A DNA stretch of 64,000 nt from positions 3,277,051 to 3,341,050 of the forward strand of contig NZ_CP017080.1 in NCBI RefSeq assembly GCF_001645685.2. Reading direction: 5' to 3'. Source of the stretch: Peribacillus muralis. Its GTDB lineage: Bacteria; Bacillota; Bacilli; Bacillales; DSM-1321. A program made the position numbers and the translations under genes. The notes below the pieces were generated by a model. The model made no database searches. It was not told where the DNA came from and saw only the letters and a list, made by a program, of their open reading frames with translations. Positions 1 to 64,000 of this stretch are shown piece after piece. Each line of letters starts with the position of its first letter. Positions within the stretch are counted from its first letter, which is position 1.

Positions 1-56
1 GTGTCAACATCGGTTTTCCCCATTTTCATCGAAATAAAAATCCCCATTCATATCGG

Positions 57-818
<762 letters not shown>

Positions 819-844
819 AGTGAATCACCTTCTTCCAGAGCTGC

Positions 845-1709
845 CTAAGAAGCTAGGGAACGTGTTTCAACCATAGGAGTAGGGACTTGTACAGAATTTT
901 TGGCCGCCAAACCAGGAGGATTCGTGAGTTCCTGCTCTTTTTCTATTTCTTGCATTCCTTCATAATGCTCTTGCTTTACATAAACCTTCGTTTTACTCGT
1001 TAAAATAGGATGTTGAGCAATGCATTCCTGCTCGTCATACATTTCAATTTGATGATCCAAGGTTACTTTAACCTTTACTTTTTGACCCGCATACCGGAAA
1101 GGAACAGAATATTTTTTACCTAAATAAGAGATAAAATAATCCCGGCTTACTTCTCGCATTTCCCAATGACTAGTCGGGAAGAGCGACTTAATTCCCCAAG
1201 ACCGAAGAAATTTTTGTTCGTGTTGTAGGCGTTGAACCGGTGTTTCATTAGTCGTTTGATTCTTCTTTTGATTGGCCGTATGATCAAGCCATATACGGAT
1301 ATCATGATTTAAAGCATACAATGTCGGTTCATGTTTTCTTTGAAAGAAATTATTCTTCACGTAAAGAACCGTTCTTTTCACTTTCCCTTTTGTTTGAGGG
1401 AGATAAGGATAACACGCTTTTGGCTTATGACGACTGTTTTCATATTGTCATAGAGGATCTGTTCCGGCAGTCCATTAAAGTAGGCAAAGGTATTCATATG
1501 GCATTTCATCAGTGTTTCTAATTTCATATCTGGTATAAAATCCACATATTTCATTCTGGAATAACTTAAAAACATGATGAATTCATGCACTTTTTGAACA
1601 TGCACCTCATACATCCCTACATCCACCCAATCCATCTGAGCCTGTTTTTCTGGTGGAGTTTCAAATCTTACAGTGGCTTGTTTTTTCGGCTGAATTCGAT
1701 AGGGTTTGG
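845..1709 (-). pseudogene. istA: istA, IS21-family transposase, 5'-truncated and deleted
   Basis: This is the C-terminal part of an IS21 DDE transposase. The upstream fragment reads RFETPPEKQAQMDWVDVG, the typical segment around the first catalytic Asp, and runs to YDNMKTV. The frame then jumps to KPKACYPYLPQTKGKV, so roughly fifteen residues that normally separate these motifs are missing near 1430. The C-terminal 178 residues (845-1381) follow in another frame. The N-terminal helix-turn-helix region is absent because homology ends at about 1709, where the IS3-type element starts. It is a clear pseudogene. Confidence 0.85.
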
Positions 1710-1781
1710 ATAGGCTACACTTAGTTGGACAGAATTTTTAGGTCAAGTAGACTACAGATAATATATTCGAGGAGAATCTAC

Positions 1782-2067
1782 ATGACCAAAAGAGAACGCA
1801 GAACATTTACGGGAAGATTTCAAACAACAGATGGTACAGCTGTACCAAAACGGGAAACCAAGAAAAGAGATTATTCGTGAGTATGACCTTACGCCTTCGT
1901 CTTTGGATAAGTGGGTGAGTCAAAGTCAGAACTCTGGTTCCTTTAAGGAAAAAGAGAATCTAACAGATGAACAAAAGGAACTGATCGAACTCCGAAAACG
2001 AAATAAACAACTTGAAATGGAAAATGACATTTTAAAGCAAGCTGCGCTGATACTAGGACGAAAGTAA
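1782..2067 (+). pseudogene. IS3-family OrfA (HTH), single-base frameshift
   Basis: OrfA is the DNA-binding subunit of an IS3-family transposase. The natural start is ATG at 1782, seven bases after GGAG, and reads MTKRERRTFT. The run GGG at 1811-1813 then throws the frame. With one G fewer, translation would continue EDFKQQMVQLYQNGKPRKE into the open frame beginning at 1831. The remaining 78 residues contain a helix-turn-helix (KEIIREYDLTPSSLDKW) and a heptad leucine-zipper tail (about residues 45-75) ending ILGRK. The same region could only be read from the internal ATG at 1831. Confidence 0.8.
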
Positions 2068-2069
2068 AT

Positions 2070-2903
2070 GTGATTCAGAATAATCAACATAAATACTCGA
2101 TATCAGCAATGTGCAAAGTCCTTCAACTACCGAGAAGCACCTATTATTATGAAGCGAAGGAAAGAGAAAAAGAGGATGACATTACATCCGATGTGATCGA
2201 CATATTTTTGGCAAGCCGTCAAAATTATGGGACACGTAAAATCAAAGTAGAATTAAAAAAGCGCGGACTCATCGCCTCGCGGCGAAGAATTGGACGTATT
2301 ATGCAAGAGCAGGGTCTTGTCTCTACTTACACCGTAGCTCAATTTAAGCCACATATGAAATCATGTAATGAATCAAAACAGAAAAATGAACTAAACCGTG
2401 CGTTTGACCAGGAGGAAGAAATGACGGTGATTGTAAGCGATTTGACGTACGTAAGAGTCAATCAACAATGGCATTACGTATGTGTATTTGTCGATCTCTT
2501 TAATCGAGAAATCGTAGGCTTCAGTACAGGCCCAAACAAAGATGCCTTCCTCGTTTATCGTGCATTTGCCTCCATCAAGGTCGACCTACGTAAAATACAG
2601 TTGTTCCATACGGATCGTGGAAATGAGTTTAAGAATAAACTGATTGACGATGCATTAGAGACTTTTCATATTCAGCGGTCTTTAAGCACGAAGGGCTGCC
2701 CCTATGATAATGCAGTAGCTGAAGCAACGTTCAAAATCATCAAAACAGAGTTTGTGAAAGGTCAACATTTTGATAGCTTAGAAGAATTAACAAGGGAATT
2801 ACATGACTATGTCCACTGGTTTAATCATATACGAATTCATGGGACACTTGGTTATGTAAGTCCGATTAATTACAAACTTGAACACCTTAAAAAAGTTGTC
2901 TAG
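2070..2903 (+). CDS. IS3-family OrfB transposase, DDE integrase core
   Basis: This is the catalytic half of an IS3-family transposase, 277 residues and full length. It has an N-terminal HTH_21-like segment (YGTRKIKVELKKRGL) followed by the rve integrase core with the DDE triad in VSDLTYVR, FHTDRGNEF and AEATFKIIKTE. The first codon given is GTG at 2070. The open frame continues further upstream through the end of orfA, so in the parent element the protein was probably made as an OrfA-OrfB fusion by programmed frameshift. It ends at the right end of the element. Confidence 0.85.
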   Translation: MIQNNQHKYSISAMCKVLQLPRSTYYYEAKEREKEDDITSDVIDIFLASRQNYGTRKIKVELKKRGLIASRRRIGRIMQEQGLVSTYTVAQFKPHMKSCNESKQKNELNRAFDQEEEMTVIVSDLTYVRVNQQWHYVCVFVDLFNREIVGFSTGPNKDAFLVYRAFASIKVDLRKIQLFHTDRGNEFKNKLIDDALETFHIQRSLSTKGCPYDNAVAEATFKIIKTEFVKGQHFDSLEELTRELHDYVHWFNHIRIHGTLGYVSPINYKLEHLKKVV

Positions 2904-3055
2904 TTTAGTGTTGACAGTCCAAAACTTCATAAACTCCCTTTCTTGAAATAGTTTATATTTGAGCATTTAAGTTCCTCAACAAATCCGATTAATAAAACAG
3001 TAGATGATTTATTAAAACAACTATAATGATAGATTTCATATAACACTAATAAACA

Positions 3056-4318
3056 CTAGCTACCGCCATCAGTTCCTCTCAACTCTACGTTTTTAAGACG
3101 TGTATTTTTGACTGACCCACTACTGTCTGTATTTCTTTCTAGAAATATTGGTCGTTCCGCTTCAATTTCCGCATTTTCCACAACTACATTATCACCCATT
3201 ATTAGTATTCCAGTATTTTGGCTATTGCTTGTTGGGGTAGTTTTTTCTATTTTTATATCAATATTCCGAAAAGTTGTGTTCCTACCAACAGCTGCTAAAG
3301 CAATATAAGCCTTACCGCGAATTGTCACGTCTTCAATTACACTGTTAACCTTTTCTCCTAAGCCTTCTCCAGAGTTAACAAATATGGCTGATAGAGCATC
3401 ATTGGTTTCTGAATATGCATATACCTTTTTTATATTTACGTTTGAGGCATGTAGTTTAATTAGACGCTTTCCAAAATTGTATCCGTATACGTCCTCAATG
3501 TGTAAATCATTTTTATTATCGTTTTTCGAAGTTATAACATAAATACCGGACGTATCCTCATTAGTTATATTATTTTTGGAGTCTATATTGTGAATATTAT
3601 TAATGCGAACACCTTTAATTTTGCCTACAGCTGAAGAGGTGACTACATTTGTAATATAGAGGCAGGTAAGATTTCCAGCATAGTCTGTAATCACTCCATT
3701 TCCCTTTTTTTGCATATCTTCAAAGGCTATATCTTGTACATTCAACCGATTGCCTTGAGTTTCTATGTACACGATAATTGTACCATCATTACTGTTGGAG
3801 TCTTTAATGTTTTTGAACTTAATGTTCTTCAGTGAAATATTTCCTAGTTCAGCATGAAAAAACATACCGTACCGTAAAAACCCGTGGTTAAAGTCAAATA
3901 CAATATTTTCAAACGATATGTTGCGACTTAATTCTAAAAGATTCTCCCCTGCTGCTAACTTAACAGAAATCACAACGTCTGATCCTCCTGAGACATGACG
4001 TGTTGTTCCAGGTGTAACGATGATTGGAGAAGTTATTAAATACTTTCCACTTGGAAAGTATAGATCACTCACATCCTCAGAATTGAAGGCTCTTTTAATA
4101 GCTTTGGTGTCATCAGAAACTCCATCTCCTTTTGCACCAAACGATTTTATATTGACACCATGACTTTCTATTTTCTCTTTATCAGTAATCCCTTTATTAG
4201 AATTTATTATCTGATTAATAACAATTAAAATCACAATAATTACCAGAGTGATGATGAGACTACGTTTTTTATTATTTTTAATCCAATGCAAAGTCAGTAA
4301 TCCCTTTTCCATTTTCAT
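3056..4318 (-). CDS. Membrane-anchored right-handed beta-helix (pectate-lyase-3-like) protein
   Basis: The 420-residue protein has a short cytoplasmic start, one hydrophobic segment at about residues 20-38 (ITLVIIVILIVI) and an extracytoplasmic body. The body opens with FGAKGDGVSDDTKAI, the hallmark of the pectate_lyase_3 / GH28-like beta-helix group, followed by many Asn- and Ile-rich rungs typical of parallel beta-helices. Proteins of this group bind, cleave or epimerise polysaccharides. Its start overlaps the stop of the upstream polymerase gene as ATGA, so it belongs to the polysaccharide operon and may act on the same polymer. The exact reaction cannot be told from sequence, and an end-of-locus decoration or structural role is equally possible. 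Confidence 0.65.
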   Translation of the reverse strand: MKMEKGLLTLHWIKNNKKRSLIITLVIIVILIVINQIINSNKGITDKEKIESHGVNIKSFGAKGDGVSDDTKAIKRAFNSEDVSDLYFPSGKYLITSPIIVTPGTTRHVSGGSDVVISVKLAAGENLLELSRNISFENIVFDFNHGFLRYGMFFHAELGNISLKNIKFKNIKDSNSNDGTIIVYIETQGNRLNVQDIAFEDMQKKGNGVITDYAGNLTCLYITNVVTSSAVGKIKGVRINNIHNIDSKNNITNEDTSGIYVITSKNDNKNDLHIEDVYGYNFGKRLIKLHASNVNIKKVYAYSETNDALSAIFVNSGEGLGEKVNSVIEDVTIRGKAYIALAAVGRNTTFRNIDIKIEKTTPTSNSQNTGILIMGDNVVVENAEIEAERPIFLERNTDSSGSVKNTRLKNVELRGTDGGS

Positions 4319-5553
4319 GTTTCTAATTTTTTCTTATTGTCAAAATTCAATCTGTGAGTGATCCCTAGAATTAGGCAAAAGATACAAAAAAAAGTAAACC
4401 ATCCTTGTATGATCGGTTCGACGAAAAACGTTATAAAACTTGTTGTATATAGTGCAATAAATATTCCTTTTATGATAACGGGATGCTTCGCTTTCACAAA
4501 TCTTAATAAAGAAATTAAAGATAAAAGAGTGAAAATACATAATAATAGGAAAGGGACAATTCCTGCATCATAACCAGTGTCAAGCCACAAATTATGAGCG
4601 TAATTTAACTGGATTTCAGTTTGTCGTCCTCCTAACGGGTTATCCAGAATCCCTATGAATACTTTTTTCCATGTTATAATTCTGGGATCTTCGGATAATT
4701 CCATATCTTGAAAACGAGCATGTAATAGTGTGCCTTCCCAAGCATATCTAATACTTAAAAAATTACTATCAAAAAGAACTTTAGTAATAATAGTTAAAGT
4801 TAACAAAAGAACAAAATTGATTATCTTTCTGGCACTTACTTTCATTGAAAATAGGAATACCGTTATAAAACAAGCCACTATTATAATAAGGCCCGTCCTG
4901 TTCCCTAATTGAGTAACTGAATAAGCACTAGCTCCGAAACAAAGGATAATTAAAATCTTCATCTTAGAATATGCATTATTTTTAAAAGTTAGAAATATCA
5001 CAGGTAGCAATGCTAATCCAAACGATAAGCTCGTATTTAGCCCTGTAGCTGTTATAGTATTCCCCCCCCAAATACTTATAACTATCCTACCGCCTAATGC
5101 AGAACTAGCGTTTTCCATGCTCCCAAATGTTTGTATTGTTTGTATTAAGCTAGAAAAACCAAAAAAAGTAAAAGATGCAACAATCAAAAAAATCCACCTG
5201 TTGGTTTTTTTGTATTTGTGGTCACCCTCTACAAGCTTATACCCTAAAATAAATAAAGTGATAGGGTAAATTAAATACATAAGAACTAATCCTTTTGTAG
5301 CGAATCCGTAATTATAAACAATGATTGAATATAATATAGAGAATGAAACCAAAAAAAGAGTGATTAACCAAAAACCTTTTCCAAATCTACTTTTCATTAG
5401 GTATATAAAAGTATATGGAAAAAAAGCTAAAGGAAGATAAACTCCTAAATTTAAAAGATTTGTACAGTAAGCAAATATAATAAACATCCACAATATATTT
5501 TTAAAATTCACTTGTATACAACGATTATTTTCTAGTGTTAATGCATATTCCAT
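4315..5553 (-). CDS. Wzy-type polysaccharide polymerase / O-antigen ligase family
   Basis: This is a 412-residue integral membrane protein with about ten to twelve hydrophobic segments. It carries features of the O-antigen ligase/polymerase superfamily: LGNRTGLIII in a mid-protein helix and, after a long outside loop, NYAHNLWLDTGYDAGIVP, which matches the AHN motif region of these enzymes. It probably joins undecaprenyl-PP-linked repeat units on the outer face of the membrane. It is the only candidate polymerase in the locus, partner to the Wzx flippase at 8258-9613. It overlaps the next gene by four bases (ATGA). Sequences in this family diverge fast, so the substrate is unknown. Confidence 0.75.
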   Translation of the reverse strand: MEYALTLENNRCIQVNFKNILWMFIIFAYCTNLLNLGVYLPLAFFPYTFIYLMKSRFGKGFWLITLFLVSFSILYSIIVYNYGFATKGLVLMYLIYPITLFILGYKLVEGDHKYKKTNRWIFLIVASFTFFGFSSLIQTIQTFGSMENASSALGGRIVISIWGGNTITATGLNTSLSFGLALLPVIFLTFKNNAYSKMKILIILCFGASAYSVTQLGNRTGLIIIVACFITVFLFSMKVSARKIINFVLLLTLTIITKVLFDSNFLSIRYAWEGTLLHARFQDMELSEDPRIITWKKVFIGILDNPLGGRQTEIQLNYAHNLWLDTGYDAGIVPFLLLCIFTLLSLISLLRFVKAKHPVIIKGIFIALYTTSFITFFVEPIIQGWFTFFCIFCLILGITHRLNFDNKKKLET

Positions 5554-5752
5554 TGCATTTCCCCATCCCTGTTAATGTTCACTTCTAATCTACCCCATAT
5601 CTAGGAGCCTAAAAAGCGTATGTAAGACCCCAAAAATCGGAATTCAAGAGAGGTGGAAAAGATTCTTCCACTCTATGGAAGTACCTTTGAAGCGCAATGA
5701 TGTTACCAACCTACAATAATTTTGCACTTATATCTAAAAAAGGTGCCTGAAA

Positions 5753-6949
5753 CTATATAATTTTCTTTTTTTTGTTTTTAGTCCTTTTGAAAATGAGTTT
5801 TCTTTTAAAATATTGTAAAATTTCATAACTTAATAAATGTAATAAACTTTTATTAGAAATTGCCCTCACATCATATCTTACTTCTGATATTTTGAGATTA
5901 TTACTCTGAATAGCTGTTATATTTGTTTCTTCACTGTATGTATCATAAAGGTAAATCCCCTCACCCTTTAAATTATATTGTACATTAAGTTCATGAGGTC
6001 TTAGTTGAATTGGGAATTTTTTGATTACCTTATAATTACATACTTTTGCAGTTAACCAAAATTGCTTTTTATGAATATTATTTTTATCACCATAAAGATC
6101 CACACATAATTCTTCATCACTAAGATTTAAAACACTACCTAAATCCTCCTGCTCAAAAAAAACATCATACTTCAATGTATCTTTTTTAAAATCCGGAAGG
6201 TTATAGGTTTCTTTATTAAAAGAGAGCAAGGGAACCTGAAAACCAGTATTTGAAATGCTATTATGGGTACCTGGATCAGTAAAATTAGTAGTAAGTGCTA
6301 CATATGGATAAACAAAATAACGATTTGTCTTTACGATATAACGAATATAATATTTTAACCAAGAAGATTTTGGCCAATTAACAACGCTATTGGGTAAATC
6401 TATATCTTCACTAAATTCATGATTATTTTCTATATACCATTCATAAAACTGAGACCACATTCTCTTAGTCCAAACTTGTCCCCATGATTGTGCGTACTGT
6501 AAAAAGTAAGCATCGTACCCATTATTCTGTGGAACAAATGGTCTGTGAATTCCTACATTCCATAAATGAGTATAAAGAGAAATACCAGCAATTTGATCAC
6601 ATGAATCATATTTTTCAATTGATTGATAAACATAGGGGATAAAATTCTTTGATATAAATAAATCGTCCTCTAACATTACCACAGCATCATAATTACTTGT
6701 TAAATTCCCACAATACAAAACGTGATTTCTTAAACCAAGACGATTAGGATGTTGAATAACCTCTTTTTCACCAAAAGGCCATTTAAAATCACGTGCATAC
6801 GATGCAACTTCGTCGCTACCGCTATTGTCTATACTAATTATTAGAGTTATCTTTTTTCCGTAGTATTCCGCTTGTGTTATTGACTTTAACAATCTAGATA
6901 ATGAATTAACACGATTGAATGCTACAACAACTATAGCTATATTTTTCAT
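5753..6949 (-). CDS. Family 2-like glycosyltransferase
   Basis: The 398-residue cytoplasmic protein begins with a GT-A fold (IAIVVVAFNRVNSLSRLLKS) and carries an acidic metal and nucleotide-sugar site, VVMLEDDLFISKNF, at about residues 90-105. These are typical of GT2-type transferases, with some resemblance to GT13-like enzymes in the EDD segment. The C-terminal third is lysine-rich and ends KRTKNKKKK. It should add one sugar to the repeat unit on the inner membrane face. Its start overlaps the stop of the preceding acetyltransferase by four bases (ATGA), so the two are co-translated. Donor and acceptor are unknown. Confidence 0.75.
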   Translation of the reverse strand: MKNIAIVVVAFNRVNSLSRLLKSITQAEYYGKKITLIISIDNSGSDEVASYARDFKWPFGEKEVIQHPNRLGLRNHVLYCGNLTSNYDAVVMLEDDLFISKNFIPYVYQSIEKYDSCDQIAGISLYTHLWNVGIHRPFVPQNNGYDAYFLQYAQSWGQVWTKRMWSQFYEWYIENNHEFSEDIDLPNSVVNWPKSSWLKYYIRYIVKTNRYFVYPYVALTTNFTDPGTHNSISNTGFQVPLLSFNKETYNLPDFKKDTLKYDVFFEQEDLGSVLNLSDEELCVDLYGDKNNIHKKQFWLTAKVCNYKVIKKFPIQLRPHELNVQYNLKGEGIYLYDTYSEETNITAIQSNNLKISEVRYDVRAISNKSLLHLLSYEILQYFKRKLIFKRTKNKKKKII

Positions 6950-7644
6950 GTATGCCCATCTCCGTATTCTAGTGAGTGTAAAGCCATGAATTTTTTTATA
7001 TCTGAAAATAAAAAGGCATTTTCGCTAATCCATTCTGTTTCACGTTCCCACCATTTAAAACTTAAAAGAAACGCTTTTTCTTCTTCTGTAAATCTAGTTC
7101 CAATTCTCCTTGCTGGTACTCCACCATAAATATTATATGGTTCCAAATCATTAGCAACTACTGCCCCTGTAGCAATGATAGCTCCATCACCAATATTAAC
7201 TCCTCCAATTATCTTGACATCGGCTCCTATCCACACATCATTTCCAATAGTAACAGCATACATATCATTAATATCTGAATACTTAAACTCATTAAATTTT
7301 GTATCTGTAACATAACTAAATCCCGATTGTTTTAACGTAGAAAAAAAGGCTGGATGTGTAGATACGAATGTATTTGTAGGGTGACCCCCAGTTATTAATT
7401 TTACATTCTCAGCTATAGAACAATATCTTCCAATTAGAGAGTTTGTTAATTTCGAATCTTTTCCAATATAAGTACCATACCCTAGTTTACTATTAGAAAA
7501 GGAAACATTATTATGAATAACATTTCTTCCTTCTAGTACAGTGTTAAAATTCACGTCGCATCTTTCTTTTATAATAGATTTAGTTTTAATAGATAGATAC
7601 CTCGACAAAAAAAACTTAATAACCCTTTTAGCTGTAGACTTCAA
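6946..7644 (-). CDS. CatB-like hexapeptide-repeat O-acetyltransferase
   Basis: The 232-residue protein is built of hexapeptide repeats forming a left-handed beta-helix (for example LTNSLIGRYCSIAENVKLI and VWIGADVKIIGGVNIGDGA), ended by GVPARRIG as in xenobiotic/serine acetyltransferase relatives. His in ITGGHPT is the likely catalytic base. It probably O-acetylates a sugar of the polysaccharide. The start is TTG at 7644, preceded by AGGTGA. Upstream is a 0.6-kb gap without genes, so it heads the group cat-GT2-wzy-beta-helix protein. Confidence 0.75.
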   Translation of the reverse strand: MKSTAKRVIKFFLSRYLSIKTKSIIKERCDVNFNTVLEGRNVIHNNVSFSNSKLGYGTYIGKDSKLTNSLIGRYCSIAENVKLITGGHPTNTFVSTHPAFFSTLKQSGFSYVTDTKFNEFKYSDINDMYAVTIGNDVWIGADVKIIGGVNIGDGAIIATGAVVANDLEPYNIYGGVPARRIGTRFTEEEKAFLLSFKWWERETEWISENAFLFSDIKKFMALHSLEYGDGHT

Positions 7645-8257
7645 TTTATTTCACCTATCTTCATAAATTTTTTTTAAGTAATATGGTGGTAAATCACTCC
7701 TACTCATCAAAGATAAAAATTTTATTTTTAGAGAAAATAAGTAATTGCTGTGTTCCTTTCCTATTGAACTTTGCATAGATTTAAAATAACAATAACAATG
7801 CTCCTAATCTCATAAAAATAGGCTGATATATTTGTCGTTTTTATACACATGTTTTTCTCAATCTAACTCTCTCGAATAAGAGTGAACACTTTTTCAAAAA
7901 AATTTAGTAGCCGTTGGTATTTCTTTTCATAGCTCAGAATTACTGAGGCTCCATGTATACTAATAATATGAATAATCATTTTTTACTTCACTAGATTGTT
8001 TCACTATTGAATTATTTCCTTAGTTTTGACCATTGCACAAAAGTAACCACTACACATGTAAGACTTTATTTATCATTCTTTTTAATAATTTTTAATGACT
8101 TCAACATACTGGAGGTTATAATTCTTCATAGCAGGACATTCTAACACTTTATACTTCATTGTATTGCATTTAGTAAACAACCGTTCCCTGCCCCAAAGGT
8201 TCTAAATATCCCTTTAAATAATATAGCTTAGATTAAATTACTGAATCTAATTAACAT
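7645..8257. other. Gene-free AT-rich gap of about 0.6 kb inside the polysaccharide locus
   Basis: No open frame above about 60 codons and no recognisable RNA was seen on either strand. The stretch is strongly AT-rich and separates the wzx gene from the acetyltransferase-GT2-wzy group. It presumably holds a promoter for the downstream genes, but I could not single one out with confidence. It may also be what is left of deleted or decayed genes. Confidence 0.4.
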
Positions 8258-9613
8258 TTAAAGTTTTCTTATCATTCTAATACTTTCTATAAGGTTTGGT
8301 ATTGAAAATGCCTTTAGTATCATATAAGTAGAAATCTTAGTTTTAGAAAAGAAATATAATACAAATACATTAGCAAATATTTGTGCAGCCAAGGTAGCAA
8401 TAGCTGCTCCATACGCACCCATTTGGGGTATTAAGAAATAATTTAATATGACGTTTAATATTAAACCTACAAGAGTATAAATTAATGTGTATTTTTGTAA
8501 GCCTTCAGATATTAACCATACCGACCTCGCCGATCCAAGCAAAGCAAATGTTCCTGCAAAGACACTGATAGACAAAATACTGGCCGCTTCTATATATTCT
8601 ACTCCATACAATACTCTTACTATTATTTTTGACAAAATTAATATTGCTATCCCAAATCCAATTCCAGTCCATGCGATAATGGTGTACAAAATTTGCATAG
8701 AGTTAAGGTAGTTTTCTTCATTGTTAATTTTATTATTCATAATTATAGGTTTAAACGAGGTTATAATGGCCATTGGTACAAAATACCACATTTCGGAAAT
8801 TTGCACTGCTGCAGAGTAGATACCAACTTCTGTCTTTGTTGGCATCATTGTTCCAAGCATAACCTGGTCTATTCTCATATAAAGTGTAATCATAAGACCT
8901 GAGAGTATAAGATACCAACTCTGCGTTAAAATTCCTTTTGCATAGGAAAAACTAAATGTCCAGAGTGATTTATCCTCTCTTACTTTAAAATAGGCTATCA
9001 AAAGGGCGACACTAATTAAAAACGCATCAAGAGTATATATAAGCGCAAATTGTAGGAGAGTTCCTTCTTTAACAACTAAGAGAATTTTCAAAACAGCCAT
9101 AATGACATAAACAGACATGCGAATGATAGAAGAAATTTTAGCTTTTTGATTAGCCTGTATCCAGTACTCGATTACTTCAACTGATTTAACACTTATCGTA
9201 AACGACATAACTAGAACTAACAAATGCAGGTTTTTGTCCTCAGGTTCAATGATTCTTATTATCCCAGTAGCCATTATTGTTAAAACAATTCCACCAATTA
9301 CTCTAAGTAGTAAGCTTGTAAATAAAATGACCCCTTCATTTACCCTCTTATCGATGATAGACTTAACAGTCAACGTTTCCAGTCCTAGAGTAGAAATAGC
9401 AGTAAACAAAGAAACAAATGCCAAGGTGTAGTTAAATTGACCATATTGCTCGGGTCCAAAATAGCGAGCAATAAGGGCAGTAACAAACACGCCTATAACC
9501 AACGTAAACAGCTTATCACTTACTATCCAGCCGGAATTTTTGATTATTCTAGTAGCAACTACATTTTTTGAAATAAGCATTTTAAAAGTTTTATTACTAT
9601 TATTCATAGTCAA
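8258..9613 (-). CDS. Wzx-type polysaccharide repeat-unit flippase
   Basis: This is a 451-residue protein of about twelve to fourteen transmembrane helices in the MATE/MVF-like polysaccharide transporter family. Typical pieces are the N-terminal SGWIVSDKLFTLVIGVFVT followed by RYFGPEQYGQFNY, and the mid-protein YSAAVQISEMWYFVP. It should flip the undecaprenyl-PP-linked repeat unit to the outer face for the Wzy polymerase. The given start is TTG at 9613, about seven bases after AAGGA. ATG at 9607 is the alternative. The gene stands alone between two gene-free gaps of 0.6 and 0.8 kb, unlike the tightly packed genes on either side. Confidence 0.85.
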   Translation of the reverse strand: MTMNNSNKTFKMLISKNVVATRIIKNSGWIVSDKLFTLVIGVFVTALIARYFGPEQYGQFNYTLAFVSLFTAISTLGLETLTVKSIIDKRVNEGVILFTSLLLRVIGGIVLTIMATGIIRIIEPEDKNLHLLVLVMSFTISVKSVEVIEYWIQANQKAKISSIIRMSVYVIMAVLKILLVVKEGTLLQFALIYTLDAFLISVALLIAYFKVREDKSLWTFSFSYAKGILTQSWYLILSGLMITLYMRIDQVMLGTMMPTKTEVGIYSAAVQISEMWYFVPMAIITSFKPIIMNNKINNEENYLNSMQILYTIIAWTGIGFGIAILILSKIIVRVLYGVEYIEAASILSISVFAGTFALLGSARSVWLISEGLQKYTLIYTLVGLILNVILNYFLIPQMGAYGAAIATLAAQIFANVFVLYFFSKTKISTYMILKAFSIPNLIESIRMIRKL

Positions 9614-10442
9614 ATTATTTCCTTCTCGCTTATTATATATTTTGACCAGCTCTATTTTTTATATTTTAATTCGCCAAATATTTTAGAAAACAAAAAAATG
9701 CTCCTAGTTATATTACGGACGAATAAAAAAAGGAAACCTAAATTCAAACACTATTACTTGTATAATAAAAATATGAAATTTTGTTAGAATTATATATACT
9801 CAATCCATATTAAATCAATGGTTACTCCGTTTTTTAAAATATAGATTAATTTATGATTCCAGTACAAAAAGTATTAAATGTCAAATTCTGACCTACAAAC
9901 CCAATCTACCTTAAACTGGATGTAGTTATTAGTGGAAACAAAAGAATATCCTAAAAGTGTGAAAGACTATAATAAAATAACAAAAAAAAAATCTTTTTTT
10001 AAAAATTTAAAAACATTACTAAACTTTTCACAGAAAAATTTCAAGAAGATATAGGCGACCAAAAATGTAAAACTCTATTCGATGGATTTTTCACTAAAAG
10101 AACAGAAAACCAATCCATAAGTGTCAACACCAAAACTTTTCTTGATTAAGACACAACTTTTATTAAACAATCCGCTTGATAATAAAGAGATTATCATCGT
10201 GAGCAAATCATGTGTGAATTTCGCAAGTATGTTTGGTGAAGACTAACTTAAATGGAATAATTATCTTAGAGTTGATATATCTTTATATAATTATATTACT
10301 AATAGATTACATAACCACTACAAACCCGAAAAAAATGTATTTTATTGGTTTATTTGCTATAAGTTAGAATACTAATTTAAAACTACCGCTGCCTATCTAA
10401 GTTATTAGGTTATAACAGCTATTTTTTAAAAAAAAGATATTG
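9614..10442. other. Gene-free, very AT-rich gap of about 0.8 kb
   Basis: No gene could be supported on either strand. A short plus-strand open stretch near 10288-10373 would read NYITNRLHNHYKPEK and so on, but it has no start, no ribosome binding site and no recognised relatives. Poly-A runs, for example near 9987-9996, and many stops in every frame suggest decayed coding DNA or an AT-rich regulatory stretch before wzx. Confidence 0.4.
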
Positions 10443-11684
10443 TCACAAGACCTTATCCGTTTTAATTTCATTCACTAAATCAATTATTCTTTTAGCTTGA
10501 ATTTTATTATTTTTTTCATTTATTACAAAATTTCGAGCTTTCATACCATGAAGTTTTAATTCTCTTCTACCATTTTTTAAAACTCTTTCTATACTAGAAG
10601 CTATACCTATTGGTCCTATCCCTTCAATTGTAAATATATAACTATAATACTCTTCAGGAATACCTTGTAATTTATAAATTAACACGGGAGTACCTGAAAG
10701 CAAATATTCCATAGTTTTTGATGGAAATGAAAATTTAGTATACTCTCCCTCATTGTTACGTGGGTTAATTAAAAGATTAGCTTCACTTTGAAGCTTCATT
10801 GCAGTATTTCGAGATACCTGACCAAAGTACTTAATTCTCTCATCATACGCAGATGATTTTTCCACTTCTACTTGGGCATCACCTGCCCCACAAATCCAAA
10901 GATGAATAGAAGGATCAGTTATTATATTAAATGACTCTAAAAGGTCCATTATACCGTAAGCTTTGTTTAGCGTCCCCGTATATAACACTACTTTTTCATT
11001 ACTTTTTTTAAACTCATCGTTTTGTTTTACTATTAACTCACTAGTATTAACTATCCCTTCCATAACAATCCAAGGTTTAGTTCCTACAGCGATTCTTTCT
11101 TCCATATACTTGGTTAAAAACACAAATGAATCAACCATTTTTAAAAACCGATTCATGAAATATTTATCCATGGACTTAAGTATACTTAACAACTTGTTAT
11201 CCTTTCCTCCTGGATTCATGTATTCTGGTAAATCAGGACATATAAGACAAATATGTACATTTGGATTTACTTGCTTCGCTTTTATAGCTGCATATATGAA
11301 AGGAGTGTGCATTGAGTATATAATTATAACCTTTTTCTCATCATTTTTAGTTTCAGCCCATTTTAATATTTGTATGCTTAAAGCTTTAGCTTTCCACATA
11401 TGCTTTACTCCAAACAAATTAAGGAAACCTACATCTTTGTCGTTTGCACCATTAGTATGGCTCCAATGTCTTGATTTTATATAAATATCTTTATAACGAT
11501 TAGGGAATGATCCCACAAAAATAGAATTTATTATTTTAATAGGGGTTATATTCCAAGAGTCTAACCCCTCTATAATATTCCATTGTAATGCATTTGCTGC
11601 AGCTTGAACTGTTCCATTACTCTTTTTGTAAATTTCCTCTTCTTTATCTTTTGCAAATACTCCTCCTAAAAAAAGTATATCCAT
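10443..11684 (-). CDS. Family 4-type glycosyltransferase
   Basis: The 413-residue GT-B protein has an N-terminal MDILFLGGVFAK strand and a C-terminal nucleotide-sugar half with VLYTGTLNKAYGIMDLLESF, GQVSRNTAMKLQSEANLLINP and the acidic donor-site segment FPSKTMEYLLSGTPVL, all typical of family GT4. The start chosen is ATG at 11684, nine bases after GAGG. An ATG three codons upstream lies directly against that site. It follows the wecB-like gene by some 20 bases and should act after it in the same operon, extending the lipid-linked oligosaccharide. Donor unknown. Downstream of it the operon is interrupted by an 0.8-kb gap. Confidence 0.8.
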   Translation of the reverse strand: MDILFLGGVFAKDKEEEIYKKSNGTVQAAANALQWNIIEGLDSWNITPIKIINSIFVGSFPNRYKDIYIKSRHWSHTNGANDKDVGFLNLFGVKHMWKAKALSIQILKWAETKNDEKKVIIIYSMHTPFIYAAIKAKQVNPNVHICLICPDLPEYMNPGGKDNKLLSILKSMDKYFMNRFLKMVDSFVFLTKYMEERIAVGTKPWIVMEGIVNTSELIVKQNDEFKKSNEKVVLYTGTLNKAYGIMDLLESFNIITDPSIHLWICGAGDAQVEVEKSSAYDERIKYFGQVSRNTAMKLQSEANLLINPRNNEGEYTKFSFPSKTMEYLLSGTPVLIYKLQGIPEEYYSYIFTIEGIGPIGIASSIERVLKNGRRELKLHGMKARNFVINEKNNKIQAKRIIDLVNEIKTDKVL

Positions 11685-11705
11685 TTTAATCATCCTCGAA
11701 TAAGT

Positions 11706-12833
11706 TTATTCTTTTCTCCATACTACTTTATCTATTATCTTTACATAACTTTGCAAAATCTTAATAACCTTAACCGACACATTTTCATCCTGATAATCAT
11801 TCGCAAGATATGTTATTTCCTCGTTCTCCCACATTGCTCTGCTCAATTCTACACCTAGCACAATATCTTTTTCTGTAATACCACCGATTACCACAGTTCC
11901 TTTATCAAGAACTTCAGGACGTTCTGTTGATGTCCTTATTAAAACACCTGGGAAGTTTAGAATAGCAGATTCCTCTGAAAGTGTTCCGCTGTCTGATAAT
12001 ACTGTGAAAGCATTATGCTGCAGCTGGTTGTAGTCAAAAAATCCGAAAGGTTGTAATTGACGGACGAGTGGATGGAATTTGAAACCTCTTTCCTCAATTT
12101 TTTTCCAGCTACGTGGGTGAGTTGAATAAATAACAGGTAATTGATATTTTTCTGCAATATTGTTAATAGCATTCATTAATGATAAAAAATTTTTTTCGTT
12201 ATCAATATTTTCTTCACGATGTGCCGAAATAAGGATATATTCACCTTTTTCAAGATTTAATTCTTCTAGCACTGCACTATTTTTAATACTATTCATATTT
12301 TTATTTAGAACTTCTGTCATTGGGGATCCTGTTACAAAAACATGTTCTTTTCTAATACCTTCTGATAATAAGTAGCGACGACTATGTTCCGTATAGGCCA
12401 AATTGATATCAGATATATGATCCACAATTTTTCTATTTATTTCTTCTGGTACATTTTGGTCAAAGCAACGATTACCAGCTTCCATATGAAAAATAGGTAT
12501 TTTTAAGCGTTTTGCCGCAACTGCACTTAAACAGCTATTTGTATCCCCTAAAATCAATAGCGCATCAGGTTGCTCTTGTTTTAGAATTTTGTAGGAAGCA
12601 GCGATAATATTCCCCATGGTTTCACCAAGATCTTCACCAACCACTCCTAAATAATGATTTGGCTGTTTTAATCCTAATTCATCAAAAAAGATATCATTAA
12701 GACTATAATCCCAATTTTGTCCTGTGTGTACCAAAATATGTTTAAAGTATTTATCGCAAGCTTTAATTACTTCTGATAGCCTAATAATCTCTGGTCTTGT
12801 TCCTACTATAGTCATTACTTTCATTTTTTCCAT
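11706..12833 (-). CDS. wecB: UDP-GlcNAc 2-epimerase family (CapG/FnlC type)
   Basis: This is a 375-residue non-hydrolysing UDP-N-acetylglucosamine 2-epimerase relative: VMTIVGTRPEIIRLSEV at the start, HTGQNWDYSLND, DTNSCLSAVAAKRLKIP, HMEAGNRCFDQNVPEE, and SDSGTLSEESAILNFP. Because it directly follows capE- and capF-like genes, its likely job is the last step to UDP-N-acetyl-L-fucosamine, epimerising C2 of the UDP-L-talosamine-type intermediate to give UDP-L-FucNAc (Staphylococcus aureus Cap5G, E. coli FnlC). The alternative is making UDP-ManNAc from UDP-GlcNAc. GGAGG lies nine bases before ATG at 12833. Confidence 0.85.
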   Translation of the reverse strand: MEKMKVMTIVGTRPEIIRLSEVIKACDKYFKHILVHTGQNWDYSLNDIFFDELGLKQPNHYLGVVGEDLGETMGNIIAASYKILKQEQPDALLILGDTNSCLSAVAAKRLKIPIFHMEAGNRCFDQNVPEEINRKIVDHISDINLAYTEHSRRYLLSEGIRKEHVFVTGSPMTEVLNKNMNSIKNSAVLEELNLEKGEYILISAHREENIDNEKNFLSLMNAINNIAEKYQLPVIYSTHPRSWKKIEERGFKFHPLVRQLQPFGFFDYNQLQHNAFTVLSDSGTLSEESAILNFPGVLIRTSTERPEVLDKGTVVIGGITEKDIVLGVELSRAMWENEEITYLANDYQDENVSVKVIKILQSYVKIIDKVVWRKE

Positions 12834-12838
12834 TAAAA

Positions 12839-13948
12839 TTATACCTCCAAATATATTGTATCGGGTTTTTCTGAATCAAAGCATTCATTAACCCACATTA
12901 CTGTTACAAGATCATTTTCTCCTACATTTACAATAGAATGTGTATAGCCAGTAGGAATATCTACAACTTGTAACTTTTCTCCGCTTACTCTATATTCAAT
13001 AATTTCTTCTGAATCTATTTTTCTGAATCTAATAAGACCTTCTCCACTTACTACTAAAAATTTTTCATTTTTAGTATGATGCCAGTGGTTTCCTTTGGTA
13101 ATACCAGGTTTTGATACATTTACCGACACTTGCCCTCTTTCAGGTGTTCTAATAAATTCTGTGAAAGAACCTCTGTTATCACAATTCATTTTCAAATCAT
13201 AGGAAAAGCTGTCTTCTGGTAAAAAGCTTAAATATGTACTGTAAAGCTTCTTTGTTAAGACGTCTTCCATATTAGGAATGCTTAACTCCACTCTACTCTC
13301 TTTAAAGCTTTTTATACGTTCAGCTAATTCCCCTAATTTAATCGTATGTGTTGTTTTCACGTAGCAATATAGATTTTCTTTAGTAGGATTCCCTTCCAAA
13401 GCGTTTATAAATTCTTCTAGTACATCATCAATATAACAGAGCGTTAATTCGGCATCATAATTATTAATTTGAATATCTATATTTCTAGAGATATTATGGC
13501 AATAAGTCGCCACAACTGTATTGTAATTAGGTTTACTCCACTTTCCAAATAAATTAGAAAGTCTGTATACAAATGCCTCAGCTCCTGTTTGATTACTATA
13601 TTCAAACAGAACATCCTCACCAGCTTTTTTGCTTATACCATATGGGTTATCTTTTCCAGCCTGTATAGACGAGGTAATAAGCACAGGCGATTTATTATTA
13701 TGTTTTTTTAATAGCTCAAGTAACTCGAGCGTAAAGTGGAAGTTACCTTGAATAAATTCTTTTTCATCGTCAGGACGGTTTACTCCCGCCAAATGAAAAA
13801 CAAAATCACATTCTTTAGCATAAGTATCCAATAAAGTCGGTTCAGTTTCTCTAGTAACCTTGAAAATATCTTCATAGCCTTTATTTTTTAATTCCTCAAT
13901 TAAGTTTTGGCCTACAAATCCATTTGCTCCTGTAACGAGTATTTTCAC
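12839..13948 (-). CDS. capF: UDP-6-deoxy-talose-type 4-reductase (CapF/FnlB)
   Basis: This is a bifunctional two-domain protein of about 369 residues. The N-terminal Rossmann SDR domain (ILVTGANGFVGQNL) is followed by a C-terminal cupin with KGNHWHHTKNEKFLVV, as in Staphylococcus aureus CapF and E. coli FnlB. In the UDP-L-FucNAc pathway it takes the CapE product, epimerises C3 via the cupin and reduces C4 with NADPH. The start chosen is GTG at 13948, with AAAGG about twelve bases before it. The TTG four codons upstream lies too close to that site. It sits between capE and the 2-epimerase, the standard order. Confidence 0.88.
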   Translation of the reverse strand: MKILVTGANGFVGQNLIEELKNKGYEDIFKVTRETEPTLLDTYAKECDFVFHLAGVNRPDDEKEFIQGNFHFTLELLELLKKHNNKSPVLITSSIQAGKDNPYGISKKAGEDVLFEYSNQTGAEAFVYRLSNLFGKWSKPNYNTVVATYCHNISRNIDIQINNYDAELTLCYIDDVLEEFINALEGNPTKENLYCYVKTTHTIKLGELAERIKSFKESRVELSIPNMEDVLTKKLYSTYLSFLPEDSFSYDLKMNCDNRGSFTEFIRTPERGQVSVNVSKPGITKGNHWHHTKNEKFLVVSGEGLIRFRKIDSEEIIEYRVSGEKLQVVDIPTGYTHSIVNVGENDLVTVMWVNECFDSEKPDTIYLEV

Positions 13949-14005
13949 TATAAAAACCAACCTTTCTAAGTACCTAAAAAATATAAGAAGCTTAATGTAT
14001 TCTTA

Positions 14006-15034
14006 TTATGAAGAAAGTACCTTCATACCCTTAAGTTCATTTTGAACATATTCTAATTCAATTAGTTTTTCTTTAATCTGTTCGATACTTAAGATTTGGG
14101 TATTATGAGAGTTATATTCTTCTTCCGTAGATAGCTTTTTATCACCTTCTGCGAAATATTTATCATAATTTAAATCTCTTTTATCTGCTGGAACCCGGAA
14201 GAAACCACCTAGATCTTCTGATACTACATATTCTTCTCTTGTAAGCAGAGTTTCGTATAATTTTTCTCCGTGCCTTGTACCAATAACTTTAATTTCATTA
14301 TCTGCCTTGAATAATTCTTTAATCGCCTGAGCCAAGTCTCCAATGTAACTTGCAGGTGCTTTCTGTACCATAATGTCTCCAGCTGCTGCATTTTGGAACG
14401 CAAAGATAACCAGCTCTACTGCTTCTTCAAGACTCATGAGATATCTAGTCATATTAGGATCCGTAATGGTTAAAGACTGACCACTTTTAATTTGTTCAAT
14501 AAATAATGGTATAACAGATCCACGTGAGGCCATTACATTACCATATCTAGTTCCACAAATAAGCGTTTTTTCTGGATCAACAGTTTTTGCTTTAGCAACA
14601 AAAACTTTTTCCATCATGGCTTTAGAAATCCCCATGGCATTTATTGGGTAAGCTGCTTTATCTGTTGAAAGACAAATTACCTTTTTGACTCCGAAATCTA
14701 TAGCCGCTGTTAAAACATTATCCGTCCCTAAAATGTTAGTTTTCACGGCTTCTAACGGGAAAAACTCACAAGATGGAACTTGTTTTAAGGCAGCAGCATG
14801 GAAAACATAATCCACCCCGTGCATAGCATTTTTAACACTAGCCAAATCTCTAACATCCCCAAGATAAAACTTAAGCTTATCGTTATTATATTTCTTTCTC
14901 ATATCATCTTGTTTTTTTTCATCACGAGAGAAAATACGAATTTCTTTTATATCAGTATCTAGAAATCTATTCATTACGGCATTACCAAATGAGCCAGTTC
15001 CTCCAGTTATTAATAACGTTTTATCTTTAAACAT
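14006..15034 (-). CDS. capE: UDP-GlcNAc 4,6-dehydratase / 5-epimerase (CapE/FnlA)
   Basis: This is a 342-residue soluble SDR of the polysaccharide biosynthesis group, with the NAD motif TGGTGSFG at residues 11-18, AALKQVPSCEFFP, LSTDKAAYPINAMGISKAMM (Met replacing the usual catalytic Tyr, followed by Lys) and RYGNVMASRGSVIP. These match the inverting dehydratases CapE/FnlA that start UDP-L-FucNAc synthesis from UDP-GlcNAc. It lacks the membrane part of the other dehydratase in this locus (20394-22214), so the two probably feed different sugars. It is followed by capF and the 2-epimerase gene. Confidence 0.88.
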   Translation of the reverse strand: MFKDKTLLITGGTGSFGNAVMNRFLDTDIKEIRIFSRDEKKQDDMRKKYNNDKLKFYLGDVRDLASVKNAMHGVDYVFHAAALKQVPSCEFFPLEAVKTNILGTDNVLTAAIDFGVKKVICLSTDKAAYPINAMGISKAMMEKVFVAKAKTVDPEKTLICGTRYGNVMASRGSVIPLFIEQIKSGQSLTITDPNMTRYLMSLEEAVELVIFAFQNAAAGDIMVQKAPASYIGDLAQAIKELFKADNEIKVIGTRHGEKLYETLLTREEYVVSEDLGGFFRVPADKRDLNYDKYFAEGDKKLSTEEEYNSHNTQILSIEQIKEKLIELEYVQNELKGMKVLSS

Positions 15035-15049
15035 ATTAGTTCCTCCTAT

Positions 15050-16252
15050 TTATAAATGCTTTATTATTATATCTACTGTCTTTTTTATATCAAAGTTATC
15101 TTCTAAATACTTCCTTCCATTAAGACCCATTTGACACCTTAATCTTTCGTCTTTTGAAAGTTTATTTGCGTTACCAATAAAGGTATTTACATTAAAACTT
15201 TCTGACCATAGTCCACTTTCTGATTCCTTTAGTACATCTTTTAAGTCTGTATTTTTATCAGTTGCTGCTAATACAGGAAGGGAATACTCCATATAGGCAG
15301 TTAATCTGGAAGGGAAGTTTGGGATAGTAAATCTTCTGTCTAAAAATATTAATCCCACATCAGCTATCTCCAGTAATTGGTCATATTCATCCTTAGGTAG
15401 TTTATTAAATAAACTTACGCTTTTAGTTTTTTTCTGTTCTATATGCTTTTTTATTTTTACATACTCAGTACCTGACCCTACAATTAACAGATGACCATTA
15501 CTAATTTTATGAAAATTATCTGCTACTTCTAATAAAAATTCTATTCCTTGTGGTTTCCCTAAATTTCCTCCATATACAAATAAGGTTGATTCATTAGGTA
15601 TGTTAAATTTACTAAAGAGTTCTTTATTTTTATTTTCCCTTTCAAATCTCTCAATCGGGCTTATTGAATTAGGAAAAATTTCCACTTTTCTTTTTTGAAT
15701 AAAAGGATTATGTTTTAATACATAATCCATGTTCCCTTTTGACATGCAGCCAATTATATCTGACATTTCATACAATCTTTTTTCTTTATTTCTAAAATGT
15801 TTCCATAAAAGGCTCCCTTCCTTTATTACATTTATATCTACTGCATTTTGCGGAAAAATATCTTTTAGAACAAGATAAGTTTTACTTTTATGCTTTTCTT
15901 TAAAATATTGAACAACTTTTTCAAAGGTTATAGGTGGAGTGGAGTACATAACCATATCAAAGTGAATATCTTTAAAATATTTTTTTACCGCTTTTAGATA
16001 TTGCTTTTCTATAACAAGTGTTGATATACCTTTTTCAATAAAGTTTGTTTTTGTAATATTTCCTGTCCTAACTTTTAAGACATTTATATTATTATTCGTA
16101 GAAAACTCTGTAGGTAAGTCAGTTCTCTTTTCTCTAGGTGCAACTACATATACATTTATTCCTCTATGAGAGAGTTCCCTTACAAGATCAGTATAGATGC
16201 CTCTTTGATCTACATTTTCCATATTTGATAACGTTAAAAATAATACGTTCAA
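15050..16252 (-). CDS. Family 4 glycosyltransferase, WbuB-like
   Basis: This is a 400-residue GT-B transferase. NVLFLTLSNMENVDQRGIY and LSHRGINVYVVAPREKRTD resemble WbuB-type enzymes, which move N-acetyl-L-fucosamine. The C-terminal half has FVYGGNLGKPQGIEFLL, KLPKDEYDQLLEIADVGLI and FPSRLTAYMEYSLPVLA. Lying directly upstream of the UDP-L-FucNAc genes, it is the best candidate for the FucNAc transferase acting on the priming sugar. The start is TTG at 16252, after AGGTGAT, and that site overlaps the stop of the aminotransferase gene. Confidence 0.78.
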   Translation of the reverse strand: MNVLFLTLSNMENVDQRGIYTDLVRELSHRGINVYVVAPREKRTDLPTEFSTNNNINVLKVRTGNITKTNFIEKGISTLVIEKQYLKAVKKYFKDIHFDMVMYSTPPITFEKVVQYFKEKHKSKTYLVLKDIFPQNAVDINVIKEGSLLWKHFRNKEKRLYEMSDIIGCMSKGNMDYVLKHNPFIQKRKVEIFPNSISPIERFERENKNKELFSKFNIPNESTLFVYGGNLGKPQGIEFLLEVADNFHKISNGHLLIVGSGTEYVKIKKHIEQKKTKSVSLFNKLPKDEYDQLLEIADVGLIFLDRRFTIPNFPSRLTAYMEYSLPVLAATDKNTDLKDVLKESESGLWSESFNVNTFIGNANKLSKDERLRCQMGLNGRKYLEDNFDIKKTVDIIIKHL

Positions 16253-16256
16253 ACTA

Positions 16257-17450
16257 TCACCTACTAGATTTTGTTAGGCTAACATTATAACTTTTGAGAG
16301 AACTTAACACTATACGAACATCTTTTTCAACTAAATTACTACTACAAGGGATATTCAAAAGATTTCTCTCATAAAACTCTGCTTCCTCGATTTTATATCT
16401 TTGGTTTTCCGTGTAAGGTTTTTGTTTATGCATTAAACCCCATAAAGGCCTTGTCTGAATTTTATTTTCATTTAGCTTAATTAGAAGTTCATCTCTATCC
16501 ATACCAAACTTTTCTTTATCAACTAATACTGAATAAAACCAATGATTAGCCCTAGTATCATTTCTAAATGATAATAAAGTTAAACCTTCAATACTTTCTA
16601 TAGAAATTCTATAAAGATTATAGTTCTTTATCTTTGTCTCAATGAAACTCTCAATTCTATCTATTTGATCCGTCCCAAAGGCCGCTTGGATGTTTGTCAT
16701 ACGATAGTTGAAACCTACTTCATCATGGATAAAATATAGTGGGTCTGTTTTTGCTTGGACAGATAAAAAGGCTATTTTATCTAATAACTCCAGGTTGTGA
16801 GAAACTACCATCCCCCCACCACCAGTTGTAAGAATCTTATTAGCGTTAAAAGAATATACTCCGATATCCCCAATGGTTCCACAATGTCTACCTGCATATT
16901 TTCCATTTAGATAATAAGATCCTAGAGCTTCTGTAGCATCCTCGATAAGTTTTAAGTTATATTTCTTTTTTATCTCAATGAGCTTTTCCATTTGAAGAGG
17001 ATTACCAAATACATGTACAGCAATTATTGCCTTAATTACTTTACTTGTTTTTTTATTAATAACCTTTCCATCTATATAATGGCATTCATTTTCTAAAAAT
17101 TCTTCGAGTTTATTCATATCCATATTTAGATTTTTGTCACAGTCCATAAATATGGGTTCTGCCCCCATATATTTAACAGGATTTACTGCAGCAACAAATG
17201 TTACTGTAGGGACAATAACTTCATCTCCATGTTCAATTCCAAGAACTCTCAATGCAAGATGTAAACCTGCTGTACCACTTTGACAAGCGATAGCTTTATC
17301 TACACCAACATATTTAGCTATTTTACTTTCAAATTCTTGAATGAATCTTCCTCCAGTAGATACCCATCCAGTTTCAATAGTTTCTTTTACATTTTCCAGG
17401 ATATCTATAGAGAGGTTTGGTACTGAAAGAGGTATTGTTTTGTTAACCAT
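16257..17450 (-). CDS. DegT/DnrJ-type sugar aminotransferase (LegC/PglE/EpsN-like)
   Basis: This is a 397-residue PLP-dependent aminotransferase: GTAGLHLALRVLG, DEVIVPTVTFVAAVNP, EDATEALGSYY and the PLP-lysine segment YSFNANKILTTGGGGM. It is of the LegC-like branch with an insert near residues 120-140. It should aminate C4 of the UDP-4-keto-6-deoxy sugar made by the membrane dehydratase at 20394-22214. It lies next to a PglD-like acetyltransferase and a PglC-like priming transferase, so the product is probably the precursor of UDP-di-N-acetylbacillosamine, as in Campylobacter pgl and Bacillus eps clusters. Its start site GGAGTGA overlaps the end of the acetyltransferase gene. Confidence 0.85.
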   Translation of the reverse strand: MVNKTIPLSVPNLSIDILENVKETIETGWVSTGGRFIQEFESKIAKYVGVDKAIACQSGTAGLHLALRVLGIEHGDEVIVPTVTFVAAVNPVKYMGAEPIFMDCDKNLNMDMNKLEEFLENECHYIDGKVINKKTSKVIKAIIAVHVFGNPLQMEKLIEIKKKYNLKLIEDATEALGSYYLNGKYAGRHCGTIGDIGVYSFNANKILTTGGGGMVVSHNLELLDKIAFLSVQAKTDPLYFIHDEVGFNYRMTNIQAAFGTDQIDRIESFIETKIKNYNLYRISIESIEGLTLLSFRNDTRANHWFYSVLVDKEKFGMDRDELLIKLNENKIQTRPLWGLMHKQKPYTENQRYKIEEAEFYERNLLNIPCSSNLVEKDVRIVLSSLKSYNVSLTKSSR

Positions 17451-17456
17451 TTTCTA

Positions 17457-18086
17457 TCACTCCGACCCTTTTTTTATTATTGCTGGAACTCCTGCCGCCA
17501 TAACATTATCAGGAATATTTTTAATAACAACCGCACCGGCAGCCAATACTACATTACTTCCTATAATTATATTATTGATCACACTTGAACCTATTCCAGC
17601 CCATGAACACTCATCTATAGTTACGGTTCCACCAAGATTCACACCAGGTGATATATGTACACCATCTTTAAGAATACAGTCGTGATCGATGCTAGAAGAA
17701 GTATTTATGATACAACCCCTTCCAATACGTGTATCCGCATTTATCACAGACCCTGCCATCACAACAGTGCCTTCGCCTATATTGCTTGATTTACTTATTG
17801 AGCTATAGGGATGAATTAATGTAACCATAATAAATCCTTCTTTTGACAATAGCTCAATCCATTTAAGCCTTAATTTATTATTTCCTATGGCAACAAAGGC
17901 ATATTGAAAGTTTTGTTTAAAATAATTATAATCATTTAATTTACCGATTATTGATATATTTAAAACTTCCTTTAAATCATCTCTATCGTCAAGAAAAGCT
18001 ATATTTCTCCAATAATTGGAGAGTAATGCTATTTCGGAAACCACTTTCCCATGACCTCCAGCACCAAATATTAATAAATTCGCCAT
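17457..18086 (-). CDS. PglD/EpsM-like sugar acetyltransferase
   Basis: The 209-residue protein has an N-terminal nucleotide-sugar-binding Rossmann part (LLIFGAGGHGKVVSEIA) and a C-terminal left-handed beta-helix with hexapeptide repeats, including NTSSSIDHDCILKDGVHISP, which carries the conserved catalytic His. It belongs to the NeuD/PglD/OatWY family and should N-acetylate the C4 amino sugar made by the adjacent aminotransferase. It is packed between the priming transferase (26 bases) and the aminotransferase (6 bases). GGGGG lies just before ATG. Confidence 0.87.
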   Translation of the reverse strand: MANLLIFGAGGHGKVVSEIALLSNYWRNIAFLDDRDDLKEVLNISIIGKLNDYNYFKQNFQYAFVAIGNNKLRLKWIELLSKEGFIMVTLIHPYSSISKSSNIGEGTVVMAGSVINADTRIGRGCIINTSSSIDHDCILKDGVHISPGVNLGGTVTIDECSWAGIGSSVINNIIIGSNVVLAAGAVVIKNIPDNVMAAGVPAIIKKGSE

Positions 18087-18111
18087 AGTTCCCCCTCAAT
18101 AAAGTTTACTA

Positions 18112-18744
18112 TTACATATTGTTCTGCTTTTGTGTTTCCTTGTTTCCTGTAAAGAATGGCATTGTATTGCCTTGAGAATTATTAATATCTTTTCTATTCA
18201 AGACATTATATAAAGTTAGCCAAAGTATCCTTAAATCGAGACAAAGACTAATGTTATCTACGTACCAAAGGTCAAGTTTAAATTTTTCTTCCCAACTGAG
18301 TGTATTTCTTCCATTCACCTGAGCCCACCCTGATATTCCAGGAGTAATCTCATGTCTTCTCATTTGTTCATGAGAGTAATGTTTTAAGTAACTGACAAGC
18401 AACGGTCTAGGACCTATAAAACTCATCTCACCACGAAGTATATTGAAGAGTTGAGGCAGTTCATCTACACTAGTCTTACGTAAAAATGAACCAATCTTTG
18501 TCATTCTCTCCATATCTGTAAGTGAGCGCCCCTCTCTCTGAGTTTCAATTTTCATTGTCCTGAATTTATAAACTGTAAAAATTTCTGCGTTTTTTCCAGG
18601 TCGTTCTTGTTTGAAAAGTGATGGTCCTTTTGATTCCAATTTTATAGCTATACTTGCTAAAAACATAATTGGCGATGCTATTATTAATAAAATCATTGAA
18701 AAAAAGAAATCTAATATTCTCTTAAGAACTAAATACGGTTTCAT
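18112..18744 (-). CDS. Priming phosphoglycosyl transferase (PglC/EpsL-like)
   Basis: This is a 210-residue monotopic bacterial sugar transferase. After a hydrophobic re-entrant helix (LDFFFSMILLIIASPIMF) come FKQERPGKNAEIFTVYKFRT, RKTSVDELPQLFNILRGE (acidic catalytic region), SFIGPRPL and ITPGISGWAQVNGRN, all hallmarks of the family. It lacks the extra N-terminal membrane domain of WbaP, so it is of the small PglC type. It should move a sugar-1-phosphate, here probably di-N-acetylbacillosamine phosphate, to undecaprenyl phosphate and so start the repeat unit. The start chosen is ATG at 18744, a few bases after AAGG. An ATG three codons earlier overlaps the site. Confidence 0.88.
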   Translation of the reverse strand: MKPYLVLKRILDFFFSMILLIIASPIMFLASIAIKLESKGPSLFKQERPGKNAEIFTVYKFRTMKIETQREGRSLTDMERMTKIGSFLRKTSVDELPQLFNILRGEMSFIGPRPLLVSYLKHYSHEQMRRHEITPGISGWAQVNGRNTLSWEEKFKLDLWYVDNISLCLDLRILWLTLYNVLNRKDINNSQGNTMPFFTGNKETQKQNNM

Positions 18745-18820
18745 TAACAACATCCTTAAAAATTCATATTTTTTTGGTTATTGTTACATTAAATAGAAAT
18801 ATTGAAGTATTATATTAATT

Positions 18821-20149
18821 TTATTTTTCCACCAATACTTTTTGTTTTTTTACATTTGGACGCCCTATTGAATAATATTCAATTTCATGTTCTTTGACAT
18901 TACTTAACTCGTAACAGTTACGACCATCAAAAACAATTGCTTCTTTCATTAATTTTTTGTAGTTTTCCAAAGGAAATTCTTTTATTTTACTCCACTCAGT
19001 AAGAATTAATGCTAAATCAGAACCCTTTAGCGCATCCTCAACAGAATTAACATAAATAATTTCACTTGATAATAGCTTCTTAGCATTTTCAATCGCAGCT
19101 GGATCATACGCAATTAATTCAGCCCCCTGTTCAATTAATCTTTTAGTAACAACAATCGAAGGAGCCTCTCTCATATCATCCGTATTAGGTTTAAATGCAA
19201 GACCTAACACAGCAATTTTCATCCCAGCAATACTATCAAACCGTTGATTCAACTTATATAAAAGTAGATTTTGCTGATTTTGATTAACATGCACAACTCC
19301 CTTTAAAAGCTCAAACTCATATCCAGCATTACCAGAAATTTGAATTAAAGCCTTCGTATCTTTTGGGAAACAAGACCCCCCATACCCAATACCAGCATTC
19401 AAAAACTGATTGCCAATTCTACTATCCTGCCCCATTCCTAAAGCTACATCTTCAACATTAGCTCCAATACGTTCACAAATATTTGAAATTTCATTAATAA
19501 AACTAATTTTCGTAGCTAAAAATGCATTTGAAGCATATTTAATCATCTCTGCACTTCGTAAATCAGTTTTAAATACAGAAATATCAAACGGCTTGTTAAT
19601 CTCTTCTATTAACTTTCCGGCTGGCTCATGGTCAGCTCCAATAACAATTCGATCACCATTAAACGTATCAAAAATTGCTGACCCTTCTCGTAAGAACTCT
19701 GGATTAGAAACAACATGAATTGTAACATTATTCACTAAGTTGTTTTGAATAATTTCATTTATTCTATCATTCGTCCCTACTGGGACTGTGCTCTTTGTAA
19801 CAACAACAACATCTGAATTAACATTTTCCGCGATATCTTTAGCAACCCGCTCTACATATAATAGATTTGCCGAACCATCATCATTTTCTGGGGTTCCAAC
19901 AGCAATATATATCGCATCAGCATCCATGAAGCCTTCCTTATGATTAGTGGTAAAAAACAAACGTTTTTCTGCTATATTTTTCACCATCAGTTCTTCTAAA
20001 CCAGGTTCGTAAATAGGAGAAAACCCCAAACGCATCTTCTCGACTTTTTCACTGTCAATATCAATACATTGCACCTTATGACCAATATCAGCTAAACATA
20101 CTCCCGTTACTAACCCGACATAACCCGTTCCAACAACTGCAATTTTCAA
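18821..20149 (-). CDS. ugd: UDP-glucose 6-dehydrogenase
   Basis: This is a 442-residue NAD-dependent UDP-glucose/UDP-sugar 6-dehydrogenase: IAVVGTGYVGLVTGVCLAD at the start, VGTPENDDGSANL, STVPVGTNDR, NPEFLREGSAIFDTF, and GIGYGGSCFPKDTKAL with the catalytic Cys. It makes UDP-glucuronate, giving the polymer a negatively charged sugar. The nearest named relatives are YwqF and TuaD of B. subtilis. YwqF also follows ywqCDE there, and enzymes of this type are known substrates of the tyrosine kinase, so activity may be tuned by YwqD-type phosphorylation. A 244-base gap separates it from the upstream gene. Confidence 0.92.
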   Translation of the reverse strand: MKIAVVGTGYVGLVTGVCLADIGHKVQCIDIDSEKVEKMRLGFSPIYEPGLEELMVKNIAEKRLFFTTNHKEGFMDADAIYIAVGTPENDDGSANLLYVERVAKDIAENVNSDVVVVTKSTVPVGTNDRINEIIQNNLVNNVTIHVVSNPEFLREGSAIFDTFNGDRIVIGADHEPAGKLIEEINKPFDISVFKTDLRSAEMIKYASNAFLATKISFINEISNICERIGANVEDVALGMGQDSRIGNQFLNAGIGYGGSCFPKDTKALIQISGNAGYEFELLKGVVHVNQNQQNLLLYKLNQRFDSIAGMKIAVLGLAFKPNTDDMREAPSIVVTKRLIEQGAELIAYDPAAIENAKKLLSSEIIYVNSVEDALKGSDLALILTEWSKIKEFPLENYKKLMKEAIVFDGRNCYELSNVKEHEIEYYSIGRPNVKKQKVLVEK

Positions 20150-20393
20150 GCTAGACCCTCCCGCTTATAGTCTTTTTTTTACAATTTTTTTGTAAATACT
20201 GAAATACGATTTCTCTTAAGCCTTCACTTTCTAAAACAAATTCAAAATTGAAATTCTCCACTAGTTCTAGGAGTTTGCTTTACAACTATTTCAAAGATTC
20301 CCGGTCCAATGTATACATTCCTATAATTACATAGTTAGATGGTGCATCTTTCATTAGGTTTTTCTACCACTCACCTATTCGTCCTCCTTCAGC

Positions 20394-22214
20394 CTATTTC
20401 ACTGCTGAATAAGTTTTATTTCTTCTGCGATTGGCTAAATTTATCACGAATTGTTTAAGTTCTGTCATGGAAAAACCATCATAGGAGTTTAAAAGATACT
20501 GAATTTCATCTTCCTGATCCAATACCGCTTTTCCGATAAAGATTTTCGGGAATACGGCTTCACTATGAACCTCTTTTTCCCCTAATAGTTCTTCATACAT
20601 CTTCTCACCAGGTCTGATCCCTGAGAATTCGATTCCGATATCCTCTATTGAATAGCCGGATAATTGGATAAGATTCGTTGCTAATTCAACGATCTTCACG
20701 GGTTCACCCATATCAAGGACGAAGATTTCTCCGCCTCGAGCCAACGAACTTGCCTGGATGACTAATCTGGATGCTTCGGGTATGGTCATGAAATACCTCG
20801 TCATGTCTGGATGGGTGACGGTTACAGGACCACCGGCTTGGATTTGTTTTTTAAATAACGGGATGACACTTCCTCTGCTGCCCAAAACATTTCCGAAGCG
20901 AACGGCAACGAATTTGGTTGCGCTATTTTTAGCCAGCTGCTGGATGATCATTTCTGCAATCCGCTTCGTCGACCCCATGACATTGGTTGGGTTGACGGCC
21001 TTATCGGATGAAATCATCACAAATGCTCCTACACCAAACGTTTCTGACGCTTCTGCAACATTCTTCGTTCCAAAAACATTATTCTTGACAGCTTCACGTG
21101 GATTGTATTCCATAAGGGGAACATGTTTGTGTGCAGCGGCATGGTACACGACATCAGGACGATGTGTCTCCATCACTTCGAAAATCCTTTCCCGATCCTG
21201 AATATCTGCAATGACCGGTATGATTTCCATTTGATTGGCATATAACTTTTTCAATTCCATATCAATTTGATAGATACTATTCTCGCCGTGTCCTAGGAGG
21301 ATCAGTTGGCCGGGTGAGAAGCGGCAGATTTGCCGGCAAATTTCCGAACCGATCGAGCCTCCAGCCCCTGTAACCAAAATCGTCTTGCCGGTTACATATT
21401 GGGATATGCTCGTTATGTCCAGTTCAACCGGTTCCCTGCCCAATAAGTCTTCCACTTCGACTTCTTTAAATTGATTCACGGCTACTTTCCCTAACATAAT
21501 ATCTTCAATCATCGGAATAATTTGAGTTTTCGCACTCGTTTTTACACACTCATCAAATATGACCTTCAACTCTTTCTTGCTTAATGAAGGAATTGCAATG
21601 ACGATATTATCGATATGATATTTCTCTACCATTTCTGGAATATGCTTAGAGTTGCCGACAACGGGTATTCCCAAGATATCCAATTTTTCTTTTTTTGGAT
21701 CATCATCGATGAATGCGACAGGCTTCAGTTCAATATCCTGATTAGTAAGAAGCTGCCGTACAGCCATCGTTCCTGCCGATCCAGCACCGATGATCAACGT
21801 ATTCCTGGTTTCCGTTTGATTATGGATCAGACGGTTCCGCAGCATTCTCCACGAAAAACGGGACCCGCCAATGAGGATGATATGCATCATCCATGTAAGT
21901 GCCATGGCTCGTACAAACACATCTTGAAAAACGATGATTTGAATGGCGATAACCGCAATAACAGATAAGCTTACTGCTTTAACAATCGACACTAACTCCC
22001 GGATGCTCGCATATTCCCAGGCATTCTTATACAGTTTATAAATGGAAGCAAAAAAATGATGGCTAAATAATAGAGAGACTGAAGTGACCAAGAGTGTTGG
22101 TAATTTAAATATTTCCAAATAAGGATACAAGAACAAATAACTTACATAAATGGCCGATAATACGATCAATGAATCCAACAGCGCCAATAATGTCAGTCGT
22201 TTCCGATAGGCCAA
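20394..22214 (-). CDS. Membrane UDP-GlcNAc 4,6-dehydratase (PglF/EpsC-like)
   Basis: The 606-residue protein has four membrane helices (about residues 8-115), a CoA-binding-like Rossmann domain (LIIGAGSAGTMAVRQLL) and a C-terminal SDR domain with TGAGGSIGSEICRQ, HAAAHKHVPLMEYNP, SSDKAVNPTNVMGSTKR and RFGNVLGSRGSVIP. It is the retaining dehydratase type (PglF, EpsC, CapD) that makes UDP-4-keto-6-deoxy-GlcNAc, here probably for bacillosamine. The start is TTG at 22214, eight bases after GGGGG. An ATG-TAG pair lies between the ribosome binding site and TTG, ending directly against it. Base composition is richer in GC than in the genes that follow. Confidence 0.88.
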   Translation of the reverse strand: MAYRKRLTLLALLDSLIVLSAIYVSYLFLYPYLEIFKLPTLLVTSVSLLFSHHFFASIYKLYKNAWEYASIRELVSIVKAVSLSVIAVIAIQIIVFQDVFVRAMALTWMMHIILIGGSRFSWRMLRNRLIHNQTETRNTLIIGAGSAGTMAVRQLLTNQDIELKPVAFIDDDPKKEKLDILGIPVVGNSKHIPEMVEKYHIDNIVIAIPSLSKKELKVIFDECVKTSAKTQIIPMIEDIMLGKVAVNQFKEVEVEDLLGREPVELDITSISQYVTGKTILVTGAGGSIGSEICRQICRFSPGQLILLGHGENSIYQIDMELKKLYANQMEIIPVIADIQDRERIFEVMETHRPDVVYHAAAHKHVPLMEYNPREAVKNNVFGTKNVAEASETFGVGAFVMISSDKAVNPTNVMGSTKRIAEMIIQQLAKNSATKFVAVRFGNVLGSRGSVIPLFKKQIQAGGPVTVTHPDMTRYFMTIPEASRLVIQASSLARGGEIFVLDMGEPVKIVELATNLIQLSGYSIEDIGIEFSGIRPGEKMYEELLGEKEVHSEAVFPKIFIGKAVLDQEDEIQYLLNSYDGFSMTELKQFVINLANRRRNKTYSAVK

Positions 22215-22368
22215 CTACATTTCCCCCTTTAATAAAATTCACAGGTACCCGCGCTTTTAAATGAAGCATTGAAATATTGTGTTCCTTTTCACAAGAAAGT
22301 ACTATAAAAAAATTTGCATTGCAGAATAGGCCCCTCTTGTAGCTAGCATGTCCCATTACACTTACCTT

Positions 22369-23139
22369 TTAAAAAATGCCTAGTATTTTCTTTTTGAATG
22401 GCAGTGGTTTTTCAACAGCTGGACTTAGTCCCTTCATGAGCAGTTCCGCATTTTCCTTAAAATAAAAGCTCCGTTCGACACCATGCATCTTTGTGATTGT
22501 TTCGTACGCCTCTTGTAGGGTGAATCCCCTTGAGCCGGTATTATGAGCATCAGTTGCAACGAAATGTGCCAGATTATGCTCGATGATTTTCTTTGAAAAC
22601 GTTTGAATTTTCTTCCCGAAATTGCCGATGATGCTTCCAGAGGTAATTTGCGTTAAGGCACCTTCTTGAATTAATTCAAATAACCGTTTAGGGTTTTCCA
22701 TCAATTCCTTATTTCGTTCCGGATGTACGATAATCGGGGTGATCCCTCTCAGCAGCAGCTCGTATATCATATCTTGTGTGTATGTAGGGACACGTCCAGA
22801 CGGAAGCTCCAGTAGCATATACCTGCCTTTGTCGTCGAGTGTCAGAATTTCTTCCTTTTCCAGTGAAATGAATAAATCTCGGTGTATTCTTACTTCCTGC
22901 CCGAGATGAATCGTAAGGGGAATATGGGTCTGTTGAAATTTCTCGTTTAATTTCATGACTCTAGCGATGATGTCACTCTTCACGTTGACAAACTTCTCAT
23001 TTAAGTGATGCGGCGTTGCATACAAATCGGTGATTCCTTCTTCCACCGCTTTTTTTGCCATGCTCATGCTTGCCTCCACGTCTGTAGATCCATCATCGAC
23101 GCCTGGGAGAATGTGACAATGTATATCAATCAATCTCAA
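22369..23139 (-). CDS. ywqE: Protein-tyrosine phosphatase, PHP family (YwqE/CpsB)
   Basis: This is a 256-residue metal-dependent phosphotyrosine phosphatase of the PHP fold: DIHCHILPGVDDGS at residues 4-17, YATPHHLNEKF, GQEVRIHRD, HPERNKELME and VATDAHNTGSRG carry the metal ligands. It dephosphorylates the partner kinase encoded just upstream and so controls chain length and output of the polysaccharide. It lies 128 bases downstream of ywqD. A 154-base gap follows before the dehydratase gene. Confidence 0.92.
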   Translation of the reverse strand: MRLIDIHCHILPGVDDGSTDVEASMSMAKKAVEEGITDLYATPHHLNEKFVNVKSDIIARVMKLNEKFQQTHIPLTIHLGQEVRIHRDLFISLEKEEILTLDDKGRYMLLELPSGRVPTYTQDMIYELLLRGITPIIVHPERNKELMENPKRLFELIQEGALTQITSGSIIGNFGKKIQTFSKKIIEHNLAHFVATDAHNTGSRGFTLQEAYETITKMHGVERSFYFKENAELLMKGLSPAVEKPLPFKKKILGIF

Positions 23140-23267
23140 ACACTTCCTTTATAACGAACGGGTCTAAATACCTACTTCGTAAAAATAGTAATTATTACCC
23201 TGATTAATAGTAGCATACAAACCTTCCATTAAACAGGGTGTTATTTTGTCGAACTTTGTCTTATTGA

Positions 23268-23945
23268 TCAAGATTGATAGTAATAATAATTGCTGTTATC
23301 CGTTTCCACGCCATTCAAGACGACACCAAGCACGGATGTATTGGCTTTCGTTAATAGCTCCTTCGCCTTCACTGCACTTTGTTTGTTCGTCTTGCCGCTT
23401 GAGACGACCATGATCACGCCATCACATTTATTGGCGACAATTTGAGAGTCAGGAACGACCAGGACCGGCGGTGTATCAAAAATGATATAATCATACATTT
23501 CTTTCAGTTCCTTTATGGTTATGCCTATCGCTCTGGAATTCAATAATTCCGAAGGGTTGGGGGGAATGGGTCCGCTCGTCAAAATCTCCAGATTAGGCAC
23601 ATCCGTCTGCATGACCGCTGTTTCAATGCTCATTTTCTTCGTTAGCACACTCGTGAGTCCTTGTATATTACTAAGACCAAAGGCATAATGAACGGACGGT
23701 TTTCTCAAGTCTGCATCTACAAGCAGTACTTTTTTCTCCTCCTGAGCCAATACAATCGCGAGGTTCGCGGATGTCGTCGATTTCCCATCATTAGGCTCGG
23801 CTGAGGTAACGACAATGGTTTGTATATCTTCATCCACTGAGGAAAATTGGATATTCGTCCGAATCAATCGATATTGCTCCGTGATCGGTGATTTAGGATT
23901 ATTTTGGGCAATCAAATTCACTTGTTTTTTATCTTTACTTCTCAA
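23268..23945 (-). CDS. ywqD: Bacterial tyrosine kinase (YwqD/CpsD)
   Basis: This is a 225-residue cytoplasmic BY-kinase with Walker A TSAEPNDGKSTTSANLA, Walker A' LLVDADLRKPS and Walker B YIIFDTPPVLVVPD. The C-terminus ends in a tyrosine cluster (NSNYYYYQS) that is the autophosphorylation site in this family. In Firmicutes the kinase needs the separate membrane modulator encoded just upstream (23970-24659), and the phosphatase follows. Likely targets include UDP-sugar dehydrogenase and the export machinery. Confidence 0.92.
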   Translation of the reverse strand: MRSKDKKQVNLIAQNNPKSPITEQYRLIRTNIQFSSVDEDIQTIVVTSAEPNDGKSTTSANLAIVLAQEEKKVLLVDADLRKPSVHYAFGLSNIQGLTSVLTKKMSIETAVMQTDVPNLEILTSGPIPPNPSELLNSRAIGITIKELKEMYDYIIFDTPPVLVVPDSQIVANKCDGVIMVVSSGKTNKQSAVKAKELLTKANTSVLGVVLNGVETDNSNYYYYQS

Positions 23946-23969
23946 AAATCCCGCTTCCTTTCGTCCAGC

Positions 23970-24659
23970 TTAGCCTTTATTATGTACGTTCGAAATCTTC
24001 TGAATCGAGCCAAGTAGAGGCAATTCCAGGAGTGTCTCGATATCCTTCTCATCCTTGATCGTATTGTCCATGAACTCGAGCAAAAATGCCAAGCCAACGC
24101 CAGCCATCAAGCCGACCACCGCTGCAATCGCGATATTCAATATGGGATTAGGTTTTACAGGTGCAGGGTTCTCTTTGATTTCAGCTTTGGCAAGTACGCT
24201 AACATTGTCGACGTTCATGATATTTTTGATTTCTTTTTGGAACGTTTCAGAAATCGTATTGGCAATCTCCACTGCTTGCGATGGATTGCCATCCTGGACC
24301 GTTAAGGAAAACACTTGTGAATTTTGTTGGCTGTTAATGGTGATTTTTTCACTAAGCTGCTCCACGCTTTCGTCCAGTCCAAGCTTATCGATGACCTTCT
24401 CCAAAATGGCTGGGCTTTTAATGATCACGCTGTATGTATTGATCATGTCGATATTGGATCGTATTTGGGTCGAGTCCAATGGATTTTCGGATTGTTTCTG
24501 ATTAACGAGAATTTGTGTCGAAGATTGGTAGACGGGTGATAATAAGAAATAAGAAATCGATCCACTGATTAACGCCGCAATTAATGTCAGCAGCATGATT
24601 AGCTTCCAACGCTTCTTTAATGTTTTGAAAATATCTGTAATACTAATCGTTTCTTCCAT
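23970..24659 (-). CDS. ywqC: Chain-length modulator / kinase activator (YwqC/CpsC, Wzz family)
   Basis: The 229-residue Wzz-type protein has two membrane helices, at about residues 19-38 (LIMLLTLIAALISG) and 172-195 (IAIAAVVGLMAGVGLAFLL), with an outside loop between. The proline-rich stretch ENPAPVKPNPILN precedes helix 2, and the short C-tail should activate the kinase of the next gene. It is the first gene of the locus. AGGAGG is five bases before ATG, and a good promoter lies upstream (24695-24723). Confidence 0.9.
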   Translation of the reverse strand: MEETISITDIFKTLKKRWKLIMLLTLIAALISGSISYFLLSPVYQSSTQILVNQKQSENPLDSTQIRSNIDMINTYSVIIKSPAILEKVIDKLGLDESVEQLSEKITINSQQNSQVFSLTVQDGNPSQAVEIANTISETFQKEIKNIMNVDNVSVLAKAEIKENPAPVKPNPILNIAIAAVVGLMAGVGLAFLLEFMDNTIKDEKDIETLLELPLLGSIQKISNVHNKG

Positions 24660-24694
24660 TTCATCCTCCTAATATAATAAAAATGACCTAGTGC

Positions 24695-24723
24695 ATTATA
24701 ACACATAATATTACCTATATTAA
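24695..24723 (-). promoter_or_regulatory. Probable sigma-A promoter of the polysaccharide operon
   Basis: On the minus strand TTAATA (24718-24723), a 17-base spacer and TATAAT (24695-24700) preceded by TG form a good sigma-A type promoter about 35 bases before the ywqC start. It lies in the 448-base divergent region shared with the SinR-like gene. The rest of that region (24724-25107) shows no gene. One GTTCTTC, one base off the SinR consensus GTTCTYT, is seen near 24863-24869 on the minus strand. Confidence 0.6.
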
Positions 24724-25107
24724 TGTATTATCAAGGAAATTTTCATGAATCTTACAATGCATGAATACTTTTCTAGCGCTTAGATGATTCTATCGTATAA
24801 ATATCCTCGATTCAAAGGAATTTTTTTCCTAATCAAGCACCTTTGAAGCCATTACAGCTGAAGAACCCGCATTCTAAAAGGATTTCCGGATAAATAAATT
24901 AATCCTATTTACCCAATACTTGGTGTCCCCCATTGACACGATTAGATGAATCCACCTAAAACTAATTGCCCATTAAATGAAGAAAAACCATTTATGGACC
25001 GAATTGTGTCAGGTTTTTAGGGCGTAGTTATCATTATTAATGGAGTAAAACTGTGTAAACTGAAAATATGGTTTATATATTCATAGAAATGGTTAGGTGT
25101 GGTCAAT

Positions 25108-25407
25108 ATGATAGGTTACCGAGTCAAGTCGCTTAGGGAAGAAAGGAACATGTCAATTAGTGAACTCTCCACAAAATCGGGCGTTGCCAAATCCTATATA
25201 AGCTCACTGGAAAGAAACCTTCAAACAAACCCCACTATTTTAGTTTTGGAAAAAATAGCAAGAATTCTAGGTATTAAGGTTGATGCACTGCTTTATGAAC
25301 AAGGAAACAAAAGTATGGATGAAGAGTGGATCCAAATCATGCAGGATGTTATGGGTTCTGGCATATCGAAAGAGGAAATGCGCGAATTCATTCAGGATCG
25401 CAAATGA
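25108..25407 (+). CDS. SinR-like XRE regulator with Sin dimerisation domain
   Basis: The 99-residue protein has an N-terminal Cro/CI helix-turn-helix (RVKSLREERNMSISELSTKS followed by YISSLERN, residues 4-60) and a C-terminal Sin-type dimerisation helix pair (DEEWIQIMQDVMGSGISKEE, about residues 72-95), the architecture of SinR and SlrR. In B. subtilis SinR represses the eps exopolysaccharide operon and is held by SinI. Here the gene is divergent from the first polysaccharide gene, so local control of that operon is likely. ATG at 25108 follows TAGGTGTGG by a few bases. A GTG three codons upstream is less well placed. No sinI-like gene adjoins it. Confidence 0.85.
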   Translation: MIGYRVKSLREERNMSISELSTKSGVAKSYISSLERNLQTNPTILVLEKIARILGIKVDALLYEQGNKSMDEEWIQIMQDVMGSGISKEEMREFIQDRK

Positions 25408-25446
25408 TCGGTTTACATTATCGGTATCGCTTTCTTATGTATGCCA

Positions 25447-25494
25447 GTGAAAAGGGGGGAAGCAGCTTAAGCCACTCCTTCCCCCTTTTTTTCA
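25447..25494. terminator. Bidirectional terminator between the SinR-like and SGNH-like genes
   Basis: A long stem pairs GTGAAAAGGGGG with CCCCCTTTTTTTCAC and has runs of A and T on the two sides, so it can end transcription of the converging genes in both directions. Confidence 0.8.
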
Positions 25495-26343
25495 CTACCT
25501 GTCCTGTTTTTGCTGAAAATAGTCCTGCAGCACCTCGAACCATATCTGATGTCCTCGGTCATTTGGATGGATGTTATCATTGGTTAAAACATCAGCCAAT
25601 CTCAAATTCTGTTTTTCTAGCTTCTTTTCCATACCTGCCTTGCTATTCAAATACGTCCACTGATTCTTTTTGATGACATCCTCGGAAGCGTTCATATAAT
25701 CCAGATAACTCAAACCTAAGCTATTTTCCATTTCACCATTTGCGACTGAATTTGGTGAAATCATCAGAATCTTGGCATTTGGCCGTTCTTTTTGCCATTT
25801 TGCCATGATTTTTTCCAAATCGATTTCCGTCTGTTCCAGGCTAAGTGATTGATAGTGATTGTTAATCAGCGGCTTTTCAAAAATAATCAAATCAGGGTCA
25901 TCTTTTATGACTTCTTCGATTTTTTTACCTTCCAACAAATCCTCAGTTGAATACCCTTCATGACTATGATTCAAAAAACGCAATGCTTTAGCCTCATCAA
26001 GATCGGCACGCAGACTCTTCTCCAGACGCGCTGTCCATCTTTTCGCAGAAGTACTTGCTCCCGTTCCTGAAGTACCGTTACTCCCCACTAGGGAGACAAT
26101 GACCTTATCTTGCGTAAGTGACTTATACCGTAAATAATCGATTAACGGCTGCTGTTGATTATCTTCCGGTTTTAAGCTCTGTATCAATGCTTCCCTTTCT
26201 TCTTTTTCCTTTTGTTTAAGTTTTGCTTCAGCTTCTCTAGCCTCCACCCCGGCTGCCTGGTTTTTGTTTTTCCAATGGATTTGACCGGATGCCAGTACAG
26301 CTAAGCAAATGATCGCGATAATGATTAACCCATACTTCCTCAT
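25495..26343 (-). CDS. Membrane-anchored SGNH/GDSL-hydrolase-like protein
   Basis: The 282-residue protein has an N-terminal hydrophobic anchor (YGLIIIAIICLAVLASG), a charged stretch rich in Lys and Glu (about residues 30-65), then an SGNH-type fold. Block I reads VSLVGSNGTSGTGAS instead of the standard GDS, a block III-like segment reads LMISPNSVAN, and block V reads DNIHPNDRGHQIW with the Asp-x-x-His pair. Such proteins are usually secreted esterases or sugar O-deacetylases. The position of the nucleophilic Ser in block I is unclear. GGAGG lies six bases before ATG. Confidence 0.7.
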   Translation of the reverse strand: MRKYGLIIIAIICLAVLASGQIHWKNKNQAAGVEAREAEAKLKQKEKEEREALIQSLKPEDNQQQPLIDYLRYKSLTQDKVIVSLVGSNGTSGTGASTSAKRWTARLEKSLRADLDEAKALRFLNHSHEGYSTEDLLEGKKIEEVIKDDPDLIIFEKPLINNHYQSLSLEQTEIDLEKIMAKWQKERPNAKILMISPNSVANGEMENSLGLSYLDYMNASEDVIKKNQWTYLNSKAGMEKKLEKQNLRLADVLTNDNIHPNDRGHQIWFEVLQDYFQQKQDR

Positions 26344-26618
26344 CTTTACCTCCGTTTATAAACTAAGAATTTACATGGACCACGATTCAATACTTTTCTC
26401 TTTTTTTTGTCTAATTCATTATAACTAACATATTATCCGTTATAAAGAATGTTTTTCCAATCATTTCTGACATCACTCGACAAATCCGATGAATAAGATT
26501 CATTCATTAACCCCACGTAAACTATGTAATGCCCATATGAAATTTCCGTAATGTTATTGTATTTCCTGCTTCCTTCACGCTTTTTCGTTGTATGATAAGA
26601 AAAAAAGGAGTTTTGGTA

Positions 26619-26810
26619 ATGATTATTCTGCAGTATATGGAAAAGATTTTTTCATTCATGCATAAGGATATACCGGAAACTCATGTAAAATGCCATGTTT
26701 GTGCAGGTACGGGTGCCTACGATATTTATACGGATTGCCTTACCTGTAATGCAAAGGGGCTGATCAGTAAAGTGGAGTATAAGAGGAGGCTTGAAGAAGG
26801 TGAAATTTAA
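26619..26810 (+). CDS. Small protein with two CxxCxG zinc-knuckle motifs
   Basis: The 63-residue protein carries CHVCAGTGAYDIYTDCLTCN, that is, two DnaJ-type CxxCxGxG-like knuckles that should bind one zinc ion. I do not recognise a named family. The start is ATG at 26619, eight bases after AAAGGAG. The open frame extends nine codons upstream, but without a site. It has its own space (275 bases upstream without a gene) and precedes the VOC protein by 126 bases. Confidence 0.7.
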   Translation: MIILQYMEKIFSFMHKDIPETHVKCHVCAGTGAYDIYTDCLTCNAKGLISKVEYKRRLEEGEI

Positions 26811-26936
26811 CGGATTTCGTGAAGTCGATATGTGTAATCAAAGAAGCGGTATTGGCTATCGCTTCTTTTTTTTGTTTCAAAAAGGACCGTTTGTCCGCTG
26901 TCGTAAAAGGGTATTTTATTACGAGAGGTGATGGAT

Positions 26937-27410
26937 ATGACAGCAATTACGCACATCGGCTTGGCTGTGCCTGATTTGGATGCTGCGATTTCGTGGTATG
27001 GGCAGGTCCTGGGATTCAAGCTATTGGCGGGTCCGTATTCGTTTGATGCGAGTGCCGAGGACATGCCGAATATGACAAATGATCTTCTTGGCAATCATGT
27101 TAAAAAAATGCGGAACGCCCATTTGATGGCGGATAATCAGGTCGGCATCGAGCTTTTTGAATTCCAGGAGCCGAGAATGCCCAAAAGTGATAGTGATGCG
27201 TATCAGGGCTTTTTTCATATTTGCTTGGTTTCTGAAGATATTGAAGAGCTTGCCGATAAGATTGCGGATTCTGGCGGGAAGAAACGAAGCGATATGTGGA
27301 ATACGTGGGAGAACAAGCCCTATTATTTAATTTATTGTGAAGATCCTTTTGGCAATATCATTGAACTATACAGCCGCAGCACGGAATGGATGTATGGCAA
27401 TAAGGATTGA
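26937..27410 (+). CDS. VOC (glyoxalase/bleomycin-resistance) superfamily protein
   Basis: The 157-residue single VOC module of two beta-alpha-beta-beta-beta halves has likely metal ligands His in THIGLAVPD, Glu in GIELFEFQ, His in FFHICLV and Glu in FGNIIELYS. It resembles lactoylglutathione lyase and methylmalonyl-CoA epimerase-like proteins. The substrate cannot be read from the sequence. GAGAGG sits about eight bases before ATG at 26937. Upstream ATG 26931 and GTG 26928 lie too close to it. A strong terminator follows. Confidence 0.8.
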   Translation: MTAITHIGLAVPDLDAAISWYGQVLGFKLLAGPYSFDASAEDMPNMTNDLLGNHVKKMRNAHLMADNQVGIELFEFQEPRMPKSDSDAYQGFFHICLVSEDIEELADKIADSGGKKRSDMWNTWENKPYYLIYCEDPFGNIIELYSRSTEWMYGNKD

Positions 27411-27413
27411 TGC

Positions 27414-27450
27414 AAAAACAGCCCCCCAAACGATGGGAGGCTGTTTTTTT
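27414..27450. terminator. Terminator between the VOC gene and the subtilase
   Basis: AAAAACAGCCCCCC pairs with GGGAGGCTGTTTTTTT around a short loop. A-run and T-run flanks allow it to serve both convergent genes. Confidence 0.85.
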
Positions 27451-27453
27451 CCG

Positions 27454-29337
27454 TTACTTTTTCACCGTGACTTTTCTTGCTTCACTTACATTTTTCGCTT
27501 TGTCCTTAGCGGTGACATAGAGGTTCTTCCCTGCTTTTTGCTTCGGGATCCTAACCGAGAAGGTCCCTTTATTCGTTGCTGTCGCAGAGCCGATTTCTTT
27601 CCCTGATACCTTGATGGACACAGTGGAATTGGCTTCCGCTTTGCCTGTTACAATCGTCGTTTTCGTCGTGACCTTGTCTACCGTCGGTTTGCCAGGTGCG
27701 GTTTTGTCTGCGACGGTGACGGTTTTGATCGAGCTTGTATTGCCAGCCTTATCCGTAGCTGTAATCGAGAGGACGGTTCCGGCTTTTTGTTTTTTTGACA
27801 TCGTTACGGTGAAGTTCCCTGCGCTATTGGCATTCGCCTTTCCAAGGACGGTGCTTTGGCTTTTGACCGTGACGGAGGAGCCTGCTTCCGCTTTGCCTGT
27901 CACTTTTACCGTATTGTCACCAACCGTATTGACTGACGGTTTGTTTGGCGCAGTTTTATCTTCGACTTTAAAAGAAACGGGCACACTTTTATTTCCTGAA
28001 TGATCGATGATTCTTGTAGTGATTGCCGTGCCGGCTGTTTGTTTGGCTATCGTCGCTGTAAACGTTTTTTCGCCATTGATCTTCAATGTGGCCAGCTGCT
28101 TCTTATCGGTGTAAATCGAGACGGTTCCCGTTTTGAAATTGGCTGGGATGCTTCCTGTTATCTTGATGTCCTTATCGGAAATCGTTTTAACGGTCGGCTT
28201 GGTCAGCGTCTTCATCTCCAAGGCCTTTTTCGCATTGACCCTTCCGTTTCCATAGTATATGTCCTTCCCTTTCGTACCAAGATCCTTCGCTGAATCATAG
28301 AGACGATATTCAACCTCCGTTTTGTTGAGCTTAGGCTCATTGGACCAAATGAGTGCCGCTACCCCCGCCACCATGGGCGTGGCCATCGATGTTCCGCTCA
28401 TCCAGCCATATTTACCATGCGGCAAGGTAGAAAGGATCTCATCCCCAGGGGCTGCAATATCCACGGTTGAATCGTAATTGGAATAATAGGGGCGCTTGTC
28501 CCTTTCATCCGTGGCGGCAACGGAAATGACGTTATTGTAGGCGGCTGGGTATACCCGCTGGACATTTTTCCCCATATCGCCTTCATTACCGGCAGCCGCA
28601 ACGATCAAAATCCCTTTTTTCGAGGCTTCCTGAACAGCTTTATTCAATGCCTCCGAATACATGTTGACTCCGAGACTCATATTGATGATTTTCGCTTTTT
28701 TCTGAATCGCATAATGTATCGCCTCAATGATATCGGCCGTATCGGCATACTCGCCATCAAAAACATTGATCGGCATCAGCTTTACATTCGGGGCAACACC
28801 CGCTCCGCCCATGTTATTGTTTGCACTTCCGGCAATGATGCCGGCGATATGCGTCCCGTGCTCCCCTTCCGGCAAAATATTCTTCCGCTTGCGGATCGTA
28901 TCATAAGCTTCGACGATTTTCCCGGTTAAATCCTCATGCTTGCGATCGATTCCATCGTCGATGATCGCCACGATCATCTCCTTCGAACCCATCGATTTTG
29001 TCCAGGCACTTTCCGTACCAAGATTTTTATGATGCCACTGATCTATGTAAGCTGGATCATTTGGTATATCCATCTTCTTGAACAAATAGTTGGGCTCGGC
29101 ATATTCGACATTCTTCCGTTTCTCAAGCTTCTCGATCAGCTTGTCCGTCGTTTGCCCTTTCGGAACCTCGACCTTCTCTATCAGCTCGTGAATCGGCTCA
29201 TCATCCGTTTCCTTATATTTGACGAGAACACCATCGGATTCCGGGGCTTCCTCCGCAGCTGCAATCTCTGGCTGAATATGTGGCAGGAACATGAACAGCA
29301 ACACAACCGGCAATATCGCCTGAATAAACTTGTACAT
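27454..29337 (-). CDS. Secreted subtilisin-like serine protease with Ig-like repeats
   Basis: This is a 627-residue S8-family preproprotease. A signal peptide covers about residues 1-28 and an I9-like propeptide ends near residue 88 (VEYAEPNYLF). The catalytic domain has Asp127 in VAIIDDGID, His160 in EHGTHIAG, oxyanion Asn251 in AAAGNEG and Ser317 in SGTSMATPMVAG. From about residue 378 on there are three bacterial Ig-like modules of about 80 residues with recurring KPTVxxV, VTGKAEA and DKTAP, probably for wall or matrix binding. No LPxTG signal is present. It has its own transcription unit. Confidence 0.92.
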   Translation of the reverse strand: MYKFIQAILPVVLLFMFLPHIQPEIAAAEEAPESDGVLVKYKETDDEPIHELIEKVEVPKGQTTDKLIEKLEKRKNVEYAEPNYLFKKMDIPNDPAYIDQWHHKNLGTESAWTKSMGSKEMIVAIIDDGIDRKHEDLTGKIVEAYDTIRKRKNILPEGEHGTHIAGIIAGSANNNMGGAGVAPNVKLMPINVFDGEYADTADIIEAIHYAIQKKAKIINMSLGVNMYSEALNKAVQEASKKGILIVAAAGNEGDMGKNVQRVYPAAYNNVISVAATDERDKRPYYSNYDSTVDIAAPGDEILSTLPHGKYGWMSGTSMATPMVAGVAALIWSNEPKLNKTEVEYRLYDSAKDLGTKGKDIYYGNGRVNAKKALEMKTLTKPTVKTISDKDIKITGSIPANFKTGTVSIYTDKKQLATLKINGEKTFTATIAKQTAGTAITTRIIDHSGNKSVPVSFKVEDKTAPNKPSVNTVGDNTVKVTGKAEAGSSVTVKSQSTVLGKANANSAGNFTVTMSKKQKAGTVLSITATDKAGNTSSIKTVTVADKTAPGKPTVDKVTTKTTIVTGKAEANSTVSIKVSGKEIGSATATNKGTFSVRIPKQKAGKNLYVTAKDKAKNVSEARKVTVKK

Positions 29338-29856
29338 GAAATCACTCCAAAATTATATGATTAAGAATAAATATGATGACGTTGATGCAAGATCTCACTC
29401 TACCATTATCCCTAACTAGATTGTATACCGAGTGAAATCGTTTTACTAACCTTTTTATTTATGAAAGACTTTTTTTGGAATAATACGAACGTCATATTGT
29501 CACAGCTGGCAAACCGAAGATGGTATTGATAGATTAATGTGGTTAAATCTGACTGCTTAGACTTGGTGGAATGGAAGGCAAGGATCACAGTACAAATTCC
29601 CGAGATTACGGGCCATTCGAGCTCTATTTTATATATACAGCGTGGGATGAAGCGGTTCTTGGTAAAGTTTCCTGCTTTCACTCCCGGGTTTGGACGTTGC
29701 TGTGAATATGAGGTGAGCTCCCATAAAAATGGCCCTTTTCACAGGGAATGGGGGCCGTTTTGCGTCCATTTTTTGCGTTACTCTCAAATTCGACTATGAT
29801 TCTACTTATAATTCCTGCTTTCATTCTTCATTTCGGAGCGTTACTCGCGAATGAAA
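29338..29856. other. Non-coding stretch before the IS256 element, with degenerate repeat units
   Basis: No gene is supported here. It contains a hairpin at about 29726-29763 (AAAATGGCCC with GGGCCGTTTT) and, toward its right end, degenerate relatives of the 21-bp repeat. The clearest is GCGTTACTCGCGAATG at 29838-29853, next to the insertion sequence. Confidence 0.5.
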
Positions 29857-29880
29857 GATTAAGTCCGTATAATTGTGTAA
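29857..29880 (+). repeat. Left terminal inverted repeat of the IS256 element
   Basis: It contains AAGTCCGTATAATTGTGTAA, the well-known end sequence of IS256-type elements. It pairs with 31337-31360. Confidence 0.75.
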
Positions 29881-29955
29881 AAAAAGAGAGTCATTTCGTT
29901 CACTCTTGGAAACAATGTTTTCTACCACAGAAATCACATTGAAAAGAGGAATAAA

Positions 29956-31113
29956 ATGACTCAGTTACAGTTTAACCTTGATCTCGATCTTTTAAAAGTA
30001 TCCATTATGAATTCTACAATGGATGACGTGATTAAATCAGCGGTTGTATTAATCTTAAATGAGTTTATGGAGAAGGAGAGAGACGCCTATCTACAAGTTT
30101 CATCTTATGAGCGCTCCTCCGAACGTCAGGATTATCGGAATGGCTATTATGAACGTGACTTTACGATGAGTATTGGGAAGATTAAATTGAAGGTACCCAG
30201 GACGCGTACTGGTGACTTTTCCCCTTCTGTTTTTGAAAAATATGCCCGGTGTGATCAGGCGCTTATCCTTTCCATGTTGGAGATGGTGATCAATGGGGTC
30301 TCTACTCGGAAAGTCACCCATGTTGTCGAACAGCTTTGCGGAGAAAGTGTTTCAAAGTCTTTTGTTTCCTCGCTTACCCAAAAGCTGGATCCCATTGTTA
30401 ATGGCTGGGCAACTAGGCCCCTAAATATCACATACTATCCCTTTATTTTCGTGGATGCCATGTATATCAAGGTGCGTGAGCACCAACAGGTTGTTTCAAA
30501 AGCCGTATATATCGCCACAGCTCTTACCAAACAAAATAAGCGGGAGATTATAGGGGTACATATCGATCATGTTGAAAGTTTTGAATGCTGGTCCCAGTTC
30601 TTTAAACAACTAAAATCTCGTGGCCTTCAATCCCCTAAGCTGGTGATTTCTGATGCCCATCAAGGATTACAAAAAGCGATCCAACGCGATTTCATTGGAA
30701 CCTCCTGGCAAAGATGCAATGTCCATTTTAAGCGGAACATTTTAGAGAAACTGCCCAAAAAGGGATCATCCGACATTCGTTTAATGATTAAACGGGTATT
30801 TGAGGCTGTCACGATTGAGGATTGTCGTCTATTCAAAGCGGAGTTAATCGATAAATTCGGGGAGGAATTAAAATATGAAAAAGCCCTTCAAATTTTAGAT
30901 GAAGGGTTCGAAGACACCGTTCAATACATGAATCATCCAGAAAAAATCAGGCAGCACATCCGCAGTACCAACTCGCTGGAACGTTTAAACCAAGAAGTTC
31001 GTAGAAGAGAAAGAGTCATCCGAATCTTTCCTAATACCCAATCAGCCTTCCGATTAATAGGTGCCGTATTAATGCAGTATCAAGACACGGTTTACGCTAA
31101 GAAAAAAGGATAG
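29956..31113 (+). CDS. IS256-family (MULE-type) transposase
   Basis: This is a full-length 385-residue transposase of the mutator/IS256 family. It has MDDVIKSAVVLILNEFMEKE at the start, the zone ERQDYRNGYYERDF and KLKVPRTRTG, then the DDE core with YYPFIFVDAMYIKVRE (first Asp), VISDAHQGLQKAI (second Asp) and STNSLERLNQEVRRRERVI (Glu). It ends AKKKG, and no frameshift or stop was found, so it should be active. AAGAGGAAT lies about eight bases before the ATG. Confidence 0.93.
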   Translation: MTQLQFNLDLDLLKVSIMNSTMDDVIKSAVVLILNEFMEKERDAYLQVSSYERSSERQDYRNGYYERDFTMSIGKIKLKVPRTRTGDFSPSVFEKYARCDQALILSMLEMVINGVSTRKVTHVVEQLCGESVSKSFVSSLTQKLDPIVNGWATRPLNITYYPFIFVDAMYIKVREHQQVVSKAVYIATALTKQNKREIIGVHIDHVESFECWSQFFKQLKSRGLQSPKLVISDAHQGLQKAIQRDFIGTSWQRCNVHFKRNILEKLPKKGSSDIRLMIKRVFEAVTIEDCRLFKAELIDKFGEELKYEKALQILDEGFEDTVQYMNHPEKIRQHIRSTNSLERLNQEVRRRERVIRIFPNTQSAFRLIGAVLMQYQDTVYAKKKG

Positions 31114-31131
31114 TCCAAGTACCTATTTTGT

Positions 31132-31234
31132 GAAACTTTCATCATGAATAATTTCACATTCGAACAGGACCGTCAAAGTGAAAAGCCTTTGACAGCCCTG
31201 CCCGAATGTGAGAGAAGATGATCATGAAAGTTTC
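31132..31234. repeat. 103-base imperfect palindrome behind the IS256 transposase
   Basis: Three nested arms pair: GAAACTTTCAT (31132) with its complement ending at 31234, CACATTCG (31155-31162) with CGAATGTG (31203-31210), and CAGGACCGTCAAAG (31165-31178) with CTTTGACAGCCCTG (31187-31200). There is no T-run behind it on the plus strand, so it is not a plain terminator. Confidence 0.8.
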
Positions 31235-31336
31235 GCAAAAAAAATGTGTCAGGATAGAGTTTTGCGTACCTCTAAAATAGCTTTTTAATCTGAGGAAACA
31301 TCAAATTAAATGGTTGAAAACATTGTGTTAGTGAAT

Positions 31337-31360
31337 TTACACAATAATAAGGGCTTGACT
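31337..31360 (-). repeat. Right terminal inverted repeat of the IS256 element
   Basis: TTACACAATAATAAGGGCTT matches the complement of the left end at 29857-29880 in 18 of 24 positions. Confidence 0.7.
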
Positions 31361-31372
31361 GAATTTAACCAC

Positions 31373-31456
31373 TTTACTCGCCAATTTATCGATTTTACTC
31401 GCGAGTTTCCTGCTTTTACTCGCCAATTTATCGACTTTACTCGCGAGTTTCCGCTT
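31373..31456 (+). repeat. 21-bp tandem repeat array A (four units, alternating types)
   Basis: Units begin TTTACTCGC at 31373, 31394, 31415 and 31436, a strict 21-base period. Two kinds alternate: CCAATTTATCGA after TTTACTCG, and CGAGTTTCC after TTTACTCG. The second contains the palindrome ACTCGCGAGT. The same repeat family forms arrays at 40318-40500 and 41572-41711. All frames are open only because 21 is divisible by three, and no ribosome binding site is seen. Confidence 0.9.
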
Positions 31457-31517
31457 TCCATCGGAAAAATAAGTGCCTGCAGTACAATGAAACGTTCGTT
31501 GTACAAAACATCAAAAA

Positions 31518-31558
31518 ACTGTAGGTAAACTCCATAACTTATCGAGTTTACCTACAGT
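31518..31558 (-). terminator. Terminator of the liv operon
   Basis: ACTGTAGGTAAACTC pairs perfectly over 15 bases with GAGTTTACCTACAGT and is followed on the minus strand by TTTTTTG. It lies 20 bases after the livF stop. A close relative of this hairpin stands behind yajC (59627-59666). Confidence 0.9.
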
Positions 31559-31578
31559 ATGTGAACGCTCTTGGCCCT

Positions 31579-32286
31579 TTAATGTCCGCCTAAATAAGCC
31601 TTCTTGATTTCCTCGCTTGTGGTCAGCTCCTCTGATTTCCCTGAAAGGACAATCCGACCCGTTTCAACGACATAAGCTCTGTCGGCAATTGATAGCGCCA
31701 AGTTGGCGTTTTGCTCGACAAGCAGGATCGTCGTTCCCGTCTTATTGATTTCTTCTATTATATGAAAAATCTGTTTCACCAATAATGGCGCAAGACCCAT
31801 CGACGGCTCGTCCAATAGAAGCAGCCGGGGCTTGGCCATCAGCGCCCTCCCCATGGCAAGCATTTGCTGTTCCCCGCCGGAAAGCGTCCCGGATTGCTGC
31901 TTCAGACGTTCGAGCAAACGCGGGAATAACTCATAGACCTTCTCCATATCCTGCTTGATGCCTGCCTTATCCTTGCGTAAATAAGCGCCTAGCTGAAGGT
32001 TTTCTTCAACGGACATGTTAGCAAAGACCCGGCGGCCTTCAGGAACATGGGAAATGCCCATTTTCACGATCGACTGTGCAGCCTTTCCGCCGATTGACTG
32101 CCCTTCATAGAGGATTTTGCCTTGCTTTGGTTTTAATAGGCCGGAAACGGTTTTCAGCATCGTACTCTTCCCTGCCCCGTTCGCGCCGATCAAGGTCACG
32201 ATTTCACCTTCGTTGATGGAAAGCGAAACTCCCTTCAACGCTTGAATGTTTCCGTAATAGACGTTAATATCCTCGATTTTCAGCAT
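31579..32286 (-). CDS. livF: Branched-chain amino acid ABC transporter ATPase LivF
   Basis: This is a 235-residue ATP-binding subunit with Walker A LIGANGAGKSTML, the Q-loop region SHVPEGRRVFANMSV, signature LSGGEQQMLAMGRAL, Walker B LLLLDEPSMGLAP and H-loop LLVEQNANLAL. Together with LivG it powers uptake of Leu, Ile, Val or related compounds. Its start overlaps the last base of livG, so the two are co-translated. It is the last gene of the operon before a strong terminator. Confidence 0.93.
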   Translation of the reverse strand: MLKIEDINVYYGNIQALKGVSLSINEGEIVTLIGANGAGKSTMLKTVSGLLKPKQGKILYEGQSIGGKAAQSIVKMGISHVPEGRRVFANMSVEENLQLGAYLRKDKAGIKQDMEKVYELFPRLLERLKQQSGTLSGGEQQMLAMGRALMAKPRLLLLDEPSMGLAPLLVKQIFHIIEEINKTGTTILLVEQNANLALSIADRAYVVETGRIVLSGKSEELTTSEEIKKAYLGGH

Positions 32287-33065
32287 TATGAAACCTCCTC
32301 GCCCAGATAGGCCTCGATGACTTTTGGATTGTTGCGGATTTCCTCAGGCTGTCCTTGGGCGATCAGCTGTCCGTGGTCCAGTACGTATATGCGTTCGCAA
32401 ACACCCATGACAAGCGGCATATCATGCTCGATCAATAGTACGGTCAAATCAAATTTTTCCCGGATGAGGGCGATCAGGTTCATCAGTTCATGCGTTTCTT
32501 GGGGGTTCATGCCCGCTGCCGGTTCATCGAGCAAAAGCAGCTTCGGGTTGGCGGCAAGTGCACGGGCTATTTCCAGACGTCTCTGTTTTCCATAGGGCAG
32601 GTTCTTCGCCTTCTCATCCTTGTATTGATCAAGGTTGAAGATCTTCAGGAATTCAATCGCCTTCTCATCCATCTCCTTTTCCCCTTTAAAATGGCTGGGC
32701 ATGCGGAAGATCGAGCTTAAAATGCTATGCTTCGAAAGGGAATGATAGGCAACCTTTACATTGTCAATGACGGATAGCTCACTGAACAAGCGAATGTTCT
32801 GGAAGGTCCGGCTGATTCCCTTTTGCGTGATTTTATAAGGCGGGCGTTTTTTCAAGTCCTCCCCTTCCAAGGAGATCGTTCCTTCCGTCGGGACGTAAAC
32901 CCCTGTCAGCAGGTTGAAGAATGTGGTTTTCCCAGCACCATTCGGCCCGATCAAGCCAACCAATTCACCTGGATATAGCTCGACGTTCACATCGGAAACG
33001 GCTTTAAGCCCCCCGAAATGAATGCCGACCGAATCGACCTTAAGCAGCGGTGTTTTTGTTTTCAT
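32286..33065 (-). CDS. livG: Branched-chain amino acid ABC transporter ATPase LivG
   Basis: This is a 259-residue ATPase with Walker [27 protein letters not shown], signature [15 protein letters not shown], Walker [14 protein letters not shown] and [13 protein letters not shown]. The long insert between Walker A and the signature is usual for LivG. It forms the ATPase pair with LivF, under the permeases LivM and LivH. Its start lies inside the end of livM, with 26 bases of overlap. Confidence 0.93.
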
Positions 33066-34002
33066 GGCTGCTGCCTCCTTTACGTTTGAACATGGAAGTT
33101 ATTTCTTTCGTACCCATTAAGCCTTGCGGACGGTAAATCATCATGACGATGAGCACCAGACTGTAAATGATCATCCGCGTTTCCGGATAATCCTGGAGGA
33201 ATGTCGTGATCACCGTCAGTAATATGGCCGCCAATACAGCTCCGGACAAGCTTCCAAGTCCGCCAAGCACGACTAGGATCAAAATATCGAATGACTTCAG
33301 GAACCCGAAGTTCGATGGCTGGATGATATAGAAGTTATGGGCATAAAGCGCTCCGGCAATACCGGCGAAAAATGCACCGATCGCAAATGCGACAACTTTG
33401 TAATAGGTTGTATTGATTCCCATTGAATCGGCCGCCGTCTCGTCCTCACGGATCGAGATGCAAGCCCTTCCATGTGTCGAGCTCGTGAAATTCCTGATGA
33501 CGATGATCGTAACGAGAACGGAAGCGAATACCCATGGCCAAGTGGTCAAATGGGAAACCTGCATGCCGCTCGCCCCGCCAACATAATCGATATTCAATAG
33601 CACGATACGGACGATTTCCCCGAACCCAAGGGTGGCTATTGCCAGGTAGTCACCTTTTAGACGCAAGCTTGGAATTCCGATGATCAGTCCGGCAAGTGCT
33701 GCCGCCAAACCGCCCACTATCAACGCTAGCGTGAATGGCATGTTCAGCTTCATCGTCATGACGGCTGAAGCGTAGGCACCGACTGCAAGGAATCCGGCAT
33801 GGCCGATGGAGAACTGTCCCGTTATCCCGATGATCAAGTGCAGGCTTGCTGCAAGGATGATATTGATCCCGATGAACATGAGCGTATTTTGATAAAAAGG
33901 ATTGAGCGATCCGCCGCCGATCAGCACTTGTACGATGGCGAAAAAGATCAATGATAGTGAAATCGAGAGCCAAAAACCTTTTGCTCGCTTAATTGTTGTC
34001 AT
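33040..34002 (-). CDS. livM: Branched-chain amino acid ABC transporter permease LivM
   Basis: This is a 320-residue membrane permease with about ten hydrophobic segments and the LivM family markers GITGQFSIGHAGFLAVGAY, SLRLKGDYLAIATLGFGEI, the EAA-like cytoplasmic loop REDETAADSMGINTTYYK and VLGGLGSLSGAV. It pairs with LivH to form the membrane channel. It starts 13 bases after livH ends. Confidence 0.93.
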   Translation of the reverse strand: MTTIKRAKGFWLSISLSLIFFAIVQVLIGGGSLNPFYQNTLMFIGINIILAASLHLIIGITGQFSIGHAGFLAVGAYASAVMTMKLNMPFTLALIVGGLAAALAGLIIGIPSLRLKGDYLAIATLGFGEIVRIVLLNIDYVGGASGMQVSHLTTWPWVFASVLVTIIVIRNFTSSTHGRACISIREDETAADSMGINTTYYKVVAFAIGAFFAGIAGALYAHNFYIIQPSNFGFLKSFDILILVVLGGLGSLSGAVLAAILLTVITTFLQDYPETRMIIYSLVLIVMMIYRPQGLMGTKEITSMFKRKGGSSHENKNTAA

Positions 34003-34015
34003 TGCTTTGTCTCCC

Positions 34016-34894
34016 CTATACTTTTTCTTTTTTGTTTTTACCGAATAAGCCTTGTGGCATGAAAATCAAGATAAGAATCAGGACGACGAAGGCTACCGCA
34101 TCACGCCATAATGAGTAACCGGCGGCACTGACCAAAGCTTCGATGACACCAAGCAATAATCCTCCGACCATCGCTCCCGGAATGATCCCTATCCCGCCAA
34201 GCACAGCGGCGACAAAAGCCTTAAGACCAGGCAGCACACCCATAAGCGGCTCGATCTTAATATAGTAAATCCCGAAAATGACTCCTGCTGCCCCAGCTAA
34301 TGCGGAACCGATTGCAAAGGTGGCAGAAATCGTGTTATTAACATTAATTCCCATCAGTTTGGCTGCATCCGCGTCGAAGGAAACGGCACGCATCGCTTTG
34401 CCTATTTTGGTTTTATGGACGATGATTTGGAGAATGATCATTAAAACGACAGCGACTCCAAAGATCAAAATCGATTGGCTATTGATGGAAACTCCGAAAA
34501 TATCGAATTTGTCTGTCGGCAATACATCATTCGGATAAGCTTCCGGCTGTGCGCCGCGGACGTAAATGAAGCCATATTCGATCAACAGGGAAACCCCGAT
34601 CGCCGTGATGAGTGCGGCAATGCGTGTTGCGTTACGCAATGGCTTGTAAGCGATGCGTTCGATCAATACCCCAAACAGTGCACAGACCGTCATCGAGATT
34701 AACAGGGCGGGCACGAATGACAGATCCAAAACCGTTATCGAATAAAACCCTACGAATGAACCAACCATGAAAACATCACCATGTGCAAAGTTAATCAATT
34801 TAACAATCCCGTAAACCATCGTATAACCGAGAGCGATAAGGGCATAAATGCTTCCTAATGAAACCCCGTTTATTAACTGCTGTATCAATTCCAT
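34016..34894 (-). CDS. livH: Branched-chain amino acid ABC transporter permease LivH
   Basis: This is a 292-residue permease with LINGVSLGSIYALIALGYTMVYG and INFAHGDVFMVGSFVGFY, loop AVSFDADAAKLMGINVN and AAVLGGIGIIPGAMVGGLLLGV, all typical of LivH. It is separated from the binding-protein gene by 159 bases that hold a strong hairpin (34996-35032), which may lower permease expression below that of the binding protein. Confidence 0.93.
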   Translation of the reverse strand: MELIQQLINGVSLGSIYALIALGYTMVYGIVKLINFAHGDVFMVGSFVGFYSITVLDLSFVPALLISMTVCALFGVLIERIAYKPLRNATRIAALITAIGVSLLIEYGFIYVRGAQPEAYPNDVLPTDKFDIFGVSINSQSILIFGVAVVLMIILQIIVHKTKIGKAMRAVSFDADAAKLMGINVNNTISATFAIGSALAGAAGVIFGIYYIKIEPLMGVLPGLKAFVAAVLGGIGIIPGAMVGGLLLGVIEALVSAAGYSLWRDAVAFVVLILILIFMPQGLFGKNKKEKV

Positions 34895-34995
34895 GTTCGA
34901 CTCTCCTTGAAAAATCTAATTTTATAATGATCGTCCAGACTCTTTCATTCCACTCATGGAAGTTTCGGCAACCTGGTATTCTGGAAAAATGAGAA

Positions 34996-35032
34996 TTCGC
35001 CAGCGCCTTCTTATGGAAGAAGGGCCGGCGAA
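34996..35032 (-). promoter_or_regulatory. Intercistronic hairpin between the binding-protein gene and livH
   Basis: TTCGCC-GC-CCTTCTT pairs with AAGAAGG-GC-GGCGAA. On the minus strand it is followed only by a short, broken T stretch, so it is more likely a partial terminator or an mRNA end stabiliser than a full stop. Confidence 0.6.
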
Positions 35033-35053
35033 GGGTTGGACTTTTTTTCGGTA

Positions 35054-36232
35054 TTAAGGATTGATTTTTGTATTGAATACTTGTTTTCCTTCTTTGAACT
35101 CAAGGATGGTGGCTGATTTGATCGGATTATGTTTTTCATCCAAAGTGAAGGTACCTGTTACAAGCTCAAGGTTTTTGGTTTTTTCCAGCGCTTCCTTGAT
35201 TTTTGTCGAATCCGCAGATCCAGCACGCTTGATTGCGTCTGCTAGGAAATATCCTGTGTCATAGCCAAGCGCGTTAAAGGCATCCGGAGATTTATCTTTG
35301 TATTTCGCCTTGAATGCAGACACAAAATTCTGAATTTTCTCATCGGGATCACCTGAAGAATAGTGGTTCGTGATGAACGTGTTATTCAATGCCTTGGCAC
35401 CGGCAATTTCCACTAGCTTAGGAGAATCCCAGCCGTCACCGCCCATGAATGGAACATCGAGTCCAGTTTCCCGAGCCTGCTTCACGATCAAGCCGGCTTC
35501 CTCATAGTAACCTGGCAGGAAGATGAAATCAGGTTTGGCTGATTTCAAACGAGTCAATGTGGAGCGGAAATCGGTATCCTTCGCGATGTAGGCTTCCTCT
35601 GCGACGATCTTTCCGCCATTTTTTTCGAATTGCTCTTTAAAGGCTGCCGCTAAACCTTTTGAATAATCGCTTGCGCTGTCGATATAGATGGCTGCACTTT
35701 TCGCTTTGATTTCTTTGGACGCGAAATTCGCAGCAACCGTTCCTTGGAACGGATCGATGAAGCTTGTCCTGAAGATGTAGTCGTTCAATTTATCTTTGCT
35801 GAATGTGATTTCCGGGCTCGTACCTGAAGGTGAGATGACCGGCACTTTATTATCCTGTGCAATTTGCACCTGGGCAATTGAATTCGTGCTTGTCGCCGCA
35901 CCGACGATCGCTGCAACCTGATCTTGTGATGTCAGCTTGATCGCTCCGCTTGTTGCTTCGGATGCTTCGGATTTATTATCGACTTTGATAAGTTTGATTT
36001 TTTTACCGTCAATGCCTTCTTTATTGATTTCCTCTGTCGCCAGCTCGAGGCCTTCGGCAATCGATTGGCCATATGAGGCTACACCGCCTGATAATTCAAG
36101 GTTGACACCGATTTTGATCGTATCACCATCCCCGCTAGATTTATCTGATGAACCAGAGCCGCTACATCCTGCTAGCATGCCTGCAGCAAGTGATAGAGAA
36201 AGAAATGCACCTGCTAGTTTTTTCTTCTTCAT
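35054..36232 (-). CDS. Branched-chain amino acid binding lipoprotein (LivJ/BraC-like)
   Basis: This is a 392-residue periplasmic-binding-protein type I solute receptor. The lipoprotein signal is MKKKKLAGAFLSLSLAAGMLAGC with lipobox LAGC. The mature part has IKIGVNLELSGGVASYG, VVAxxVGAATSTNSIA-type and GYDTGYFLADAIKRAG segments of the LivJ family. The start is ATG at 36232, with GGGGGGAT before it. An in-frame ATG 13 codons earlier would spoil the signal peptide. It is the first gene of the livJ-H-M-G-F operon and a close paralogue of 36815-37999. Confidence 0.9.
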   Translation of the reverse strand: MKKKKLAGAFLSLSLAAGMLAGCSGSGSSDKSSGDGDTIKIGVNLELSGGVASYGQSIAEGLELATEEINKEGIDGKKIKLIKVDNKSEASEATSGAIKLTSQDQVAAIVGAATSTNSIAQVQIAQDNKVPVISPSGTSPEITFSKDKLNDYIFRTSFIDPFQGTVAANFASKEIKAKSAAIYIDSASDYSKGLAAAFKEQFEKNGGKIVAEEAYIAKDTDFRSTLTRLKSAKPDFIFLPGYYEEAGLIVKQARETGLDVPFMGGDGWDSPKLVEIAGAKALNNTFITNHYSSGDPDEKIQNFVSAFKAKYKDKSPDAFNALGYDTGYFLADAIKRAGSADSTKIKEALEKTKNLELVTGTFTLDEKHNPIKSATILEFKEGKQVFNTKINP

Positions 36233-36331
36233 AAATAATCCCCCCATTTTGTAATCAGAGCTCTGATGCATGAATAATTATTCAATACGCTTCAGAAAAA
36301 TTTGATTAGATGAAATGTTTAAAATTTAATT

Positions 36332-36346
36332 AATATTTCGAAAAAT
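36332..36346. promoter_or_regulatory. CodY-box-like site upstream of the first binding-protein gene
   Basis: AATATTTCGAAAAAT differs from the CodY consensus AATTTTCWGAAAATT at four positions. It lies about 100 bases before the gene, in a leader that is similar to the one before the paralogue at 36815-37999 (both carry TATAGACGG followed by a TAAACT-TTTT stretch). Confidence 0.35.
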
Positions 36347-36754
36347 AGTTTACCGCATAATTTTCATTCCGTCTATACAATAATAGTGAGAAAATTTCGT
36401 GAAATAGGAGGTTTTTCATAGACTTTGAGAAGACCTTTTTATATCCATATATTTTAAATATTGCGAAAACACGCATCATATTCAGAAAAGACTGATAACT
36501 TAATTATATTAATATCGTATTTTCTGCCTTTATTACCCAAAATTTTTTATTCAATTCCTTCTTTTCTTCTCCCTATTACTTACATTTATCCCAAAAAAGT
36601 TGTATACCAATAGGGAATTACCCCCAGCTGGGACAATTCGTTTTAGTCTTATTTCCTATTTCAAAATTGAATTATACTATCTTGGATGCATAAAATATTG
36701 CATGAACCGTCTGCCTATCTTCATGCCGCCTTATATATTTTGCATATTCACACA
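36347..36754. other. Non-coding, AT-rich region between the two binding-protein genes
   Basis: I see no gene here. It should contain the promoter of the liv operon near 36360-36400. The rest shows no feature I can name. Confidence 0.4.
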
Positions 36755-36780
36755 CAAAAAAAACCGCCTGTTGGCGGTTC
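36755..36780 (-). terminator. Terminator of the second binding-protein gene
   Basis: AACCGCC-TGTT-GGCGGTT is followed on the minus strand by a run of eight T. It separates this gene from the liv operon that follows. Confidence 0.85.
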
Positions 36781-36814
36781 AGTGTCCTCTTAAATGAGCC
36801 TGCTTGATTTCTGG

Positions 36815-37999
36815 TTATGGATTGATTTTTGTCTTGAATGTTTGTTTGCCATCCACATATTCCAAAATGGTGGCCGATTTGATCGGATCATGATTTTTAT
36901 CGAGGTTCAGTGTACCTGAAACTAATTGAAGGTCCTTGACATCCTCCAATGCTTGCCTGATTTTTTCTGGTGATGCATCGCCAGATCTTTTGATGGCATC
37001 CGCCAGGTAGTATCCCGTATCATAGCCAAGCGCGGCAAAGGCATCCGGTGTTTTATTGTACTCTTTTTTGTAGGCTGCAACGAAATCCTGGATTTTTGCA
37101 TCTTCATCTTCAGGTGAATAGTGATTGGTGATGTAGGTATTTTTTAGAGCGTCGGCTCCTGCAATTTCAACGACTTTCGGGGAATCCCAGCCATCTCCGC
37201 CCATGAAAGGAAGGTCTATGCCATTTTCCCGTGCCTGCTTCAAGATTAAGCCGACCTCTTCATAATAACCAGGAAGGAACACGAACTCCGGCTTGGCCGA
37301 TTTAATACGCGTCAATGTGGAGCGGAAATCCGTATCTTTTGTGACATAGGCCTCTTCCGCTACGATTTTGCCGCCTTTGGCAGTGAACGCTTCTTTAAAG
37401 GCAGCGGCCAATCCTTTGGAATAGTCACTTGCACTATCCACATAGATCGCTGCTGTTTTCGCCCCTACTTCGTCAGAGGCAAAATTGGCTGCAACCGTCC
37501 CTTGAAACGGATCGATGAAGCACGTTCTGAACACATAATCATTCACTTTTCCAGCTTTATTGGTGATGTCGGGATTTGTTGCAGTAGGTGTGATCAACGG
37601 GACCTTGTTATCTTGTGCGACTTGAACCTGAGCCAATGTATTCGTGCTTGTAGCCGATCCGACCACAGCCACTACCTTGTCCTGACTGACCAGTTTAATC
37701 GAGCCGCTTGTCGCTTCTGCAGCATCGGATTTATTATCAACCTTGACGATTTCCAATTTCTTTCCGTTGATGCCCTCTTTATTAATTTCATCGATGGCCA
37801 GTTTCAAACCATCTGCAGCCGATTGGCCGAATGATGCCGTACCGCCAGACAACTCAAGATTCGCACCGATCTTAATCGTGTCACCCGAATTGGATGAACC
37901 TCCGCTTGAACTGCTCGTTGTTGAGTCGCCGCAACCTGCGAGTACCCCAGCAACCAATGAAAGTGATAGAAACACTCCTGCTAGCTTTTTCTTCTTCAT
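36815..37999 (-). CDS. Second branched-chain amino acid binding lipoprotein, paralogue
   Basis: This is a 394-residue LivJ/BraC-like receptor with lipoprotein signal MKKKKLAGVFLSLSLVAGVLAGC, a Ser/Gly-rich linker and IKIGANLELSGGTASFG. It is strikingly similar to the 35054-36232 protein over its whole length (for example VTKDTDFRSTLTRIKSAKP against IAKDTDFRSTLTRLKSAKP), so it arose by tandem duplication. It has its own promoter region and terminator and may share the LivHMGF transporter with a different ligand preference. Confidence 0.9.
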   Translation of the reverse strand: MKKKKLAGVFLSLSLVAGVLAGCGDSTTSSSSGGSSNSGDTIKIGANLELSGGTASFGQSAADGLKLAIDEINKEGINGKKLEIVKVDNKSDAAEATSGSIKLVSQDKVVAVVGSATSTNTLAQVQVAQDNKVPLITPTATNPDITNKAGKVNDYVFRTCFIDPFQGTVAANFASDEVGAKTAAIYVDSASDYSKGLAAAFKEAFTAKGGKIVAEEAYVTKDTDFRSTLTRIKSAKPEFVFLPGYYEEVGLILKQARENGIDLPFMGGDGWDSPKVVEIAGADALKNTYITNHYSPEDEDAKIQDFVAAYKKEYNKTPDAFAALGYDTGYYLADAIKRSGDASPEKIRQALEDVKDLQLVSGTLNLDKNHDPIKSATILEYVDGKQTFKTKINP

Positions 38000-38056
38000 T
38001 TGAAACCCCCTTGTTTGGTATGTTCTTTCAGCCCATTAGAATATCTGAATAAAAAT

Positions 38057-38071
38057 AATATTCTGAAAACA
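38057..38071. promoter_or_regulatory. CodY-box-like site upstream of the second binding-protein gene
   Basis: AATATTCTGAAAACA differs from the CodY consensus AATTTTCWGAAAATT at three positions and lies about 60 bases before the start codon. CodY is the branched-chain amino acid sensor of low-GC Gram-positives, which fits the gene product. Confidence 0.45.
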
Positions 38072-38156
38072 GTTTATCTCATTCTTTCGACCCCGTCTAT
38101 ATGATCTGGATAAAAAAGTTATTTAAAGGAAAAATCTACTATATCTACACAAAAAA

Positions 38157-38183
38157 AACTGACTCTCTGCCTGGAGTCAGTTT
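38157..38183 (-). terminator. Terminator of tcdA
   Basis: AACTGACTC pairs with GAGTCAGTT. The minus strand continues with a T-run of eight bases. Confidence 0.8.
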
Positions 38184-38192
38184 GTCGGCTTG

Positions 38193-38954
38193 TCAGTCGT
38201 TTACACGGCGGACTTCGACCTCTTTTAATAGATCGTTGATCACCCAGCTTGCTGCAATCAATCCAGCTACTGAAGGGACGAATGCATTCGAGGACGGCGG
38301 CATTTGGGCTTTACGGATTTTTGCTTGTTCATTGCCGACCTCTTTGCGAACATCCTCACGAATGACAATCGGACTTTCGTCAGAGAAAACAACCGGAATT
38401 CCCTTTGTGATGCCCTCTTTGCGCAATCTTGTACGGATGACCTTCGCAAGCGGATCGGTATGCGTTTTGGAAATATCGGCGATTTGGAAACGTGTCGGGT
38501 CCATTTTGTTAGCGGCCCCCATGCTTGAAATCACCTTGATATTCCGCTTCAGGCACTCCTTCATCACGTGCATCTTATAAATCACCGTATCGGAGGCATC
38601 AATGACGTAATCGAGGCCATAACTGAAGAACTCCTCAAACGTTTCTTCTGTATAAAACATTTTCAGGGCAATCACTTCGCAGTCTGGATTGATATCATGA
38701 ATGCGATTTTTCATCAATTCCGCCTTCGGTTGGCCAACTGTCGATAAAAGAGCATGAATCTGCCTGTTGACATTGGTGATGTCGACATCGTCCTTGTCGA
38801 CTAGAATGATCCGGCCAATCCCGGTACGGGCCAGTGCCTCAGCTGAAAAAGACCCTACACCGCCTACCCCTAGGACAGCAACGGTCGTGTTTTTCAGTAT
38901 ATCGATGCCTTCTTTGCCAATTGCTAATTCATTACGTGAAAACTGATGCAGCAT
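38193..38954 (-). CDS. tcdA: tRNA threonylcarbamoyladenosine dehydratase TcdA
   Basis: This is a 253-residue E1-like adenylating enzyme (ThiF fold) with VAVLGVGGVGSFSAEALART, DKDDVDITNVNRQIHAL and DASDTVIYKMHVM. It closes the t6A base at position 37 of ANN-reading tRNAs into ct6A. The B. subtilis counterpart is YrvM, which also lies behind aspS and the 6S RNA gene. Here an M20 peptidase and a NERD gene are inserted between tcdA and 6S RNA. Confidence 0.9.
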   Translation of the reverse strand: MLHQFSRNELAIGKEGIDILKNTTVAVLGVGGVGSFSAEALARTGIGRIILVDKDDVDITNVNRQIHALLSTVGQPKAELMKNRIHDINPDCEVIALKMFYTEETFEEFFSYGLDYVIDASDTVIYKMHVMKECLKRNIKVISSMGAANKMDPTRFQIADISKTHTDPLAKVIRTRLRKEGITKGIPVVFSDESPIVIREDVRKEVGNEQAKIRKAQMPPSSNAFVPSVAGLIAASWVINDLLKEVEVRRVND

Positions 38955-39047
38955 ATATATTCAACTCCAATAAATTCTGTTCTTATTTAGCTTCCCAATT
39001 AACAATATATCATAAACATCATTTATGACAAGCGAAATATGAGCAGT

Positions 39048-40214
39048 CTAATCGGAATTAGGTTTCTCGTTCATTTTTGACAATTTTTGAATGACGGTCG
39101 CCAGCAGCAAAGTCCGCTCAGTCAGGCTCGGTATTTCCAGATATTCTTCCTCACTATGAGCATTCCCGCCAATCGGTCCAAGTCCATCCACTGTCGGTAT
39201 TCCCAAATCTGCCGTAAAGGAAGCATCCGAACCCCCGCCCGTCGCCGTATCGGTGATATTGATGCCAATCTCCTTCCCCGCCTCGCGGATCGTCTCCAAA
39301 AGCATCGTCGTTTTCTCGGTCTTTTCCATCGGAGACCGATCCATTTTTCCAGTCAATGTCGTCTTCGTTCCTGGAATATTTGACTTTGCACATATTTTTT
39401 TCATTTGCTTCAGGATGAAATCTTCCTGCCTTTTTTCCGTGATCCGTACATCGACAAAACCGGCCGCATGCGAAGCGATCGTATTGACCGCAGACCCGCC
39501 CTCGATCATGCCGACATTAACGCTGATCCCCTTCTTCCGATCATTCAATTGATGGAAGGCTATGATTTTATGAGCCAATTCCTCAATGGCACTTCTTCCC
39601 TTTTCCGGCTCGATCCCCGAGTGGGCCGCAACCCCGATTATATCTATCTTGAATTGGCCGCAGCCCCTTCTTGCCGTCACCAATGACCCATCCATCCTTG
39701 CCGGCTCAAGCACTAACGCATACTTCTTTCTTGCCGCCTTTTCAGCAATGAGGGAAGACGAAGACGGTGAACCGATCTCCTCATCACTGTTCAAAATGAT
39801 TTGAACATGCTTATAGCCTGTCTGCCCCGTCTGTTTCAAACAAAGAATCGCATAAAAAATTTCGACCAAGCTCGCCTTCATATCAGCTACACCAGGCCCG
39901 AACGCCCGATTTCCCTTCACCTTGAACGGCCGTTTCAGCACCGTCCCTTCCGGAAACACCGTATCCATATGTGCCACGACCAGAATATGCGGCTGAACCG
40001 CTTCACGATGCTGAATGACCAGCTGATTGCCATACTCCTTTTGCTTCACGACATCCACAATGAAATCCAAACCTTCAAATTTCGCTTTCAATATCAAGCC
40101 AATTTCATCTATGCCCTTTTTGGTATAAGAGCCGCTATCGATATTCACCAGCTGCTCCACGAATTGCAGCATTTCTTTCCGCTTAGCATTCAATAAGTCT
40201 CTCAAAGCCCTCAC
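39048..40214 (-). CDS. M20-family metallopeptidase, carboxypeptidase G2-like
   Basis: This is a 388-residue zinc exopeptidase with LVVAHMDTVFPEGT (metal His and Asp), GPGVADMKAS, LNSDEEIGSPSS (catalytic Glu), LEPARMDGS, the dimerisation domain GVAAHSGIEPEKGRSAIEEL, and GGNAHSEEEYL for the last His ligand. It resembles glutamate carboxypeptidases and peptidase T-like enzymes. Natural substrate unknown. The start is GTG at 40214, after GGAAAG. The repeat array B lies about 100 bases upstream. Confidence 0.88.
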   Translation of the reverse strand: MRALRDLLNAKRKEMLQFVEQLVNIDSGSYTKKGIDEIGLILKAKFEGLDFIVDVVKQKEYGNQLVIQHREAVQPHILVVAHMDTVFPEGTVLKRPFKVKGNRAFGPGVADMKASLVEIFYAILCLKQTGQTGYKHVQIILNSDEEIGSPSSSSLIAEKAARKKYALVLEPARMDGSLVTARRGCGQFKIDIIGVAAHSGIEPEKGRSAIEELAHKIIAFHQLNDRKKGISVNVGMIEGGSAVNTIASHAAGFVDVRITEKRQEDFILKQMKKICAKSNIPGTKTTLTGKMDRSPMEKTEKTTMLLETIREAGKEIGINITDTATGGGSDASFTADLGIPTVDGLGPIGGNAHSEEEYLEIPSLTERTLLLATVIQKLSKMNEKPNSD

Positions 40215-40317
40215 AACTTTCCTTCCATGGCTTATGATTTTTCAACCTTACTATAATTTACGAAGCTATACGATGGAATGTTACTTAAATGGGAGATAAT
40301 TTAAAGTGTATAGGTGC

Positions 40318-40500
40318 TTTACTCGGGAATTTGAGCACTTTACTCGCCAATTTGCGGGCTTTACTCGCCAATTCGCGCGCTTTACTCGCCAATTTGCGCG
40401 CTTTACTCGCCAATTTACGGGTTTTACTCGCCAATTCGCAGGTTTTACTCGCCAATTCGCGCGCTTTACTCGCCAATTCGCAGGCTTTACTCGCCAATTA
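40318..40500 (+). repeat. 21-bp tandem repeat array B (eight full units and a part)
   Basis: Units start at 40318, 40339, 40360, 40381, 40402, 40423, 40444, 40465 and 40486, an unbroken 21-base period. The consensus is TTTACTCGCCAATTYGCGNGC. The last, partial unit (TTTACTCGCCAATT) overlaps the end of the NERD gene on the other strand and provides its stop codon. There is no ribosome binding site or start suited to the open frames seen in it, so it is taken as non-coding. Confidence 0.95.
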
Positions 40501-41458
40501 ATCTTTCAAGACTATATACTCTATTTCTAAATTTCCCCCAATGGGGCAATTCCAAGACATATAACATTTTCTGCATAGTATTGATTGACTCCACCTGCAA
40601 AAATTGACGTGCCTGTTTATTGGTAATCGTGGCATTGATAAGAAGGGCGTAATCACGTAGAGTTTGAATGTGGGCATCTTTGGAGACCTTAGAACAGTGG
40701 CGGCATGACCATTTTCCCCAGTGATATTGCATCTGAAGGGCAGAACAGGCAGGACATTGAACGCTATTGAGCAAATCTTTTTCTTCAATTTGATACATTT
40801 GGAGGATATCAGGATAATGTGGGGTATTTTTTTCCACTATCGTCTTGGTTAGCTTGTTTTGCTGCCTTTGAGTTAATTGTTCAGATGGGTACCTATCTTT
40901 CAAGGTTTGGATTTTGGAGATGAGCATTTCTTTTCCTGTGATTTTCTTGAGAATGGGAGTAAAACCGGGGGTAGTCCTGATAATTGTATTCGGGTTGGCA
41001 TTCGCAACAAGCGTTTCGATCGGCAGCGCAGGAAAATCATGAACAGCGAACCATTCGCTTAACCGTGTTTTTTGCACATCGACCTGGAGGAGTGGATCCA
41101 GATAAGCTTGTTCCTGTCCATCTTTCGTCTGAATCAATTGATGGTAGGTTCGATCGAAATAGAGCATTCCTTTGAAGTCTTTCACTTCTATGATGAGGCA
41201 GTATTTCTTTGATATTATGAGGTAATCGATTTGAAAAAAGCGGTTCCCTTCGTGGCATAATCTCAAATCATGTAATACGTGATAATCTTTCGAAAGACTA
41301 TTTAACTCATTTCCAATCCTCCGCTCCCCGTTAAAGCCCGCACGGATTTTTCGGAAATCATTGTTAATACTTTCCTGTTTAGGATGATTCGCTGGCAGCC
41401 TCCTCATCAAAGCCTCCAGCATAAGCATTTTAACCGGCTTTTCACACTGTTTTCGCAT
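40487..41458 (-). CDS. NERD-domain (nuclease-related) protein with C-terminal zinc ribbon
   Basis: The 323-residue protein has a NERD domain at about residues 45-150 (ERRIGNELNSLSKDYHVLHD, QIDYLIISKKYCLIIEVKDF with the Asp and Glu-x-Lys of a nuclease site), then a helical middle, and a zinc ribbon CPACSALQMQYHWGKWSCRH near residues 235-260. NERD proteins are linked to DNA processing but most are uncharacterised. The start is ATG at 41458, eight bases after GAAGGAG. The last residues LIGE and the stop are read from a unit of repeat array B. Array C lies just upstream, so the gene is bracketed by direct repeat arrays. It is a likely accessory insertion, as B. subtilis lacks it here. Confidence 0.85.
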   Translation of the reverse strand: MRKQCEKPVKMLMLEALMRRLPANHPKQESINNDFRKIRAGFNGERRIGNELNSLSKDYHVLHDLRLCHEGNRFFQIDYLIISKKYCLIIEVKDFKGMLYFDRTYHQLIQTKDGQEQAYLDPLLQVDVQKTRLSEWFAVHDFPALPIETLVANANPNTIIRTTPGFTPILKKITGKEMLISKIQTLKDRYPSEQLTQRQQNKLTKTIVEKNTPHYPDILQMYQIEEKDLLNSVQCPACSALQMQYHWGKWSCRHCSKVSKDAHIQTLRDYALLINATITNKQARQFLQVESINTMQKMLYVLELPHWGKFRNRVYSLERLIGE

Positions 41459-41571
41459 ATTCATCACTCCTTCTCCTTTATTTTCTTTATTGAAGCTCGC
41501 TATTCCTCCTAGAAGCTGAAAATCGGTGCTAACTAGGCTATTTTTTGCTGTTTTTTTGCGAATTTGGGAGC

Positions 41572-41711
41572 TTTACTCGCCATTTCCCGGGTTTACTCGC
41601 CAATTCTCAGGCTTTACTCGCCAATTCGCGCACTTTACTCGCCAATTCGCGTACTTTACTCGCCAATTCGCAAGCTTTACTCGCCAATTTGCAAGCTTTA
41701 CTCGCCAATTG
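41572..41711 (+). repeat. 21-bp tandem repeat array C (seven units)
   Basis: Units start at 41572 (20 bases), 41592, 41613, 41634, 41655, 41676 and 41697. The consensus TTTACTCGCCAATTCGCRNRC is the same as in array B, in the same orientation. Like array B it ends on its right side with the half unit TTTACTCGCCAATT. More degenerate relatives continue to about 41800 (TTTTCTCATGAATTGAGCG, TTCACTCGTGAA). Confidence 0.95.
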
Positions 41712-41801
41712 AGCTTTTGGCATGAGTACGGGTGCTTTTCTCATGAATTGAGCGTTTGCGGTTTTATTGGTTTTTTGCGCGCTTCACTCGTGAAAGCGCA
41801 C

Positions 41802-41830
41802 AAAAAAACCCATGTCAGGAACATGAGTTG
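41802..41830 (-). terminator. Terminator of the 6S RNA gene
   Basis: On the minus strand ACTCATGT-TCCTG-ACATGGGT is followed by a run of seven T. It lies some 15 bases beyond the 3' end of the 6S RNA. Confidence 0.65.
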
Positions 41831-41842
41831 CTTTGTGATGTA

Positions 41843-42030
41843 TAAGAGTCCCAATTGTGCCGTTTACGCCTTTGTTTTGAACCCGCTCTCCGCAGGTGGG
41901 TGCTCGGTTCCTCGCGTTTGTAAGTCCTCCTCGAGGGGAGGCATGTACGCGGCCAGGAAACTAGTGCTCCCGGTAACTATAAGTGTTCGGTCAAAACTTA
42001 TAGGTTAAAGAACGAACACATCAGGACTCT
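41843..42030 (-). ncRNA. ssrS: 6S RNA (bsrA-type)
   Basis: On the minus strand the segment starts GAGTCCTGATGTGTTCG and ends AATTGGGACTC, closing the terminal stem. Inside are TTTTGACCGAACACTTATAG, GGGAGCACTAGTTTCCTGGC and CCCCTCGAGGAGGACTTAC, which I recognise from Bacillus 6S-1 RNA. This RNA of about 190 bases folds like an open promoter and binds sigma-A RNA polymerase in stationary phase. Its place between aspS and tcdA is that of bsrA in B. subtilis. A promoter TTGAAA (42069-42074), 18 bases, TATGAT (42045-42050) lies directly upstream. The ends are estimated to a few bases. Confidence 0.9.
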
Positions 42031-42044
42031 TATTTATTGAAAAC

Positions 42045-42074
42045 ATCATATCATAATGCTTCGCTCTCTTTCAA
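42045..42074 (-). promoter_or_regulatory. Promoter of the 6S RNA gene
   Basis: On the minus strand TTGAAA, an 18-base spacer and TATGAT form a sigma-A type promoter whose start point would fall a few bases before the 6S RNA 5' end. Confidence 0.55.
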
Positions 42075-42115
42075 GAGAAAGCATCTAGGTATTTTTTCAT
42101 ATTTTTCCCAAGCTG

Positions 42116-43885
42116 TTATTTCTTTAAGGCGGCCAGTCTTAGGCTTAGTTCTGCCAGTTGCTTGTCGCTTACGGCACTTGGTGCGTCAACGAGCAGGTCG
42201 CTTGCGCTTGCGGTTTTCGGGAACGCGATGGTGTCGCGCAGGTTCGTGCGGCCTGCAAGCAGCATGACCATGCGATCCAATCCAAGGGCGATTCCGCCAT
42301 GTGGAGGCGTTCCGTATTCGAAGGCATCCATTAGGAAGCCGAATTGTGCGTTGGCTTCTTCTTCCGAGAATCCAAGTACTTTGAACATTTTTTCCTGAAC
42401 GTCACGTTCGAAGATACGGAGCGATCCACCGCCAAGCTCGTAGCCGTTCAAGACGAGGTCATATGCTTGGGCACGGACGCTTGCCGGATCTGATTCCAGT
42501 TTGTCCATGTCTTCACGGAATGGCATCGTGAAAGGATGGTGTGCTGCATAGTAGCGGCCTTCTTCTTCGTCATATTCGAATAGTGGCCAATCGGTTACCC
42601 AAAGGAAGTTGAATTTGCTTTGATCGATCAAGCCTCTTTCCTTGCCGAGCTTGTTGCGAAGCGCTCCAAGTGCATCGGCGACGATGCCTTTCTTGTCTGC
42701 CACGAATAAGATCAAATCGCCCACTTCCGCTTCCAGTGCAGCCACTAGCTGCTGTTGGTCTTCAGCGAAGAATTTGGCTATCGGTCCTTTCACGCCGTCT
42801 GCTTCCACTTTCAGCCAGGCTAATCCTTTTGCGCCGTAGATGGCGGCGAATTCAGCCAATGCATCGATATCTTTACGGGAATAGTCGGCGTTTCCGTCCT
42901 TGACGACGATCGCTTTAACTTGCCCGCCGCTTGCAACGGCGCCAGTGAATACTTTAAAGTCGCTGTCTTTGACGATTTCAGATACGTCTTTAAGCTCCAT
43001 TCCGAAACGTGTATCCGGTTTATCTGAGCCATAGCGGCCCATCGCTTCATTGTAGGTCATTCTAGGGAATGGCAAGGATACGTCAAGTCCTTTTACATCC
43101 TTCATCACTTTCGCCATCATCTTTTCAGCCGTGTTAATGATATCTTCTTGGCTCATGAAGCTTGTTTCGATATCGATTTGCGTGAATTCAGGCTGTCTGT
43201 CAGCACGCAGATCTTCATCACGGAAGCAGCGGGCAATTTGATAATAACGTTCGAAGCCGGATACCATCAATAGCTGCTTGAAAATTTGCGGTGACTGTGG
43301 AAGCGCATAGAATTCGCCTTCGTGTACACGGCTAGGCACCAAATAATCACGGGCCCCTTCAGGTGTGCTTTTCGTTAAGATAGGTGTTTCGATATCAAGG
43401 AAGCCTTCACCGTCCAAATAATCACGGATTGCCTTAGTGGTTTGGTTACGCATTTTCAGCGTTTCGAACATCGCCGGACGACGCAAGTCCAAATAACGGT
43501 ATTTCAAGCGGATATCTTCTGAAACATCCGTTCTCTCATCAATGATGAAAGGAGGGGTTTTCGCTTCATTCAAAATCGTAACGCTTTCGGCTTGGACCTC
43601 GACCGTTCCCGTTGATACATTCGGGTTGATATTGGCTTCATCACGCTTGATGACTGTACCCTGGATATCAAGGACATATTCATTGCGGATTTTTTCGGCA
43701 GTGGCCAAAGCTTCCGCCGAAATGTCAGGATTGAAAACGACTTGTACGACACCGCTTCTGTCGCGAAGGTCGATGAAGATGACCCCGCCCAAGTCGCGTC
43801 GTTTTTGTACCCAACCCTTTAATGTTACTTTCTCACCAATTGCTGCTTCTGTTACTTCTCCATTGAAGTATGTTCTGCCAAACAT
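42116..43885 (-). CDS. aspS: Aspartyl-tRNA synthetase
   Basis: This is a 589-residue class II synthetase of the bacterial type. It has an N-terminal OB-fold anticodon domain ([19 protein letters not shown]), motif 1 region [13 protein letters not shown], motif 2 [16 protein letters not shown], a GAD insertion domain (about residues 290-410) and motif 3 [15 protein letters not shown]. It charges tRNA-Asp. It lies 12 bases after hisS in the same T-box-controlled operon, the arrangement usual in Bacillus. Confidence 0.96.
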
Positions 43886-43897
43886 GGTATTTCCCCC

Positions 43898-45169
43898 TTA
43901 AGCCTGTAGCTTTTTGAATTGTTCAACGAAAGTGGCAAGCTCCAATTGGACTTGTTCTCCGGTTTCCATGAACTTTACATTGATTTTATCATTAGCCAAT
44001 TCATCATCACCGAGTGTCGCCACATATCTCGCTTCCAGGCGGTCGGCCGATTTGAATTGGGCTTTCACTTTACGGTCTTGATAGTCTTTTTCAACAGTGA
44101 TACCGGCACTCCGCATTTGATGGGCAAGCTTGACGTTATAATCCTTGGCTGCTTCGCCTAGAGATACGAGGTAACAGTCGATGCCCTTTTTGATGGGCAG
44201 TTCGATGTTTTCTGCTTGCAAGGCTGCAATCAGGCGTTCGATGCTTAGTGCAAAGCCGATTCCCGGAGTTTCCGGACCGCCAAGTTCTTCAGACAGACCA
44301 TTATATCGCCCGCCCCCACATAGCGTTGTAATGGCGCCAAAGCCCTCTGCATCACTCATGATTTCAAACGCGGTATGGTTATAATAATCCAGGCCACGCA
44401 CTAATGTCGGATCTTCAACGAAGTCGATTTCCAAATCGGTCAAATGCTGTTTCACCTTGTCGAAATAAACACGAGATTCATCATTTAAGTACTCAATGAT
44501 GGATGGCGCCGTTTTCATCAATTCATGATCATGGTCTTTTTTACAATCCAGGATTCTCAACGGATTTTTTTCAAGACGGTTTTGACAATCACCGCAAAAC
44601 TCGCCAATCCGAGGTTGAAAATGTTCGATTAGGGCATTTCGATGGGCCATGCGGCTTTCCTTATCTCCAAGGCTGTTGATGACAAGCTTCAGCTTCTTCA
44701 GCCCAAGCTCCTTGTACAGGCTCATCGCAAGTGATAAAACCTCGGCATCGATGCCTGGATCCTTGCTTCCTAAAGCTTCGATCCCGAATTGAACGAACTG
44801 GCGGAACCGCCCTGCCTGCGGACGTTCATAACGGAACATCGGCCCGATATAGTATAGCTTGACCGGTTGATTCGCCCACCCGAACATCTTGTTCTCGATG
44901 TATGAACGGACAACCGATGCAGTGCCTTCCGGACGAAGGGTCAAATTCCGCTCGCCGCGGTCTTGAAAGGAATACATCTCTTTTTGGACGATATCGGTCG
45001 TATCGCCTACACCGCGTAAAAATAGTTCCGTATGCTCGAAAATCGGTGTACGGATTTCTTTGTATTGATAACGGAGACAGATCTCACGCGCGGTTTTTTC
45101 GATATACTGCCAAATTTCCGTCTGGCCCGGTAATAAATCCTGTGTACCTCTAGGAATCTGAATCGACAT
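43898..45169 (-). CDS. hisS: Histidyl-tRNA synthetase
   Basis: This is a 423-residue class II synthetase with the N-terminal IPRGTQDLLP, motif 1 YKEIRTPIFEHTELFLRG, TLRPEGTASVVRSYI, motif 2 FRYERPQAGRFRQFVQFG, histidine-binding LVRGLDYYNHTAFE and CGGGRYNGL, and a C-terminal anticodon-binding domain. The start is ATG at 45169, with AAAGGAGG before it. The frame is open 22 codons further upstream but without a site. Expression should be controlled by the T-box leader just upstream. Confidence 0.96.
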   Translation of the reverse strand: MSIQIPRGTQDLLPGQTEIWQYIEKTAREICLRYQYKEIRTPIFEHTELFLRGVGDTTDIVQKEMYSFQDRGERNLTLRPEGTASVVRSYIENKMFGWANQPVKLYYIGPMFRYERPQAGRFRQFVQFGIEALGSKDPGIDAEVLSLAMSLYKELGLKKLKLVINSLGDKESRMAHRNALIEHFQPRIGEFCGDCQNRLEKNPLRILDCKKDHDHELMKTAPSIIEYLNDESRVYFDKVKQHLTDLEIDFVEDPTLVRGLDYYNHTAFEIMSDAEGFGAITTLCGGGRYNGLSEELGGPETPGIGFALSIERLIAALQAENIELPIKKGIDCYLVSLGEAAKDYNVKLAHQMRSAGITVEKDYQDRKVKAQFKSADRLEARYVATLGDDELANDKINVKFMETGEQVQLELATFVEQFKKLQA

Positions 45170-45234
45170 ATATGTTTCCTCCTTTAAAGCAAAACGCCTC
45201 ATTGTTACGGCGCTATACTGATTTTTGCCAAACA

Positions 45235-45495
45235 AAAACTCCCGCCCCTTGTAACTGATCCGTTACAAGGGACGAGAGTTGGATATCCCGTGGTGCCACC
45301 CTAGTTGAAGCACAAAAAAATCAGTGCCCCCGCTTAAAACAGTTAACGCCTGTTATACGTCCATCTCCTATTAGGAAATCCGTTCGGAGTGAAGCCTACG
45401 GAGGGTTCTTTCATTAAGTCATCATGCAGAATGCTTTCAGCCAAGGCATTTCCTCTCTTTTCATGTGTTTCTTAATTACTCTTCTCCATCATTGG
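45235..45495 (-). promoter_or_regulatory. T-box riboswitch leader of hisS-aspS
   Basis: The leader contains the T-box sequence AGGGTGGCACCACGGG (minus strand, 45287-45302), which pairs with the CCA end of uncharged tRNA. It is followed by a terminator, CCCTTGTAAC-GGATCA-GTTACAAGGG and a GGGAGTTTTTG tail (about 45235-45280). The 5' part opens GATGGAGAAGAGTA, the conserved base of stem I. Uncharged tRNA-His should favour the antiterminator and read-through. I could not fix the specifier codon with certainty. Confidence 0.92.
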
Positions 45496-45525
45496 TTGTT
45501 GCAGTTATAAGTCTGATATTTTATA

Positions 45526-45554
45526 ATCATACGGACGTTAACTACAAATGTCAA
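45526..45554 (-). promoter_or_regulatory. Promoter of the hisS-aspS T-box operon
   Basis: On the minus strand a perfect -35 TTGACA (45549-45554), a 17-base spacer and -10 TATGAT (45526-45531) stand directly before the T-box leader. Confidence 0.8.
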
Positions 45555-45580
45555 GGCAGGCTTTAAGATTTCACCGCATT

Positions 45581-45754
45581 TTATTGGTTCAAATGTTTTT
45601 TCAGGTTTTTGATTGTCCGGACATTGACTCCGAACTCGGATGCCAATTCAACCAGATTTGCACTTTGTTCCTTTTGGATAAAATCGTGGAAATCGACGCC
45701 TAACACTTGATTGCCTCCGCTTAGACTCGTTTGATCTTTTTCGCTGAATTTCAT
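45581..45754 (-). CDS. yrzK: Small YrzK-like protein
   Basis: The 57-residue protein has KFSEKDQTSLSGGNQVLGVD followed by LASEFGVNVRTIKNLKKHLN, the latter resembling a helix-turn-helix. Length and position between yrvJ and hisS fit YrzK of B. subtilis. Function is unknown. The start is ATG at 45754, a few bases after AGGAGG. The frame is open 20 codons further upstream without a site. Confidence 0.7.
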   Translation of the reverse strand: MKFSEKDQTSLSGGNQVLGVDFHDFIQKEQSANLVELASEFGVNVRTIKNLKKHLNQ

Positions 45755-45882
45755 GTGATTCCCTCCTATATCTATATACGGTTTAGTCTTTCCTAAAAAA
45801 AATGTTTTTTGCATTGGGAAAGAGGGAAATTTTTATTGAACAAGAATACATACAGTAGGACACGAAAAGGGAGAGACAACTT

Positions 45883-47652
45883 ATGAAGAAGAAACCGGGT
45901 TTATTCAGCCTGATCCTTTTACTGATCATGGCAGCGATAGTGCCCGTCAATCATGCATTCGGAAAAGAAGCAGGGGAAATAACCGTGACGAGTAAAGTGG
46001 TCAATGTCCGGGAAGGCGCCGGCCTCAGTTTCCCCATCGTCAAGAAACTGGAAAAAGGGGAATCGTACCCTATCGTAAAAGAAGAAGGCGACTGGTTTGA
46101 AATCCGGATGGACTCAAATGAAACGGGTTGGGTTGCCAATTGGTTAGTGGAAAGAAAATCCGAGTCAAGCGTTACGAAAAAAGGTTCAGGACAAGGACAA
46201 GGAATCATAACAGGCAGCTCCGTCCGTGTCCGTACAGGTCCCGGCACTACGTTCCAAACGGTCGGGTCCTTGACGAAGGGAACGGCTGTTGACATTATTG
46301 AAAAGAACCAAAATTGGACAAAGATCAAAACCGCGGATTTCGAAGGCTGGGTCGCTTCAGACTACTTAGAGGACGAGTCAGCATCGGGCAGTGCCGTAAA
46401 GAAAGATGAAGATACCAAAAAAGAAGCGGACACTGAATCAGTTAAAACCGGAGTCACCTTGGTCGACCGGCTTAATGTTCGCTCCGAACCTTCGAAAAAT
46501 AGCTCCACACTTGGGAAGCTGAACAAAAACACTTCAGTGACCGTACATCGCATGGAGAATGAATGGGCGGAGATCGATTTTCAAGGGGGAAAAGGCTGGA
46601 TAGCGGACTCTTACATACAGATGGACGAGGATCAAGTCAAAAAGGCCATCGATCCGGCTGGCGACACAGCGAGGGTGACCGCTTCCAGTTTGCATGTACG
46701 GAAGGATGCCTCTTTGAACGCCAAGGTCATCGGCTCGGTGAACAAGGATGAAACCTACACCGTTTTGCAAACGAAAGGAAAGATGACACAAATCCAGCTT
46801 TCCCATTCCCAAAAGGGCTGGGTCGTCAGTTGGTATTTGGAAAAAGAACGTGTGGAAGAACCAAAGAAAAAGAAGATGGATATCAAGGGACACAAGATTA
46901 CCATCATTCATGATGGTACGATATTGAGGAGTTCTGCCAGCGGAAACTCAGGGATAGTCGGGCAGGCAAATGAAGGGGAAACCTTTTCTGTCAGCGGTAT
47001 GGAGGGCGACTGGTACTCCATTAAACTAAAAGGTGGAAAAAAGGCTTATGTTGCTGGCTGGATCGTGACGCTTGAGGGAAATTCCGAGCAGGTCCAACGC
47101 CAAGGCGTCGAGAAATATTTAAAGGATAAAACCATCGTCATCGATCCAGGTCATGGCGGCAGGGATAGCGGTACAATCGGTGTCGGGGGCACCCTTGAGA
47201 AAAATCTGACGATACGGACGGCCGAGCTGCTGCGGGACAAACTTCAGGCAGCGGGCGCAAAAGTGATCCTGACGAGAAGCGGCAATACCTATGTGCCTCT
47301 GTCTTCCCGGGTCGGCACATCACATATCCATAACGCGGATGCTTTCATCAGCCTCCATTACGATAGCACCATGGACCAAATCACCAGCGGCATCACTACG
47401 TATTATTATCATGACTATCAGAAAGGTTTGGCGTCTTCACTCGCCCATTCCTTCAGCTCAACCATGCAGGTGACCAACCGCGGGTCACGTTACGGAAATT
47501 ACCATGTGATCCGTGAAAACAAGCGGGTGGCAACGCTGATTGAATTAGGCTATTTAAGTAACCCCGTCGAAGAATTGACCATAACATCAAATGAATATCA
47601 AGAAGGAATCACCTCTGCCATTTATAATGGATTGGCGCGGTATTTCAAATGA
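45883..47652 (+). CDS. yrvJ: N-acetylmuramoyl-L-alanine amidase with five SH3 domains (YrvJ-like)
   Basis: The 589-residue secreted wall hydrolase has a signal peptide (about residues 1-27, ending NHAFG), then five bacterial SH3 domains of about 60 residues, each with a VNVREGAG- or VRVRTGPG-like start and a GWVxxxYL-like end, then a C-terminal Amidase_3 zinc domain (about residues 415-589). The zinc and catalytic residues lie in VIDPGHGGRDSG (His), LEKNL (Glu), ISLHYDS (His) and ATLIELGYLSN (Glu). It cleaves the bond between MurNAc and L-Ala. GGGAGAG precedes ATG. Confidence 0.93.
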   Translation: MKKKPGLFSLILLLIMAAIVPVNHAFGKEAGEITVTSKVVNVREGAGLSFPIVKKLEKGESYPIVKEEGDWFEIRMDSNETGWVANWLVERKSESSVTKKGSGQGQGIITGSSVRVRTGPGTTFQTVGSLTKGTAVDIIEKNQNWTKIKTADFEGWVASDYLEDESASGSAVKKDEDTKKEADTESVKTGVTLVDRLNVRSEPSKNSSTLGKLNKNTSVTVHRMENEWAEIDFQGGKGWIADSYIQMDEDQVKKAIDPAGDTARVTASSLHVRKDASLNAKVIGSVNKDETYTVLQTKGKMTQIQLSHSQKGWVVSWYLEKERVEEPKKKKMDIKGHKITIIHDGTILRSSASGNSGIVGQANEGETFSVSGMEGDWYSIKLKGGKKAYVAGWIVTLEGNSEQVQRQGVEKYLKDKTIVIDPGHGGRDSGTIGVGGTLEKNLTIRTAELLRDKLQAAGAKVILTRSGNTYVPLSSRVGTSHIHNADAFISLHYDSTMDQITSGITTYYYHDYQKGLASSLAHSFSSTMQVTNRGSRYGNYHVIRENKRVATLIELGYLSNPVEELTITSNEYQEGITSAIYNGLARYFK

Positions 47653-47701
47653 AAGCGCGCAAGGCCCGCTCAAGGGGTATGAATGGAACTTGCACCAAAA
47701 C

Positions 47702-47732
47702 AAAAATAACCTGCCGCAGCAGGTTATTTTTT
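47702..47732. terminator. Bidirectional terminator between yrvJ and dtd
   Basis: AAAATAACCTGC-CGCA-GCAGGTTATTTTTT is a strong hairpin. The stop codon of dtd lies inside its right arm. Confidence 0.85.
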
Positions 47733-48167
47733 GCTTTCCAGTATTAATGTAACCGGTCCGTCATTCGTAAGCCGCACATCCATCATGGCTCCAAATTGAC
47801 CGGTTTCCGTATGGACGCCCTTCTTACGGAGCTCCTCGTTAAATGCTTCATATAATTCATTCGCGACTTCCGGACGGGCGGCATCCATGAAGTTCGGGCG
47901 GCGTCCTTTACGGCAATCGCCATACAAGGTGAATTGTGAAACCGATAAAATCGAACCTCCGACATCCAACAAGGAATGGTTCATCTTTTCATTTTCATCC
48001 TCGAATATGCGAAGATGGACAATCTTATCGGCCAAATAGGCGGCATCCTCGATGGTGTCACCATGGGTGATGCCGACCAACAGGACGAGCCCGCTGTCGA
48101 TTTGGCCGATTATTTCATCTGCAACAACGACTTTCGCCGCTTTGGCACGTTGTAAAACTACACGCAT
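47724..48167 (-). CDS. dtd: D-aminoacyl-tRNA deacylase
   Basis: This is a 147-residue DTD-fold enzyme that removes D-amino acids from tRNA. The two signature motifs are present: [17 protein letters not shown] and [10 protein letters not shown]. It lies 15 bases behind relA, as in other Bacillus genomes, and the short gap suggests one transcript. The terminator for both genes overlaps its end. Confidence 0.95.
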
Positions 48168-48182
48168 GGCATGAAAAACTCC

Positions 48183-50381
48183 TTAGTTCATGATCCTTCG
48201 AACGGAATAAACATCCGAGATTTGTTTTATACGGTCGACGACCTTCTGCAGGTGGGCAATGTTATGAATATATATCGACATATGAATGGTCGCCACTTTA
48301 TTTCTGTCGGATTTACCAGAAACCGCTGAAATGTTCGTTTTCGTTTCATTGACGGCCTGAAGCACTTCGTTCAATAAACCACGACGGTCATATCCGCTGA
48401 TTTCAATCTCGACGATGTATTCCTTCCGCTCATTGATCGTGCTTTCCCATTCAACCGGAACGAGGCGGTGATCGGAATCCCCGCTTTCCAGGTTCGGACA
48501 GTCCTGCCTATGGACAGAGACACCCCGGCCTTTTGTGATATAACCGACGATTTCATCACCAGGGACTGGATTGCAGCAGCGAGATAGGCGGATAAGCAGG
48601 TTATCGATGCCTGGTACCTGTACACCTGAATCGCGTTTTTTAGAGGAGGTGGAGAATGTTTTCAAATCGGCCACTGCCTCTGAAATATCCGCCTCCTGCT
48701 CGACCATTTTCTGCTTGCGCCACTTTTCGGTGAGGCGGTTAGCTACCTGAAGGGCGGTGATTCCGTTATACCCGACTGCAGCATACATATCCTCTTCATT
48801 CAGGAAGTTGAATTTATCCGCAACACGCCTAATGTTGTCGGCAGTCAGGATTTCCTTTAGTTCGAACTCCATATCCTTGATCTCTTTTTCAACAAGCTCT
48901 TTGCCTTTTTCGATATTTTCTTCGCGGCGCTGTTTTTTGAAAAACTGGCGGATCTTGTTTTTCGCCTGAGATGTCTGGGTAAGCTTTAACCAGTCCTGAC
49001 TTGGACCATAAGAATGCTTGGACGTCAAGATTTCTATGATATCGCCAGTCTTCAGTTTATAATCCAGCGGCACCATCTTCCCGTTCACCTTGGCACCGAT
49101 CGTCTTGTTCCCGATTTCGGAGTGGATCCGGTAGGCAAAGTCGATCGGGTTCGATCCGGCTGGCAGTTCAATAACATCACCCTTTGGCGTGAAGATGAAC
49201 ACCATATCGGAAAAAAGGTCGATCTTAAGGGATTCCATGAATTCCTCGGCATTGGTCGCGTCATCTTGGAATTCAAGTATTTCCCTGAACCATGTCAATT
49301 TTTCTTCTAATGAAGGCTGCTCGCCCACATCCTTGCCTTCTTTATAAGCCCAATGCGCCGCAACCCCGAATTCGGCGATGCGATGCATATCCGAAGTGCG
49401 GATCTGCACTTCAAGCGGATCGCCTTTCGGTCCGATCACGGTCGTATGAAGCGATTGGTACATATTCGGCTTAGGCATGGCGATATAATCCTTGAATCGG
49501 CCAGGCATCGGCTTCCAGCACGTATGGATGATTCCCAGGACGGCATAGCAATCCTTGATGCTATGGACGACGATCCGAACAGCCAGCAAATCGTAAATTT
49601 CGCTGAACTGCTTGTTCTGTAGAGCCATTTTCCGATAAATGCTGTAAATATGTTTCGGCCTGCCGGAAAGATCGGCTTTAATGTTGACTTCCTCCACGTT
49701 TTTACGCACTTCATCAATGACTTCTTCCAAGTACTTTTCACGTTCTGCCCGCTTTTTCTTCATCAGGTTGACGATCCGGTAATACTGCTGTGGATTCAAA
49801 TACCTCAAAGCCGTATCTTCAAGTTCCCATTTGATCGTACTGATGCCAAGACGATGAGCGAGCGGCGCAAAGATTTCCAGCGTCTCGTTCGAGATCCTTC
49901 TTTGCTTTTCCTGCGGTAAATGCTTCAATGTCCGCATATTATGCAGCCTGTCTGCAAGCTTGATCAAGATGACCCGGATGTCCTGGGCCATCGCCACGAA
50001 CATTTTCCGATGGTTCTCCGCCTGCTGCTCCTGCTGTGATTTATACTTGATTTTCCCTAATTTGGTCACGCCATCCACGAGCATGGCAACTTCAGGACTG
50101 AAATTTTCTTCGATATCCTTCAGAGTGACCTCCGTGTCTTCAACAACATCATGTAAAAAACCTGCCGCAATGGTTGCCGGATCCATCTCAAGATCGGCGA
50201 GAATGCCCGCGACCTGAATCGGATGAATGATATACGGCTCTCCCGATTTACGGAATTGTTCTCGGTGAGCAAACTCTGCATACTTAAACGCTCTATGAAT
50301 AAATTCAGCTTCTTCAGGCTGAAGATATAAGCTGGCCCGTTCCACAACCTGCTCGGCAGTCAATATTTGATCATTAGCCAT
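48183..50381 (-). CDS. relA: Bifunctional (p)ppGpp synthetase/hydrolase Rel
   Basis: This is a 732-residue stringent-response enzyme. The N-terminal HD hydrolase domain has [11 protein letters not shown] (metal site intact, so hydrolysis is expected). The synthetase domain has [30 protein letters not shown] and [21 protein letters not shown]. These are followed by a TGS domain ([20 protein letters not shown]), a helical and zinc-finger part ([18 protein letters not shown]) and a C-terminal ACT domain. It senses uncharged tRNA on the ribosome. It sits between apt and dtd as in B. subtilis. Confidence 0.96.
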
Positions 50382-50668
50382 TTAATCACCTTAACCCCAC
50401 TTTAACTGCCACCGGATATGATCCGGATTGAGTATGATTGGTAGCACTTCCCTTAATTCAGCAAAACGTGACAATTTCTGCGAAAAAAATAAATCCGCTA
50501 AAAACGGATGCAAGTGCAAATAACTTATTAGCAGAAAAACTCTTTAATATTACTATTATCGAAAAAAAAGGCTAGGATGTAAAGACTTAAACGAGTATTT
50601 TATTAAGAATACTGCTTTTTTTCACTGGAAATTCGACAAAATCCAATAAAAACATGCGCAAAACAGAA
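50382..50668. other. Non-coding gap between apt and relA
   Basis: It contains no gene. A small hairpin (AATCCGC with its complement near 50490-50508) and the relA promoter region are expected here, but I could not assign -35 and -10 with confidence. Confidence 0.4.
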
Positions 50669-50692
50669 AGAGCACCCTTATTAGAGTGCTCT
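50669..50692 (-). terminator. Terminator of apt
   Basis: On the minus strand AGAGCAC-TCTAATAAGG-GTGCTCT is followed by TTCTGTTTT. The hairpin starts a few bases after the apt stop. Confidence 0.7.
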
Positions 50693-50698
50693 CCTTTA

Positions 50699-51211
50699 TT
50701 AAAAGCTCATCAATGTCAAAACATCATAGCCATCTAATTTATCTTTACCGTCAAGATCAGTCAATTCGATGAGGAATGCAATCCCGGCCACGATTCCGCC
50801 AAGCTCCTCGACCAATTTGATCGTTGCTTCGATTGTACCGCCAGTGGCAAGCAAATCATCTGTGATCAAAACACGTTGTCCCGGTTTGATGGCATCTTTA
50901 TGGATGGTCAATACATCCGTTCCATACTCCAGGCCATATTCCACTTTGATCGTTTCACGCGGTAGCTTTCCTTCTTTTCTCACTGGTGCAAAGCCCACTT
51001 CCAATGAGTAAGCGACTGGACACCCGATGATGAATCCGCGTGCTTCCGGTCCCACAACCAAATCAATTTGCTTATCGCGTGCATACTCGACGATTTGATC
51101 TGTTGCGTATTTATAAGCGGCGCCGTTATCCATTAATGTTGTAATATCTTTAAAGATAACACCCGGTTTTGGCCAGTCTTGCACAATTGTTACATATTGC
51201 TTTAAATCCAT
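50699..51211 (-). CDS. apt: Adenine phosphoribosyltransferase
   Basis: This is a 170-residue type I phosphoribosyltransferase that salvages adenine with PRPP to AMP. The PRPP loop is [17 protein letters not shown]. The N-terminal [15 protein letters not shown] and [17 protein letters not shown] are typical. Its start overlaps the end of recJ by ten bases, so the two genes are translated together. Confidence 0.95.
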
Positions 51212-53574
51212 TGCTTTGTTTCCTCCTCAAGGTCTGTTGCCTCATGAACTAAATAAAGATTGAACCAATCGAATAATTGCTGATAGGAAGAATAAACAAG
51301 CTCTTGTTCAAGCTCAAATTGCTCTTTCTTTCTTATGAACGATTCAGATTCACTGAGATCGCGTTTTTTCGCATTGGTTGTGAGCATAATTAACCCATTC
51401 TCTATTGTAACAAAATCCAGCTCAAAAAACACCTTTGAAATGAAATCGACCGTATCCCTGGACCAGCCGCGGTATTTGGCCAAGTCATCTCCATACCGTT
51501 TCACGTCGAGCGGACCCTTTTTTGCCAGAAAGGCATAAAACCATTTAAAATGATCCCTTGTCGGCATCGTGCTTAAAAAATGATCCTGATCATGGGAAAA
51601 ATGGGCATAAATGCGCGATGGCTGCTTATTGGCAATCACCCGTTTCAAAACATCCCTTAATGGAGGCATGTCCATGAAAACGACATGCGCCCCGAAGCAA
51701 TCGAGTTGATCGGCATCCTCCCCGTTCTTGATATGGACAAGTTCGGGATGATTTTGTAAAAATGGATGCCTTGCAAGAATATCCTCCGAGAAAATGACGA
51801 TTTTCCGGTTTGCGGGAATGTCCGCCAGCCATTTTTCCGTCTGTCCCTTCCCGCGATAATCGAATAGCTGCCAATGGTCCACCGAAATGTCCTGGACAAA
51901 GATCTGAGGCTTCTTCATATTATTCCATTCATTGATGGATAGCTCCCCGATCATTGAAACTTCAGCGTGAGGGGCTATTTCATCGACAAAGTGACCGAGC
52001 CCGAAGCCTACGCCGTCCAGTTTGTGATTGTCCCCGTCTTCAAGCTGAACTTTCAAATGATTTTGGTTCGCACCGATTTTGCGGACACTTGAAAGCTGAA
52101 CGGAATCTATCAAAATCCTCGGCTTCGGATTCGTCACCCCAAATGGAGCAAGCAAGCTCATCTCCTGAATCGTTTGAATCGAAACGTCAGCCAAGGCCGT
52201 CTCCCCATCCAAGTCAGTAATGGGCGTGAAGTCCTCCTCCGTTAGCTGTTCCTTGGCTATCGCGTTCATGCGGTCCCTAAGCTCCTGAACATCTTCTATT
52301 TTCAATGTCATTCCAGCTGCCATCGGATGTCCGCCAAAATGGGGCAGCAATTCCCGGCAGGACGAAAGGCTTTCGAAAAGATCGAATCCGGCGATGCTCC
52401 GTGCAGAACCTTTCGCCAATTCCTTTTCCTGGTCATAGCTCAAAACGATCGTGGGACGGTAAAAGCGTTCAACAAGCTTGGAGGCGACGATCCCCACCAC
52501 TCCTGCATTCCAGCCTTCCCTTCCGATGATGAGCACACCATTGGATGCCGGCGGGAAGTTTTCCTCGACTTCCTTGATCGCCTCTTCCGCCATCGTAGCG
52601 ACCATGGCTTGCCGTTCTTTATTGATATCATTGATTTCATTGGCAAGCTCGATCGCTTCCGCAAGGTTTGCCGACATCAATAGATCGACAGCCGGGTCGG
52701 CATCACCAAGCCGGCCGACTGCATTGATCCGCGGAGCCATGGCAAACCCGATCGATTCCTCATTCAAGGCTTCCTGTTGGATATTCGCCACTTTCATTAG
52801 GGCAACAAGCCCCGGACGGCCAGTCAAGCGCAGCTGCTCGATTCCTTTGGCTGCGATGAGGCGGTTCTCCCCTTTTAAAGGCACCAAATCCGCAATGGTG
52901 CCGATTGCCGCTATTTCTAGCAAATCCTCAGGCAGTTCGCCAAGCAAGGCGTGCGCCAGCTTAAAGGCGACACCCACTCCTGCAAGGTCTTTAAAGGGAT
53001 ATGAACCATCCTCCAGTTTAGGATGGATGATGGCCAATGCCTTTGGCAGTACAGGACCTGGTTCATGGTGGTCGGTCAAGATATAATCCATGCCAAGCTC
53101 GCCGGCAAGGTCCGCTTCCGCGACTGCCGAAATTCCGGTATCAACGGTGATCAATACCTTCACTCCTTGCTCAGCCGCCAGGCGAAATGCCATCGGATTC
53201 GGGCCATAGCCCTCCGTAAACCGGTTCGGAATATAAAAATCCACATCGGCTCCCATTCTCATCAGCGTCGTCAACATCACCGTAGTCGATGTTACTCCAT
53301 CGGCATCATAATCACCGAATATCCTTATTTTTTCTCCATTTTGAATCGCTTCTTTTATTCTATATACGGCTTTATCCATATCTTTCAATAAAAATGGATC
53401 ATGGAAAGTTTGATTTTTTACAAATAAAAAGGATCGGGCACTATCGATCGTATCCATGCCTCGATTCACAAGCAGGGCTGCAACCAAAGGTGTGATATGA
53501 AGCTCTTCCGCTAGTATAGCAACTTTGTTTTCATCGGCAGTTCGCAAGTTCCACCGCGTTTTAGGCTTTAACAT
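51202..53574 (-). CDS. recJ: Single-strand-specific exonuclease RecJ
   Basis: The 790-residue 5'-3' exonuclease is used in recombination and mismatch repair. The DHH domain has [17 protein letters not shown] and [11 protein letters not shown], the DHHA1 domain follows ([30 protein letters not shown]), then an OB fold and a long C-terminal extension (about residues 560-790) as in Bacillus RecJ. The start is ATG at 53574 after GAGGGGTG. The frame is open 17 codons upstream without a site. Confidence 0.95.
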
Positions 53575-53674
53575 GAATTCACCCCTCAATTCACTTATTA
53601 TACAAAACGAGTATGCCGGTTTCAATTTTATTTTAAACCCAAAGGTATGAAGAAATTTATGAAGGGAAAGAAAA

Positions 53675-53700
53675 GGAGGCTGGCATCATGCCAGCCCCCG
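53675..53700 (-). terminator. Terminator of secDF
   Basis: GGGGCTGGCAT pairs with ATGCCAGCC. On the minus strand the T-rich TCCTTTTCTTT follows. Confidence 0.75.
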
Positions 53701-53706
53701 TACGTA

Positions 53707-55968
53707 TTAAACTTGCCCTTCAAGACTTTGTTTCTTTTCTTTTGCCGTATTCAGCGGACCTTTCTTCTTCAATTCCCTGATTTTCAAATCAAGCCAGAAT
53801 TGCGAAGCGATCAATAGTGATGAGTACACGCCGCATATCAACCCGATGAACAGGGCAATCGAAAAGTTCCTGATCGCTTCACTGCCGAAAATCGTCAAGG
53901 CGATAACCGTAACGAGTACCGTCAGTACCGTATTGATCGATCTCGTCAGCGTTTGCCTGATACTGATATTGACGATGTTCTCAAGCTCTTCGACGGTTTT
54001 GATTTTACGGCTGAAACGCAGGTTTTCCCGAATCCGGTCAAACGTAACGATCGTATCATTGATGGAATAACCGACAATTGTCAGTACCGCAGCAATGAAG
54101 GTGATATCGACCTCAAGGCGAAGCAAGCTGAAAATCGTAACGATGAAGAACGCATCATGAATGAGCGCTACGACGGCCGGTACAGCCATTCGCCATTCGA
54201 ACCGTATCGAAACATACAAAATGATTCCGAGTGAGGCGATCGCCAAGGCAAAGATGGCATTTTTGGCAAGCTCTTTCCCTACAGTCGGGGATACGGTGCT
54301 CACATTCGGCTCTGCTCCGTAATCCTTCTTGAAATGATCCTTCAAGACAGCGATTTCCTGCTTATTAAGGACCCCTACCGTCCGGACGACAGCATTTTTG
54401 TTTTCTTTCCCGGCAAGTCTGACATCCTTGATATCATTGACATCAATGCCGGCCTTGCCCATTTCGGTTTCGACTTGTTCAGTCGTAAGGACATTTTTAG
54501 ACGCGACTTCAATGCGGGTACCGCTCGTGAAGTCGATTCCCAGATTCAAGCGGAAAACGAACAGGAAGATGATCCCGATAATCGTAATTCCGATCGAAAT
54601 GGCATAAAAGGCCTTCCGATGTTTGACGAAGTCGATTTTATCGAAGCGTGTCGGCAATGACATTAAATTGATCTTCTCGTTAATGTTATGAATGTATTTC
54701 TTCTTCACGCCAAACCATGATTTACGATTGTCGAGGAACCCGCTTTTCACCCACAGGCTCATGAAAAGACGAGTACCATAGACGGCTGTAATGAAGCTCA
54801 TAAAAATCGAAATGATCAAGGTCGTCGCAAACCCTTTAACCGAGCTTGTCCCGTAATAGAACAGAACGGCTGCAGCAAGCAGGGTCGTCAAGTTCGCATC
54901 CATGATCGTGCTGAGCGAGTTTTTCGTACCTTCTTTATAAGCCGCTTTTACAGAACGTCCGAGTTTGAGTTCATCCCTGATCCGTTCATAGGTGATGATA
55001 TTGGCATCGACGGCCATCCCGACCCCGAGCACCAATGCCGCTATACCTGGAAGCGTAAGGACTGCATTCATCCACTCGAAGACGAGCAGCGTCAGGAAAA
55101 TATATATGCTCAAGGTGACGACGGCGATGAATCCCGGGAAGCGGTAATAAACAAGCATGAAAATGAATATGAGTGCAATCCCGATGATGCCCGCAATAAT
55201 CGTATCATTCAGTGCGCCTGCACCAAATTGGGCTCCTACGGAAGTGGAGTATTTTTCCTTCAAGTCAACCGGCAGTGCGCCCGCATCAAGTAGGTCTGCA
55301 AGCTCCTTCGCCTCATCTACCGTGAATTGCCCTGTAATGTATACCTTTTTCGTATTGAAGACTTCACTGACAGCAGGAGCGGATATCATATTGTCCTGTG
55401 AAGCTTTATCCTTGATGGAATCTTTGCCTTCCTCGAAGTCCAGCCAGATGGCAAGTACATTCGTCGGTGATGGCATTGATGAAATTTTTTGCGTGATTTC
55501 TTTAAACTTGTTCACATCTTTCAATGTGACTTCAACGACGGGCTTATTATCTTGGAACGTTTGTTTCGCGCCGCCTTCTTTCAGGTCGGCTCCGGTCATC
55601 ATTTCCTTATCGTTATAATCCCGGAAGGATAATTTAGCTTGTGTCGAAAGGATTTCCCGAGCGTTATTTTGGTCTTTAACCCCGGCCAACTGAACCCTGA
55701 TCCTGTCTTTCCCTTCGATTTGAATATTAGGCTCGCTAACACCCAAAACATTGACACGTCGCTCAAGTGAGCTTACTGTAGCCCGTAAAACTTCCGGGGT
55801 GATCTTTTCCCCAGACAGAGGCTTCACTTCATATAACACTTCAAAACCGCCTTGAAGGTCAAGCCCCAGCTTGATATCCTTTAGGATTCCTTTTGAAGTC
55901 GTTCCCATCGCTGCGAAAATCAAAAGAACGATTAGAAAAAACGCAACGATCCTGCTTCTTTTTACCAT
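53707..55968 (-). CDS. secDF: Fused protein-export membrane protein SecDF
   Basis: This is a 753-residue RND-type protein of twelve helices that uses the proton gradient to aid Sec-dependent export. The SecD half (about residues 1-430) has LGLDLQGGFEVLYEV, a P1-type outside domain, and LTLPGIAALVLGVGMAVDAN. The SecF half (about 440-753) has LGIDFTSGTRIEV, ALIHDAFFIVTIFSLLRLEV and YSINDTIVTFDRIRENL. Fusion of SecD and SecF is the usual form in Bacillus. A hairpin ends the unit. Confidence 0.96.
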   Translation of the reverse strand: MVKRSRIVAFFLIVLLIFAAMGTTSKGILKDIKLGLDLQGGFEVLYEVKPLSGEKITPEVLRATVSSLERRVNVLGVSEPNIQIEGKDRIRVQLAGVKDQNNAREILSTQAKLSFRDYNDKEMMTGADLKEGGAKQTFQDNKPVVEVTLKDVNKFKEITQKISSMPSPTNVLAIWLDFEEGKDSIKDKASQDNMISAPAVSEVFNTKKVYITGQFTVDEAKELADLLDAGALPVDLKEKYSTSVGAQFGAGALNDTIIAGIIGIALIFIFMLVYYRFPGFIAVVTLSIYIFLTLLVFEWMNAVLTLPGIAALVLGVGMAVDANIITYERIRDELKLGRSVKAAYKEGTKNSLSTIMDANLTTLLAAAVLFYYGTSSVKGFATTLIISIFMSFITAVYGTRLFMSLWVKSGFLDNRKSWFGVKKKYIHNINEKINLMSLPTRFDKIDFVKHRKAFYAISIGITIIGIIFLFVFRLNLGIDFTSGTRIEVASKNVLTTEQVETEMGKAGIDVNDIKDVRLAGKENKNAVVRTVGVLNKQEIAVLKDHFKKDYGAEPNVSTVSPTVGKELAKNAIFALAIASLGIILYVSIRFEWRMAVPAVVALIHDAFFIVTIFSLLRLEVDITFIAAVLTIVGYSINDTIVTFDRIRENLRFSRKIKTVEELENIVNISIRQTLTRSINTVLTVLVTVIALTIFGSEAIRNFSIALFIGLICGVYSSLLIASQFWLDLKIRELKKKGPLNTAKEKKQSLEGQV

Positions 55969-56072
55969 TATGTAGTAGGCCCCTTTCTATAAACCGCCTG
56001 TTCCTGAAGTTTAAAAACCTGTCATTTTTTGCTTGCATTTCCTTTGATTCTTGAGAAAAAAGGCACAGCTAC

Positions 56073-56097
56073 CCATGCTTTTTTCCAAAAAAAGCAT
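56073..56097. terminator. AT-rich hairpin downstream of comN
   Basis: ATGCTTTTTT-CC-AAAAAAAGCAT can form a stem behind comN on the minus strand. It is weak by composition and only a tentative terminator. Confidence 0.4.
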
Positions 56098-56154
56098 AAC
56101 CATATCTATTATGAGTCATTTACAAACAGCTGTCAATTTAAGTATATCTTTGTT

Positions 56155-56460
56155 TCATTCCTTTAAAAGTTCTTTCAATTCCTCCTCGGATAGCGGCTCA
56201 AATAGGCTTGGTGATTTATATGCTTCGACCATTTGAAAGGTCATGAACTGGTTGCTCGAAAATGTCACGATATCCGCGACAAGCTCGTGAAGGTGAATGT
56301 TATCCTGCGGGCGCTTCCATTTGTTTTTCGTTAAGGTTCCCCAAATATCCTCTTCCGTCACGGCATTCAACCCGACCATTTGAAATTCCTCGCGCTTGCT
56401 CTTCAAAAATGGACGTACCTTTACATAGTAGCTTTCATAGGGATGATTCATTTTCGCCAT
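56155..56460 (-). CDS. comN: ComN-type post-transcriptional regulator
   Basis: The 101-residue protein matches the ComN/YrzD family: HPYESYYVKVRPFLKSKREE, AVTEEDIWGTLTKNKWKRP, ADIVTFSSNQFMTFQMVEAY. In B. subtilis ComN controls the comE mRNA and localises with DivIVA. Position between secDF and spoVB is conserved. The start is ATG at 56460, seven bases after GGAGG. Confidence 0.85.
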   Translation of the reverse strand: MAKMNHPYESYYVKVRPFLKSKREEFQMVGLNAVTEEDIWGTLTKNKWKRPQDNIHLHELVADIVTFSSNQFMTFQMVEAYKSPSLFEPLSEEELKELLKE

Positions 56461-56630
56461 CACTTTGCCTCCAGTAAAAATGATTCTCTATCGATTGCGC
56501 ATTTTCTTAGCAGGGTTCCAATCGGATGTCAGAGCGCAAACAAACACTTTTGTCATGCTTTGTCCAAGTACAAGCATATAGATAATTGTATAGCATATCC
56601 GCTTTTTTGAGAAGGCAGGGAGGGAGTTCA

Positions 56631-58193
56631 ATGTCTAAATTTTTAAAAGGGACGCTGATATTATTAATCGCAAGCCTGATTACAAGAGTTCTTGGGTTCA
56701 TTAACCGCATTGTCATCGCCCGCTTCATCGGCGAAGAAGGCGTTGGTTTATATATGATGGCTTTACCGACCCTCTTTCTCGTCGTTAACATTACCCAATT
56801 GGGGCTGCCGATCGCGATTTCCAAATTCGTGGCCGAGGCCAATGCCCGGGGTGACGAACGGAAAATCAAAAAGATCCTCGTCGTTTCTTTGGCCTGCACC
56901 TTTGCTCTATCGATGATTTTCACTCCAGCGATGCTGTTGTTCGCACCGGTTCTCTCAGAATACTTATTCACCGATCCGCGAACGGTCTGGCCCCTGATGG
57001 CGATTGCACCAATCGTACCGATCATTGCGATATCATCCGTACTGCGCGGGTATTTCCAAGGCAAGCAAAATATGAAGCCTTTCGCTTTCTCGCAAGTGAT
57101 CGAACAGGTGGCACGCATCACTTTCATCGCCGTCCTGACGAAAGCCTTTTTGCCATATGGGATTGAATATGCGGCTGCCGGGGCGATGTTCGCCTCGATA
57201 ATCGGTGAGCTCGTCTCTCTCATTTACCTTTTGACTAGCTTCAAGCTTAAGAAGCATTTTAAGTTCAGGAAGAACTTTTTCAAAAATGTGAAGTCGGGTA
57301 AGGGGACGTTCACGGAATTGATGGGAATCGCCCTTCCTTCCACCGGAAGCAGGATGATCGGCTCCCTTTCATGGTTTTTCGAGCCGATAGTGGTGGCCCA
57401 GAGCTTGGCCCTTGCCGGTGTCACCGCGGCCGCAGCCACCAGTCAATACGGCGAGCTGACAGGATATGCCCTGCCATTACTGATGCTTCCTTCTTTCATT
57501 ACATCATCCTTGGCGACCGCCCTTGTACCGGCAGTCAGCGAGGCTCGCACGACCGGAAACTTCCTGCTTGTTGAACACAGGCTGCAGCAGGCCCTGAAAA
57601 TCACATTTATCACAGGCTGCTTAGCCGTCGTCATTTTGTTCATCTTTGCCGAACCGATCCTGCAGGTGATGTACGGCTCATCACATGCCGCCGTTTTCAT
57701 AAAATTCCTGGCACCTTTCTTCATCCTCTTTTACTTCCAGTTCCCGCTGCAATCCATGCTTCAAGCATTGGACCTTGCAAAAGCGGCCATGTTCAACAGC
57801 CTGGCGGGTAACATTCTTAAAATCGGTGTGATCTGGCTGCTTGCATCAAAGGAAAGCTTCGGGATCATGGGGGCAGCGGTCGGGATAGCGGTCGGTTCAA
57901 TGCTCGTCACCTTCCTGCATTTTTCCACCGTGCTGAAAGTCGTTCCCTTCACGCTGCATTTCAGGAGTTATATATCAGCTTTGATCATTGCACTAATCTC
58001 AGGCTGGGGCGGCTATTATTTGTATCAAGCCCCACTCTCGGCACAACCGCTCGTACCAAGGCTGTTGCTGTCCGTAACGGTCGTGATCCTGCTGTTCACC
58101 TTTTTCCTGCTCATGACGGGCAGTATAAAAAAAGCAGACCTGATCCGGATTCCTGTAGTGGGCGGATTCTTATCGAAGTTTGCCTGGAAATAA
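56631..58193 (+). CDS. spoVB: Stage V sporulation protein B (MVF/MATE-type flippase)
   Basis: This is a 520-residue membrane protein of about fourteen helices, MSKFLKGTLILLIASLITRV at the start, with ARFIGEEGVGLYMMALPTLF and AAAATSQYGELTGYALPLLM. SpoVB is needed for spore cortex synthesis and is thought to move a lipid-linked wall precursor. The start is ATG at 56631, preceded by AGGGAGG. The frame is open further upstream without a site. Its presence indicates an endospore former. Confidence 0.93.
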   Translation: MSKFLKGTLILLIASLITRVLGFINRIVIARFIGEEGVGLYMMALPTLFLVVNITQLGLPIAISKFVAEANARGDERKIKKILVVSLACTFALSMIFTPAMLLFAPVLSEYLFTDPRTVWPLMAIAPIVPIIAISSVLRGYFQGKQNMKPFAFSQVIEQVARITFIAVLTKAFLPYGIEYAAAGAMFASIIGELVSLIYLLTSFKLKKHFKFRKNFFKNVKSGKGTFTELMGIALPSTGSRMIGSLSWFFEPIVVAQSLALAGVTAAAATSQYGELTGYALPLLMLPSFITSSLATALVPAVSEARTTGNFLLVEHRLQQALKITFITGCLAVVILFIFAEPILQVMYGSSHAAVFIKFLAPFFILFYFQFPLQSMLQALDLAKAAMFNSLAGNILKIGVIWLLASKESFGIMGAAVGIAVGSMLVTFLHFSTVLKVVPFTLHFRSYISALIIALISGWGGYYLYQAPLSAQPLVPRLLLSVTVVILLFTFFLLMTGSIKKADLIRIPVVGGFLSKFAWK

Positions 58194-58197
58194 AATG

Positions 58198-58224
58198 GAC
58201 CGAAGCATTTACCCGCTTCGGTCA
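58198..58224. terminator. Terminator between spoVB and the DUF421 gene
   Basis: GACCGAAGC pairs with GCTTCGGTC and is followed by ATTTCTT. It lies directly behind spoVB and at the end of the converging gene. Confidence 0.7.
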
Positions 58225-58881
58225 TTTCTTCGTTTCATTTGTATCGATATAAAATTGGCCATCTATGTACCCGCAAATCGAAATCTCTTGAATTTTCACT
58301 TCACCATGTTTTTTCAACTGGTGCCGGAGCCAAAATTGATTTTTGCCAATTTTATAAAGATTGTCTTCCTGAATCTTTCCATCAACGATAAGAGGATAAG
58401 GGGTTTCCTTCATTTTTGACCTTTTCCCTTGGGTATTTTTGATGACTGAAAGTTTCCCCGAGGATTCGAGGATGGCAAATTGTACATCATTGAGATCATT
58501 GATCCCTTGCTCCCTCAACTGTGTCAATAAATCATCAAAATTATATCGTTGCTTACGCATCGCCTTTTCATCTATTTTCCCTTGATTGATGATGATCTGC
58601 GGCGTACCGTCGACGATATTCCGAAACCTGATGCTTTTCAAGGAAATGAAAGCCAAGACGATCTGGATGAAAGCCAGAACGAACATCGGGGTGATTTGCC
58701 GGAAAAATGGTTTATCCAAATCTTCAAAGGATAGGACTGCAATGTCCCCTATCATGATGGATACCACTAAATCCAGAATGCTCAGTTCCCCAACTTCCCG
58801 CTTACCCATCATTCGGAAAAGGAATAAGATGACTAGATAGATCACCGTCGTTCTAAAAATAATAGCCAGATAGGTTTCCAC
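58222..58881 (-). CDS. DUF421 membrane protein (YrbG/YetF-like)
   Basis: The protein of about 219 residues has three membrane helices, MMGKREVGELSILDLVVSIM (the family signature), and a two-part cytoplasmic domain (KQRYNFDDLLTQLREQGIND, then VKIQEISICGYIDGQFYID). Function is poorly known. The position matches YrbG of B. subtilis. The start is unclear: GTG at 58881 is used here, an in-frame ATG at 58905 lacks a site, and AAGGA stands at the right distance only for an ATT in between. Confidence 0.75.
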   Translation of the reverse strand: METYLAIIFRTTVIYLVILFLFRMMGKREVGELSILDLVVSIMIGDIAVLSFEDLDKPFFRQITPMFVLAFIQIVLAFISLKSIRFRNIVDGTPQIIINQGKIDEKAMRKQRYNFDDLLTQLREQGINDLNDVQFAILESSGKLSVIKNTQGKRSKMKETPYPLIVDGKIQEDNLYKIGKNQFWLRHQLKKHGEVKIQEISICGYIDGQFYIDTNETKK

Positions 58882-59050
58882 TTCAATAACACATCCTTCT
58901 TCCATAGCATGGCTTGCGAATAGAAAAATTACTCCATAATCTTTTCTATTTTCACGGCAGCTATGGTCTAAAGGCTTCATATGAGGAATATGCTTGTACA
59001 AACACATATACAGGCTAAAACGTATCAGCCTTAAAAAAGGAGGAATACCC

Positions 59051-59437
59051 ATCGAAACTAAAAAAATGAGTGTCGCCGTAATTTATGGCGTTGGCTCCAT
59101 CTTTGCCATAGCGATGATTGCAAGTTTGATCGTTTCCATCCTTCTTCGTTTCACTTCATTGACGGAATCATCCCTGACATACGTGGTCATGATCGTATCC
59201 TTTTTATCGTTGTTCATTGGTGGATTCATTTCAGGAGGCAAAGGTAAAAAGCAAGGACTTTTCTTAGGCGGCAGCACAGGATTGCTTTATCTTTTGGTCG
59301 TGTTCCTTTTTCAATATTTGGGGCATGATGCCCTCTTTACCATCAAGCAATGGATTTACTATGGCTGCTTTGTCATCACGGCCATGATGGGCGGCGTGCT
59401 TGGGGTCAATATGAGCTCCGACTCACGCACCGACTAA
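59051..59437 (+). CDS. yrzE: TIGR04086-type four-helix membrane protein (YrzE-like)
   Basis: This is a protein of about 128 residues with four hydrophobic helices, YGVGSIFAIAMIASLIVSIL, YVVMIVSFLSLFIGGFISGG, KGKKQGLFLGGSTGLLYLLV and CFVITAMMGGVLGVNMSS, as in YrzE of B. subtilis. Function unknown. The start is odd: a perfect AAAGGAGG (59036-59043) stands seven bases before ATC at 59051, while the first ATG behind it (59066) is 22 bases away and an ATG at 58994 lies upstream of the site. Either a non-standard AUC start is used or the site was altered by mutation. Confidence 0.75.
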   Translation: METKKMSVAVIYGVGSIFAIAMIASLIVSILLRFTSLTESSLTYVVMIVSFLSLFIGGFISGGKGKKQGLFLGGSTGLLYLLVVFLFQYLGHDALFTIKQWIYYGCFVITAMMGGVLGVNMSSDSRTD

Positions 59438-59446
59438 TAAAAAGCA

Positions 59447-59475
59447 AAAAACCGGGCATCTTGCCCGGTTTTCGT
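59447..59475 (+). terminator. Terminator of the YrzE-like gene
   Basis: AACCGGGCA-TCT-TGCCCGGTT is followed by TTCGTTCGTT. Confidence 0.75.
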
Positions 59476-59626
59476 TCGTTAAGGGGCATAGCACCGAAGA
59501 GGCTCCCTGCCGCCCGCTGGATGTAAACCTCAAAACCAGGAGCTGATGGATTTTTCTGTAAATGTTAAAAGTGAGAGGTCGCAACTGAAGATACGGGGTC
59601 TCCCCTGGTTATAGTACAACAAAAAA

Positions 59627-59666
59627 ACTGTGGACAAACTCCATTTTCATCGAGTATGTCCACAGT
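59627..59666 (-). terminator. Terminator of the queA-tgt-yajC unit
   Basis: On the minus strand ACTGTGGACATACTC, a ten-base loop and GAGTTTGTCCACAGT are followed by seven T. The hairpin resembles the one behind livF (31518-31558) in stem and loop edges. A second, GC-rich hairpin (59670-59692) stands between it and the yajC stop. Confidence 0.85.
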
Positions 59667-59700
59667 CGGAACCGGCCACACGGGCCGGTTTTCGTTTATC

Positions 59701-59982
59701 TTATATGGATACTTCTTTATTCGGTGCACTTTCCGTAATTTCACGGATTGCAGCGCGATCGAATGTCAATTTAGTACCATCTGGTGACTTAATGACGATT
59801 TGCAATTCATCGATGGCATCGATTGTTCCATGCATGCCGCCGATAGTGGCAACCTTATCACCTTTTTTCAAGCTGCTTTGCATGCTTTGAGTAGCTTTTT
59901 GGCGTTTTTGCTGCGGGCGGATCAATAGGAAATAGAACAATACGAACATTAAGATTAATGGAAGTATTTGAGTTATAGCCAT
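59701..59982 (-). CDS. yajC: Preprotein translocase subunit YajC
   Basis: The 93-residue protein has one N-terminal membrane helix (ILPLILMFVLFYFLLIRPQQK) followed by a basic tail and KKGDKVATIGGMHGTIDAID, the YajC signature. It associates with SecDF. Start ATG at 59982 lies eleven bases after AAAGGAG. The GTG four codons upstream overlaps that site. It follows tgt, as in most bacteria. Confidence 0.93.
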   Translation of the reverse strand: MAITQILPLILMFVLFYFLLIRPQQKRQKATQSMQSSLKKGDKVATIGGMHGTIDAIDELQIVIKSPDGTKLTFDRAAIREITESAPNKEVSI

Positions 59983-60023
59983 TTGTAAATTCACTCCTTT
60001 CGTTCATTAAAATATTTATGGAA

Positions 60024-61199
<1,176 letters not shown>

Positions 61200-62228
61200 T
61201 TACTTAATTAACATTGCATCTCCAAAACTAAAGAACCTGTATTTTTCTTCCACTGCCGTTTCATAGGCATGCAGAACATGCTCCCTTCCAGCCAAGGCAG
61301 AAATAAGCATGATTAAAGTCGATTTCGGTAAATGGAAATTCGTAATCATGGCATCGATCCCTTTAAACTCATAACCGGGATAGATGAAGATGCTCGTCCA
61401 GCCGCTTGCTTCCTTGAAGACGCCAGCATTACCGGAGGCAATCGTTTCCAAAGTCCTTGTGGAGGTTGTACCGACGGTGATGATTTTACCGCCTTTTTCT
61501 TTCACTTCATTAAGCAAACGGGCAGTGCCTTCGGTCATTTGGTAAAATTCCGAATGCATTTCATGGCTGTCGATATCGTCCACACTGACCGGGCGGAACG
61601 TTCCAAGCCCGACATGAAGCGTAATGAAGGCGATATGTACTCCCATTCCTTTCAGCTTCTCAAGCAAATGCTCGGTAAAGTGCAGTCCGGCCGTCGGTGC
61701 GGCTGCGGATCCTCTTTCACGCGCATATACCGTTTGATAACGATCCTGATCGTCAAGCTGCTCCTTAATATATGGAGGCAGCGGCATTTCCCCAAGCTTA
61801 TCCAGTATTTCGTAGAAAATACCTTCATATCGAAACTCCAGGATACGGCCTCCATGCTCAAGTACGCCTGTACAGACGGCACTTAACTTACCATCGCCAA
61901 AGAAGATGGTCGAGCCTTCTTTTATTCGTTTGGCTGGCTTTACAAGGGTTTCCCAGACATCATCATGCTCCTGCTTGAGCAGTAAAACCTCTATTTTTGC
62001 ACCGGTTCCTTCCTTGCTTCCATATAATCGTGCCGGCAGCACCCTCGTATCATTCAAAACAAGGCAATCTCCCGGTTTGATATATTCAGTGATATGGCTG
62101 AAGACATCATGCTCGATCTTGCCCGTTTCCTTGTCCAGCACCATCAACCGACTTGCTTCCCTATCTTCCAAAGGAACCTGGGCAATCAATTCCTCCGGTA
62201 AATGAAAATCAAACATATCCAATTTCAT
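61200..62228 (-). CDS. queA: S-adenosylmethionine:tRNA ribosyltransferase-isomerase
   Basis: This 342-residue enzyme attaches the ribosyl part of S-adenosylmethionine to preQ1 in tRNA, giving epoxyqueuosine. Family segments include [51 protein letters not shown] and [11 protein letters not shown]. The start is ATG at 62228, with AGGAAGTGG before it. It is followed by tgt in the same pathway. Confidence 0.95.
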
Positions 62229-62266
62229 CTGTTCCACTTCCTAACCTGTGTATCATGCTGTATTCA

Positions 62267-62473
62267 TCATTTAAAACGGCCAATCAAATAAAAAATAGCG
62301 GACAACACGACACTGACGATGATAGATGTCACAATCGGAAAATAAAACGTCGTATTGCCTTTTTTGAGGAAGATATCTCCCGGCAGCCTGCCGAGGTGGA
62401 TATACTTCATCGCAAAACCGATCACGAATATGATCATGCCGAGTATCATCACCATTTTCGGTATATTCATCAT
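62267..62473 (-). CDS. yrzS: DUF2905 small membrane protein (YrzS-like)
   Basis: The 68-residue protein has two membrane helices ([16 protein letters not shown] and [19 protein letters not shown]) around the conserved HLGRLPGDI segment of DUF2905. Function unknown. The start ATG at 62473 overlaps the ruvB stop as ATGA, so it is co-translated with ruvB. A second ATG follows directly. Confidence 0.85.
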
Positions 62474-63468
62474 TCAGGCATCACCAAACCGAAGTGCTCG
62501 TAAACGAGCTGTGTCGCGATACGTCCCCTTGGGGTACGCTGAAGAAAACCGACTTGGAGCAGATATGGCTCATATACATCTTCGATCGTATGTGCTTCTT
62601 CGCCAATCGTGGCGGCAATCGTCTCCAGACCTACGGGGCCGCCGCGGAATTTTTCAATGATCCCTTTAAGTAATTTATGGTCAATATGATCGAGTCCTAA
62701 ACGGTCGACCTGCATTAATTCAAGTGCATAATCGGCAAGCCCGGCCGTTATCGTACCATCTCCGCGAACCTGCGCGAAATCCCTGACCCTCCGTAAAAGG
62801 CGATTGGCAATCCTCGGGGTGCCCCTCGATCTCCTCGCAAGCTCTGCAGCTGCTTGGTCATCCATTTCCGTATCCATGATCCTGGAGGTACGGATGATGA
62901 TATCGGTCAGATGGTTTTCCGTATAATATTCGAGCCGGCACAAAACACCGAAACGGTCCCTAAGCGGTGCAGACAATGAGCCAGCACGTGTCGTTGCCCC
63001 GACGAGAGTGAACGGCGGCAGGTCTATTCGAATTGATCGTGCCTCCGGACCTTTGCCGACAACGATATCGAGACAGAAATCCTCCATCGCCGGATACAGC
63101 ACTTCCTCGACCACCCGGGGCAGGCGGTGTATTTCATCGATGAAAAGCACATCGCCAGGTTCGAGCGCACTCAAAATCGCCGCCAAATCTCCGGGCCGCT
63201 CAATGGCAGGTCCGGAAGTCGTGCGGATATTGACACCCATTTCGTTGGCGATGATGACCGCAAGCGTCGTCTTCCCAAGACCAGGCGGCCCGTATAAAAG
63301 GACATGATCGAGCGTTTCCTCCCGCATCCTTGCCGCCTCGATGTATACACTTAAGTTCGCTTTCACTTTATCCTGTCCAATATATTGCTTTAAGTTTTGC
63401 GGCCGCAGGCTTTGTTCAAAGGACAGTTCGTTCAAATCGGCTTCCTGATTGAATATTCTCTCCTCCAT
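62470..63468 (-). CDS. ruvB: Holliday junction helicase motor RuvB
   Basis: This 332-residue AAA+ ATPase drives branch migration with RuvA. It has Walker [14 protein letters not shown], Walker [10 protein letters not shown], the Arg-finger region [18 protein letters not shown], and a C-terminal winged-helix domain ending [15 protein letters not shown]. It lies 11 bases behind ruvA. GGGG lies shortly before its ATG. Confidence 0.96.
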
Positions 63469-63479
63469 TGCGCCACCCC

Positions 63480-64000
63480 TTATCTTAGCATCAATTGCAA
63501 TGCTTTCTTAATATATTGCTCGGTCGTCATTTCTTCCGTCTGTAATTTCTTGGCAACCTTTTGGATTTCCTTTTCCGAATAACCAAGTGCCTTCAAAGCA
63601 AGCATCGCTTCATCCAAATCCTCCGAGTAGCCATTTGAACCGGAAGCAGCCGTGACACCTTCGTTGAACAAGCTTGGAAAAGCATCCGGAATGATGTTCT
63701 CCAATTTCCCTTTCAAATCCAGGATCATCTGCCTGGCCGTCTTCTTGCCGACTCCCGGGAATTTCACCAAAAACGATTCATCTTCATTTTCAATTGCCTG
63801 CACCACTTGATCGACCTGACCTGACGCAAGTATGGCAAGCGCCCCCTTCGGCCCGATTCCAGTTACATTCAACAGCTTGGTGAATAATGCCTTTTCTTGA
63901 CGATTCTGAAAACCATATAAGGCAACCATATCCTCACGTACGTAATGATACAAAAAAACTTGGATATCTTTCTCGTATTGGGCGGAAAAAATAAAAGGAT
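63480..64000 (-). CDS. ruvA: Holliday junction DNA-binding protein RuvA, partial
   Basis: The C-terminal 170 or so residues of RuvA are present, and the N-terminus lies beyond the window end. Reading in from base 64000 gives [20 protein letters not shown], the end of the OB fold. It is followed by the two helix-hairpin-helix motifs ([16 protein letters not shown] and [17 protein letters not shown]) and the flexible linker plus domain III ([18 protein letters not shown]) that contacts RuvB. An apparent TTG start at 63953 is internal and should not be used. Confidence 0.95.

Follow-up and report, generated by a model that had tools for sequence, protein, structure and literature searches.

A gene for a NERD-domain protein in Peribacillus muralis is enclosed by two arrays of one and the same 21-bp direct repeat. 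We consider it likely that this is an accessory gene trapped between two arrays of a dispersed, clade-wide family, that the gene is a passenger, that the 14-bp core of the repeat is a protein recognition site, and that the orientation of the arrays is set mainly by replication. In the mechanism that we propose, the NERD gene would be deleted when the two direct arrays recombine or slip during replication, and exchange between them would keep both arrays alike. The 14-bp core with its free spacers, repeated at two helical turns, would be the recognition site of a putative DNA-binding protein; a core that is near-uniform within a species and different between species would reflect what this candidate protein recognizes. 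The direction of replication would be the main determinant of array orientation. The nuclease need not take part: the NERD protein would simply be carried along.

Two arrays around a NERD-domain gene

The window is the whole stretch of 64,000 nucleotides that was analysed (G000:C1:3277051-3341050, where G000 is the genome under study). Its arrays and the features of the locus are collected in Table 1.

Table 1. Repeat arrays and neighbouring features, in window positions
Feature	Position	Strand	Remarks
Array A	31362..31457	+	4 units; 42-bp higher-order period, CCAATT/CGAGTT alternating
M20-family peptidase gene	39048..40214	-	Left flank of NERD locus
Array B	40318..40499	+	9 units of 21 bp, core TTTACTCGCCAATT; downstream of NERD gene, gives its stop codon
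NERD-domain gene	40487..41467	-	PF08378; CxxC...CxxC
Array C	41572..41710	+	7 units, first step 20 bp; between NERD start and 6S RNA
6S RNA	41844..42030	-	Right flank of NERD locus
aspS	42116..43885	-	Right flank of NERD locus; served for synteny and tree

The locus reads tcdA - M20 peptidase - array B - NERD - array C - 6S RNA - aspS. Array B consists of a unit with 2 mismatches at 40318 and 8 exact cores from 40339 to 40499 in 21-bp steps; array C consists of a unit with 1 mismatch at 41572 and 6 exact cores from 41592 to 41710; and the half unit TTTACTCGCCAATT forms the right end of both. Allowing up to 2 mismatches, the 14-bp core matches 22 times in the window, against 0.83 matches expected from shuffles. 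The preliminary description of this DNA is borne out in its main observations: arrays B and C are one 21-bp repeat in the same orientation and with the same right edge, in nine and seven units, and the gene that they enclose is of the NERD type (PF08378, E=1.3e-19). The segment that it gave as 40318..41711 is real and ends at 41710, and the features that it named for B. subtilis at this place (tcdA, 6S RNA, aspS) are present here, with the M20 peptidase gene as a further member between tcdA and aspS. Beyond the locus, a T-box leader lies at window 45265-45501, upstream of hisS.

The NERD protein carries the motifs CPAC...CRHC and QIDYLI...EVK, which we take to be a zinc ribbon and nuclease residues, respectively; the former gave no Pfam zinc-ribbon match. 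Its best NCBIfam match is to a MADS6 kinase model, over residues 46-231, at 29.5 bits against a cut-off of 460. Values of dN/dS lie between 0.10 and 0.29 (7 pairs), and the gene is therefore under selection where it is kept.

At its 3' end, the window gene runs into the repeat, its stop codon falling within the last unit of array B. The repeat supplies the stop codon in 13 of the 15 NERD genes read; those of G013 and G017 terminate before the array. In the 13 genes, a CAC (10), CGC (2), or GGC codon (1, the window gene) is followed by GAG TAA from the repeat, and these terminal codons track the form of the core that prevails in the genome; the exception is G020, whose genome is of the TG type and whose NERD gene has CGC. 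Another called gene, of 216 aa, ends within the edge unit of an array in the same geometry (L160, G024:C1:1066853), so that stop-codon capture is not unique to NERD.

A dispersed family of 21-bp repeats

Arrays of this repeat are spread over the whole G000 chromosome. With at most 1 mismatch, the core occurs 162+63 times in the genome (2+0 for a reversed control pattern), and cores two units apart number at least 57+10, all on the chromosome contig; the second contig had no repeat site among the matches listed. Arrays with 3 or more units number at least 42 in G000, at least 20 in G019, and at least 23 in G024, lower bounds in a search that was seeded by exact triples in the latter 2 genomes. 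In these 85 arrays, the units run strictly head-to-tail, none opposing its own array, and 84 of the 85 lie outside called genes (ORFs made mostly of array having been excluded beforehand). Each unit comprises the 14-bp core and about 7 variable bases. A step of 21 is by far the commonest (191 in G000, 212 in G019, 185 in G024); steps of 18-20 and multiples occur as well, and those of 19-20 bp disrupt any reading frame through the arrays. Weighted by array over the three genomes, information amounts to 0.8-1.8 bits per core position, 0.7-1.1 at position 15, and 0.0-0.5 at positions 16-21; the core values are inflated by the picking of units for likeness to the core, which leaves the low spacer values unaffected. 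Units with CGAGTT contain an internal ACTCGCGAGT palindrome. Contigs of Peribacillus sp. SI8-4 include higher-order repeats, in which blocks of 21-bp units are parted by near-identical linkers of more than 100 bp (L010).

TG-form triples occur in 17 of 36 Peribacillus genomes. With the CC/CG forms, exact patterns (pairs or triples) occur in 21/21 Peribacillus genomes with an AspS of 96% identity or more to that of G000, and in 0/15 of the others; outside this clade, G025 shows a single exact core, along with two looser units close to a distant NERD gene. Among 397 genomes drawn from the order, 6 have repeat pairs, and all 6 are Peribacillus. A scan of GTDB contigs found P. simplex, P. muralis, and sp. 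SI8-4, together with a few Neobacillus and Siminovitchia contigs; of its 11 non-Bacillaceae loci, the 8 that were viewed appear to be unrelated repeats.

Several familiar classes of repeat were considered. A CRISPR array is rejected on account of the 14-bp core and of 7-bp spacers that are reused within arrays, and no cas genes are represented in the 25 commonest neighbour families. G000 arrays have 81 neighbours, in which a Mutator transposase family was matched three times, eleven families twice, and NERD once; we reject mobile-element ends or a master gene, the Mutator-type transposase being the sole neighbour family seen three times (3/81). Carriage by phages or plasmids gained no match in the scans: the viral_contigs set holds no exact repeat pairs, blastn with the low-complexity filter on gave no match in plasmids (two arrays) or phages (one array), and no site was listed on the second contig.

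Forms of the core in different species

The core comes in dialects, here counted over units picked by likeness to any of its forms. The 301 units of G000 divide into 207 CC and 71 CG (278 CC/CG), 9 TG, and 14 other; TG accounts for 238/270 units in G019 and 235/254 in G024. Arrays with a shared flanking gene form 10 pairs between G000 and G019 and 14 between G000 and G024 (one G000 array being paired twice). Orientation and replichore arm agree in 23/24 of these pairs, yet the G000 arrays are mainly CC/CG and those of G019 and G024 mainly TG. Exceptions are the G000 array at 3826097, which keeps 3 TG among its 7 units; that at 469532, which has only 3, of mixed form; and the G019 array at 4154110, with 11 TG and 13 other units. 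Between G019 and G024, spacer sequences are conserved (14 pairs, P<2e-4); at loci shared by G000 with G019 or G024, their likeness is not significant (P=0.29 and 0.09). The dialect may have switched by change in place or by replacement of arrays.

The arrays could also be selfish or neutral minisatellites with no recognition function, whose core forms spread by gene conversion and whose polarity stems from orientation-dependent fork stability. We regard this as possible and, on balance, somewhat doubtful. Array lengths and spacers do vary between species at the same locus, as does the occupancy of loci, and anti-oriented arrays persist. Against it, near-uniform cores within a genome coexist with spacers that are locus-specific and conserved between G019 and G024, which disfavors conversion of whole units. 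Predicted single-strand folding likewise favors opposite strands across dialects (the A strand is the more stable in 31/42 arrays of G000, 6/20 of G019, and 4/23 of G024), and strand-specific hairpin stability is rejected as the cause of polarity because the folding sign flips between dialects while polarity does not. A core read by a putative protein, with spacers left free, is the reading that we prefer.

Presence, absence and probable loss of the bracketed gene

Close NERD orthologues (at least 68% identity) occur in 16 of 36 Peribacillus genomes, the window gene included, and in 16/16 cases repeat units lie on both sides of the gene. Flanking arrays are at their shortest in G017, where B has 3 units, and in G020, where C has 1-2; in G008, an assembly that is 87% complete, the gene is split in pieces. 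In G004, a third array follows a further block, mostly N, beside array C (L221, 7294-9852).

Five array-bearing members of the clade lack the orthologue. G018, G031, and G006 keep one array in its place, the empty sites that the preliminary description had predicted; G015 has about 4 kb of other sequence at the locus and neither NERD nor array; and G028 yielded no synteny in the stretch examined. The four outgroups examined have neither array nor NERD here, the outgroup Peribacillus G003 reading tcdA-M20-aspS. On a tree of 22 aspS-hisS rows, which excludes G008 and in which G004 was flagged for its composition, 5 changes are required to account for the rows without NERD (two of these being outgroups), and no fewer than 4 of the changes fall on starred branches.

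The clearest record of loss is a pair of sisters, G017 with the gene and G018 without it, which differ by about 0.3% at aspS-hisS. The single G018 array has six units. Its first two equal units of G017 array B with 0 mismatches (against 6-7 to C), its third differs from G017 array C by 1 mismatch and its last by 0 (each by 6 from B), and its fourth and fifth fit neither array well (5-7 mismatches to B, 3-4 to C). We infer that this mosaic marks a deletion between the direct arrays, followed by further change, and the unit-by-unit match lends good support to the view that G018 would have lost NERD by recombination between its arrays. The idea of a cassette lost by recombination between arrays stands in this respect, with the NERD gene looking incidental to the process. 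Arrays B and C also resemble each other more within a genome than between genomes (spacer distance 3.75/7 vs 4.27/7, permutation P=0.0001, n=14; G017 dropped for want of a usable spacer in B, G008 unused, and C of G020 contributing one spacer).

A different origin of the locus would be a single ancestral array that NERD entered and split into B and C, the single-array states being remnants of it or sites never invaded; we think this rather unlikely. The G018 array agrees at both outer edges, and the G006 array at its right edge, with the outer ends of B and C, as this account would have it, and an IS256-type element appears to have split another G000 array. There (L100, G000:C1:4375702-4378171), a Mutator/IS256-type transposase gene lies between two arrays of the same orientation, with an apparent 8-bp duplication GCTTTTAC that was read by eye and is a string found also within the array itself; this was probably one array, split by insertion of the transposase element. 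The tree, however, nests the gene-less G018 among gene-bearing relatives, most simply a loss, and insertion concerns only the origin of the locus and is compatible with later loss.

Array-bounded turnover is seen at another locus as well. Two arrays enclose a PadR/DUF1048/ABC-transporter block in G024 (L156, G024:C1:524500-538400); at the same site, G000 has one array and no block (L073), and in G019 an array flanks only one side of the block (L138). Gene-order breakpoints fall in 33/76 array gaps and in 55/168 other gaps of at least 150 bp, some of those counted at the G024 NERD gene being artefacts, because the gene caller missed that gene. The enrichment is not significant (P=0.12); a general enrichment of arrays at breakpoints is rejected, and what emerges is therefore array-bounded gene turnover at single loci, with no genome-wide rule shown.

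Orientation on the replichores

Replichore arms were placed from the positions of dif (2366061 in G000, 2847619 in G019, 2708943 in G024) and dnaA (at the first base of the contig in G019 and in G024, and some 10 kb short of the contig end in G000). The TTTACTCG strand is the plus strand on the left arm and the minus strand on the right arm in 74/85 arrays (35/42 in G000, 18/20 in G019, 21/23 in G024). When arrays with shared flanking genes are merged into 54 locus families, 43 are polar, 10 anti-oriented, and 1 mixed (P=5.6e-6). Long anti-oriented arrays exist, one of 64 units in G019. Three loci of G000 with fewer than 3 units stand outside these counts; of these, 139526 and 301419 are polar, and 3094059 is a lone near-palindromic unit. 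Arrays are distributed over the left and right replichores as 36 and 6 in G000, 16 and 4 in G019, and 13 and 10 in G024.

Genes next to the arrays, called by a simple in-house script, are mostly on the leading strand, and transcription offers another account of polarity: the arrays could be transcribed 3'-end elements of a neighbour gene, small RNA or terminator-like, whose orientation follows transcription. We judge this improbable. It agrees with the finding that only 3/85 arrays lie between divergent genes (2 of the 3 polar) and that, of 51 arrays in tandem context, 46 adjoin leading-strand genes (43 of these polar), and transcription of a 52-nt class has been reported in B. coagulans in the accessible text of PMC8161180. 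In contrast, 25/31 arrays between convergent genes follow the replichore, arrays in this position showing no significant tendency to lie closer to the co-oriented gene (19 vs 12, P=0.33), and 4/5 arrays with lagging-strand neighbours follow it too. Over the classes where gene direction cannot explain orientation, the raw ratio is 31:8 (P=0.0003), which weakens to 17:7 (P=0.064) once orthologous loci are merged. Replication is the better candidate for the cause of array polarity, if not a proven one, and its effect is not fully separated from that of gene direction.

The NERD gene and the possible role of the arrays

A functional system in which the NERD nuclease recognizes or cuts the repeats and mobilizes the cassette is highly improbable and is rejected: all close orthologues are bracketed and the gene is under purifying selection, but 40/42 G000 arrays have no adjoining NERD gene, the array-rich genomes G031 (224 triples) and G006 (65) have no close orthologue, and the gene has no PADLOC match. 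The proposal that the nuclease acts on the repeats accordingly finds no support, the arrays being genome-wide and NERD 1 of 81 neighbours of G000 arrays. G031 and G006 do hold distant NERD-like genes or pieces, and the two other NERD paralogues of G000 lie at least 14 kb from any array among those listed. Arrays accompany the close NERD homologues, and 13/14 of the distant NERD loci examined have no unit within 1.5 kb, a weak control because only 3/14 (G015, G028, G031) come from array-bearing genomes. The NERD gene, then, looks incidental to the arrays.

Our best functional guess, itself unproven, is a putative core-recognizing protein behind the arrays; the comparisons identified no trans-acting protein for them. 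Taken further, the arrays may be replication-polarized docking sites for a putative chromosome-organizing protein whose specificity changed in the G000/G030 lineage, with about 40 arrays rewritten in concert and bracketed genes made expendable through recombination as a side effect; this extension is speculative, and we hold it unlikely. Should the polarity and the concerted core forms be borne out, repeats that were published and unexplained could be put to the test: from the core one would predict a DNA-binding protein with a specificity that must have changed between known clades, and G017 and G018 together offer a natural record of gene deletion by arrays. Genes that adjoin such arrays may in this manner be lost without a dedicated enzyme.

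Comparison with known repeat systems

The preliminary description regarded the locus as a candidate for an undescribed system; the arrays themselves are already published. Subirana and Messeguer (2021, PMC8161180), the one direct precedent in our literature search, describe species-specific tandem repeats of 20-21 nt as characteristic of the B. simplex/B. muralis group and, in the accessible text, point to two helical turns and propose that the repeats act in replication or transcription and that a protein polymerizes on the DNA. The likeness is close: the organisms are the same, the unit is 21 nt, there are dozens of arrays per genome, and these are mostly non-coding, in species-specific families with a short conserved signal. 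The arrays studied here share the constant length of 20-21 nt, the species-specific short sequence, the host group, and the non-coding location. The features that they add to that account are replichore polarity, a 14-bp core whose form varies at orthologous loci, an array of mosaic make-up where a gene was lost, and stop-codon capture. The words orientation, recombination, cassette, deletion, and intergenic are all absent from the text of that paper, supplements aside. Replichore polarity, dialects at orthologous loci, and stop codons from the repeat were not found in the accessible portions of the literature searched and would be new relative to it.

The nearest case of gain or loss bounded by arrays, as far as the accessible text of PMC3898611 goes, is that of the neisserial NIME/dRS3 repeats, short intergenic repeats in arrays that flank a gene, pilC1; identical repeats at the pilC1 region of another strain may be a site of integration or deletion. 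As described there, dRS3 has a 20-bp unit with inverted-repeat ends ATTCCC(N8)GGGAAT, is mixed with longer RS elements, and is a target of phage integrase. In contrast, the Peribacillus core is asymmetric in its CC form, runs head-to-tail, and was not found in the viral contigs scanned, and TTTACTCGCCAATT has no 6-bp terminal inverted repeats of the dRS3 type. Mycobacterial interspersed repetitive units (MIRUs) are likewise dispersed intergenic repeats that can overlap the end of a coding sequence (PMC12548453, accessible text). They are described there as inserting at start codons and coupling to the downstream gene, whereas the Peribacillus repeat supplies a stop codon, and the 19-20 bp steps of its arrays break the reading frame.
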